This document shows, one piece after another, positions 1 through 43,410 of a stretch of DNA of 43,410 nt. The DNA comes from Actinomycetota bacterium (GTDB taxonomy: Bacteria; Actinomycetota; Acidimicrobiia; Acidimicrobiales; JAMDDE01), in contig JAMDDE010000044.1 of NCBI GenBank assembly GCA_023489235.1, forward strand, positions 2,027 through 45,436, read 5' to 3'. The notes under the pieces were generated by a model. It had not been told where the DNA came from and made no database searches. It saw only the letters and a program-made list of their open reading frames with translations. The position numbers and the translations under genes are program-made. Positions within the stretch are counted from its first letter, which is position 1. Each line of letters begins with the position of its first letter.

Positions 1-36
1 TCATGCAGAGGAAGAACAGTACTTATGGTCATTCGA

Positions 37-858
37 CTAGTCGAAGCAATCCGAGAGGAGTTCATCGGTCAGGGTTTGCTCCAATGGACCAGCAGCTAGC
101 AGTCTCCCTTCTTTCAAGAGGGCTACATGAGTCGTTCCCTTGGGAATCTCCTCCAATCTGTGGGTAACCAGTACATATGGAGGAGCTTGGGGGTCGTTGG
201 CCATCCGCTCCAGTTGAACTAGGAAGCGCTTTCTGGCGCCCATGTCCAAACTAGCAACCGGTTCATCTAGGAGCAGCAGTTCGGGATCGGTCATGAGAGT
301 TCGGGCGAGCAGCACAAGCTGTCGCTCTCCTTCAGAGATCACCCCGAAGCTGTTCTCAGCCAGCCTTGATATGCCGAGGTCGTCCAGTACTTGGAAAGCG
401 CGTTGATGGTCATCTGAAGAGTATCCATTCCACCAGGTCTCCAAGGCTGCATAACGTCCTGATAGGACAATCTCCAAGATGGTCTCATCCATCCGCAGTT
501 GACGACCGAGTGCCGGGCTAATGAAGCCAATTCGTTTGCGGATCTGACGAAGGTCGCTTGCTCCAATGCGCTCACCAAGGATGTATGCCGTACCTCTGCT
601 GGGGCGCAACTGGGCCCCAGCTATTCTGAGTAGCGTAGTCTTACCTGACCCATTTGGACCGAGTAGCGCCCAGCGCTCCTGTTCATGTACCTCCCAAGTG
701 AGGTCAGCAAGAATAGGACGCCCTTCGCGCAATAGGGATACTTTCTTCAAGGAGACCACTAGCTTACTTCTTTCGGCAGCAACATACTCTTTTGCATCGG
801 CAATTCTCGAGTTGGTTTCTCGACGGTTATCTGTCTCATCTGAGTCAACAAAGATCAC
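37..858 (-). CDS. Stand-alone ABC transporter ATP-binding protein
   Basis: A 273-residue ATPase of the ABC superfamily. Visible motifs in order: Walker A GPNGSGKT (about residue 67), an atypical signature SEGERQ in place of LSGGQ, Walker B LLLLDEP, D-loop, and the switch histidine in VLVTHR. The SEGERQ form is seen in soluble ATPases of the YlmA/ModF-like group and in some iron-chelate ABC ATPases. No permease or binding protein is encoded alongside, so the substrate is unknown and it may not be a transporter subunit. The start is GTG with a weak ribosome site; the first 30 residues are not conserved-looking, so a later start is possible. It lies downstream of cysH on the same strand with a gap of 77 bases and could be co-transcribed. 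Confidence 0.9.
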   Translation of the reverse strand: MIFVDSDETDNRRETNSRIADAKEYVAAERSKLVVSLKKVSLLREGRPILADLTWEVHEQERWALLGPNGSGKTTLLRIAGAQLRPSRGTAYILGERIGASDLRQIRKRIGFISPALGRQLRMDETILEIVLSGRYAALETWWNGYSSDDHQRAFQVLDDLGISRLAENSFGVISEGERQLVLLARTLMTDPELLLLDEPVASLDMGARKRFLVQLERMANDPQAPPYVLVTHRLEEIPKGTTHVALLKEGRLLAAGPLEQTLTDELLSDCFD

Positions 859-935
859 TCAACAAGTATGCTGCATTTCCGCAAGGATCCAGAGGCAAGT
901 TTTATGCTGCGAATAAAAGAAAAAATTATTCCCTC

Positions 936-1589
936 TCATGTGTGCAATCCGCACTCGGTTTTGGACGTCCCTGCCCATCTCCCACTCCTCCTTCCCTCGC
1001 CTGGAAGTGGAGGTCGGGTAGTCGGTGCACATCCTATGGATGTGTACCCTTTGGACCATAGTGGGTGTGCAGGTAGATCATGGGTGTGCAGGTAGGAGAT
1101 TATATCCTCATCGGTCCAGTTGATCAGAGGATTGACCTTCAGTTTGCCCTTATCGGAGTCGTAGGCCACCACTGGGGTAGCGGATCTGGTAGGGGAGTCA
1201 ACACGTTTCAAACCGGTGATCCAGGCATCCTTACCAGAAAGAGCAAGAAGTAGTGGCTGTACCTTACGGACTTGGCAGCAGAGATCGCTTCCGCAAGGTG
1301 ACTCGGTAAGCGGAATAGAAGGGCGTACGATACGTAAGTTCAGGTTGAGCAGCTTGCTGACTTGCCCTACGTAGGCAAGGGTTTCCTCGAAGTGAAATCC
1401 AGTATCCAGAAAGATCACCTCTATTTGAGGATCAACCTTGGTGGCAATGTCGACGAGTACGCAGTCTTCGAATGAAGAAGCCACTACTACCTTGTCGCCA
1501 AAGTGTTCGACCGTCCAAGCGATTATTGTTTCTGGTGATGCTTCTTCCAGGTAGGTAGAGGCAGATTCTGCTAGTAGCGCTAGGTTCAT
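936..1589 (-). CDS. cysH: Adenylylsulfate (or PAPS) reductase CysH, with an altered Fe-S motif
   Basis: A 217-residue cytosolic reductase that turns activated sulfate into sulfite using thioredoxin. The PP-loop-like N-terminus (VVASSFEDCVL), the LDTGFHF segment, the CC pair at residues 104-105, and the C-terminal catalytic ECGLH (C213) all fit the CysH family. APS reductases bind a 4Fe-4S cluster through CC and a later CxxC; here that later motif reads GCAPTTR, so C187 is present but residue 190 is Thr. E. coli-type PAPS reductases lack all four ligands, so three out of four is odd. No APS kinase (cysC) is in the window, which by context favours APS as substrate. ATG start with AAGG just upstream. 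Divergent from cysD across a 245-base region. Confidence 0.93.
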   Translation of the reverse strand: MNLALLAESASTYLEEASPETIIAWTVEHFGDKVVVASSFEDCVLVDIATKVDPQIEVIFLDTGFHFEETLAYVGQVSKLLNLNLRIVRPSIPLTESPCGSDLCCQVRKVQPLLLALSGKDAWITGLKRVDSPTRSATPVVAYDSDKGKLKVNPLINWTDEDIISYLHTHDLPAHPLWSKGYTSIGCAPTTRPPLPGEGRRSGRWAGTSKTECGLHT

Positions 1590-1834
1590 TTCCTTGCTGA
1601 ACTCCTTTTCCCATAAAACTTGACTAAATCAGTCAGGTTATGTTTACAATATATGACTATGTTGATCAACTTTTCAAGATTTTCATCTGAGCTGGAAGTT
1701 GGGGGGAACGGTAGGCGCCTGGCGTTGGATGGGCGGCATGGTGAAGTTGGGGGGAGTGTCAAGCTCCTGGAGGGCCTGTTTGGCGGTGTAGAAGTCACTG
1801 GGGTGCTGAGCTCAGCGGAAAGGAGACGAGCTTG
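1590..1834. promoter_or_regulatory. Divergent cysH/cysD control region
   Basis: About 245 bases with no convincing gene. At 1621-1635 there is a perfect inverted repeat TGACT-N5-AGTCA, overlapping a -35-like TTGACT at 1620-1625 with TACAAT 19 bases downstream. A perfect 10-base palindrome GTTGATCAAC lies at 1661-1670. The cysD-proximal half is G-rich and carries the 12-base direct repeat GAAGTTGGGGGG at 1695-1706 and 1743-1754. I infer shared control of sulfate reduction and a leader for cysDN; the regulator is not identified. ORFs drawn here on both strands have no recognisable protein features. Confidence 0.5.
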
Positions 1835-2758
1835 ATGGACAGCACCCTTTACCCTCATCACCCTGCATCTGCTCATCTCGACCATCTGGAGTCCCATTCG
1901 GTGTTCGTCTTGCGTGAGATTGCGGGGGAGTGCGATCGTCCGGTTCTCTTGTTCTCTGGAGGAAAGGACTCGGCAGTGTTATGCCACCTTGCCCAAAAGG
2001 CCTTTTACCCATCACCCATACCTTTTCCCTTGTTGCAGGTGGATACCGGGCATAACTTTCCAGAGGTACTCGAGTTTCGTGATGTTCGGGCAAAAGAGCT
2101 GGACTGTGAGCTAATCGTGGCCTCTGTTCAAGAGGCTATAGACAAAGGTTTGGTAAAAGATCCTGGCGAAGGTGAGTCCAGAAACCGTCTCCAATCCGCG
2201 GTCTTGCTCGATGTCATTGCCAGGCAGGGATTCGATGCCTGCATAGGTGGTGCCCGCAGGGATGAGGACAAAGCCAGGGCAAAGGAGAGAGTTGTATCCC
2301 TGCGCTCTCGCTTCGGACAATGGGAACCGAGGCACCAGCGTCCAGAACTATGGAGCATCTACTACGGGAAGGTCAATCCAGGCGAGCACCTGCGGGTCTT
2401 TCCATTGTCCGACTGGACCGAACTGGATATATGGCTGTATATACAACGTGAGCAGATAGAACTCCCCAATATTTACTATGCTCATCGTCGTTTAGTGCTG
2501 GAACGAGACGGAATGCTTCTTGCGCATAGCCCTTATTTGACTGCTAGAGCGGGGGAAAAGGTGTTCGAAGAGACCGTCCGTTTTCGTACCGTAGGAGATA
2601 TGACCTGCACTGCAGCGATACGTTCCCGAGCTATGACCCCAGCAGAGGTCATAGAGGAGATCATGACTTTTCAGGTCTCCGAGCGAGGCGCTAGTCGAGC
2701 AGATGATCGTTTCAGTGAAGCGGCAATGGAGGAGCGAAAGAGAGAGGGATACTTTTGA
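1835..2758 (+). CDS. cysD: Sulfate adenylyltransferase subunit 2
   Basis: The small, catalytic subunit of ATP sulfurylase, which makes adenylyl sulfate from ATP and sulfate with CysN. The PP-loop SGGKDS is at about residues 42-47, followed by LLQVDTGHNFPEV and the conserved GARRDEDKARAKER and LFPLSDWTELDIW-type segments. The length of about 307 residues is normal. The ORF track begins at TTG 1832, but ATG 1835 sits 9 bases after AGGAG and is the better start. First gene of a plus-strand sulfate-assimilation operon. Confidence 0.96.
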   Translation: MDSTLYPHHPASAHLDHLESHSVFVLREIAGECDRPVLLFSGGKDSAVLCHLAQKAFYPSPIPFPLLQVDTGHNFPEVLEFRDVRAKELDCELIVASVQEAIDKGLVKDPGEGESRNRLQSAVLLDVIARQGFDACIGGARRDEDKARAKERVVSLRSRFGQWEPRHQRPELWSIYYGKVNPGEHLRVFPLSDWTELDIWLYIQREQIELPNIYYAHRRLVLERDGMLLAHSPYLTARAGEKVFEETVRFRTVGDMTCTAAIRSRAMTPAEVIEEIMTFQVSERGASRADDRFSEAAMEERKREGYF

Positions 2759-2856
2759 ACAGCTACAACCCGTTGGAGAGATTTTTTGACGGGCTATCTC
2801 CTGTCAGTAGGACGAACAAGAGCCTACTCTTCATACCAGGAGGGCAGAGGCAGTGA
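2755..2856 (+). CDS. Possible 33-codon micro-ORF linking cysD and cysN
   Basis: Between cysD and cysN an open frame starts with TTG overlapping the cysD stop (TTGA) and ends with TGA overlapping the cysN start (GTGA). GAGAGGG lies about 6 bases before the TTG. The product would begin MNSYNPLERFFDG and contain NKSLLFIPGG. I recognise no family. Overlap at both ends is the pattern of translational coupling, but an open frame this short can arise by chance, and the TTG start and lack of homology keep confidence low. Confidence 0.25.
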   Translation: MNSYNPLERFFDGLSPVSRTNKSLLFIPGGQRQ

Positions 2857-4160
2857 GAGGCGGGGGAGTTGAGGTGGTACATTGCGCGGCGGTGGGATCA
2901 GTGGATGACGGCAAGTCTACCCTGATCGGCCGTCTCCTGTATGACTCTGGACAGCTTGCCAAGGATCAGCTTGCCGATGCAAGTAGAGAGAGGGGCAGAT
3001 CGGGCCGTTTCGATCCAGCAAGGGTCACTGATGGTCTGCGAGCCGAACGCGAGCAAGGGATCACCATAGACGTTGGGTATCGCTACGCCTCCTTCTGCGG
3101 CCGCAGAGTGATCATTGCTGATTGTCCTGGACATGTCCAGTATACTTCCAATACGGCGACGGGAGCTTCGAGGGCAGATGTCGTCCTGGCGCTTTTCGAC
3201 GCTACTCGCTGGAGTACGGATCTACTGACCAACCAAACCAAATGTCACTTAGCAATAGCATCTTTGTTCGGGGTCGGCACCCTCATCGCTTGTGTCAACA
3301 AGATGGATTTAGTCGGCTGGTCAGAGGAGGTTTTCCAGAGTATTGCCGGGCAAGTGAGGGCAGTGGCCGGTCGTTTGGGTATAAATAATATTACAATTAT
3401 ACCAGTATCTGCTTTGCACGGCGACAATGTGGTGAAGCGGAGCGAACTGTCCCCCTTCTACCGTGGACCGACGGTCGCTGAAGCCTTGGTCAGGGTGCAA
3501 ACCAGAACCTTGCCATCGGGGACCAGGCTGCCGGTCCAGCTTGCACTCAGAGTTCGTGGGGGTCGACAGTATGCGGGGATGTTGGCAGGAGGGAGGGTGC
3601 ATACAGGCCAAGAGGTAGTGGTACTGCCTTCCGCACGAACTACTCGTGTGCGCTCTCTTTTCTATCTAGGGAGAGAGGTGGAAGAGGCGATCGCTCCTGC
3701 CTCTGTTGCAGTGGAGCTCGAGCATGATCTCGATGTCGGGAGAGGGGACCTCATTGCTGCCGTCCACGATAGTCCAGAGGTCGCCACTGATTTGTCGGCC
3801 ACTCTCTTCTTCTTCTCCGGATGTGAAGATCTCACAGCTAGGAAATACCTGGTCAAACATACCAGTAGAATTACTGCGGCGAAGATAAGCTCTCTCGACA
3901 GCATCATTGATCCGAGCGACCTGTCAGCTGCCCCCATTTCCGCCGACTCCATTCCCGCCAACTCCATCGTGAGGGCACGTATGGAACTAGCTACTCCCCT
4001 AGCTGTAGACAACTATGCTTCCAACCCCACCACTGGTAGCTTCATACTCATAGATAGCTCCTCCAATGCGATCTTGGCCGCAGGATTGGTTGGCTTGTCG
4101 CTCGAGTTCTTAGGACAGGACAAGAACGTGGCTCTGCATGCAGGACCACCTCGTCTGTAG
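2853..4160 (+). CDS. cysN: Sulfate adenylyltransferase subunit 1 (GTPase)
   Basis: The regulatory GTPase subunit of ATP sulfurylase; GTP hydrolysis drives APS formation by CysD. EF-Tu-like G motifs are visible: G1 GSVDDGKST (residues 15-23), the effector segment EQGITIDVGYRYA, G3 DCPGH (about residue 90) and G4 NKMD (about 149). The C-terminal beta-barrel region ends with TGSFILID as in the family. At 435 residues it is slightly shorter than the E. coli protein (about 475), mostly at the N-terminus, and is not fused to an APS kinase. GTG start 9 bases after AGGAGGG. Confidence 0.96.
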   Translation: MRGGGVEVVHCAAVGSVDDGKSTLIGRLLYDSGQLAKDQLADASRERGRSGRFDPARVTDGLRAEREQGITIDVGYRYASFCGRRVIIADCPGHVQYTSNTATGASRADVVLALFDATRWSTDLLTNQTKCHLAIASLFGVGTLIACVNKMDLVGWSEEVFQSIAGQVRAVAGRLGINNITIIPVSALHGDNVVKRSELSPFYRGPTVAEALVRVQTRTLPSGTRLPVQLALRVRGGRQYAGMLAGGRVHTGQEVVVLPSARTTRVRSLFYLGREVEEAIAPASVAVELEHDLDVGRGDLIAAVHDSPEVATDLSATLFFFSGCEDLTARKYLVKHTSRITAAKISSLDSIIDPSDLSAAPISADSIPANSIVRARMELATPLAVDNYASNPTTGSFILIDSSSNAILAAGLVGLSLEFLGQDKNVALHAGPPRL

Positions 4161-4161
4161 A

Positions 4162-4818
4162 ATGCGGAAAGGTTTCCAAGATTGCGTGCAGGTGCAGATG
4201 GTGTCTACTGAAGAGGACTGCTCCAGTGTATATCCGATTTCTCTGGTGATAGCTGGCAAACCATGCCTGGTGGTGGGTGGGGGGCGAGTTGCTTCTCGAA
4301 AGGTTGCTGGCCTGGTTCGTTCTGGAGCAAAGGTTACGGTGGTAGCTAGGCGGGTGGATCCATCCATCTTGTCTCATTCAGAGGTAAAAGTGCTTGTTCG
4401 CAACTATCAACCCGGTGAGGCCTCTGACTACTGGCTGGTTTTTGCTGCCACTGGGGTAAAGGAAGTGGATCGTCAAGTTGCCGCCGATGCCCATGAAGCC
4501 AAAGTCTGGGTCAACTGTGCAGACGATCCACAAGGTTGCTCGTTCATGCTGCCAGCTGTTCACTGTAGTGGTTCTGTATCCGTAGCTGTTTCCACAGCAG
4601 GGAGTAGTCCCGCGTTGGCTAGATGGGTACGGGACCGCATTGCAGAGGGACTGGACCCTCGCATAGGGGAGATAGGCAGGCTTCTGCAGTTGGCTCGTCA
4701 GAGGTTGAAGAGCGAAGGAATACCTACTGAAACAGTTGATTGGAATTCGATGATCGAGTCCATGCTGACGGATGATGATGTCAGGTCTCGTGGTAACGAG
4801 GAGAATCGAGTGGATTAG
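4162..4818 (+). CDS. Precorrin-2 dehydrogenase / sirohydrochlorin ferrochelatase (CysG N-terminal type)
   Basis: A single-domain sirohaem synthase of the Met8/SirC/CysG-B type: it oxidises precorrin-2 with NAD and may insert iron, giving the sirohaem needed by sulfite reductase. The NAD-binding Rossmann motif reads LVVGGGRVASRK, followed by a GAKVTVVA strand, WVNCADD and a dimerisation tail with VSTAGSSPALARWVRDRI. The uroporphyrinogen methyltransferase half of CysG is absent. Start is uncertain: the track uses 4138 (inside cysN), ATG 4162 follows the cysN stop by one base, and ATG 4198 is closest to the family's usual start. Its last 38 bases overlap the end of the opposite-strand yihY gene. 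Confidence 0.9.
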   Translation: MRKGFQDCVQVQMVSTEEDCSSVYPISLVIAGKPCLVVGGGRVASRKVAGLVRSGAKVTVVARRVDPSILSHSEVKVLVRNYQPGEASDYWLVFAATGVKEVDRQVAADAHEAKVWVNCADDPQGCSFMLPAVHCSGSVSVAVSTAGSSPALARWVRDRIAEGLDPRIGEIGRLLQLARQRLKSEGIPTETVDWNSMIESMLTDDDVRSRGNEENRVD

Positions 4819-5773
4819 TGGGGTCGTCGAAGCCAACTGCTATTCGTTCCCCTCGGGCGCGTTCTTCCATGCGAGCCAGATAGGAAAAGGCCTTCTGATC
4901 GGCGGTGGTGTAAGGTGGTGGCAACAGTGATCGAGGCCAGAGATGACGCTTGGTCACAACGTTGATCTCCGCAGAGATAATCATCACTTGAGCAGTCAAA
5001 TATAGCCAGGAAAGCAAGCCAATGACTATAGCGAAGAAACCGTATACGTCACTGGCTTTTCTCAGCTCTCTTGCTACATACCAACCCCCAATAGCTTGCA
5101 GCACCTCCCAGGCAACGGTAGCTGTGAGTGTTCCTACAGCTATGTCCTTCCACGCAAGCCTCTCCGCTGTGAGCAGCTTGTATGTAAGGGCGAATACTCC
5201 GAGATCAGCAAGGAAGGAGATCATGAAACCAGCAACACGAGTCAGGTCACTTGCATGAGCTCCAGCTACTACTCCAGCGAGAATCGTGGAGAGTAGGCTA
5301 GCGCCACCTAGTATGGCCATGGCGCCGAGACCCTTGAGGCGACGGATCAGCATACTTGGTCGTTGGATCAAAGGGGTGTTCCATACTGCATTCATGGCAT
5401 TCTCAATTGCTTGGCCTACATAAGTTCCTACCCAGATGGTGCCCACTGCACCTATTACCATTGCCACGGTGTTCCCTTTGAGAGAGTGGACATTGTGCTC
5501 TATCTGAGGACCGATGATAGGGAAGTTGGCTAGTTCGGAGTGAACCAAGGAGTGCTCCAAATGTGGGTCACCTCGAAGTATTGTCCCGAATATCGTCGTG
5601 GTCAGCAGTAGGAGAGGGAACAAGGAGAAAAATCCATAGTAAGAGATGAGTGCTGCTCTGGAACCAGCTTGATCTTCTGAGAACTTGCGAATCAGGGCGA
5701 TAGGAAAGGCCAAGATAACGTGCTTTTGTTGGTAGCGATCAAAGCGTCTTGCTACTCCCCGTACGTCCATCAT
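4781..5773 (-). CDS. YihY/BrkB family inner-membrane protein
   Basis: A 330-residue integral membrane protein of the YihY (formerly RNase BN/BrkB) family. It has about six hydrophobic segments, including FFSLFPLLLLTTTIFG, VAMVIGAVGTIWVG and VYGFFAIVIGLLSWLYL, plus the family's AALISYYGFFSLFPLLL and ISAEINVV motifs. The biochemical role of the family is not settled and no transport or RNase activity should be assumed. Divergent from the semialdehyde dehydrogenase gene; convergent with and overlapping the sirohaem gene. Confidence 0.93.
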   Translation of the reverse strand: MMDVRGVARRFDRYQQKHVILAFPIALIRKFSEDQAGSRAALISYYGFFSLFPLLLLTTTIFGTILRGDPHLEHSLVHSELANFPIIGPQIEHNVHSLKGNTVAMVIGAVGTIWVGTYVGQAIENAMNAVWNTPLIQRPSMLIRRLKGLGAMAILGGASLLSTILAGVVAGAHASDLTRVAGFMISFLADLGVFALTYKLLTAERLAWKDIAVGTLTATVAWEVLQAIGGWYVARELRKASDVYGFFAIVIGLLSWLYLTAQVMIISAEINVVTKRHLWPRSLLPPPYTTADQKAFSYLARMEERARGERIAVGFDDPTNPLDSPRYHET

Positions 5774-5836
5774 GATTCTTTCTGCTTGTTTTTGATTGAA
5801 TGAGCATAGTCCGGCACACGGCGCGATGCTTTAAGT

Positions 5837-7213
5837 ATGAGTACTGCAGAGAAGATAGAGAGTGTAAATCCAGCAAGCGGTGAGATCGAAAGGAGCTTTT
5901 CGCCGTTGAGCGACTCTCTGCTCGAGGGGAGGATTGCTCTTGCAGCATCGGCATTCAAGTTCTACAAGACCACTTCATTCGAGCAGAGAGCTTCTTGGAT
6001 GGCCAGGGCAGCTGATCTGATGGAGTCGGAGAGAGAGGCCCTAGCCAGAATTGCCACCACGGAGATGGGCAAGACCATAGCCTCAGCCAGGGCTGAGGTG
6101 GACAAATGTGCTCGTACCATGCGTTACTTCGCCGAACACGCATCTGACTTTCTAGCTGATGAGCCTGTTAGTACCACGGCTAGCTCTAGCTACGTCACCT
6201 ATCAGCCACTTGGACCCATCCTGGCTATCATGCCATGGAACTTCCCCTATTGGCAGGTGGTGCGGTTTGCCGCTCCTGCATTGATGGCGGGCAATGTAGC
6301 TCTTCTGAAGCACGCCCCCAATGTTCCACAGACTGCGTTGGCCATAGAGGATCTGTTCGTGAGAGCTGGGTTCGAGGAAGGAGTCTTCCAAAGTCTTCTC
6401 ATTGAGGCCGAACGCACCCAAGGGATCCTTGCCGATGATCGTGTGGCTGCTGTGACGCTCACCGGAAGTGATCGTGCTGGGAAAATTGTTGCAACCAGCG
6501 CAGCTAAGAACCTGAAGAAAGCGGTGCTGGAACTGGGAGGAAGCGATCCGTTCATTGTGATGCCCTCTGCCAATCTGGACAGGGCGGTAGAGATAGGAGT
6601 AATGGCCAGGGTGCAGAACAACGGCCAGTCGTGCATAGCAGCCAAACGGTTCATAGTTCATGAGTCTGTAGCTAGAGAGTTCGAAGAGAAGTTCATTGCT
6701 CGGATGGCCTCTCTGGTAGTGGACGATCCCATGGAGGAAGAGACTGATGTTGGACCACTGGTTAGTGATAGGGCAAGGCAGCTCTTGTTAGGACAAGTCG
6801 AAGATGCGTTGAACAAAGGAGCTGAGCTCTTGTTCGGAGGCATGGTGCCAGAACGACCTGGTTTTTACTATCAGCCAGCAGTAGTAAGGGGCATCAAGCC
6901 GGAGATGCGTATGTACAGAGAGGAGGTATTTGGACCCGTAGCTGCCATATACGAAGTACCCAACCTGGAGGAGGCTATTACCTTGGCCAATGACAATCCC
7001 TATGGGCTTGGATCATCGGTATGGACCGAGGACGAGGAAGAACGCAAGCGCTGCATTCAGGACCTAGATGCTGGCCAGGTATTTTTCAACGCTATGGTTG
7101 CTTCTACTCCAGAGTTGCCATTTGGTGGTGTGAAGCAATCAGGATATGGTAGAGAACTCTCTGCTCATGGCATTCGCGAGTTCACCAATCAGAAAACTGT
7201 GTGGATAGCGTGA
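5837..7213 (+). CDS. NAD(P)-dependent succinate-semialdehyde dehydrogenase
   Basis: An aldehyde dehydrogenase of 458 residues, the length of the Sad/YneI and GabD2-like groups. Cofactor-binding segments PLGPILAIMPWNFPYW and LTGSDRAGK are present; the general base is E232 in LELGGSDPF and the nucleophile is C266 in NNGQSCIAAKRF. The QSCIAAKRF context is typical of succinate-semialdehyde dehydrogenases rather than betaine or phenylacetaldehyde enzymes. It would oxidise succinate semialdehyde to succinate, from GABA or a 2-oxoglutarate decarboxylase bypass. Substrate is by family only. Convergent with the Fur-family gene, whose stop lies 7 bases away. Confidence 0.92.
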   Translation: MSTAEKIESVNPASGEIERSFSPLSDSLLEGRIALAASAFKFYKTTSFEQRASWMARAADLMESEREALARIATTEMGKTIASARAEVDKCARTMRYFAEHASDFLADEPVSTTASSSYVTYQPLGPILAIMPWNFPYWQVVRFAAPALMAGNVALLKHAPNVPQTALAIEDLFVRAGFEEGVFQSLLIEAERTQGILADDRVAAVTLTGSDRAGKIVATSAAKNLKKAVLELGGSDPFIVMPSANLDRAVEIGVMARVQNNGQSCIAAKRFIVHESVAREFEEKFIARMASLVVDDPMEEETDVGPLVSDRARQLLLGQVEDALNKGAELLFGGMVPERPGFYYQPAVVRGIKPEMRMYREEVFGPVAAIYEVPNLEEAITLANDNPYGLGSSVWTEDEEERKRCIQDLDAGQVFFNAMVASTPELPFGGVKQSGYGRELSAHGIREFTNQKTVWIA

Positions 7214-7220
7214 GCACTAT

Positions 7221-7670
7221 CTAGGTGACTTGGTTGAGCTGCTCTTGGGCAAGGCAACGAGAGCAGCGTCCGACAAGGGCAAAGTGGTGCGTGTCTATCT
7301 TGAATCCAGTGGCTGCCAACAACTGTGACTTCACTGTTTCCAGTAAGTTGTCATCCACCTCCTCTACCTCTCCACATCTTTCGCAAGCGAGGTGCAGATG
7401 GGATGGGTCGCCTAGATGCCATCTCGCTGGGCCATGCCCAAGATGAACGTGATAGGCGAGTCCAGTGTCCTCCAGTAGTTCCAAGGTGCGGTATACCGTG
7501 GCGGCATGCAAGTCAGGATGGGCCAGGTGCAGCATCTCGGATAGTTCTTCCGCAGTAACATGATCTCCTGCTCGAACCATTGCCTCTACAACGAGTCGAC
7601 GATCAACCGTGATGCGAATACCTCTATCTTTGAGGTGCTGCAAAATAGAGGCTGTGCGATCACCCGCCAT
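7221..7670 (-). CDS. Fur-family metal-dependent transcriptional regulator
   Basis: A 149-residue regulator with an N-terminal winged helix (residues 5-75, including the ATVYRTLELLEDTGL recognition region) and a C-terminal dimerisation and metal domain with HLHLACERCG and CSRC. The two CxxC pairs (C96/C99 and C136/C139) form the structural zinc site of Fur, Zur and PerR relatives. Which metal it senses cannot be read from sequence. It sits 53 bases downstream of the DUF929 gene on the same strand, so it may share that transcript or use the AT-rich gap as its own promoter. Confidence 0.93.
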   Translation of the reverse strand: MAGDRTASILQHLKDRGIRITVDRRLVVEAMVRAGDHVTAEELSEMLHLAHPDLHAATVYRTLELLEDTGLAYHVHLGHGPARWHLGDPSHLHLACERCGEVEEVDDNLLETVKSQLLAATGFKIDTHHFALVGRCSRCLAQEQLNQVT

Positions 7671-7723
7671 GATTAAAGTCTAACAAGGTAGCATTTTTAT
7701 CATTGGATCGATTGGTCATGTGA

Positions 7724-8608
7724 TCAGCCATCCACTTGAGCGGCATAGCAAACATCAGCGGGTTTCTCATTGGTCAACGAACATATTGCATTTACTATCC
7801 GTGCTGCACCAATAAGTATTGCATAGCCTAGAGGGGTTGTCGGATCAACTACCTCTTGGGAGATCTGTGAGAAGCTGAGATCGTGAAGTAATGATGGGCT
7901 GAAAGTCGATCCAGTCAAGATATAACGATTAGCAATGTCCAGAAAGGGAACGAAATTTACGCTGGCGGCTTCCCCTTTGCTCAAACCCGGTGGTATGTCC
8001 AAGCGTTTCATCAACAGGCTCTCCATTGGGGTGATCTGGGCAAGTGGAAGATACTGTCTGTTGGCGAGAAGTTGGTTGCTTTCCTCCTCTACGCCTTTGA
8101 ACACGATATACTGGCTTTTATAAGAGGTCCCATAGAAGCTTGGTCCAACTGTTCCTCCAAAGACTATCTGTTTCGACGAACTAGTGTAGGCAAGACGTTT
8201 GAAATTGCCGAAGTAGCTCAGAGCAATTGTGAGCGGCCATTGCTCAGCTGAGCAATAAGGGTCGTACTCTACGCATACGAAGATTACGACAGGTCGATTG
8301 TCCTTGGTGTACGAGGAGGATTCTTTTACCCCATGCAGTTCCTGGATACCCATCGGTTGGGGATACCCGATCGGAGGAGGATTCGTTTCCGCCTCGACTA
8401 ATGCTTGGACCGTAGGTTTGGCTATCTTGACCAAGATGGATCTGGCCACTAGTTGAACCTGCGCTTTAGGCCTATGGGTACTCAAAGTAGTCAGCTTCAG
8501 AGTTACCAATGCCAGTACTGTGCAACCGACAATCACTACCACGATAGAGGTGGCGATCGGCATGTGCTTCCAAGGCCGAGCTAACTTTGTGCCCGTACGC
8601 TTACCCAT
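7724..8608 (-). CDS. DUF929 family membrane-anchored protein with a degenerate thioredoxin-like motif
   Basis: A 294-residue protein with one N-terminal membrane segment (about residues 17-39) and an extracytoplasmic domain. The order of segments (PVVIFVCVEYDPYCSAEQW, ALSYFGNF, then a YTSSS-type strand and a FKGVE segment) matches DUF929, a thioredoxin-fold-like family known from Sulfolobus-like archaea and Acidimicrobiia. Family members usually have CPYC after EY; here it is DPYC, so the first cysteine is Asp. Function of the family is unknown. Identification is from remembered family motifs. Confidence 0.75.
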   Translation of the reverse strand: MGKRTGTKLARPWKHMPIATSIVVVIVGCTVLALVTLKLTTLSTHRPKAQVQLVARSILVKIAKPTVQALVEAETNPPPIGYPQPMGIQELHGVKESSSYTKDNRPVVIFVCVEYDPYCSAEQWPLTIALSYFGNFKRLAYTSSSKQIVFGGTVGPSFYGTSYKSQYIVFKGVEEESNQLLANRQYLPLAQITPMESLLMKRLDIPPGLSKGEAASVNFVPFLDIANRYILTGSTFSPSLLHDLSFSQISQEVVDPTTPLGYAILIGAARIVNAICSLTNEKPADVCYAAQVDG

Positions 8609-8749
8609 GGAGTCCTAGCTTATCCGGTGGCGTATGTGCTCTTATACGGATCTATCCCGATCATTTGGTCACCCCTGGGGATACTCCTTTATTTGGGTTT
8701 AGGGACACTCCTTTATTTGGGTTTATTTGTATAGGGATGTTGATATAGT
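8609..8749. promoter_or_regulatory. Divergent promoter region with a 24-bp tandem duplication
   Basis: This gap separates the DUF929 gene from the alpha/beta hydrolase gene. A 24-base unit is repeated directly in tandem at 8679-8702 and 8703-8726 with one internal mismatch (core ACTCCTTTATTTGGGTTTA). It ends about 24 bases before the hydrolase start, so it lies where a promoter or operator would be. I see no gene here. Confidence 0.5.
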
Positions 8750-9670
8750 GTGCTTGCTATGGCAAGCAAAAGTACCGATAACAGCATACCCCCTCATCTC
8801 GGAGGGAGAGATGGGTGGTCGAATCTCGCCTTTCGCAGCGAGCGTTTGTTACTGAGGGGATCGCAGATCCGCTATCTCTACTTAGAGGATGATTCATCCG
8901 TAGACAAGGCAGTCGACAACGTTTTGTTTCTTCATGGATGGGCAATTGGCCCTTGGTCCTATACAGGCGTACTCCGCCAGCTCGGCATCTGGGCCAGGAA
9001 GGTTTATGCGCCATGCCTACCTGCTTTCGGAGGTACTCCAGCCTTGCCAGCTGGGGGGGATGGATTTCCTGATTACGCCCAATGGGTAAGAGAGTTCGTG
9101 CATGCCGGTGCTTTCGAGGGAAGAACTCTCGTGGTGGGACATTCGTTTGGAGGTGGGGTTGCCATTCGCTTTGCTTACGATGCTCCCGAGATAGTTACCT
9201 CGATGGTGTTGGCCAATGCTATCGGCAGTCCCGTATGGCGCCAGCTTTCCTATGGGCGAGTTCATGCAATCCAGGAACGACCTATTTGGGACTGGGGAGG
9301 ATATCTTGCGGCAGATCTGGGTTCATTCATTGAGGTGCGTAATGTGCTGCCAGCTGTATTACGCGAGGCGATACCCAATATAATGACTCACCCTCAAGCT
9401 ATTTGGCGTATCGCAGACAAGATTCGATCAGTCGACCTATCCACCGAGTTGCATGCTCTTTGGGTGCGAAGATTGCCTGTAGCGGTAATCTGGTCCAAGC
9501 GTGACAGGGTAGTTACTCGTGACTCATATGAAGCCATGTGCAAGGAACTCGGAGTCAAGGGGAAGGAAGTGGAGGGTTCTCACTCATGGCTTATAGCTCA
9601 TCCTTCCTCATTCGGTCAGGTCATGGAGGAAATTATTGATTCTGAGGGGCTTCTCTCGGAAACGAGGTAG
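8750..9670 (+). CDS. Alpha/beta-fold hydrolase
   Basis: A 306-residue alpha/beta hydrolase. The oxyanion-side motif FLHGWAIGP (about 60-68), nucleophile elbow GHSFGG (S132), acid residue in SKRDRVV and catalytic His in EGSHSWLIA are all in place. There is no signal peptide. The substrate cannot be inferred; the fold covers esterases, lipases and C-C hydrolases. Start is GTG 8750 (AGGG about 12 bases upstream) or ATG 8759. The NUDIX gene follows after 9 bases, so the two are probably one operon. Confidence 0.88.
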   Translation: MLAMASKSTDNSIPPHLGGRDGWSNLAFRSERLLLRGSQIRYLYLEDDSSVDKAVDNVLFLHGWAIGPWSYTGVLRQLGIWARKVYAPCLPAFGGTPALPAGGDGFPDYAQWVREFVHAGAFEGRTLVVGHSFGGGVAIRFAYDAPEIVTSMVLANAIGSPVWRQLSYGRVHAIQERPIWDWGGYLAADLGSFIEVRNVLPAVLREAIPNIMTHPQAIWRIADKIRSVDLSTELHALWVRRLPVAVIWSKRDRVVTRDSYEAMCKELGVKGKEVEGSHSWLIAHPSSFGQVMEEIIDSEGLLSETR

Positions 9671-9679
9671 TGTCAGAGC

Positions 9680-10630
9680 ATGTCCATACGCGACGCCGCT
9701 ACCATTGTGTTGTCACGAGATTCCAGAACAGCCGGTTCAACCAATGAGGATGACCCTCGGGGTATAGAGGTCTTCATGGTGCGACGTAATCTCAACTCAG
9801 ACTATGTCGGTGGAGCATATGTTTTCCCAGGTGGAGCTGTTGACGAATTGGACAGGTCGGAAAGGGCCTTCTCGCTTTGTGCTGGCAGAGACGATCGAGA
9901 GGCTAGCCAGATACTAGAGGTGGAGGAAGGGGGGCTGGCGTTCTGGGTTGCTGCAGTTAGAGAGTGCTTCGAAGAGGCAGGAATCCTGTTGGCCTATCGA
10001 ACTACTCCCGATCTTGACCTATCTCACTCCTTTGAGCCTTCTGGGGCTGGCGAAGCTTCGGTGATGCTTAAGGGCAAAGATCAAAGTGAAGTGGCAAGTC
10101 CTTATCTTTTGAGCGACCAGCTGGAGTCATGGCGTAAGTCACTGGCCAACGGAGAGATAGGTTTCCTGGATCTCTGCGAGCGGGAGGGATTGAAGATCGC
10201 TGCTGATCGCATTGAGTACTTCAGCCACTGGCTAACCCCGAAGGGAGCTCCTCGTCGATACGATACCAGGTTCTTCGTGGCTGCTGCGCCTACTGAACAA
10301 GTACCCTCCCATGATTTCAGCGAGACAGTGGATAGCTGCTGGATAACTCCTCGAGATGCCTTGAGGCGTCATGCAGAAGGGTCTTTTGATATTATCTTTC
10401 CTACCATCAGGCATCTTGAGGCATTGGCAGGGTTTTGTTGCACAGCCGATCTCCTGAAAGCTGCTGCGATACGAAGACACGTGCCGGTTATATGCCCCAA
10501 GGTCGTTCCGGTCGACGATCAAGGGGGAATTCGTCTCTTGATCCCTGGCGACCCTGATTACTCTGAGATCAATGATGTAGACCCCCCTGATGAGTGGTTC
10601 CCCAAGATGAGGGCAGGAGACCTGCACTAG
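9680..10630 (+). CDS. NUDIX hydrolase (NUDT19-like)
   Basis: A 316-residue NUDIX-fold protein. The FPGGAVD segment (residues 49-55) and RECFEEAGI (94-102) make the NUDIX box, with about 40 residues inserted between the GG and the REcxEEaG part, as in the NUDT19/RP2p-like group that includes acyl-CoA-cleaving enzymes. Cleavage of a nucleoside-diphosphate-linked compound, possibly a CoA derivative, is inferred from family. It follows the alpha/beta hydrolase closely; acyl-ester and acyl-CoA chemistry could go together, but that is speculative. Confidence 0.85.
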   Translation: MSIRDAATIVLSRDSRTAGSTNEDDPRGIEVFMVRRNLNSDYVGGAYVFPGGAVDELDRSERAFSLCAGRDDREASQILEVEEGGLAFWVAAVRECFEEAGILLAYRTTPDLDLSHSFEPSGAGEASVMLKGKDQSEVASPYLLSDQLESWRKSLANGEIGFLDLCEREGLKIAADRIEYFSHWLTPKGAPRRYDTRFFVAAAPTEQVPSHDFSETVDSCWITPRDALRRHAEGSFDIIFPTIRHLEALAGFCCTADLLKAAAIRRHVPVICPKVVPVDDQGGIRLLIPGDPDYSEINDVDPPDEWFPKMRAGDLH

Positions 10631-10882
10631 CTCATTGGATAGAGCTCATTGGATGGCCTGTGACAGATTTTCAACTGGGCGGAAAGCTGTCCTGGCTGGT
10701 TGAACAGAGCGCGACCGCAATCCCCGTCCATAAGGGCAGGAAGGTTCACTGATAGTTGGCAGAGAACTGACCGACGAGCGCCCCGCAATCCCCTGGTTTC
10801 AGCTATGAGGAGAGGTCAACCATGAGGACGGTTCTCATCCCTGATTGGCACAGATCACGTTGGCTAAGTTCGGCTGTACAGC
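10631..10882. other. 252-bp convergent intergenic region with repeats and a hairpin
   Basis: No ORF here looks real. The region holds an imperfect direct repeat, GAGCGC followed by CCGCAATCCCC, at 10707-10725 and 10776-10793. A short duplication AGCTCATTGGAT at 10629-10640 and 10643-10654 takes in the NUDIX stop codon. A 7-base-pair hairpin with a CGG loop lies at 10822-10838. No T-run follows, so it is not a classic intrinsic terminator. A small structured RNA is possible but unproven. Confidence 0.35.
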
Positions 10883-12022
10883 TCATACAACCTCTCCACA
10901 TATTGATCCGTCGTATCCAGGGATGGAGGATAGTTGCAATCGTAGCTTCTGATCTCCTAGCACAGTAATCAACGCTTGTACTACCGGATCAGAGAGATTG
11001 TGGGCAGGGATTACAAGGTCATATCGTTCTGTGGATAGGGGCAAGAAAGCGAGTCCATAGGTGAGAGCAGCTGGTTCACTAGCTACTCCGGCATCGGCGG
11101 CTCCGGCAGCTATGCATGAAGCCACAGTGAGATGTCCAGTGGCGGTCGTTTCGTATCCGAGCAACTCTTGACGGTCGACTTCGAGTTTGTCTATCTCTCT
11201 TTCCAGTATGTTGCGGGCTTCAGATCCTGGTTCGCGATTGACGATGCTCAAATGCATCTTGGCTATATCCGCTAAAGTGTCGACCTTGTCCGCTAGGTGC
11301 GGTGCCAACACTATTCCCTCTCGCCAAATGCTGAAGCCTATGAGAAGAGGGTCTTTAACTAACGAATTAGCAGCTTCCAAGTTGTACGTTCCCTTATCAG
11401 CATCGCGCAGGTGTATGCCTGCCCCATGGACAAGCCCATTGGACAGTAGTTGAAGAGCCCGTGTGCTGGAACAGGGCCACCAAATTAGGTCGACGGAGTT
11501 CCCCAGTCGGAGCAATGGTTGGGCAAGCAAGGCAAGGGCTGGATCGCAACCTGCCAAAACAAGGGCCTGAGTTTCCTCGCCCATGGAGGCGACCGTCGCG
11601 GTTTCCCCGTCTATTACTTCGGTCACCAAGGCATTGGCAGGGAGGAATCCTTCCAACATGGCAGTGTCGCTTTGCAGAGGGAAAGCCACTTTTTTCCCAT
11701 TGAGGTTGGCCAGTCGTACTCTCGTGCCTTTTGTCAACCGTTCCGTAGGCGTGATGACCTCTGCTAGAAGGGGTGACCGCGGTTCTTGTGGTGAAAAAAT
11801 GGCCTCAACAGTGGTATCTAAAGCTTTGGCTATGCTGAGAGCCACCTTCAGGGATGGCTTCCACTTCCCACTCTCTATTCCTGCAATAGCCTGCCTGCTC
11901 ACTCCGCTTACCTGAGCCAAGCTTTCTTGCGACATCCCCTTGGCTAGCCGCGTCAATCTCAGTCGATAACCGTCAACACCGTCGGACCTATCATCCAAAT
12001 CACCTGAAGGATTGGCTCTCAT
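10883..12022 (-). CDS. XRE-type HTH regulator with periplasmic-binding-like (molybdate-sensing type) domain
   Basis: A 379-residue one-component regulator. Residues 19-77 are an XRE helix-turn-helix (LTRLAKGMSQESLAQVSGVS, then IAGIESGKWKPSLKVALSIAKAL), and from about residue 135 onward it resembles a ModA/PBP-like ligand domain (COG1910), with VLAGCDPALALLAQ, GLVHGAGIHLRD and VASCIAAGAADAGVA. Proteins of this design are annotated as molybdate-responsive regulators. It is the last gene of the mod operon, 11 bases after the ATPase gene, so autoregulation of transport is likely. The palindromes upstream of the operon are the obvious candidate binding sites. Confidence 0.9.
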   Translation of the reverse strand: MRANPSGDLDDRSDGVDGYRLRLTRLAKGMSQESLAQVSGVSRQAIAGIESGKWKPSLKVALSIAKALDTTVEAIFSPQEPRSPLLAEVITPTERLTKGTRVRLANLNGKKVAFPLQSDTAMLEGFLPANALVTEVIDGETATVASMGEETQALVLAGCDPALALLAQPLLRLGNSVDLIWWPCSSTRALQLLSNGLVHGAGIHLRDADKGTYNLEAANSLVKDPLLIGFSIWREGIVLAPHLADKVDTLADIAKMHLSIVNREPGSEARNILEREIDKLEVDRQELLGYETTATGHLTVASCIAAGAADAGVASEPAALTYGLAFLPLSTERYDLVIPAHNLSDPVVQALITVLGDQKLRLQLSSIPGYDGSICGEVV

Positions 12023-12033
12023 TTCTTGAAAAC

Positions 12034-13152
12034 TTACATCCTTTTGGATACTGGTGGTCGGCTGTTTGGTATCAGAGGCGGGTCAATTGCAGTGACAGTC
12101 AATTGGCAGCCAGGACGTAAGTTGTTTTGAACAAGCAGGTCCTGGGCAAATTGATCAAAGGAGTGATTGTGCATGAAAGTAATCGTTGCCTGAGTGGAGT
12201 TCGGTTGAGTAACTTCCATTTCCACTTCCCACTCTACTCCGGCTGGCTTTACTGATTTGACTATTCCCTGGAGCACTACTCCAAACTTATGGTGTTCACC
12301 CAGTATGACTTTTTGTGGATGAATAGCCCATACCATATCTTTATTTTTATTATCTTTATTGCCGAAAGAGGTTGCAGCAATGAAACTACGGTATCCTAGC
12401 AGCTGGGCTACTTCTTTAGAGTTAGGCTTCTTGACTATTTCATCTGCTGGAGCAAGTTGGAGAATGCGACCGTCCTGTATTATCGCTATCTCGTCAGCCA
12501 CCTCCTGAGCTTGAGCCAAGTCGTGGGTTACCACTATGCAAGGTACATGTCGTCGGTCTACCTCATCGATGACTAGTTTGGTCAGTGCACCTCTCCATGA
12601 TGCATCCAATCCGGTATAGGGCTCATCGAGTAGGAGAAGTTTGAAAGGACTGTATAGCACTCTAGCGATAGCTACACGTTGGAGTTGTCCACCTGATAGA
12701 CGGTAAGGCATCTCAGAAGCAAGCTCCGTGAGGTCTAGAAGTTCCAATAACTTCGAGAGTGACAAAGGAGTTACCAAGCCGTTGCGAGATGGTCGAGATG
12801 AATAGGTGATGTTCTCCAAGACACTCAAGTGTGGGAACAAGCCAGGGGGTTGACGCAGCAGGCCAATGGTCCGTTGCCATAGGGCTACGTGTCGCGAACG
12901 GGGAGAGGCTTGGGAGAGGATATCCGAGTCAAGCTGCACCCATCCAGATTCAAGTCGGGCAAGACCGGCTATTGCCTCTATGATGGTTGTCTTACCTGCA
13001 CCTGATGGTCCGAACAAAGCCAGCTTCGAGTTTCCTCTAAGCTGTAGTTGAGCTGATACCATGTGAGGCTTTCGTCCAACCACAAAGTTGGCAGTGAGAG
13101 TGTGATCCTCTTTGATTGCCAGCTGTTGTGCTTGCGGCTGCACCTCGGTCAT
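12034..13152 (-). CDS. modC: Molybdate/tungstate ABC transporter ATP-binding protein
   Basis: A 372-residue ABC ATPase with Walker A GPSGAGKT, a Q-loop near LLRQPPGLFPHLSVLENI, signature LSGGQ, Walker B LLLLDEP and switch His in VTHD. The C-terminal 110 residues look like a beta-rich regulatory domain of the MOP/TOBE type (IKSVKPAGVEW-like region), though the match is loose. By operon position it energises uptake through the adjacent permease. The ATG start overlaps the permease stop as ATGA. Molybdate versus tungstate cannot be decided from sequence. Confidence 0.9.
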   Translation of the reverse strand: MTEVQPQAQQLAIKEDHTLTANFVVGRKPHMVSAQLQLRGNSKLALFGPSGAGKTTIIEAIAGLARLESGWVQLDSDILSQASPRSRHVALWQRTIGLLRQPPGLFPHLSVLENITYSSRPSRNGLVTPLSLSKLLELLDLTELASEMPYRLSGGQLQRVAIARVLYSPFKLLLLDEPYTGLDASWRGALTKLVIDEVDRRHVPCIVVTHDLAQAQEVADEIAIIQDGRILQLAPADEIVKKPNSKEVAQLLGYRSFIAATSFGNKDNKNKDMVWAIHPQKVILGEHHKFGVVLQGIVKSVKPAGVEWEVEMEVTQPNSTQATITFMHNHSFDQFAQDLLVQNNLRPGCQLTVTAIDPPLIPNSRPPVSKRM

Positions 13153-13976
13153 AACGTCAATCTACCCTGTGCCCTTGAGCTCCAGAGGTAGGCGAGGATG
13201 GGTAGAGGCAGTGCTACTACGATGAGACACAAAGCATAGGGCAGAGAGCCGTTCAAGCCAATTTCTTCTAGGTTGATCCATGTCTTCATGGGTAGTCCAT
13301 AGGGATGGTAGGCAATTATAATCACTGCCCCGAATGCACCCATAGCTCGTGCCCAAGCAGTAGCCAATGAAGTGGCTAGTCCAGGAGCGGCTAATGGCAA
13401 AGTGATTCGCCGGAGAGTCCTAGGCCAACGATCACCCAGCAAAGCAGCGTTCTCTTCTAGTCGCTTATCTACCTTGGTGAAAGCGGCTTCTGCTCCAAGT
13501 ATGTAGTAAGGAGCAGATTCGTATATCTCAGCAAGTACAAGAGCGAAAAATGTGTTGGATGCTGTCAGATGTATCTCCGCCAAGACTTTACCGATAGGTG
13601 TAGCTGGGCCTACCAGATATATGAGAAGTAGTCCTATGACCAAAGGAGGCATGAGCAAAGGGATGAGTACCCCTGTCTCCCATACCCTGCCTGCTGGAAG
13701 CTTTTGCCTGGCGAGGAGCCAGGCAAGGGGAGTACCGGTAATCACTAAGACAAAAAGAGCAAGGATACTGGCCTCCAAGGAGATGAAGAGTGGATCAAGT
13801 GCACCAGGTGGTGCGAGGGTGGCGACGATCTTGCTCGGTGACAAATGAACGAGTAGTGCTGCTACCGGTCCCAGCATGGCCAACCAAACCAGTACAGAGA
13901 TAGCTATGGCAATAGCCGATGACACTTTCAGGGGAGAGGCCATCGACCTGTTCTGGGGCAGTAAGTAGCTGCTCAT
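13149..13976 (-). CDS. modB: Molybdate/tungstate ABC transporter permease
   Basis: A 275-residue membrane permease with about six hydrophobic helices. The EAA loop that docks onto the ATPase is visible as EENAALLGDRWPRTLRRITLPL, followed by LAAPGL. This is the BPD_transp_1 fold of ModB/WtpB/CysT-type permeases. Both its ends overlap neighbours by four bases (ATGA), tying its translation to the binding protein and the ATPase. Confidence 0.92.
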   Translation of the reverse strand: MSSYLLPQNRSMASPLKVSSAIAIAISVLVWLAMLGPVAALLVHLSPSKIVATLAPPGALDPLFISLEASILALFVLVITGTPLAWLLARQKLPAGRVWETGVLIPLLMPPLVIGLLLIYLVGPATPIGKVLAEIHLTASNTFFALVLAEIYESAPYYILGAEAAFTKVDKRLEENAALLGDRWPRTLRRITLPLAAPGLATSLATAWARAMGAFGAVIIIAYHPYGLPMKTWINLEEIGLNGSLPYALCLIVVALPLPILAYLWSSRAQGRLTL

Positions 13977-15145
13977 TGAGATATCTTGGAGTTCTCTACA
14001 GTCTTTTCGACAATGCTGGGCACGCTGGCTGGATTACCGACTACTTGTTCTTTCAACAGTTCGTAACCAGCATTTTTGTAAATTGCCCTACCTCTTGGCG
14101 AAAGCACGAAACTTATGAATGAAATTGCTTGCTTGCTGTAACCCTTCGTCGAACTGCTGAGCGGTACATGGTTTTCGCGAATGGCAGTGATGTCTACAGT
14201 CAGTGGTGTGCCGTGTACTACCTTGCCTCCCGGTAACAGCAGAGAGGCTGCAGCGTAGGAACTGCTGTATGCTGGATCACCGAAGTTAATTGCTGCAGGC
14301 AGAGCTACATAAGGCAGATGGTATTGAACAGCCTGGGACAAAAAAGCACTAGCTGCATCCAACTGCCCTGCTTGCAAGTGGGCGTCAAGACTGGTCTCTG
14401 AGAATATCTGACTAGGTGCCCCCAGGCCAGTTCCACCGAGAATGCGTCTTGCCGTTCCAGAGGGGAGGTGCAAGTAGGCGACGGCCAAGTGAACCATCAT
14501 GACGAAAGCCTGTCCTTGAGGGTCGGTTGCTGGATTGGTCCTACCTAGGCGAAAGCCAGGTGATGTCATTGCTTCGAACAATTGTTTTAAACTTGCCTTT
14601 CCCTGTTGAACCCTAGAGAACAAGGAGGCATACCTGCTGTGGGGGTTATAGGCAATCACGAGGGGACTAGCCATGAACTGTACATAAAAAGAGGTGAACT
14701 TGGGTTCGAGCAACTTTATGGGTCCGCTGCCCACGCTCTCGAACACTCCCGGCTGGATCTCTGAGGCCATGATCTCATGGGCCAAGCCGAACGAGCCGCC
14801 GCCACGTCCTTGGTAAGCTATGTGTGTCTTGTCGGTAAAGGCTGGACCTAGAGTTGTGTCGTTCACTCGTTCGAGGGAGCCTGCATAGGCAACGTCCACG
14901 TGGCCAGAGATGCCGTGGTGCGGATTGTTGGTGTTCTTGGTGGAAGAGCAGGCAGTAATGGTAACAGCGAGGATCGAGAGGACGACAAGGGCCAAGGCTG
15001 TTCTAGAGGATCCATGAGTGGGCTTTTGTCGTAGCCAGCAGTATCTCCGTTGAAATGAATTCCTCTGTCGGGATTCAGGAAGAGAGTTACATGTTTCGGA
15101 GGACCGGTCTTGTCCCCCGTTGGTTTCGTAGTAGATCTTCGACAT
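13973..15145 (-). CDS. Molybdate/tungstate-binding lipoprotein (ModA/WtpA-like)
   Basis: A 390-residue substrate-binding protein. A hydrophobic stretch ALALVVLSILAVTITAC ends in a lipobox cysteine, followed by a Ser/Thr/Asn linker and the mature domain starting VDVAYAGSL. The YAGSL start and the QGRGGGSFGLAHEI segment resemble WtpA-type oxyanion-binding proteins. The odd feature is about 48 polar residues before the signal segment, far longer than a normal n-region. No alternative ATG/GTG/TTG exists between the ATG and the hydrophobic core, and an in-frame TGA lies just upstream, so the start seems forced. No Shine-Dalgarno is visible, suggesting a leaderless or very short-leader transcript. 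Confidence 0.85.
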   Translation of the reverse strand: MSKIYYETNGGQDRSSETCNSLPESRQRNSFQRRYCWLRQKPTHGSSRTALALVVLSILAVTITACSSTKNTNNPHHGISGHVDVAYAGSLERVNDTTLGPAFTDKTHIAYQGRGGGSFGLAHEIMASEIQPGVFESVGSGPIKLLEPKFTSFYVQFMASPLVIAYNPHSRYASLFSRVQQGKASLKQLFEAMTSPGFRLGRTNPATDPQGQAFVMMVHLAVAYLHLPSGTARRILGGTGLGAPSQIFSETSLDAHLQAGQLDAASAFLSQAVQYHLPYVALPAAINFGDPAYSSSYAAASLLLPGGKVVHGTPLTVDITAIRENHVPLSSSTKGYSKQAISFISFVLSPRGRAIYKNAGYELLKEQVVGNPASVPSIVEKTVENSKISQ

Positions 15146-15167
15146 GTTGAAAAGATATCAACGATCA

Positions 15168-15220
15168 TTAGAAATATGCAAGTGCTACTTGCATATTTCT
15201 AAAACTGTTAAGTGACACTT
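15168..15220. promoter_or_regulatory. Candidate operator of the mod operon: 16-bp palindrome plus second half-copy
   Basis: A perfect inverted repeat with 16-base arms (TTAGAAATATGCAAGT and its complement) and a 3-base loop spans 15168-15202, ending 23 bases upstream of the binding-protein start. A related site, AAGTGACACTT at 15210-15220, shares AAGTG-N2-ACTTGC with the palindrome centre, 30 bases away, close to three DNA turns. Two phased copies suggest an operator, most simply for the XRE/PBP regulator in the operon. A hairpin role in RNA is the alternative. Confidence 0.6.
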
Positions 15221-15356
15221 GCTGTATTCATCAATGATGATCGCACTAGTCGTCCAACTAGCGTGCCGCTGTGATGTTGGGAGCAGCTGCGCGGTCGCAG
15301 CGGCGGCTCAGCTCTATTAATCTGAAGTAATAAGCAACTAGAGAGGTTGAGGAGAG
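15221..15356 (+). promoter_or_regulatory. lpd upstream region with GC-rich hairpin
   Basis: This is the remainder of the mod/lpd divergent gap. It contains a 6-base-pair hairpin GCTGCG-CGGT-CGCAGC near 15288-15303, an imperfect hairpin around CACTAGT/ACTAGCGTG, and a -10-like TATTAAT near 15314. GAGG and GAGGAG lie just before the lpd GTG start. The hairpins may be a structured leader. No ORF here is convincing. Confidence 0.35.
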
Positions 15357-16766
15357 GTGACAACGACTACAGCGGGCGATTTTGACCTGGTGGTGATCGG
15401 TGGCGGACCTGGAGGATATGCCGCTGCGCTATATGCTGCCAGCGCTGGGATGAGAGTTGCTGTCGTAGAGAAAGAAAAAGTTGGGGGTACTTGCTTGCTC
15501 AAAGGTTGTGTACCCACCAAAGAGTTCTTGGAGACAGCTAGTGTATATAGGACGGTGTCCAATGCAAAGGAGTTCGGGGTAGAGGCTGGTCAACCAGTTG
15601 TCGACTTCTCCATTAGCCAGGATCGCAAGCAGAAGGTAGTGGATCACTTGCAACGTGGTCTAACAGGGTTGATGCGTTCGAGAGGAATAGAGATTCTGCA
15701 AGGCAAGGGGACTCTCACCCCTTCGCACAAGGTGAGGATCTCCTCGGGCGAAGAGATTGCCGGACGACATATCCTACTTGCCTCCGGCTCGGTACCGAGG
15801 ACCATTCCAGGATTCGATATCGACGGCAAGACGGTGATCACCTCCGATGAGCTGCTGAGCTTATCTGATCTCCCTAGCTCTGCTGTGGTTATTGGTGGAG
15901 GAGCAATTGGATGTGAGTTCGCATCCTTCCTCTCCGACTTGGGGGTTCATATCACGATTCTGGAAGCTCTACCCAGGATCCTTGCTGGATGCGATAGTGA
16001 TGTGGTCACTGTAGTAGCACGTTCTTTCCGAAAGCGTGGCATCGAGGTGAAGACGAACGTACAGGTGCATGGCCATCGGCCCAATGAACACGGGAAGGGC
16101 ACCACGGTTATCTATGGGCAAGGAGAAGAGCTGAATGTTGACGTGGTGATCGTGTCAGTTGGTCGCCGCCCTTATACAGAGGGACTTCTGGCTCCAGGGA
16201 CGGGCGTATCCGTAAGTGCCAAGGGGTTTGTTGAGGTGGATCCAAGGATGCGCACTACAGCCGATGGAGTATGGGCAGTTGGAGACCTGGTGGATACTCC
16301 TCAGCTTGCTCACGTAGGATTCGCCGAGGCCATTGTTGCCGTGAAGGACATGCTTGGGGAAGATGCAGTACCGGTAGACTACACAAAGGTGCCCTGGTGC
16401 ATTTATTGCCACCCTGAAGTTGCCTTTGTCGGACTCACTGAAGAAGCCGCCTTGTCTGCGGGGTACGAAGTAGTGGTCAAGAAGGATCCTTTGGGCGGGA
16501 ATAGCCGAGCGAGAATTTTAGGTGAAACGGATGGCTTGGTAAAAGTAGTGGCAGAACGCAATCCCGATGGTCATCCAGGAAGGGTTTTGGGGGTACATAT
16601 GGTAGGGCCATGGGTTACCGAACAACTTGGTCAAGCTTATCTCTCAGTGAACTGGGAAGCTGCTCCTGAGGAGATAGCTCAGTTCATTCAACCTCACCCT
16701 ACCTTGTCCGAAGCGTTCGGAGAAACAATGTTGGCTATTACAGGGAGGGGGTTGCACGTTGGCTGA
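15357..16766 (+). CDS. lpdA: Dihydrolipoyl dehydrogenase (E3)
   Basis: A 469-residue FAD disulfide oxidoreductase that reoxidises dihydrolipoyl groups in 2-oxoacid dehydrogenases. FAD-binding GGGPGGYAAALYAA is at the N-terminus, the redox disulfide is in GGTCLLKGCVPTK, the NAD-binding motif is GGGAIGCEFASFL, and the C-terminal catalytic HPHPTLSE is intact. GTG start after GAGGAG. It is first in an operon with the E2 gene, whose start lies inside its last codons, and with the lipoate-synthesis fusion. Confidence 0.96.
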   Translation: MTTTTAGDFDLVVIGGGPGGYAAALYAASAGMRVAVVEKEKVGGTCLLKGCVPTKEFLETASVYRTVSNAKEFGVEAGQPVVDFSISQDRKQKVVDHLQRGLTGLMRSRGIEILQGKGTLTPSHKVRISSGEEIAGRHILLASGSVPRTIPGFDIDGKTVITSDELLSLSDLPSSAVVIGGGAIGCEFASFLSDLGVHITILEALPRILAGCDSDVVTVVARSFRKRGIEVKTNVQVHGHRPNEHGKGTTVIYGQGEELNVDVVIVSVGRRPYTEGLLAPGTGVSVSAKGFVEVDPRMRTTADGVWAVGDLVDTPQLAHVGFAEAIVAVKDMLGEDAVPVDYTKVPWCIYCHPEVAFVGLTEEAALSAGYEVVVKKDPLGGNSRARILGETDGLVKVVAERNPDGHPGRVLGVHMVGPWVTEQLGQAYLSVNWEAAPEEIAQFIQPHPTLSEAFGETMLAITGRGLHVG

Positions 16767-18441
16767 TGTTACCATGCCTCAACTAGGAGAGACAGTTACA
16801 GAGGGTACCATCACCCGATGGCTTAAGGCATTAGGCGACAAGGTGGAACAGGATGAGCCTCTCTTCGAGGTTTCGACGGACAAAGTGGATTCCGAGGTCC
16901 CCTCTCCAGCCTCTGGCTACCTCACCGAGATCCTGGTTCCCGAGGGTGAGACTGTAGATGTGGGCGCTCGACTTGCTGTAATCAACGAATCCATGCAATC
17001 CGGGAGCAATGCATCCGCTACTTCGAGGGAAGAAAGCCTTTCTGAAGAAAGCCTTTCTCGGTCGGAGGAACGAACAACCCCGTCAGTATCTTTCTCTACT
17101 GAGACACCTACTGGTAGTGCTGCGTCTTTAGCTCCGACCCAATCGCCTGTCTCGGAGCCACGAACTTCAGCTGCGGTTCAGCAACCCTCGTCCAGTGTGC
17201 CCACTGCTGCTCCAGGACAAGGTGTGAGTGGATCAGGACAAGGCGTTCCCACTGCTGCTCCAGGACAAGGTGTGGAGTCGATAGTTGCCCAAAGCGAAGT
17301 CACATCTCGGGATGGGCTGGAACCAGCGGGGCAGGTTAGCAAGGTGCAGGAAGAGGCCGGCCTGTTCTCTTCGACAACTGCGGATCAGCCAGTAGAGAGC
17401 ACGGAAGGGGTCCGACGTGTGCTCTCTCCTGTAGTACGGCGGCTGCTGGCAGAGCACGGCATAGATCCCTCAGAGGTCAGGGGGACAGGCATGGGAGGTC
17501 GTATAACCAGAGCAGATGTATTGGCCCATATCGATCGGTTATCTGCTGCATCCAAGGGAGTAGCTGCTCAGGCTGACAGAGTGGCTCCAGTCAGCGCATC
17601 GACAGGGGTACAAGAAGCCTCCTCGACAGTAGCCCCTCGTCCTCAGAGTCCTCCAGGCCCAGCTAGTGGAGTTGCTGTTCCTACGGAAAGAGCTGTTCCT
17701 GCACCTGCTCCCGTTACTAGCCCTGGCGACTATGACGAAGTAGTGCCTTTTACCAACATAAGAAGACGCACAGCAGAGCATATGGTCAGGTCCAAAGCTA
17801 CCTCTCCCCACGCTTTCATGGTCATCGACGCTGATTTCGAGGGTGTAGAGAGGGCTCGGCGTATGCTACGAGAAAGTTTCCTAGTGGAGGAGGGGTTTTC
17901 CTTGACCTATCTCCCCTTCGTAGCCAAGGCTGTCGTAGAGGCCTTGCGTGCCTATCCGAATCTCAATGCATCCGTGGAGGATGACTCGCTAATTATCCAC
18001 CATCGGATCAATCTAGGCATCGCGGTAGATCTTGACCTGTCTGGTCTCATCGTTCCTGTCATCAAGGACGCGGATAGTCTTGGCGTTCGCGGGTTGGCTA
18101 GAGCTGTACATGATCTTGCTACAAGAGCCCGGACCAGAAAGCTCAGTGCAGACGATATATCTGGAGGCACTTTCAGCATCTCCAATCCAGGCCCTTATGG
18201 AACGCTCGTGACTGCTCCTATAATCAACCAGCCCCAGGTTGCCATCTTGTCCATGGATGGGGTGAAACGCCGTCCTGTGGTCGTATCGGCAGAGGATGGC
18301 ACAGAGGCCATAGCTGTTCATTCCGTCGGGATGTTAGGCGTGTCATGGGATCATCGAGCAGTTGATGGAGCCTATATAGCTGCCTTCCTGCGTAGGTTAG
18401 CCGATATCATCGGCACGCGCGACTGGGTATCCGAACTGTAG
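16759..18441 (+). CDS. 2-oxoacid dehydrogenase E2 (dihydrolipoamide acyltransferase, SucB-like)
   Basis: A 560-residue E2 protein. Domains in order: one lipoyl domain (residues 1-78, lipoylated lysine in STDKVDSEV), a long Ser/Pro/Ala-rich linker, an E3/E1-binding domain (SPVVRRLLAEHGIDPSEV, about residues 222-260), a second flexible linker, and the catalytic domain ending in SWDHRAVDGAYIA. The first linker contains a 48-base tandem duplication (VPTAAPGQGV repeated). The TTG start overlaps lpd by 8 bases and has AGGGAGGGGG upstream. Succinyl specificity is inferred; the E1 subunit is not in the window, so branched-chain or pyruvate complexes are possible. Confidence 0.92.
   Translation: MADVTMPQLGETVTEGTITRWLKALGDKVEQDEPLFEVSTDKVDSEVPSPASGYLTEILVPEGETVDVGARLAVINESMQSGSNASATSREESLSEESLSRSEERTTPSVSFSTETPTGSAASLAPTQSPVSEPRTSAAVQQPSSSVPTAAPGQGVSGSGQGVPTAAPGQGVESIVAQSEVTSRDGLEPAGQVSKVQEEAGLFSSTTADQPVESTEGVRRVLSPVVRRLLAEHGIDPSEVRGTGMGGRITRADVLAHIDRLSAASKGVAAQADRVAPVSASTGVQEASSTVAPRPQSPPGPASGVAVPTERAVPAPAPVTSPGDYDEVVPFTNIRRRTAEHMVRSKATSPHAFMVIDADFEGVERARRMLRESFLVEEGFSLTYLPFVAKAVVEALRAYPNLNASVEDDSLIIHHRINLGIAVDLDLSGLIVPVIKDADSLGVRGLARAVHDLATRARTRKLSADDISGGTFSISNPGPYGTLVTAPIINQPQVAILSMDGVKRRPVVVSAEDGTEAIAVHSVGMLGVSWDHRAVDGAYIAAFLRRLADIIGTRDWVSEL
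17200..17274 (+). repeat. Tandem 48-bp duplication in the E2 linker
   Basis: The string CCCACTGCTGCTCCAGGACA and the bases after it recur 48 bases apart (copies begin at 17200 and 17248). In protein the unit is VPTAAPGQGVSGSGQG followed by VPTAAPGQGV. The in-frame unit lengthens the flexible linker without affecting folded domains. Confidence 0.8.
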
Positions 18442-18465
18442 CCAAATGAGTTGATTGGAGATCTC

Positions 18466-20049
18466 GTGTTCAAGGTACGATGGCTTGGCCGAGTACGTTT
18501 CAATGATGCATACGCCGTGCAGAAGGCTTTGCACGATTGGAGCCGTGATGACTATCTGCTTCTCTTGGAGCATGCTCATGTCTATACGATGGGGGTACGC
18601 GCCAAGGAGGACCACCTGTTAGCTCAGCCAGCAGCATTCGGTGCTGAACTGGTGAAAACGGATCGTGGGGGCGACATCACTTATCATGGTCCAGGTCAGC
18701 TCGTAGTTTATCCAGTTCTATCCCTACCTTGGAAGAAGGGGGTAGTTCCGGAGTATGTGCACGGTATGGAGCAAGTGGTGATAGATACTCTGGATGAACT
18801 AGGACTTCATGGAGCTGGCAGGCTCGAAGGGTATCCAGGTGTTTGGCTGGATACCGATGGAGAACGCCCTAGAAAGATTTGCGCTATCGGAGTCAGGATA
18901 TCCAGGGGACGGACAATGCACGGTCTTGCGTTGAACGTTGATCCGGATCTGTCCATGTTCACCCACATAGTGCCTTGTGGAATAAGCGACAAACCGGTTA
19001 CCTCCCTTGCTGCAGAGGGCGTGCGGGTGAGCATGGCTGACGTGGTGGAGATATTCGTGCGCAAGGCAGTTGATCGCTGGGCCAAGGGGCAAGAGGTTGA
19101 CTGTCAGTACCTCCAACCCATTAGGGGCGATCGGACGATGCCGCCTACCTCGCAGAACGAGAGCAGTAGAGGAACCGATACAGCTGTTGCCATCACTCGT
19201 CGTAAGCCTCCGTGGCTTAGGGCAGTGATGCACATGGGTCCTGGCTATCGTGCCGTGGATAGAACTGTGAAGAGGCTAGGACTCCACACCGTGTGCGAGG
19301 AGGCGGGATGCCCCAACATCTTCGAATGTTGGGGAGGAGGTACGGCTACCTTCATGATCAATGGAGAGAGATGTACCAGATCGTGCGCCTTTTGCATGGT
19401 TGACACAGCCAAACCGCTCCCCTTGGATCCAAAAGAGCCGGAGTCGGTAGCCGAAGCGGTGGTACGCATGGGGCTTAACTATGCCGTGGTAACCTCGGTG
19501 GCCAGAGATGACCTGCCGGATGGAGGCGCCTCTGGTTTTGCAGCCACTATCCGCAGCATCAGAGAGAAGTCTCCAAGTACTCTAGTCGAGGTTCTCGTTC
19601 CAGATTTCAAGGGGGACGACAGATCTCTCCAGGTAGTATTCGATGCTCGACCAGATGTGTTCAACCACAACCTGGAGACAGTGCTGGCTTTGCAGCGTTC
19701 AGTACGACCTTCAGCGTCCTATGCACGCAGCTTGTCCGTACTGGCTCGGGCGAAGCAGGTCGGTCTGACGACCAAGTCAGGTCTGATGGTGGGGTTGGGA
19801 GAGAGCTACGAAGAGGTGATTGGTGCGATTTCCGATCTTGCCTCAGTTGGCGTGGACATACTTACCGTTGGTCAGTATCTGCCTCCTAGTGCCAAACACA
19901 GGCCAGTGTCCAGGTGGTGGCATCCCGATGAATTCGAGCAGTTGAAAAGGGAGGCAGTGAGTATGGGTTTCTCTACGGTGATGGCTGCTCCTTTGGTACG
20001 GTCCAGCTACCATGCAAAAGAAACACTCTGGGCCGTTGAGTCCATGTAG
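18466..20049 (+). CDS. lipB-lipA: Fused octanoyltransferase-lipoyl synthase (LipB-LipA)
   Basis: One uninterrupted ORF carries both enzymes of endogenous lipoylation. Numbered from the track start, residues 1-215 are LipB: RGGDITYHGPGQLVVYP, catalytic K142 in RKICAIGVR and C176 in HIVPCGISDK. Residues 216-250 form a linker, and 251-532 are LipA, a radical-SAM enzyme with auxiliary-cluster cysteines C282/C287/C293 (CEEAGCPNIFEC), the SAM-cluster motif CTRSCAFC, and the C-terminal RSSYHA serine motif. LipB attaches octanoate from ACP to the E2 lysine; LipA inserts the two sulfurs. The track begins at TTG 18451, but GTG 18466 lies 5 bases after GGAG and is the better start. It follows the E2 gene closely, so cofactor synthesis and its target are co-expressed. 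Confidence 0.93.
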   Translation: MFKVRWLGRVRFNDAYAVQKALHDWSRDDYLLLLEHAHVYTMGVRAKEDHLLAQPAAFGAELVKTDRGGDITYHGPGQLVVYPVLSLPWKKGVVPEYVHGMEQVVIDTLDELGLHGAGRLEGYPGVWLDTDGERPRKICAIGVRISRGRTMHGLALNVDPDLSMFTHIVPCGISDKPVTSLAAEGVRVSMADVVEIFVRKAVDRWAKGQEVDCQYLQPIRGDRTMPPTSQNESSRGTDTAVAITRRKPPWLRAVMHMGPGYRAVDRTVKRLGLHTVCEEAGCPNIFECWGGGTATFMINGERCTRSCAFCMVDTAKPLPLDPKEPESVAEAVVRMGLNYAVVTSVARDDLPDGGASGFAATIRSIREKSPSTLVEVLVPDFKGDDRSLQVVFDARPDVFNHNLETVLALQRSVRPSASYARSLSVLARAKQVGLTTKSGLMVGLGESYEEVIGAISDLASVGVDILTVGQYLPPSAKHRPVSRWWHPDEFEQLKREAVSMGFSTVMAAPLVRSSYHAKETLWAVESM

Positions 20050-20104
20050 GTCTGTTCAGCTGACATCCTCTCTGGGTTGAGTCAGGAGCTTGTAGTGGGT
20101 AGCC

Positions 20105-23100
20105 TCAAGTTACGAAGTACTTGGCTTGGGGGTGATGGCATATCAAGGCCGTGGTGGTCTGCTCAGGAAGCAATTGGAATCCATCGGTCAAGCCGACCCC
20201 AATACGATCAGCTTCCACCAGTTCCAATAGCTTGGCATTGTCTTCCAGATTGGGACACGCCGGGTAGCCGAATGAGTACCTTCCTCCCCGGTATCTCTGT
20301 CTGAACAGCCCGGCCAAAGTAGAGTCGTCTTCGTCAGCAAAACCCCATTCTTGCCGGATACGGGCGTGCCAATACTCTGCCAAGGCTTCGGTCATCTCCA
20401 CCCCTAGACCATGGAGGAGGAGATAGTCCCGGTAGTGGTTCTCGGAGAATAAAGCAGCAGTTTCCTTGGATACCCGATCCCCCATCGTCACTGCATGCAG
20501 AGCTACCCAATCCTCCTCCTCTGACTCCACTCCTCGGAAGAAGTCGGCCACGCATAGCCAAGGGTCTTCTTTCTGGCGGGGGAAACTGAACCTGAGCCGC
20601 TCTTTCCTTCGCGACTCGTCTTCCCAGATGATGAGGTCGTTCCCCTCGGAGTTGGCAGGGAGATAGGCCCACGCTACCTTGGGTATGAGTACTCCTTCGG
20701 ACTTGACCATCTCTAACTGCTCGTTCAGTACCGCGCGCACCCTCTGGTTCATGCTGCGAGCATCCTCGCCGGGGAGTGGTCGATACCCCCATTGGTTGCG
20801 GTAAAGAGCGGTTTCATTGAGGTAGGGAATGATCTCGTCAATTGATATTTCCTCGGTTACTCGGCTACCTACGAATGGAGGAGGGAATATGGGGTTGTCC
20901 TGTGAGACCTGAGGAGATCGCGTCTGTTTCCCCTCCCCTGTCGAGGAGCTGCTGTCGTAGCGGTCGCTGCTCAATCTGGAGGGAACCGTGCTGTCCGAAG
21001 GCTTACGTCCGAAATCAGGATCCACCCTCCCGCTCGAGCGCATCTCCATGAGCCTTTCCATGGTGGCCAAACCCTCGAATGCGTCCTTGCCGTAAAAGAC
21101 CCTTCCCTCGTAGATCTTGCGCAAGTCTCGTTCCACGAATGTCCTGGTGAGCGCTGCTCCACCAAGAATAACAGGGATCCTAGCGAGACCAAGGCGATTC
21201 AACTCCTCCAAGTTGTCCCTCATTACCAAGGTTGATTTGACCAACAGACCGCTCATACCAATGGCGTCTGCTCCAACCTCCTCCGCCTTCTTGGCCATCT
21301 CGCTGAGGGGTACCTTGATTCCTAAGTTGTACACACGATATCCATTGTTGGTGAGGATGATGTCCACCAAGTTCTTGCCTATGTCATGCACATCACCTGC
21401 TACGGTAGCAAGTACGACGGTGCCCTTTTGAGTTCCTTCGACCCTCTCCATCTTCGGTTCCAGATAGGAGACGGCTGCTTTCATCGTCTCGGCAGAGGCA
21501 AGCACGAATGGCAGTTGCATCTCCCCGGAGCCAAACAGCTCTCCTACTGTGCGCATGCCTGCGAGCAGGATGTCGCTTACTATCTCAAGAGGACTGTATC
21601 CTTTGTCCAAAGCTTCTTCTAGTTCTTTTTCAATACCTTCCTTGTTCCCATCTATTATGCGTTGCTCCAAACGTTTCTCAATGGGCCAATCAGCCGTTCC
21701 TTTGTTGGCAGATAGGCCGGTAGAGCGCTCCTCTCCTCCGAGATAGGAGAGAAGCTGAGCAAGTGGGTCATAGTTGTTGCTTCGTCGATCATAGATGAGA
21801 TCCAGACAGGTCTTGCGTACCTCCTCAGGTATCTTGTTCAAGGGAAGAATACGACTTGGGTTGAGTATGGCGGCATCAAGCCCAGCCTGTCTGCATTCGT
21901 GAAGAAAGACCGAGTTCAGCGCTTGACGTAAGTTGGCAGATAGTCCAAAGGAAACGTTGGATACTCCAATGATGGTATAAGCACCTGGTATCTCCGATTT
22001 TATCCTGGCTATCCCTTCAATGGTCTCCAATCCGTCACGTCGTGACTCCTCCATGCCAGTCGAGAGAGGAAGGACCAATGGATCGAAGAACAGATCGGAG
22101 TTGCTCAACCCGTATCGTCCAGTGGCTATGTTGGCTACCGCTTTGGCTATGGCAAGCTTCCGCTCCCCTGTACGAGCCTGTCCTTCGCTGTCGATGCAAG
22201 TGACCACTACTGCGGCACCGTACTCCTTAGCGAGAGACAACATGGCATCCAAACGGCTTCCTGGACCATCGCCTTCTTCGAGGTTAACGGAGTTGATGAT
22301 TGCCCTACCACCTATACGGCGAAGAGCTGCTTCGATTACCTCTGGTTCGGTCGAGTCGATCATCAAAGGCACCGGGGATTGAGTGGATAGACGGGACGAT
22401 ATCTCCGTCATGTCCTTCACTCCGTCGGCACCTGTATAGTCAACACAGAGATCTATGATGTGGGCTCCATCTTTTACCTGTTGGCGGGCGATGGAGACAG
22501 CTCGGTCGTAATCTCCGGAGAGCATGGCTTCACGGAAGCTCTTGGATCCGTTGGCATTGGCTCGTTCGCCCACTATCAAGAACGATGTCTCCTGTCGGAA
22601 CGGAACACTCGTGTAGAGAGAGGATGCAGCAGGCTCTCGGCTCGGGGCTCGGTGCTTCAAAGTAGAGTTCTTACAAGATCTGACGACGGCACTGAGGTGC
22701 TCTGGGGTCGTACCGCAGCATCCACCAACTATGGATACTCCTAGATCTTCGACGAAGCTCTTCAAGTAGTCGGCTAGCTCGTCGGCAGTGAGGTCGTAGT
22801 GCATGTGCCCTGCGACAACTTTGGGTAGTCCAGCATTGGGTTGGCAAGCTACTGGCAGTGTAGAGTGAGTGGTCAGGTATCGTACTGCTTCGCGCATCTC
22901 CGATGGGCCGGTAGAACAGTTGATTCCTATTGCATCAGGGTGCATTGCCTCCAAGGTAGTAAGGACGGCTGATATGTCCGTTCCTGGAAGCATTTGCCCA
23001 GTTGATTCCAGGGTTACCTGGACTTGAATAGGAATTTGACGCTGAGCTGCTCTCATTGCTCCGCGGCATGCAGCAATTGCCGCTTTGGCCTGCAACAGAT

Positions 23101-23635
23101 CGAATACCGTTTCAATCAAGAACAGATCTACTCCTCCTGCAAGCAGAGCATTGGCCTGGACTTCATAGGCTTGGCGCAGCTCCTCGAAGCTTACCTGTCC
23201 CAAAGAAGGCAGCTTAGTACCTGGCCCTATACTTCCAGCCACCCATCTTTGGCCGCCCTCTTTCCCCAAGGAATTTATTGCTTGGCGAGCAAGACGCGCT
23301 GCTTGGAGGTTGAGCTCACTAGTGCGCTCGGCCAAACCATACTCCTCCAAGACGACAGCATTAGCCCCGAAAGTGTTGGTTTCGATTACCTCAGCTCCAG
23401 CCTCCAGGAATGCACGGTGCAACTTGTAGACCACATCTGGCTTGGTGATCGTCAATATCTCATTGCAGCCCTCTAAGTGCTTCCCTCCGAAGTCTTCTGA
23501 GGTCAAGTTGGCCAATTGCAAGTTAGTGCCCATTGCTCCGTCAAAGACCACCAGGCGGGAGGTGATAGCTTCTAGATAGGACTCTTGGGTTGCATGAGTG
23601 CCTGTTGGATGCTGAGTCGAGTTGGTAGTGGCCAT
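20105..23635 (-). CDS. metH: Cobalamin-dependent methionine synthase
   Basis: A full-length 1176-residue MetH that moves methyl from methyltetrahydrofolate to homocysteine through cobalamin. The homocysteine domain (about 20-330) has zinc ligands in GINCS and GGCCGTTP; the folate domain starts at SFLIVGERANANGSK; the B12 cap and Rossmann domains (about 640-890) contain DVHDIGKN; the reactivation domain begins near EISIDEIIPYL and contains YRGGRYSFGYPACPNLED. A Ser-rich insertion of about 60 residues separates the B12 and reactivation domains. I see no cobalamin riboswitch in the short upstream gap. It is divergent from a cobalamin adenosyltransferase gene. Confidence 0.97.
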   Translation of the reverse strand: MATTNSTQHPTGTHATQESYLEAITSRLVVFDGAMGTNLQLANLTSEDFGGKHLEGCNEILTITKPDVVYKLHRAFLEAGAEVIETNTFGANAVVLEEYGLAERTSELNLQAARLARQAINSLGKEGGQRWVAGSIGPGTKLPSLGQVSFEELRQAYEVQANALLAGGVDLFLIETVFDLLQAKAAIAACRGAMRAAQRQIPIQVQVTLESTGQMLPGTDISAVLTTLEAMHPDAIGINCSTGPSEMREAVRYLTTHSTLPVACQPNAGLPKVVAGHMHYDLTADELADYLKSFVEDLGVSIVGGCCGTTPEHLSAVVRSCKNSTLKHRAPSREPAASSLYTSVPFRQETSFLIVGERANANGSKSFREAMLSGDYDRAVSIARQQVKDGAHIIDLCVDYTGADGVKDMTEISSRLSTQSPVPLMIDSTEPEVIEAALRRIGGRAIINSVNLEEGDGPGSRLDAMLSLAKEYGAAVVVTCIDSEGQARTGERKLAIAKAVANIATGRYGLSNSDLFFDPLVLPLSTGMEESRRDGLETIEGIARIKSEIPGAYTIIGVSNVSFGLSANLRQALNSVFLHECRQAGLDAAILNPSRILPLNKIPEEVRKTCLDLIYDRRSNNYDPLAQLLSYLGGEERSTGLSANKGTADWPIEKRLEQRIIDGNKEGIEKELEEALDKGYSPLEIVSDILLAGMRTVGELFGSGEMQLPFVLASAETMKAAVSYLEPKMERVEGTQKGTVVLATVAGDVHDIGKNLVDIILTNNGYRVYNLGIKVPLSEMAKKAEEVGADAIGMSGLLVKSTLVMRDNLEELNRLGLARIPVILGGAALTRTFVERDLRKIYEGRVFYGKDAFEGLATMERLMEMRSSGRVDPDFGRKPSDSTVPSRLSSDRYDSSSSTGEGKQTRSPQVSQDNPIFPPPFVGSRVTEEISIDEIIPYLNETALYRNQWGYRPLPGEDARSMNQRVRAVLNEQLEMVKSEGVLIPKVAWAYLPANSEGNDLIIWEDESRRKERLRFSFPRQKEDPWLCVADFFRGVESEEEDWVALHAVTMGDRVSKETAALFSENHYRDYLLLHGLGVEMTEALAEYWHARIRQEWGFADEDDSTLAGLFRQRYRGGRYSFGYPACPNLEDNAKLLELVEADRIGVGLTDGFQLLPEQTTTALICHHPQAKYFVT

Positions 23636-23719
23636 ATCGTGATTAAAGCCTAGCGGTACATGGCCACTCCATAGACCTCAGGCAAGAGGAGGCAGTGTCG
23701 GGGAAACGGTGCATTACGA

Positions 23720-24307
23720 ATGAGGATCTATACAAGACGTGGGGATGATGGTACTACGAGCATTCGTCAGGGTGGGCGAGTAAGGAAAGACTCATCCTTG
23801 ATCGAACTGAACGGAACTATCGATGAAGCTCAAGCTGCAATAGGTTTAGCTCGTTCGCACCTCGAAACAGGATCGGAGCTTGCTCCTTTGCTGATCGAGT
23901 TGGAACACGAGTTGTGGATGGTCATGGCCGAGGTGGCAAGAGGAACCGATCGAGAGAATGAAGGAGGTGGCGGCAGATCGGGTAGTCAGCTCTCTCGAAG
24001 CTCTGTCCGTTCGGATGAAGGCAAGGTGAGCCAGGACATGATCGTTTCCCTGGAGAGGATGATAGATAGGGCTACTGAGCACTTCATTATGCCCAAAGAA
24101 TTTGTATTACCTGGCGAAACAGATGTCTCGGCAGCTTTGGATTTTGCGAGAACGGTGGTCAGACGTGCGGAGAGGTGGGCTGTGAGGGCGAGAGATGAAG
24201 GTCTTCTTCCTGGAGAAAGTTTAGTAGGAGCCTATCTGAACAGGTTATCTGATCTTTTGTGGTCCCTTGCTCGTTGGGAGCAGCATGACTCCTCTGCGGC
24301 AGAGTGA
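23720..24307 (+). CDS. PduO-type cob(I)alamin adenosyltransferase
   Basis: A 195-residue ATP:cob(I)alamin adenosyltransferase that makes adenosylcobalamin. N-terminal YTRRGDDGTTS, central FVLPGETDVSAALDFART and RRAERW, and C-terminal YLNRLSDLLWSLARWE are the PduO-type ATP and corrin motifs. A Gly/Ser/Glu-rich stretch at about residues 72-102 is an insertion relative to typical members. Its divergent pairing with metH groups two B12-linked genes. Confidence 0.95.
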   Translation: MRIYTRRGDDGTTSIRQGGRVRKDSSLIELNGTIDEAQAAIGLARSHLETGSELAPLLIELEHELWMVMAEVARGTDRENEGGGGRSGSQLSRSSVRSDEGKVSQDMIVSLERMIDRATEHFIMPKEFVLPGETDVSAALDFARTVVRRAERWAVRARDEGLLPGESLVGAYLNRLSDLLWSLARWEQHDSSAAE

Positions 24308-24468
24308 GCCTGTGATGTACTTATCTGACAGCTCTGCCGCTAGGTCCGCACATTGCAAATCCTGTATCACAGATAGGCCGATCGAAGGTTCGTATGAGGT
24401 TTGTAAGTAATGATCTTGTAGGTAGCGATCTTGATTTGCCGAAAACACAAAGGCAAAGGAGTTGACAG

Positions 24469-25995
24469 ATGTCGTTGGAGATAACGGTAGGTGACAGTGT
24501 ACCCGATCAGGCTGTCTTGTTGGGTATTCCCGTCTTCGAAGGAGAGGACTTTGGTTCCAGAGTTGAGCTGCTGAGGCCACCAGATAGAGTTGATACCAGT
24601 TACATAGAAAAGCTTGGCTTCACTGCCAAGTTGAACGAGACCCTTGTGCTCACTATGGCTAACCGTATCTACCTCCTGGTGGGCCTAGGGGCTCGAGAGG
24701 ACTTCAGTTTGGACACCCTTCGTCGTGGAGGGGCTGTCTTTGGTCGTAGCTTGCACCGCATCTCTGATGCTGCTCTCGTCCTCCCCCGAGAGTTGGCAGA
24801 GCTGAACGGCGACGAGGAGCAAAGCTCTTCGCATCCTTCCTGGCAGGCCCTAGTACAAACGCTCAGCGAAGGCATGCTGCTTGCTGCCTATTCATTTACG
24901 AGCTTCAAATCCCATCCCGAGCCGGAGATGGTGCAACGAATTAAAGTCGTGTTAGAGGATTCGGTTTCAGCAGAACCAGGGCTTTCCAAAGCTCGATTGA
25001 TGGCAACTGCCACCTGTCGGGCTAGGGATTGGGTAAACGAGCCAGCTGCTTCCATGACGCCAGTTAGATTTGCAGATATAGCTGTTCAGGTGGCGCAGGA
25101 AGCAGGTTTGTCCATTGAGGTGTGGGACGAGAAGCGGATCGAGGAAGAGGGTCTAGGTGGTTTACTCGGGGTTGCTAGTGGGTCGGCTCGACCACCCCGT
25201 TTGATCAAGTTAGTCTATGACCCCAAAACAGATCATAAGACAGAAGGTGCAGTTAATACGGTGGCTCTGGTAGGCAAGGGGATCACCTTTGACTCTGGTG
25301 GCTTGTCGCTCAAATCTCAAGAGGGTATGGCTACCATGAAGACCGATATGGCCGGAGCTGCTGCTGTTCTTGCCGCTATGTCGGTTCTGGCTGAGCTTGG
25401 CATCCAACTCAAAGTAGTGGGGATACTTCCTGTTACCGAGAACATGCCCTCCGGAACTGCTTTGAAACCAGGAGATGTCCTCAAGATGAGGAGCGGCAAG
25501 ACCGTGGAAGTGCTCAATACCGATGCCGAAGGGAGGCTAATTCTTGCTGATGCTCTTGCTTTGGCAGCGGAGGAAGATCCCACTGCCATCATTGATCTAG
25601 CAACTTTGACGGGAGCTTGTGTAGTAGCGTTAGGTCCCCTCGTAGCTGGACTGATGGGTAACACGGACTGGCTTTGTGAGAGACTGGAGACAGCTGCTGA
25701 GAGAGCTGGGGAGCCACTGTGGCGCCTACCTTTGCCACGTCAATACAAGTCGCACCTCTTGTCTGACATCGCCGATCTGAAGAACATCGGCAAACCTGGG
25801 GGGCAAGCGGGTGCCCTGGTAGCAGGACTGTTCTTGGAGGAGTTCATAGACGGCAAGCCGTGGGCTCACCTTGATATAGCTGGGCCAGCTCGTTCCTCGG
25901 AGGTGGAAGGGGTCATGCCTAAGGGGGCAACTGGCTTTGGAGCAAGGACGTTACTGGAGCTTCTCTCGACGTGGTCGAATCCTGAGGTCTCTTGA
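24469..25995 (+). CDS. pepA: Leucyl aminopeptidase (M17 family)
   Basis: A 508-residue cytosolic aminopeptidase with the two-metal active site of family M17: KGITFDSGGLSLK, then MKTDMAGAAAV and the signature NTDAEGRLILADAL. Length and two-domain layout are normal. ATG start 7 bases after AAGGAG. The 161-base gap before it holds only the imperfect repeat GATCTTG and no gene. Confidence 0.96.
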   Translation: MSLEITVGDSVPDQAVLLGIPVFEGEDFGSRVELLRPPDRVDTSYIEKLGFTAKLNETLVLTMANRIYLLVGLGAREDFSLDTLRRGGAVFGRSLHRISDAALVLPRELAELNGDEEQSSSHPSWQALVQTLSEGMLLAAYSFTSFKSHPEPEMVQRIKVVLEDSVSAEPGLSKARLMATATCRARDWVNEPAASMTPVRFADIAVQVAQEAGLSIEVWDEKRIEEEGLGGLLGVASGSARPPRLIKLVYDPKTDHKTEGAVNTVALVGKGITFDSGGLSLKSQEGMATMKTDMAGAAAVLAAMSVLAELGIQLKVVGILPVTENMPSGTALKPGDVLKMRSGKTVEVLNTDAEGRLILADALALAAEEDPTAIIDLATLTGACVVALGPLVAGLMGNTDWLCERLETAAERAGEPLWRLPLPRQYKSHLLSDIADLKNIGKPGGQAGALVAGLFLEEFIDGKPWAHLDIAGPARSSEVEGVMPKGATGFGARTLLELLSTWSNPEVS

Positions 25996-26009
25996 CTGTC
26001 CGCGTCGAT

Positions 26010-26039
26010 ACTGCAATGATCGAAGGTAGTGATTGCAGT
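26010..26039. promoter_or_regulatory. Inverted repeat upstream of the hopanoid operon
   Basis: The 8-base arms ACTGCAAT (26010-26017) and ATTGCAGT (26032-26039) are separated by 14 bases, between pepA and the hopanoid operon. AT-rich TTATATAG follows at 26067. It could be an operator or a weak hairpin; no T-run follows. The remaining gap to the first hpn gene shows only AAGGAG 10 bases before its TTG start. Confidence 0.35.
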
Positions 26040-26136
26040 TGATCGGTCACATTTGCTAACTATGCGTTATATAGCCTATGACCAGGGAGAGTGTACCCCA
26101 AGAGTTGCAGGTTGACCACTAAGGAGTAGGCACTGT

Positions 26137-28089
26137 TTGGAGTTTGAGAGTCGTCTGAAAGCTTTGCCGACCGTAGAGGAGATCATGGCCAGGAGCAAGG
26201 GAGAGAACTTCCCTGTGGCCATGAAGATTCTTCCGCGCCATTACGGGCATTGTTTGCAGGCAATCTATGGGTTTGCTCGTCTGATTGATTGTATAGGGGA
26301 CGAGATTCCCTATCCAGCGTCCGAACGATTGGCCGTGCTGCAAATGCTCAAGGAGGGAATAGCTACTCCATTTGCACAGTCCGAAACAGCTCATCCTGAA
26401 GGATTGTGGTACTGGCCTGGCTTTGTCAACCAAGCACCTACCATTCGTTCCATCCTGGATGCGACCTGGTTGGTGAAGAAAGAGAAGGGTTTGGAGACTG
26501 AGTTGTTCGTCAAGCTGATAGAGGCGAACATTCAAGATCAAATAGTATCCAGGTACTCTAGCTTTGAAGACCTGCTTGGCTACTGTGACCTCTCGGCGAA
26601 TCCAATAGGCAGGATGGTGCTTGGCATATTCGGTGTTACCAACCCTCAGGTACTCCCTCTCTCTGATGCTGTCTGCACTGCTTTGCAGATAGTAGAGCAT
26701 CTCCAAGACGTGAGAGAAGATGCACTCAATGGACGTATATACCTGCCGAAAGAGGACATGGACCTCTTTGGGGTGAGCGAGGATGAGCTTGTTGGTCCAG
26801 CATCATCCCCTTCCTTGAAGGCATTGGTGGCATACGAGGCTGAGCGAGCATCTCACCTGTTGAGATCAGGAAATGAACTAGTGAGTCTCCTGAATGGATG
26901 GGCTAAAGTTGCAGTGGCTGGCTTTGTTGCTGGGGGGCTAGCTGCGCTTGATGCTATTAGGGGTGCCGGCTATGACGTGCTGGCCAAGGAGTGCAAGCCT
27001 ACTAGGAGAATGACCCTCAAACATCTTGCCGAGCCATTTTTTGCCGTGCCGTTCCGGTACCTTGCAACTGAGTCCAGTGGAGGTGAAGGTGGGGATGATG
27101 GGAGCGAGGGTGGAGAGAGCGGCGAGCACGGGGGGTCCAAGAGCAACCTTCTCGGGAATGTTGGTAGCACAGTTGAAAGAGCTCACTCTGGGACTGGTGA
27201 AACCGAAGCCCAGGTTTCACTGGAACATCGCCATTCAGCTACTCATACCACCTTGGCTGATGCCTATCAGATATGTCTTGCTGTGACAGCAGAGCAGGCA
27301 AGGAACTTCTACTACGGCATAAGACTGCTCGATCCCGAGAGGCGGTCAGCCATGGCTGCTCTATACGCTATGGCCCGCAGGATCGATGATGTTGTCGACT
27401 GCTTCGATGAGACGAAGATCAAGTTGGATCGCTTGCAGGAGATCCGTCAAAGCCTGAGTACACTGAGCGTAAGCTCCTCTGACCCTGTCGAAGCGGCCCT
27501 TGCAGATGTACTACAGAGGTATCCGGTACCAATCGCAGCTCTTTTCGAGTTGGTGGATGGGTGCGAGGCAGATGCGCTGGGGAGGCAATACAACAGTTTC
27601 GATGAGCTCGTAGGCTACTGCCAACTTGTAGCAGGTTCTGTAGGGAGGATGACCATAGGCGTATTAGGGGTCAGTGAACCGGAGCGAGGGTCCAATCTAG
27701 CAAATAGTTTGGGTACAGGGTTGCAGCTCGTTAACATACTTCGGGATGTGGTGACCGATAAGGACGAACTCGGTCGGGTTTATCTACCAGCTGATGACCT
27801 GAGACGGTTCGGCTGCTTGCCGGATCTCTCTGGTCCAGAAATCGCTCTAGAGAGAGTGGTATCGCTGGAAGCGGCTCGTGCGAGATTCTACATAGATGAA
27901 GGTTTAGGAGTTCTCTCCTTGATGGATGCCCGTTCAAGGGCTTGCGTAGCGGCTATGGCAGGTATCTACGAGAGGCTGCTTGCAATGGTGGAGAGAGATC
28001 CTGGTGTGGTGCTGCATGGAAGAATACGCCTTCCTTCCTGGAAGAAAGGCGTAGTGGCAGCCCGAAGTCTGTTAGGAGCTGTTCTATGA
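26137..28089 (+). CDS. hpnC-hpnD: Fused squalene-synthesis enzyme HpnC-HpnD
   Basis: A 650-residue protein made of two complete trans-isoprenyl diphosphate synthase folds. Residues 10-305 are HpnC-like (KGENFPVAMKILP; metal motifs DCIGD at 51-55 and DVREDALNGRIYLP at 191-204). Residues 372-645 are HpnD-like (EQARNFYYGIRLLDPERRSAMAALYA; DDVVD at 417-421 and DVVTDKDELGRVYLP at 537-551). A Gly/Ser/Glu-rich linker (about 311-370) joins them. In the HpnCDE route HpnD makes presqualene diphosphate from two farnesyl diphosphates, and HpnC converts it to hydroxysqualene. Fusing them would let the intermediate pass within one protein. TTG start 10 bases after AAGGAG; the stop overlaps the hpnE start as ATGA. 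Confidence 0.93.
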   Translation: MEFESRLKALPTVEEIMARSKGENFPVAMKILPRHYGHCLQAIYGFARLIDCIGDEIPYPASERLAVLQMLKEGIATPFAQSETAHPEGLWYWPGFVNQAPTIRSILDATWLVKKEKGLETELFVKLIEANIQDQIVSRYSSFEDLLGYCDLSANPIGRMVLGIFGVTNPQVLPLSDAVCTALQIVEHLQDVREDALNGRIYLPKEDMDLFGVSEDELVGPASSPSLKALVAYEAERASHLLRSGNELVSLLNGWAKVAVAGFVAGGLAALDAIRGAGYDVLAKECKPTRRMTLKHLAEPFFAVPFRYLATESSGGEGGDDGSEGGESGEHGGSKSNLLGNVGSTVERAHSGTGETEAQVSLEHRHSATHTTLADAYQICLAVTAEQARNFYYGIRLLDPERRSAMAALYAMARRIDDVVDCFDETKIKLDRLQEIRQSLSTLSVSSSDPVEAALADVLQRYPVPIAALFELVDGCEADALGRQYNSFDELVGYCQLVAGSVGRMTIGVLGVSEPERGSNLANSLGTGLQLVNILRDVVTDKDELGRVYLPADDLRRFGCLPDLSGPEIALERVVSLEAARARFYIDEGLGVLSLMDARSRACVAAMAGIYERLLAMVERDPGVVLHGRIRLPSWKKGVVAARSLLGAVL

Positions 28090-29576
28090 CCGCCAGGGTG
28101 ATAGTTGTTGGTGGAGGTCTTGCCGGGATGGCAGCAGCGCTCGAGCTAGCCGAAAGAGGTTCGCAGGTTACCCTTCTGGAGATGAGGCCTATGTTCGGCG
28201 GTATGACTAGGTCTTTGGAGAAAGAGGGAATGCTAGTCGACAATGGGCAGCATGTGTTCATGAAGTGTTGTAGTGCCTATATCGACTTCCTGCGTCGAAT
28301 TGGCTCTCTGGATGGTGTCTACTTACAAGACCGTCTTGAGATACCAGTAGTACGCCCGGGGGGCAGAGTAAGTTGGATACGCAGGGATAGTTTGCATCCA
28401 CCACTGCACTTGTTGAGAACTCTTTTTCAGTACTCCTATCTCGACTGGAGAGGAAAGTTGAAGGTTGCTCAGGTGATGAGCTCGCTATCCCGAATGGATC
28501 CATCGGACAAGTCCTTGGATGATCACTCATTTGGATCGTGGTTGTCCGCTCGAGGCAAAGAGAATAATTCTGCCAACAGTCTCTTCGACCTCTTGGTTCG
28601 CTCTACGCTCAATCTTCCCCCCGAAGAGGCGTCCTTGCAGATGGTGACCAAGGTAGTGAGAACTGGCTTCTTGTCTCAGGTGGATGGTGCGGATCTAGGT
28701 TGGTCGAATCTACCTCTGTCAGAGCTTCACGGACGCCGAGCAGCGAGAGCGCTCATGTCCAGAGATGTAGAGATGCTCGCTTCCACTAAGGTGAACTCCA
28801 TAGAGGCAGGAGCTGGAGGAGAGCCCGTGGTGAACCTCGCCAATGGTAGGAGTGAGAAGGCTGACTCCGTGGTCGTAGCCGTGGATCACCGTACAGCTCA
28901 GCGGCTCTTACCTCGCGGAGCTATATATGGTCAGGAAAGACTAAGTTCACTGGGAACCTCTCCGATCCTGTCGGTTCATGTTCTTTATGATCGCAAGGTA
29001 ATGGACTATCCATTCATGGCATCTTTGGATACCTCCATCCAATGGGTGTTCGATAGATCGGCTAGTCTAGAGGTTGCAGGTTCGACGACAGTGCCGGGGG
29101 CACAGTACTTAACCATTCCTATCTCAGCTGCCTATCCTCTTATCTCCAAGAGAACTAACTCGATCATATCCAAGGTACTTCCTGCCCTGGAAGCTCTACT
29201 TCCCCGAGCCTCCAGAGCAGTAGTTCTCCGTGCTACGGTTACACGTGAAGCTGCAGCCACCTTTCGGGCCTCACCACGTAGCGCCGAGTTAAGGCCTGGT
29301 TCGACCACTCGCTTTGAGGGACTGTTTGTTGCTGGAGCATGGTGTGATACTGGTTGGCCTGCAACCATGGAGGGTGCTGTGCGTTCGGGATTTGCGGCGG
29401 CTTCAGCTGTAGCCAAGTTCTTAGGCAGTCGTCATGAAGAAGGACTTAGTCCATCCGATGAGCCATCTACGGATGCTTTGGCTGTCGGGAACCTAGCTGC
29501 CGGGAATGGGTCGGAAGAAAAAAGTTGTCAAGGTGGGCAAGCTCGACAGAAAACTAAGCTTAAGGAGTCAGCATGA
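28086..29576 (+). CDS. hpnE: Hydroxysqualene dehydroxylase HpnE
   Basis: An FAD-dependent amine-oxidase/phytoene-desaturase-like enzyme of 496 residues that reduces hydroxysqualene to squalene. The FAD motif VIVVGGGLAGMAAALELAE is at the N-terminus and the family C-terminal motif VAGAWCDTGWPATMEGAVRSG is present. The track extends it to 27942, but the natural start is ATG 28086, overlapping the upstream stop as ATGA; the 48 extra residues are a shadow of hpnCD. About 50 residues past the last motif form a Ser/Gly/Lys-rich tail. Third step after the HpnC-HpnD fusion. Confidence 0.94.
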   Translation: MTARVIVVGGGLAGMAAALELAERGSQVTLLEMRPMFGGMTRSLEKEGMLVDNGQHVFMKCCSAYIDFLRRIGSLDGVYLQDRLEIPVVRPGGRVSWIRRDSLHPPLHLLRTLFQYSYLDWRGKLKVAQVMSSLSRMDPSDKSLDDHSFGSWLSARGKENNSANSLFDLLVRSTLNLPPEEASLQMVTKVVRTGFLSQVDGADLGWSNLPLSELHGRRAARALMSRDVEMLASTKVNSIEAGAGGEPVVNLANGRSEKADSVVVAVDHRTAQRLLPRGAIYGQERLSSLGTSPILSVHVLYDRKVMDYPFMASLDTSIQWVFDRSASLEVAGSTTVPGAQYLTIPISAAYPLISKRTNSIISKVLPALEALLPRASRAVVLRATVTREAAATFRASPRSAELRPGSTTRFEGLFVAGAWCDTGWPATMEGAVRSGFAAASAVAKFLGSRHEEGLSPSDEPSTDALAVGNLAAGNGSEEKSCQGGQARQKTKLKESA

Positions 29577-30826
29577 TCGCTTATGCCATTGAGGGGACCG
29601 AGAAACTTGTGGCTAAAGGGCATGATACGGAGAAAAGAACAGCTACTGCCCCTGCGCTCCCAGCAGTGGTGTACAAGGTCAAAGCTGTGCTCGATCCTGT
29701 TCTGGCAGAGGCTATAGGTCGCTTGGCCCCATTGGCTCGTCAGGTGGTGAAGTACCATTTGGGTTGGGTAGATGAACACGGCAATGAACAGGACAAGTCT
29801 TCGGGTAAGTTCATTCGGCCTGCTTTGGTGGTGCTTTCCACAGAGGCTTGCTACGCTGATTGGGAGATAGCACTTCCAGGGGCCGCAGCAATTGAGTTAG
29901 TGCACAACTTCTCTTTGCTCCATGATGACGTCATCGACGTGGATCGCACTAGACGTCACAGAAGTACGGCTTGGGCTCAGTTCGGAGTTGGAGCAGCAGT
30001 AATCGCTGGAGATGCGTTGATGGCCCTGGCCCCGAGGCTGTTGATAGAGGCAGGTCATCCCCAGGCAGCGTATGTCCTCTTGGAGGCAACCTCTCAAATG
30101 ATAGATGGACAGTGCTTCGACATGGATTTCGAGCACCGTAATGAGGTTAGCTTTGGCGAGTGCTTGACCATGGCAGCAGGCAAGACAGGTGCATTGCTTG
30201 GATGCGCTGCTTCTCTTGGTGCGGTGATGGCCGGTGCACCTGATGCCACAGTCGAAGGCTTGCGCCGGTATGGAGAGCAAGTTGGGTTGGCCTTTCAAGC
30301 AGTAGATGATCTATTGGGCATCTGGGGTGATCCTGCTCGTACAGGTAAGCCTGTCTATAGCGATCTGAGACAAGGCAAGAAGACTATTCCATTGGTGGCA
30401 GCTTTATCCTCTGGATGTCCTGAAGTCGAAGAGCTCGAGCATATCCTCAACAAGCAGAGGGAAGGGGATGGTAGGGATAGCGCTCCTGCTTCCTTGGAAG
30501 GTTTGGAGGAAGGTCACTTGAGTGAAGATCCGGTACTTTCGACGACAAATCTTGGACCGAAGGTGGAACGAGACTTTGCCCATGACGGTTCATTCTTCGA
30601 CGAACGAGGTGAACTCGAGAAGGGTTCACCAGGTTCTCTTAGTGATGAAGAGCTAGCTAGGGCAGCTCAGTTGATCGAAAAGTGTGGTGGTAGAGAGGTA
30701 GCGGCGGAGCTTGCCTTGAGTTGCATGGATCTATCAGTTGGCGAGCTGGACAGGCTTCAGATCGCCCCTCACGTACGTGAGCAGTTGATCGACATGGCCA
30801 CCTTTGTGGTTAACAGGGAGCTCTGA
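29573..30826 (+). CDS. Polyprenyl diphosphate synthase
   Basis: A 417-residue trans-polyprenyl synthase of the farnesyl/geranylgeranyl type, supplying the precursor for squalene. The first Asp-rich motif is LLHDDVIDVDRTRRH (about 114-128), the second DDLLGIWGD (about 243-251), with KPVYSDLRQGKKT between them and the C-terminus. Streptomyces carries a homologue at the same place. The C-terminal region has an insertion of about 55 Ser/Glu/Asp-rich residues (about 288-345) before the conserved SDEELARAAQLIE helix. ATGA overlap with hpnE. Chain length is not readable with confidence. Confidence 0.93.
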   Translation: MIAYAIEGTEKLVAKGHDTEKRTATAPALPAVVYKVKAVLDPVLAEAIGRLAPLARQVVKYHLGWVDEHGNEQDKSSGKFIRPALVVLSTEACYADWEIALPGAAAIELVHNFSLLHDDVIDVDRTRRHRSTAWAQFGVGAAVIAGDALMALAPRLLIEAGHPQAAYVLLEATSQMIDGQCFDMDFEHRNEVSFGECLTMAAGKTGALLGCAASLGAVMAGAPDATVEGLRRYGEQVGLAFQAVDDLLGIWGDPARTGKPVYSDLRQGKKTIPLVAALSSGCPEVEELEHILNKQREGDGRDSAPASLEGLEEGHLSEDPVLSTTNLGPKVERDFAHDGSFFDERGELEKGSPGSLSDEELARAAQLIEKCGGREVAAELALSCMDLSVGELDRLQIAPHVREQLIDMATFVVNREL

Positions 30827-30828
30827 GC

Positions 30829-32937
30829 ATGGCAGCTACCCTGTCCTCGGGTGCCTCCTTGGCTGATGACACTCCTTTGTCCAACAGGGACGACACTACT
30901 CTGCCCAACAACGCACAGAGTATTCGAATCCATGACCGCCCATCTATAACTTCACAAACTATCTTCATGGATGCACAAAGGACCTTGAGACGAGCTGTCG
31001 ATCACTTGCTCAGTCTTCAGGACCCGACCGGCTTTTTCAAAGGCAATTTGGAGACCAACGTGACTATTGAGGCCGAGGACTTGATGTTACGACAGATCCT
31101 CGGCATCAGGACTGATGAGCTGACCAGGGAAACTGCAGCTTGGATACGTGATCACCAGCGTTCTGATGGCACTTGGGCCAACTATTATGGAGGCGTAGCG
31201 GATTTGTCCACCACCGTCGAGGCTTACTTTGCTCTGGCGATGGCGGGGGATTCCAAAGAGTCACCTCATATGCGTAAAGCTGCAGAATACATCTTGGAGG
31301 CTGGAGGTATCGAGGCCACAAGAGTGTTCACCCGCATCTGGCTGGCTCTTTTCGGCTTGTGGCCGTGGGAGAAGCTTCCTGTTCTCCCCCCAGAGATCAT
31401 GTTCTTGCCGAAATGGCTTCCCCTCAACATCTACGACTTCGCTTGCTGGGCTCGCCAGACCATGATTCCATTGACCATAGTCTCCTCTTATAGACCAGTT
31501 TTCCCCTCTCCTTGCTCGTTGGAGGAGTTATACACGGGTCAACCCGTGCGTAGTTCGTTATCCCTGACTACCCCAGAAGGATGGTTCTTGCTCCTGGACA
31601 GGATACTTGGGGTATACGAGCGTTCCCCTGTGAAGCCCTCCAGGGAACTGGCTCTTTCTCTTGCTGAACAGTGGATCGTTAGGAGACAGGAGGCAGATGG
31701 ATCGTGGGGAGGTATACAACCTCCGTGGGTTTACTCATTGATAGCACTCTACCTTCGAGGGTATCCCCTTGACCATCCAGTTATGGCTGCTGGCATAAAG
31801 GGGCTTGATGCCTTTACGGTAAGAGAAAATGGAATGCGGTGGTTGGAGGCGTGCCAATCACCTGTATGGGATACAGCTCTGGCCATAACTGCTCTGTTAG
31901 ATGCCGGCCTACCCCCTGGTCATGAAGGTATACTGTCTGGCGTCAGGTGGCTCCTTTCCAAGCAAATTACCCGATCGGGCGATTGGTCGCTTCGTCGTCC
32001 TCGCCTAGAGCCAGGTGGCTGGGCATTTGAATTTGCTAACGACAACTATCCGGATGTCGACGATACCGCCATTGTGGTTATCGCATTGCGGAAATTTATT
32101 CAAGCTGCAGAGAGGGTTGGCAGTAGTAGCAGCTATGAGGCGACAGATCGTGGTATGAGGGAGTCCTATGGAACTAGTGGCAGAACTCCTGGGTCCAGCT
32201 CCTTTCATGATCTCGAGAAATTAGTTGCGAAGGCAAAGCACTCCATAGAGCTGGGCAGGGCTTGGGCAGTAGGTATGCAATGCAAGTCAGGAGGTTGGGG
32301 TGCTTTTGATGCAGACAATACGAATACAGCGATCAGGAAGCTTCCCTTCTCCGATTTTGGTGAAGTAATAGATCCTCCTAGTGCGGATGTCACTGCCCAC
32401 GCATTGGAGATGCTCTCTGATCAGCAGGAAAGGTTTAGCAAGGTTGTAGCTAACGGGCTACGATTTCTCCTTCGCGAACAGGAGGAGGACGGTTCTTTTT
32501 TCGGTCGATGGGGCAGCAACTACATCTATGGTACTTCAGCTGCAATTTTGGCTATGGCATTGCTGCCAGGAGAGACTCCGAGATCAGCTTGCACAAAAGC
32601 AGCGGAGTGGTTGATAGACCACCAGAATGCCGATGGAGGTTGGGGAGAGGACATGCGCTCCTATGACGATCCAACGATGAAGGGCCGTGGAGAGTCCACT
32701 CCATCGCAGACTGCGTGGGCGCTACTGGGTTTGGTAGCTGCTTCCAAGTTAGGGGAGGCTGCTGATAGAGGGGTCAGATGGCTCATTTCGCATCAGAGAG
32801 GTGACGGAAGTTGGGATGAGCCGTACTTTACCGGTACAGGATTTCCTGGCGATTTTTACATCAACTACCATCTCTATCGCCTAGTCTTCCCTGTAATGGC
32901 TCTGGCTCGTTTCTTGGCTGCTAGTGAGGGTAGATAG
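30829..32937 (+). CDS. shc: Squalene-hopene cyclase
   Basis: A 702-residue class II triterpene cyclase making hopene or hopanol from squalene. The protonating motif PDVDD is at about residue 406, and QW repeats are scattered (for example QEADGSWGGIQP, QNADGGWGED, QRGDGSWDEPYFTGTGFPGDFY). The C-terminal GTGFPGDFYINYHLYR is typical. There is an N-terminal extension of about 45 residues and a Ser-rich loop near residues 425-462, both unusual for the family. It starts two bases after the polyprenyl synthase stop. Confidence 0.97.
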   Translation: MAATLSSGASLADDTPLSNRDDTTLPNNAQSIRIHDRPSITSQTIFMDAQRTLRRAVDHLLSLQDPTGFFKGNLETNVTIEAEDLMLRQILGIRTDELTRETAAWIRDHQRSDGTWANYYGGVADLSTTVEAYFALAMAGDSKESPHMRKAAEYILEAGGIEATRVFTRIWLALFGLWPWEKLPVLPPEIMFLPKWLPLNIYDFACWARQTMIPLTIVSSYRPVFPSPCSLEELYTGQPVRSSLSLTTPEGWFLLLDRILGVYERSPVKPSRELALSLAEQWIVRRQEADGSWGGIQPPWVYSLIALYLRGYPLDHPVMAAGIKGLDAFTVRENGMRWLEACQSPVWDTALAITALLDAGLPPGHEGILSGVRWLLSKQITRSGDWSLRRPRLEPGGWAFEFANDNYPDVDDTAIVVIALRKFIQAAERVGSSSSYEATDRGMRESYGTSGRTPGSSSFHDLEKLVAKAKHSIELGRAWAVGMQCKSGGWGAFDADNTNTAIRKLPFSDFGEVIDPPSADVTAHALEMLSDQQERFSKVVANGLRFLLREQEEDGSFFGRWGSNYIYGTSAAILAMALLPGETPRSACTKAAEWLIDHQNADGGWGEDMRSYDDPTMKGRGESTPSQTAWALLGLVAASKLGEAADRGVRWLISHQRGDGSWDEPYFTGTGFPGDFYINYHLYRLVFPVMALARFLAASEGR

Positions 32938-33047
32938 CGAGGTTGGATGGTGAATTCCCTTCAGTTCTTGGTTTCCGGCAACTGCTTTACTGACAGAGCA
33001 ACCAACTCCATTGTTCCCTGTACCCTTGTTTCCCCTACTCTCATTCG

Positions 33048-33083
33048 TCGAACTGTCTTTGATGTCAGTTCTAGACAGTTCGA
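33048..33083. promoter_or_regulatory. 10-bp inverted repeat upstream of the hpnG-ispH fusion
   Basis: TCGAACTGTC (33048-33057) and its exact complement GACAGTTCGA (33074-33083) flank 16 bases in the gap after shc, about 25 bases before the next start. It could be an operator, an RNA hairpin moderating downstream expression, or part of a terminator, although no T-run follows directly. The rest of the 170-base gap shows no gene. Confidence 0.45.
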
Positions 33084-33107
33084 ACTTTGTATAGGAAGGG
33101 GTGGCGG

Positions 33108-34676
33108 GTGAGATCTCGTATGTCCTTCATGTTAGAGGCTCCCAGCAAAGGTGACCCTGTAGTCTTCGCTCCTATGCGCATCGAAGCATATGCGCTCATG
33201 ATGGCTATGCGCAGTTGCAAGATAGTTCGTACGGGGATGGGGCCTCACCGAGCAAAGCGTACAGTTTCACGAATATCCGATGTTCTAGCTGAAGCTCCTG
33301 CTGTTGTGGTTGCTGGTTTCTGCGGTGGAGTGACTGAAGGGTTGAAAGTCGGCGATGTGGTGGTGGCGAGCTCGATCACTGTTTTGGATGCCGAGAGTGG
33401 GGAGAGGGATCCTATCGATCTTCCTGATGCGTCGCTGTTGGTAAGAGCACTGAGAAGAGCGGGTCATAAAGTACACGTAGGGAACATCGCGAGCACCGAT
33501 CACATAGTCCTTGGGGATGAGCGTATCCAAATAGAGAAAAAAGGTGCTTTGGCCGTCGATATGGAGTCTGCTTGGCTTGTTCCCGAAAGGAAATCGGGAG
33601 CTTTTGCCGTAGTACGAGTTGTGTTGGACACAGGGGATGAAGAACTTCTAAGTCCCGCGTTAGCAGTCAGGGCGTTGCGAGCCTCCAAGGTATTGATGTC
33701 TGTAGGAAGGGTGGTTCAAGACTGGACCGAGACCACCAGACCTCGCAGAGTCCTAGCTGCTAAGCCACGTTCTTTTTGTGCTGGGGTTGAGCGTGCTATT
33801 GAGTGCGTGGAGCGTGCCCTAGCAGCATTTGGTCCTCCTATATATGTTCGCAAACAAATAGTTCATAATCAAGCAGTTGTCTCTTCGTTGGAGGACAAAG
33901 GGGCTGTGTTCGTAGATGAACTCGATGAGGTCCCCGACGGGGCCAGGGTGGTTTTCTCTGCTCATGGCGTAGCCCCGGAGGTGAATGCTGAAGCAGAGGC
34001 CAAACACTTGGAGGTGATCGATGCTACTTGCCCACTGGTAGCCAAGGTGCACCAAGAAGCGCGTAGGCTTGGTAGTTCAGGCCATGAAGTCATTTTAATT
34101 GGCCATCGTGGCCATGAGGAGACCGTAGGCACCATGGGGCATCATCCTGGTATGCACTTGGTGAGCACCGTGGAGGAGGTGGAGATGTTGCCGATAGCTC
34201 CAGGATCCAAAGTGGCGCTTTTGTCTCAGACCACTATGGCCGTTGACGAAGTAACGAACATAGCAAACCAGATAGCCAAGAAGTTTCCTCTGCTCGCCGG
34301 GCCAGGGCCGAAGGACATCTGTTATGCCACACAGAATCGTCAGGAGGCAGTCAAAGCATTGGCGCAGGAGTGCGAGGTCGTCTTGGTGGTAGGTTCTCAG
34401 AACTCGTCCAATTCCAAGAGGTTGGTGGAAGTGGCACAGAGAAGTGGCTGTAAGGCGTATTTGATAGAGAATGAGATGAGCATTGACTTGGATTTGATCA
34501 AGGATGCTGCCTCTGTAGGCGTCACTGCCGGGGCATCCGCCCCTGAAGAGCTGTTCCAAAGAGTAGTGCGGGCAATTAGTGCTTTAGGACCGACCACCTT
34601 CGAGGAACGTGAAGTGGTCGATGAAGAGGTCAATTTCTCTCTTCCGGCAAAGGTGCGAGCATGGCCATACCGTTGA
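33108..34676 (+). CDS. hpnG-ispH: Fused adenosylhopane nucleosidase-like domain and IspH (HMBPP reductase)
   Basis: One ORF with two enzymes. By track numbering, residues 23-215 are a nucleoside-phosphorylase-like domain (VVAGFCGGVTEGLKVGDVVVAS, GALAVDMESAW) matching HpnG, which removes adenine from adenosylhopane. Residues 220-515 are IspH, the last enzyme of the MEP pathway, with its three cluster cysteines in SFCAGVERAI (C231), IDATCPLVAKVH (C315) and DICYATQNRQ (C412), plus ETVGTMGH and GSQNSSNS. There is almost no linker. The track starts at TTG 33087, but GTG 33108 lies about 7 bases after AGGAAGGGG and fits better. It sits between shc and hpnH, where Streptomyces has a stand-alone hpnG. 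Confidence 0.93.
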   Translation: MRSRMSFMLEAPSKGDPVVFAPMRIEAYALMMAMRSCKIVRTGMGPHRAKRTVSRISDVLAEAPAVVVAGFCGGVTEGLKVGDVVVASSITVLDAESGERDPIDLPDASLLVRALRRAGHKVHVGNIASTDHIVLGDERIQIEKKGALAVDMESAWLVPERKSGAFAVVRVVLDTGDEELLSPALAVRALRASKVLMSVGRVVQDWTETTRPRRVLAAKPRSFCAGVERAIECVERALAAFGPPIYVRKQIVHNQAVVSSLEDKGAVFVDELDEVPDGARVVFSAHGVAPEVNAEAEAKHLEVIDATCPLVAKVHQEARRLGSSGHEVILIGHRGHEETVGTMGHHPGMHLVSTVEEVEMLPIAPGSKVALLSQTTMAVDEVTNIANQIAKKFPLLAGPGPKDICYATQNRQEAVKALAQECEVVLVVGSQNSSNSKRLVEVAQRSGCKAYLIENEMSIDLDLIKDAASVGVTAGASAPEELFQRVVRAISALGPTTFEEREVVDEEVNFSLPAKVRAWPYR

Positions 34677-35665
34677 GGCAGAATTTGAGGATTGGAGCTT
34701 ACCTCTTGCGTCAGAGGCTTGCTTCCAACAAAAAGTTCCCGTTGATAGTGGAGCTGGAGCCGCTCTTTGCCTGCAACTTGTCCTGCCCCGGATGCGGGAA
34801 GATAAAGTATCCTACGGAAATCTTGCGTAAGCGGATGTCGGTGGAAGAGGCAGTTAATGGTGTGATCTCCTCTGGGGCTCCCATGGTTTCCATAGCTGGT
34901 GGTGAGCCGCTGGTCCACCCAGAGATACACAAGATCACAGAGGAGTTGATCAAACGTAAGAAGTTTGTTTATCTGTGCACCAATGCCATGCTGCTCAAGC
35001 GTAAGATCGATCTGTTCAAGCCCTCTCCTTACTTCTCCTGGGTAATCCATATAGATGGGATGCGGGATCGTCATGATCAGTCCGTAGCTCGCAAAGGAGC
35101 ATTCGACAAGGCTGTAGAGGCTATCAAGCTAGCCAAGTCCAAAGGATTCCGCACCACCACTAACAGCACCTTCTTTTCCAATGATTCCCCAGAGGAGGTG
35201 CGTGAGTTGTTGGACTTCCTGAACGACGAGCTGGGCGTGGATGCCATGATGATCTCCCCTGCATACGCGTATGACAAGGCCTCCGACCAAGAACACTTTT
35301 TAGGAGTGGAGGAGACCAGAGCTCTATTCTCCAAGGTATTTGCTGACGGGAAGCGCAAGCGATGGCGACTTAACCATACCCCTTTATTCCTGGACTTTCT
35401 GGAAGGGAAGGTTGACTACGAGTGTACAGCATGGGGAATACCCAGTTTTTCCATATTCGGCTGGCAAAAACCGTGTTACTTGATGGCCGATGGTTACGTC
35501 TCTACCTACAAGGAACTGGTAGAAGAGACCAACTGGGATGCGTACGGTAGGGGAAAGGATCCACGCTGTGCCAACTGTATGGCTCACTGTGGGTATGAGC
35601 CGACTGCAGTAGCCGCCACTATGAGTTCGCTCAAAGAGTCATTGCGTGCAGTACGCGGTTATTGA
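34661..35665 (+). CDS. hpnH: Adenosylhopane synthase HpnH (radical SAM)
   Basis: A 334-residue radical-SAM enzyme that adds 5'-deoxyadenosine to the hopanoid side chain. The cluster motif CNLSCPGC is at about residues 38-45, followed by GGEPLVHPEI. The C-terminal GWQKPCYLMADGY and CANCMAHCGYEPTA segments match HpnH. It begins inside the last codons of the hpnG-ispH fusion (16-base overlap). With shc and the HpnG domain it completes the route from squalene to extended hopanoids, apart from later transamination steps that are not here. Confidence 0.96.
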   Translation: MAIPLRQNLRIGAYLLRQRLASNKKFPLIVELEPLFACNLSCPGCGKIKYPTEILRKRMSVEEAVNGVISSGAPMVSIAGGEPLVHPEIHKITEELIKRKKFVYLCTNAMLLKRKIDLFKPSPYFSWVIHIDGMRDRHDQSVARKGAFDKAVEAIKLAKSKGFRTTTNSTFFSNDSPEEVRELLDFLNDELGVDAMMISPAYAYDKASDQEHFLGVEETRALFSKVFADGKRKRWRLNHTPLFLDFLEGKVDYECTAWGIPSFSIFGWQKPCYLMADGYVSTYKELVEETNWDAYGRGKDPRCANCMAHCGYEPTAVAATMSSLKESLRAVRGY

Positions 35666-35685
35666 TCGACGTTCACCTCATGTGG

Positions 35686-35757
35686 GCACCAATCATGGTC
35701 CCTATGTAGGCACCAATCATGGTTCTTACGAGAGCACCAATCATGGCATTGGATTCC
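35686..35757. repeat. Three 24-bp direct repeats in the hpnH/acyltransferase convergent gap
   Basis: GCACCAATCATGG occurs at 35686, 35710 and 35734, exactly 24 bases apart, each followed by about 10 variable bases. The core contains a small inverted repeat ACCA-ATCA-TGGT. The third copy supplies the stop codon of the opposite-strand acyltransferase gene. Because 24 bases is eight codons, one minus-strand frame reads through as HDWC-containing octapeptides. Too short and too tightly spaced for CRISPR. Confidence 0.85.
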
Positions 35758-36949
35758 CATCCTGTTTGCAGTAGGAACGGCTGTTTTGATCGATAAGGTG
35801 GTTGATCGCGTCATCCAGCAAGGACTCCGCATCTGAACGACTGAGGTAACGGGCATGAAGGGTAAGAGTTGACCTTCCCCCTTGGAGTCTGACCATGGCA
35901 AAAGCGACCGCTGAACGGCCTCGAGCTACTGGGTATAGTTCTGCAGACAGTATCCCCTTAAGGCTTATCCTCCCCAAGTTGGTCAGCAAGAACGTATCGG
36001 ATAAGCGACGAGATATAGGAGCGAGAACAGGGAGCCAAGTTGGAGCATGTGCGAACTCCCACGGCATTTCTCTCCTGGACATAGCCTTTTCAATCTCGGA
36101 TCTGGCATCTTCGATGCGGTCAATGTCTATCCGAACGTAACTAGCCGTGTTTTCTCCAACTATGTAGGAAGGGATGCTTACGGTCACTCCAGTTCTCTTG
36201 CATCCACCACCCTTGGATCTGTTGTACGAGCAAATTGCCCGTAGGCATGCTGCCGCTACGGTTGCTGTAGGGGAACGACCGATGAGCGGTAGTTCTCGAG
36301 CGACAAAGGAGTCGCTAGAGGGAAGAGGTTTGGATGGAACTACCGCTGTTGTCGATTTGGCCAATCGAACAAGGTAATTCCAGGGAATCAAGGGGGGCTT
36401 TACAAGGTCGTTTCTTTGTGTCGAGCCTTGTGTCGAATGGCTCTTAGGTATGACTATTCTATCTATGTCCTCTCCACAAAGTACCTTGGCTACAGCAATG
36501 GCGTGATGGCCATCTAGAGCAGCATGGTGGGCAGCGAGAGTGAAAAAACGACCATCAGGTGCTACGGCAACTCGTATGGGGGGCTCGATGCTCAAGTCAA
36601 ATCTGCTCACCTCGGATAGAGGCATACTATTCGGTGTAGAACTTTCAAGTATTCTGACTGTTGGCATTTGTCCAGGTTGCCAAGTAATTTTGCGTGACCT
36701 TTTGTGTAGTCTTGCCCTAATTATGGGGAAGCGATCGGCCAACAGAGAGATGCGTCGTTCCAACAAGGCAGCTATGTCTGTAGTACTTTCAGGCCAATAA
36801 GCTCTGTTCAGATGGAACAGTCCTGCTATGGTCCAGTTGGTTTGTCGATCGGGATGACGAAGAATGGCTAGGGATTGCCGACTTGGGGGAGTCGGTAGAT
36901 CCATCTCCTGGAGACTGAAGTTGTTGAATAACTTTCGTTCCCTAGTCAT
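35741..36949 (-). CDS. HHxxxDG acyltransferase / condensation-domain-like protein
   Basis: A 402-residue cytosolic protein. The one clear motif is AAHHAALDGHHA (near residue 137), the HHxxxDG of CoA-dependent acyltransferases, PapA-type enzymes, wax-ester/DGAT enzymes and NRPS condensation domains. Later SVSIPSYIVGENTAS and DTFLLTNLGRI segments resemble the second half of that fold, where a strand plus a DFGWG-like region would be; no DFGWG is visible. It is 64 bases downstream of the AftD gene on the same strand and convergent with hpnH, so its substrate could be an envelope glycan, a lipid or a hopanoid. I cannot decide. No Shine-Dalgarno is obvious. Confidence 0.75.
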   Translation of the reverse strand: MTRERKLFNNFSLQEMDLPTPPSRQSLAILRHPDRQTNWTIAGLFHLNRAYWPESTTDIAALLERRISLLADRFPIIRARLHKRSRKITWQPGQMPTVRILESSTPNSMPLSEVSRFDLSIEPPIRVAVAPDGRFFTLAAHHAALDGHHAIAVAKVLCGEDIDRIVIPKSHSTQGSTQRNDLVKPPLIPWNYLVRLAKSTTAVVPSKPLPSSDSFVARELPLIGRSPTATVAAACLRAICSYNRSKGGGCKRTGVTVSIPSYIVGENTASYVRIDIDRIEDARSEIEKAMSRREMPWEFAHAPTWLPVLAPISRRLSDTFLLTNLGRISLKGILSAELYPVARGRSAVAFAMVRLQGGRSTLTLHARYLSRSDAESLLDDAINHLIDQNSRSYCKQDGNPMP

Positions 36950-37013
36950 CAGGTTGATGCTAGTAGGTCGAAGGGAGAGGAGAGTGGATTCTCATATTTC
37001 CTCAGCAAGTCTT

Positions 37014-40000
37014 TCATCGTTGTTTCTTTCCATGTAGTCGTTGCTGGTGGCGTAGCCCATTGTCTTTGCTGATGTAGTCGTTGTTGGCAGAGTTGTTACT
37101 GGATAAGTCCCATTTGGATAGATTCCATTTGCCAATCACGAGAATTGCCACAGCCACCATCCCAAATGCTTGAGCAGTGTAGCTTCTCGGACCGAACCAT
37201 GCAGTTGATGAAGTGGCTGGATGTACAGATATTGCCAGTCCGGCAACTATCATGCAGCAAGCTGCCCAAGTAGCAGGGCTTAAGTGTATTCGACGACGAG
37301 CGCTCTTAATGACAATGAATTGGTTAGTGCCAAGAAGAGCATATCGTTGGTTCCTAGTTGTCTTTTCTTTGCTCATCCAGAAAGCTAGAGGCAAAGAGAG
37401 GACGAGAGGGCCGCTAAGTAGATATACGCTTGCGGCTAGAATCACGCCTTTGAAGAATCTGGTCGAGCTTTTCACTTTGGTTGAAAGAACATACTGTGAT
37501 TCATCACTAGCTTGCAATGCGTTCCTGGTCAGTAGGGAATTGCTATTTGCTGACGATCTAGGGGCAGGTGATGACAGGTGGTGGTCCCTTTCGTTCCTGG
37601 CCGGCTCCATGGCTGGCGGGGAGGATTTCTTGTTACTGCTCCGTTTGTAGGTGGTCCACAGGGCTGCGAGAAACAAACTAGCCATCAGCAATAAACCTAC
37701 GAAGAGCATTTCTTTGAACCATTTATCCGGAGGAAAGTAAATTTTTACCTCGGTACTCTTCCCGGCTGGAAGTACGAATCCTTGGGCCCACCCATCGAGG
37801 CGAACCGACCGGAGAGGACGACCGTACGCTGTGGCCCGCCACCCCTTGTTGAAATTTTGGCGCAAGGCGATGATGGATGCTGACCCCCCACCAATCTTCA
37901 ATATTCGGTTGCTACGATGCCAAGAGAGTATGCGTAGCAATCTGGTTGGTTGGGATCTGGTTGGTTGGGGCGATCCGGTCAACAGGGATGCTCTGGTCAG
38001 CAGGGGCGATCCTGATCCCTCTAAGGCTACGCTAGTTACTTTCAAACCGTAGCCGCTGTCGGATGCCACTAAACTATTTTCACCTGAGTGCAGATATACC
38101 TTCTCCTGTGGCTCGCACACTTTCAGTGGCATCGGGGAAAGGGCGAATAGATCTCCTATGGTTCCCCTTACTGAAGTGGGATAGTAATGATTGTCGATGA
38201 CCAGAGGAGGTCCTTCTCCGCAGCTTAGGTGGAAAGGAGCGTTAAGATTCAGATACGACCTGGGTAGTGGCGAAAGTGCGGGGAAATCCAGCTCTGATAA
38301 GCCTATAGGGATATCAATTGGTTCACCACTGAGAAGGTCTATTGACTTCATGTAGGCGATCTTGGGGAAGGTGATGGTCACTTCGTCCGTGTCCAGTGGC
38401 TTGAAGTGGACTACGCCTCCCTTGGGGGGAATGCGTATCAAGCGAGAGCCACTGGGGGAGGAGATGAGCATCTCTGCAGGTCGAGATGCAGCTTGATCTA
38501 TGCCGACGAACACTGAACTTAGCCGATGCTTACCTGGCCAGGAATACCGAAGGGTGGGATGAGGATCGGAGGATCCCGCTAACCAGCTGGTGAGTAGGGA
38601 GTTGTCGGTAAGATTTTGTGGTCTGAAGAGTGGCAGTGAATGAAATACGGAGCTAGCAGTGATCTTGATGTTTTGTTCCCCGGACACATACTTGAGCAAG
38701 GTCTTTCCTGGGCGGGGAGTGACCGTGGCCCTGACTGCGAAGTACCCACTGTGAGGTACAGTGAAGATTCGGTGCATGTGGGGCTCTGGATCCGGTGGAC
38801 TCAAGTAAGCGAACGGGTTGGGGGATGGGTCATTGAACAAGTACACCGGAGGTGGCGCTGTAGGCGAGCTTACAGCTTTGCCAGCATTGTCAGGGACCTC
38901 GAGAAACTCGGTTACGTGTAGGCCTGGTATGGAGATGTGCTTTATGCCCGGGCCTGCTCCACTGCCAGGCTGAACGGGGGGCACTACCTTGTCGAGGGTT
39001 ACCCTGAGCCACTTTGAGTACCCTCTAGGCAGAGATACCGTCTGAGGAATTTGTCGAGGATCAATTGCGTGAACGATCTTCCCTACCTGGGTAGAGAGGG
39101 TGACCTTAGTCACCTCTGGTCTCCAGGGTCCGTCATCCAAAGGTGTAATGGTCACTTTGCTGAGCAAGATCGGGCGAACGAAGTCTATCTGTATCCAAGC
39201 TCCTTGCTGGTTGGTTCCTGATGCAGCCCATGCAGCTGTTTCCGGATGATCGATGAAAGCGCCTACGGGTCCGTAACCGGGAATTCTGGATATAGGGGCT
39301 CCATACGACGAAGCCTCTATGCTCTTGGCACCTATCAACTTGGCTACGGTTTGCTGACCATGCTGGTGGAGAACGTTCCAGTCTCTTGGAGGGTTGCCAG
39401 TATTAGGGCTTTTTTGGTGCGCAGTCAATACATAGGAAGAGCTGTCATAGAGCTGTCCGAAGTTGACACTAGTACGTTGCTGTGAGTCTGTTGCTACCCA
39501 AGTAGGGTCTTCTAGTTTAGGAGCTAGGGGATCTCCGGCCAGTGCCACTGCTCGACCCTTCAACAGGTGGGCTCCCCCGATTGGCAGCAGGGACTGAGGT
39601 CCTCCGGTGACGAGTAGTCCTCCCTTGAGGGGATAGGTGGTTACAATGTGAACCGGTTGGGTGACTTCGTATATCTCCAGAGCTCTTAATGGATGGGTTA
39701 TGCCTATTGGGGCGTAGTTGATGATAGCCCCTGGCCCAGCATTGCTGTCTTCGATGATAGGTCCAAATCTGGCCACGCGTCGCAGCCCGTTTTCCCTAGA
39801 GAGCACTGCCCTCACCACAGCAGGTGGTGGTGCATCGGTGAGTTGGGGGTCGAGGTCGTTTACTGCCAACAAGTATTTGATACCAGCGCGAGCGAGAAAT
39901 TCAGATAGACCAGGCACAGCTCTTCCCCCAGCTAGGACCTTGTCTACAGCGTCCAGGATCTGGTTGTTGCCCACTCCTCCTAGAGGAGCTATGTTCCTCA

Positions 40001-41621
40001 CAGCCCACCGTATACTGGTCAATGAGCCAATTGGATCGTCATTGGTCGTTCCCCAAGTGAAACGAGCGAATGAAGTACCGGGAACCACCAGGGTAGCCTC
40101 ATGGCCTGCGTGGTGTTGCAGCCAGTTGGCAGCTTGTACCCAATAGTTAGGTATCCGGGAGAAAGACCTGGACATATAGAGCTTGCCGGAGAAGACAGGA
40201 GCAGCAGCAACGAGAATGCAAGCAGAGACAACAGCCGTTGCAACAGGTTTGGATGTACGGGCAATCCTGCTGCCCCACTGTCCCCGAGCTAATTGTCCAA
40301 GGGATGATGTTATCTTGGGAGAACCATGGGCCAATCCTAGGGCCAGGGAGAGGGCGATAATTGGCTGAAATTTGTCGATATTGCGGAAGGGGGCGAGAGG
40401 ACCGGACAGGATGAGGTGATCCTGGTGGGCTATTGGAGAACCGAAGCGTCCCCAATAGCCCAGGCCGATTATGAACATGCCTACAGCTACCGTATAGGCA
40501 AAAAATCGACCTTCTGGCATATCTCGACGGACGAGGCCGTAGATGCCAATGGCAGCTACCAGGCTTCCTGCCACTATAACCACCGGTACACTTTCGATCA
40601 TCCACCCTGCCGGATCCCAGATACCATGGATCAACAGGTAGGACAGCCATACCCCTCCTCCCCTTAGTGTCTCTGCGGTTGACACGTAGGCTGAGGTATT
40701 GCGGGCGTTTTCCGTATAAGGGAGGAAGTCGAATCCGTATTTCCCTTGGAAGACGAGGGCTATGGCAAACCAAGCTGTCGCAAGGATGACAGCTATCAGC
40801 CAACTCAGCAAGACACGCCACTTGTGCCTATCCCTTGGCCTGGTCAGTATCCATAGGCCTGGCATGGTCAGCACGGCCATGGTGGAGGTAGCATTCACTC
40901 CACCCATGAAAGCTACGGCTATGCCTGAAAGCGCTGTTGCTCGAACAATTTGGCGAAATGTCCCTTTGTCATCCGAATGCTTCCTGGGAAAGCTGGAGCT
41001 GGTCAACTTTTCGTCCAAACCCACCAAGGGAAGCAATGTCCAAGGCAGAAGAGCGATAGGCAGGATCGTTGCTGAAGCGCTACCAGCCTGCAGGGTCAGA
41101 GGTGAAAGTGCATAGGCAAGAGCGGATAAGATCCTCGAGGTCTCTTCGCCGACCCCGAGTTTTCTTGCAAGTCGCATGGTGCCTGTAAAGCTGGTGACGA
41201 GCAAGGCTGACATCCAGAGGCGTTGGGTGATCCATGCAGGTAGATGGAGTATGTAACCCAAGGAGTAAAATGACCCCATAGGAAATAGGTAGCCGTATGC
41301 TTGGTTCTGGACCGAGCCGAGGTAAGCGTACGGATCCCACAGGTGGATGGAGTTTGCCAAAAAATTTACTGGCGATATGGCTAAGTTGAGTTTTGTGTCT
41401 ATGACTATGTGGAAAGGTGCTTGAGCGAATACAACTCCTGTTAAGCCAAGGCATATGAGAAGCTCCACGATGGAAGTGTTGCTCGTTCCTCTCTTGGCAC
41501 CTCTACTTGGATGGAGATGTCCTGAAGCTCTCCTCGTGCCTGGATGGTGTACTCTCCCTGGCCTGTTGGAAGAGGGTTGAGAAGATGCATCCGATACTTG
41601 CTGGGTAGGTGTTCTACTCAT
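37014..41621 (-). CDS. AftD-like alpha-(1->3)-arabinofuranosyltransferase (DUF3367)
   Basis: A very large membrane glycosyltransferase (about 1535 residues). The N-terminal half has many membrane helices and the AftD-like segments DTKLNLAISPVNFLANSIHLWDP and LGSVQNQAYGYLFPMGSFY. The middle is extracytoplasmic, with a discoidin/F5-8-type carbohydrate-binding region (SSYGAPISRIPGYGPVGAFID and IQIDFVRPILLSKVTITPLDDG) and a second beta-rich region. Four more helices lie near the C-terminus. In mycobacteria AftD adds arabinose to arabinogalactan or lipoarabinomannan; here the acceptor is unknown. The track starts at 41690, but ATG 41621 overlaps the methyltransferase stop as ATGA and is the likely start. 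Confidence 0.88.
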   Translation of the reverse strand: MSRTPTQQVSDASSQPSSNRPGRVHHPGTRRASGHLHPSRGAKRGTSNTSIVELLICLGLTGVVFAQAPFHIVIDTKLNLAISPVNFLANSIHLWDPYAYLGSVQNQAYGYLFPMGSFYSLGYILHLPAWITQRLWMSALLVTSFTGTMRLARKLGVGEETSRILSALAYALSPLTLQAGSASATILPIALLPWTLLPLVGLDEKLTSSSFPRKHSDDKGTFRQIVRATALSGIAVAFMGGVNATSTMAVLTMPGLWILTRPRDRHKWRVLLSWLIAVILATAWFAIALVFQGKYGFDFLPYTENARNTSAYVSTAETLRGGGVWLSYLLIHGIWDPAGWMIESVPVVIVAGSLVAAIGIYGLVRRDMPEGRFFAYTVAVGMFIIGLGYWGRFGSPIAHQDHLILSGPLAPFRNIDKFQPIIALSLALGLAHGSPKITSSLGQLARGQWGSRIARTSKPVATAVVSACILVAAAPVFSGKLYMSRSFSRIPNYWVQAANWLQHHAGHEATLVVPGTSFARFTWGTTNDDPIGSLTSIRWAVRNIAPLGGVGNNQILDAVDKVLAGGRAVPGLSEFLARAGIKYLLAVNDLDPQLTDAPPPAVVRAVLSRENGLRRVARFGPIIEDSNAGPGAIINYAPIGITHPLRALEIYEVTQPVHIVTTYPLKGGLLVTGGPQSLLPIGGAHLLKGRAVALAGDPLAPKLEDPTWVATDSQQRTSVNFGQLYDSSSYVLTAHQKSPNTGNPPRDWNVLHQHGQQTVAKLIGAKSIEASSYGAPISRIPGYGPVGAFIDHPETAAWAASGTNQQGAWIQIDFVRPILLSKVTITPLDDGPWRPEVTKVTLSTQVGKIVHAIDPRQIPQTVSLPRGYSKWLRVTLDKVVPPVQPGSGAGPGIKHISIPGLHVTEFLEVPDNAGKAVSSPTAPPPVYLFNDPSPNPFAYLSPPDPEPHMHRIFTVPHSGYFAVRATVTPRPGKTLLKYVSGEQNIKITASSVFHSLPLFRPQNLTDNSLLTSWLAGSSDPHPTLRYSWPGKHRLSSVFVGIDQAASRPAEMLISSPSGSRLIRIPPKGGVVHFKPLDTDEVTITFPKIAYMKSIDLLSGEPIDIPIGLSELDFPALSPLPRSYLNLNAPFHLSCGEGPPLVIDNHYYPTSVRGTIGDLFALSPMPLKVCEPQEKVYLHSGENSLVASDSGYGLKVTSVALEGSGSPLLTRASLLTGSPQPTRSQPTRLLRILSWHRSNRILKIGGGSASIIALRQNFNKGWRATAYGRPLRSVRLDGWAQGFVLPAGKSTEVKIYFPPDKWFKEMLFVGLLLMASLFLAALWTTYKRSSNKKSSPPAMEPARNERDHHLSSPAPRSSANSNSLLTRNALQASDESQYVLSTKVKSSTRFFKGVILAASVYLLSGPLVLSLPLAFWMSKEKTTRNQRYALLGTNQFIVIKSARRRIHLSPATWAACCMIVAGLAISVHPATSSTAWFGPRSYTAQAFGMVAVAILVIGKWNLSKWDLSSNNSANNDYISKDNGLRHQQRLHGKKQR

Positions 41622-42439
41622 ATCCGCCGGGCCGCTACTGCGAGATTCCAAGTGGAGAACTCTCTGATACCGGGCAAACGGGTTATCCAACGAGTCCAGT
41701 AAGGGTAGTATCGGGGGAAGACGTCAACGACAACGATGTCCGGGATGGCGTTCAAGATCTTGAGGAACTCCGAGATACGGAGAGGGAACAAGCTGCTGCC
41801 GTAGCGGTTCTTGGGGGGGTGGCCATATCGTCTCTCGTACATTGTCGCAGCCCATTCGCCACCTAAGTAATGCCAAGGCGAAGTTTCATGGCCTCCCCAT
41901 GGGGAGAGCCAATTGGTGAAGGTAACAAAGACTATTCCACCTGGTTTGACCACCCTAGTCAACTCCTCCATCATTTTTCGAGGAGTTTCTACGTGTTCCA
42001 GCACGTTCAAACTGGTAGCGATGTCGAACGTGCAGCTGGCAAAGGGGAGGTTCGTACCATCAGCTATTACTCCGTAGCCAAGAGCACGCCCCCCTTCGCC
42101 TATCTCTGTTGGATCGTACTCTATGAAGACCGAACGAGCACCTGCCTCAGAGAGGGCTTGAGCTGTATAACCTGGTCCTCCACCGACATCCAATGCCAGA
42201 CGGTGGGCAATTGGCCCGTAGCGAGAGAGGAGATTGACTGTATCCATGGCTAGCAAGGAGTAAAAGGATTGAGGGTCTATACTCTCTTTGGCGAAGTTCT
42301 TGACAAGCGCAATTGACCTCGCTATTCCCTTGCGGGGGAGGCTGAGGTCTTGCGTGCCCCTCTCCCTTCTGGCTGTGTAGGCCCGTTGATGCTCCTTCCA
42401 GAAATCTTGTCCATCTGTTTTTGGGTGTTGTCGATCCGT
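41618..42439 (-). CDS. Class I SAM-dependent methyltransferase (Rv0224c-like), non-canonical start
   Basis: A methyltransferase with SAM-binding motif LALDVGGGPGYTA, post-motif SLNVLEHVETPRKM, then FTNWLSPWGGHETSPWHYLGGEWA and NRYGSSLF, which match the mycobacterial Rv0224c family as I remember it. The track begins at TTG 42256 (212 residues), leaving no N-terminal helix. The same frame is open back to the upstream gene's stop at 42467 and encodes ARSIALVKNFAKESIDPQSF, which resembles the family N-terminus. That stretch has no ATG, GTG or TTG; an ACG at 42437-42439 lies 9 bases after a perfect AGGAGG, giving 273 residues. I annotate that start tentatively. The stop overlaps the AftD start. 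Confidence 0.85.
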   Translation of the reverse strand, partial: TDRQHPKTDGQDFWKEHQRAYTARRERGTQDLSLPRKGIARSIALVKNFAKESIDPQSFYSLLAMDTVNLLSRYGPIAHRLALDVGGGPGYTAQALSEAGARSVFIEYDPTEIGEGGRALGYGVIADGTNLPFASCTFDIATSLNVLEHVETPRKMMEELTRVVKPGGIVFVTFTNWLSPWGGHETSPWHYLGGEWAATMYERRYGHPPKNRYGSSLFPLRISEFLKILNAIPDIVVVDVFPRYYPYWTRWITRLPGIREFSTWNLAVAARRI

Positions 42440-42448
42440 GTTGACCTT

Positions 42449-42454
42449 CCTCCT
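42449..42454 (-). promoter_or_regulatory. Shine-Dalgarno AGGAGG deciding the methyltransferase start
   Basis: On the minus strand AGGAGG occupies 42454-42449, just downstream of the glycosyltransferase stop. Nine bases on lies ACG (42439-42437) in the methyltransferase frame. No canonical start codon in that frame occurs until TTG 42256, almost 200 bases further. A consensus ribosome site without a canonical start suggests a true ACG start or a recent ATG-to-ACG change or sequencing error. Confidence 0.65.
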
Positions 42455-42466
42455 TGATTGGCACCG

Positions 42467-43410
42467 CTACCATCTTGCCAGCCTCTTTGTCTTTTTATTG
42501 AGATAACGTCGGTGATTGCAAGTCTTTACTTCATCGACTACTTGGAGAAATTGTTCCACTTGATTGTCCCAGTTGAACTGCTTGGCTCTTAAGGCAGCAT
42601 TAGTCCCTAGCTCCATTCGACGACCTTCCTCTTTGGCCAAGAGGATCCACTCTCTCGCCATGTGATCAGCGTCTGGTGCAAGTACCCCAGTTACTCCATC
42701 GATGACGGCGTCTTGGACCCCTGGAGCGGTGATGGCCAAGGATGGGGTTCCAGCTGCCGCAGCCTCCATTATCACCAACCCCCATCCTTCGTGGTGGGCA
42801 GCGTGCACCAAGAACCAAGATTCCTGTAGAAGACGTTCCTTGGTGGTTTGGTCCACTCTACCGAGCAGCTCTACACCTGCAGTGGCAGTAGACTTCAGGT
42901 GTTCCATCTCAGGTCCTTCACCAGCAATGATCAGTTTCCCTCCCACTACTGGACGTACTTGTTCCCAAACGTTGAGGATGAGATCGACTCGTTTATGAGG
43001 AACCAAACGCCCAAGTACCAGGAACTGTGGCTCCTGGGATTTGCTGTAGACAATTGCGGGAATGTCAACTCCGTTGTGGACTACTCTGATGCAGCTCGGC
43101 TCGATGCCGATATCTATTAGTGCCTGTTTAGTGGAGTCCGAAACCGCTACCATCATTGTTTTTCGATAGACAAGAGGCATAACCTTTGATTCGACCTTGG
43201 CAGCGAGGGTAGCTATGGGGAGAGGAAAGCGATCCCTCCACTGCTCTGTATGCACATGATGCACCAAGCATATGATTGCATTTCTCCACCATAACGGAGA
43301 GAAGAAAGGTATGCCGTTCTCTACGTCTACAACGAGGTCGAAATCGGCGAACTTCTTTTTGCAAACTATTGGTGCACGAAGGTATTGAGTGTAGGTTCCT
43401 CCGCCGTCTA
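42467..43410 (-). CDS. GT4-family glycosyltransferase, 5' end beyond the window
   Basis: The frame is open from the window edge (first full codon at 43408) to the TAG at 42467, so the track start at 43267 is only an internal TTG. The visible part begins with DGGGTYTQYLRAP and DLVVDVENGIPFFSPLW, part of the N-terminal Rossmann domain, then VVHNGVD, FLVLGRLVPHKRVDLIL and HHEGWGLVIMEAAAAGTPSLA, the donor-binding E-x7-E region of GT4 retaining enzymes. It would transfer a sugar from a nucleotide-sugar donor in the cytosol. Followed by the methyltransferase and AftD genes, it likely serves envelope glycan or lipid-linked sugar assembly. Confidence 0.9.
   Translation of the reverse strand, partial: DGGGTYTQYLRAPIVCKKKFADFDLVVDVENGIPFFSPLWWRNAIICLVHHVHTEQWRDRFPLPIATLAAKVESKVMPLVYRKTMMVAVSDSTKQALIDIGIEPSCIRVVHNGVDIPAIVYSKSQEPQFLVLGRLVPHKRVDLILNVWEQVRPVVGGKLIIAGEGPEMEHLKSTATAGVELLGRVDQTTKERLLQESWFLVHAAHHEGWGLVIMEAAAAGTPSLAITAPGVQDAVIDGVTGVLAPDADHMAREWILLAKEEGRRMELGTNAALRAKQFNWDNQVEQFLQVVDEVKTCNHRRYLNKKTKRLARW

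Follow-up and report, generated by a model that had tools for sequence, protein, structure and literature searches.

Squalene is the precursor of bacterial hopanoid lipids. Its synthesis from farnesyl diphosphate (FPP) via presqualene diphosphate (PSPP) and hydroxysqualene, catalyzed by HpnD, HpnC and HpnE, is established (Pan et al. 2015, cited in PMC12583986). Fusion of hpnC with hpnD has also been reported: a 2017 study (PMC5462960) described fused hpnCD genes in Acidobacteria of subdivision 2 and obtained BLAST matches to fused counterparts in Actinopolyspora, Blastococcus saxobsidens and Rhodospirillum centenum. These are single genes of about twice the size that encode HpnC followed by HpnD and that lie in an hpnCD-hpnE cluster. 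A literature search by name found no functional study of HpnCD, and one further use of the term hpnCD was as shorthand only.

A gene of the same description is present in a genome of the actinobacterial order Acidimicrobiales, where a single 650-amino acid open reading frame (ORF) encodes HpnC and then HpnD with hpnE adjoining. Positions given below refer to the window, the whole 43,410-nucleotide stretch of DNA that was analyzed. A preliminary description of this DNA had named an earlier description of the fusion as a ground for refutation; by that standard novelty falls with the 2017 publication, and the gene is a new example of a published fusion type rather than a new kind of fusion. Our main reading, to which we assign a probability of about 0.83, is that the gene encodes a genuine two-domain HpnC-HpnD enzyme with both activities, the domains having been fused in this order by means of an indel and a linker.

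The fused gene and its two domains

The fused gene occupies positions 26137-28089 of the forward strand and has no internal stop codon. Translation would begin at a TTG at 26137, located 10 nt downstream of an AAGGAG (26121-26126, forward strand) that from its sequence is the likely ribosome-binding site, and would end at the stop codon at 28087-28089; the stop-to-stop frame spans 657 amino acids with no stops. Besides this ORF, no other gene of the SQS/PSY type was found in the genome, which is 93% complete.

The HpnC domain comprises residues 18-297 (26188-27027, forward strand) and matches positions 2-262 of the 267 positions in the NCBIfam HpnC profile TIGR03464 with 387.1 bits, well above the curated equivalog cut-off of 250.45. 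Its nearest solved structure is the HpnC structure 4hd1 (E=2.9e-39). The first Asp-rich motif is at D51-x3-D55 (26287-26301, forward strand) and the second at D191-x3-D195 within EHLQDVRED (26707-26721, forward strand), the latter having the EHxQD form that is common to actinobacterial HpnC relatives. The domain also carries an 18-amino acid insertion, EGLWYWPGFVNQAPTIRS (26398-26451, forward strand), that is absent from 24 aligned relatives.

The HpnD domain comprises residues 384-646 (27286-28074, forward strand), with homology to relatives reaching up to about residue 373, and matches positions 2-266 of the 267 in the NCBIfam HpnD profile TIGR03465 with 373 bits, again above the curated equivalog cut-off (278.6). 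Both Asp-rich motifs are present, the first at D417-x3-D421 (27385-27399, forward strand) and the second at D537-x3-D541 in NILRDVVTD (27745-27759, forward strand), which retains the NILRD form (N533, R536, D537 and D541). Phytoene and dehydrosqualene synthases are the nearest solved structures.

Between the two domains is a linker of 62 amino acids (residues 310-371; 27064-27249, forward strand) that is rich in Gly, Ser, Glu and Thr (14 G, 10 S, 9 E and 6 T), a composition from which it is inferred to be flexible and disordered. There is no in-frame ATG or GTG inside the linker. The closest codons in this frame that could serve as starts are CTG at 27220, TTG at 27253 and GTG at 27283, and no obvious ribosome-binding site was seen upstream of any of the three.

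The structural part of the preliminary description agrees with these results. The single 650-residue ORF has matching coordinates and a frame that is open throughout, the two full-length folds with both Asp-rich motifs in each are confirmed by the HpnC and HpnD profiles and by the motifs themselves, and the assignment of the halves is upheld by the paralogue-specific forms EHLQDVxED (HpnC) and NILRDVxxD (HpnD), each of which has been kept. The linker described there as roughly 60 residues of Gly, Ser and Glu is likewise present and is also Thr-rich.

Separate genes in relatives and the origin of the fusion

A survey of 397 genomes of the order gave 86 with a match at E <= 1e-40. Adjoining but separate hpnC and hpnD genes, with hpnC first, were seen at 67 distinct loci, which represent the order, its phylum and a few additional phyla, as well as in further members of the order. 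Among about 80 loci checked, only the window and one other locus (L127) are fused, which rules out an order-wide tendency to fuse these genes. None of 12 loci from Chloroflexi, Ignavibacteria, Armatimonadetes and other groups is fused, with 10 of them carrying both genes as separate ORFs, and an Azospirillum plasmid locus in which both halves are close together was rejected as a fusion for the same reason.

The separate HpnC and HpnD proteins of the order and of same-phylum relatives resemble the window in gene order, in motifs and in an identity of roughly 40-55% per half, and in ten clusters examined hpnE then follows as it does in the window. They differ in being encoded by two ORFs that lie in different frames, mostly overlap and have no linker. 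The HpnC-first, HpnD-second arrangement of the fusion is the gene order of relatives, which supports this part of the preliminary description. Its accompanying proposal, that the fusion originated when a stop codon was lost, is not supported. In all actinobacterial relatives checked that have separate genes, hpnD is in the -1 frame relative to hpnC, and at most actinobacterial junctions examined the hpnD start and the hpnC stop overlap as NTGA (ATGA, GTGA or TTGA). Since hpnD of these relatives lies in a different frame, read-through of the hpnC stop codon enters the wrong frame, and stop-codon loss is ruled out. Given parent genes that overlap in different frames, the fusion instead requires a net frame-changing indel and the gain of about 60 linker codons.

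Both halves of the fusion branch among the separate genes of the order in phylogenetic trees. The second fused locus, L127 (G140:C48:1-3538), belongs to a different family of the order and encodes the two domains within a single 726-amino acid open frame in the same arrangement. It is a probable sister sequence of the window fusion, differing in that overall identity is 37% and in that its linker is shorter, unlike that of the window, and contains an in-frame Met. A tree of the concatenated domains places the two as sisters with moderate support (SH-aLRT 95.9, UFBoot 90) and the HpnD tree does so as well, which suggests that a single origin of both fusions is likely. Two independent fusions within the order, with no common fused ancestor, constitute a rather unlikely account by comparison, but one that draws on several observations: the linkers are unalike, UFBoot reaches only 90 on the concatenation, and the HpnC tree alone does not recover the two as sisters, grouping the window with a relative having separate genes (L066) and placing L127 next. 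Long branches lead to both the window fusion and L127. No match was found in the other genomes surveyed from the family of L127, and the family of the window is represented in the sample by one genome.

Continuity of the frame and integrity of the HpnD half

The frame differences among relatives also bear on whether the single ORF could be a sequencing or assembly artefact, in which a single-base indel within the linker has joined two separate genes. If so, the true end of hpnC would lie at 27284 (frame +1) or close to 27070 (frame +2), and hpnD would start at TTG 27253 or GTG 27283. The -1 frame and NTGA overlaps of relatives speak for this reading, as does the ordinary HpnD N-terminus that a start at TTG 27253 would yield. 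Frame +1 is moreover open from 27011 to 27281, through the linker, where its coding score equals that of the real frame; codon statistics cannot settle the frame within the linker as frames 0 and +1 are both coding-like. The openness of frame +1 across the linker is, however, largely a by-product of codons rich in Gly, Ser and Glu. The in-frame fraction of G+S+E+D in the linker is 0.53 versus 0.42-0.59 in low-complexity segments from intact proteins encoded elsewhere in this genome, namely the polyprenyl synthase, squalene-hopene cyclase and HpnE tail segments, which are insertions relative to relatives, and MetH and PduO-type segments, which were chosen by eye. The +1 frames of these segments behave alike: they are hydrophobic, contain 1-2 stops and score close to neutral. 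That no obvious ribosome-binding site precedes either TTG 27253 or GTG 27283 also counts against a separate hpnD. As the linker resembles low-complexity segments of the same genome, and as a second, separately assembled genome also contains the fusion, we consider an artefact improbable and the fusion to be probably real.

A real fused ORF might still fall short of a plain two-step enzyme if its HpnD half were drifting or changed in activity. This half has changes at 9 of 68 columns that are invariant in 24 relatives (the relatives themselves have 0-4), as compared with 1 of 44 such columns in the HpnC half, and one model gives it a terminal branch of 2.03, where the median is 0.37. Loss or change of activity is nevertheless very improbable, for a second model puts the branch at only 0.73, several of the changed sites also vary in a broader HpnD sample, the universally conserved D417, D418, D421, Q530, N533, R536, D537, D541, Y549 and P551 are all retained, and hpnE, shc and hpnH are intact in a genome that yielded no further gene for squalene or presqualene synthase. 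We read the HpnD half as evolving somewhat faster with its predicted function kept, and a pseudogene is rejected because the motif residues that are universal in the broader sample are present.

The hopanoid cluster and comparison with known systems

The genes around the fusion (all on the forward strand) form a complete hopanoid cluster, of which the fused gene is the only visible putative source of PSPP and hydroxysqualene. The start codon of hpnE, encoding hydroxysqualene dehydroxylase (28086-29576; TIGR03467, 388.3 bits), overlaps the stop codon of the fusion as ATGA. It is followed by genes for a polyprenyl diphosphate synthase with a 59-amino acid acidic insertion (29573-30826; PF00348), squalene-hopene cyclase (shc, 30829-32937; TIGR01507, 726.7 bits), a protein that joins an HpnG-like phosphorylase domain with an IspH domain (33087-34676; profile matches and comparison with relatives) and the adenosyl-hopene transferase HpnH (34661-35665; TIGR03470, 525.4 bits).

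Several of these genes have features of their own. The best model for the polyprenyl synthase is that of a family 2 encapsulin cargo polyprenyl transferase, at 378.5 bits, which is below the cut-off of 450. The HpnG-like/IspH gene is also a single ORF in three relatives (L048, L050 and L052), the HpnG-like gene stands alone in other relatives, and a second IspH homologue is present at G000:C75:5460-6362. Of the papers searched, the only one to contain the words hpnG, ispH and fused was PMC5462960, in which the last word describes hpnCD and GC columns. Low-complexity segments rich in Gly, Ser, Glu and Asp occur in the genes at 29573-30826, 30829-32937, 28086-29576, 23720-24307 and 20105-23635, and the insertions in the polyprenyl synthase (59 amino acids), the cyclase (28 amino acids) and the HpnE tail (25 amino acids) are absent from most relatives. 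Such segments are possibly a genome-wide habit. Elsewhere in the window, a LipB-type lipoyl ligase/transferase domain is fused to a LipA-type lipoyl synthase (18451-20049, forward strand); about half of 58 relatives match this fusion end to end in one place, and it looks old in the order. A 402-amino acid ORF on the reverse strand (35741-36949) has no NCBIfam matches.

Reading the gene as a two-domain HpnC-HpnD enzyme, homology suggests that the C-terminal HpnD half would convert two FPP to PSPP and that the N-terminal HpnC half would convert PSPP to hydroxysqualene. The product of the presumably translationally coupled hpnE would then reduce hydroxysqualene to squalene, which would be the substrate of squalene-hopene cyclase, whose gene lies two genes downstream of hpnE. 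A flexible linker would hold the two halves together, with 1:1 stoichiometry and co-localization as plain consequences. Substrate channelling of PSPP, the benefit suggested in the preliminary description, is possible but hypothetical. The fusion would have arisen from an overlapping hpnC-hpnD pair in this actinobacterial order by a frame-changing indel and the gain of a low-complexity linker. This would probably have preceded the split between the lineages of the window and L127. A more elaborate proposal, in which an overlapping different-frame pair became a PSPP-channelling enzyme with two active sites through an indel and a de novo disordered linker, with similar segments in neighbouring enzymes, appears distinctly doubtful.

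When compared with the published descriptions of the fusions in PMC5462960, the window fusion belongs to a different lineage and has an approximately 60-amino acid G/S/E/T-rich linker. It extends the known hpnCD fusions by one lineage. It also corrects the proposed model of origin, in that fusion in this phylum requires an indel and a linker and not loss of a stop. The added lineage suggests that distant bacteria have repeatedly joined HpnC and HpnD or have retained the joined form, which is in line with a benefit of having the synthase and the consumer of PSPP together. A single polypeptide that carries FPP through PSPP and beyond is also a property of the eukaryotic-type squalene synthase. 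While the eukaryotic-type enzyme has one active-site domain and makes squalene with NADPH, the window fusion has two paralogous domains, lacks the reduction step and relies on a separate HpnE.
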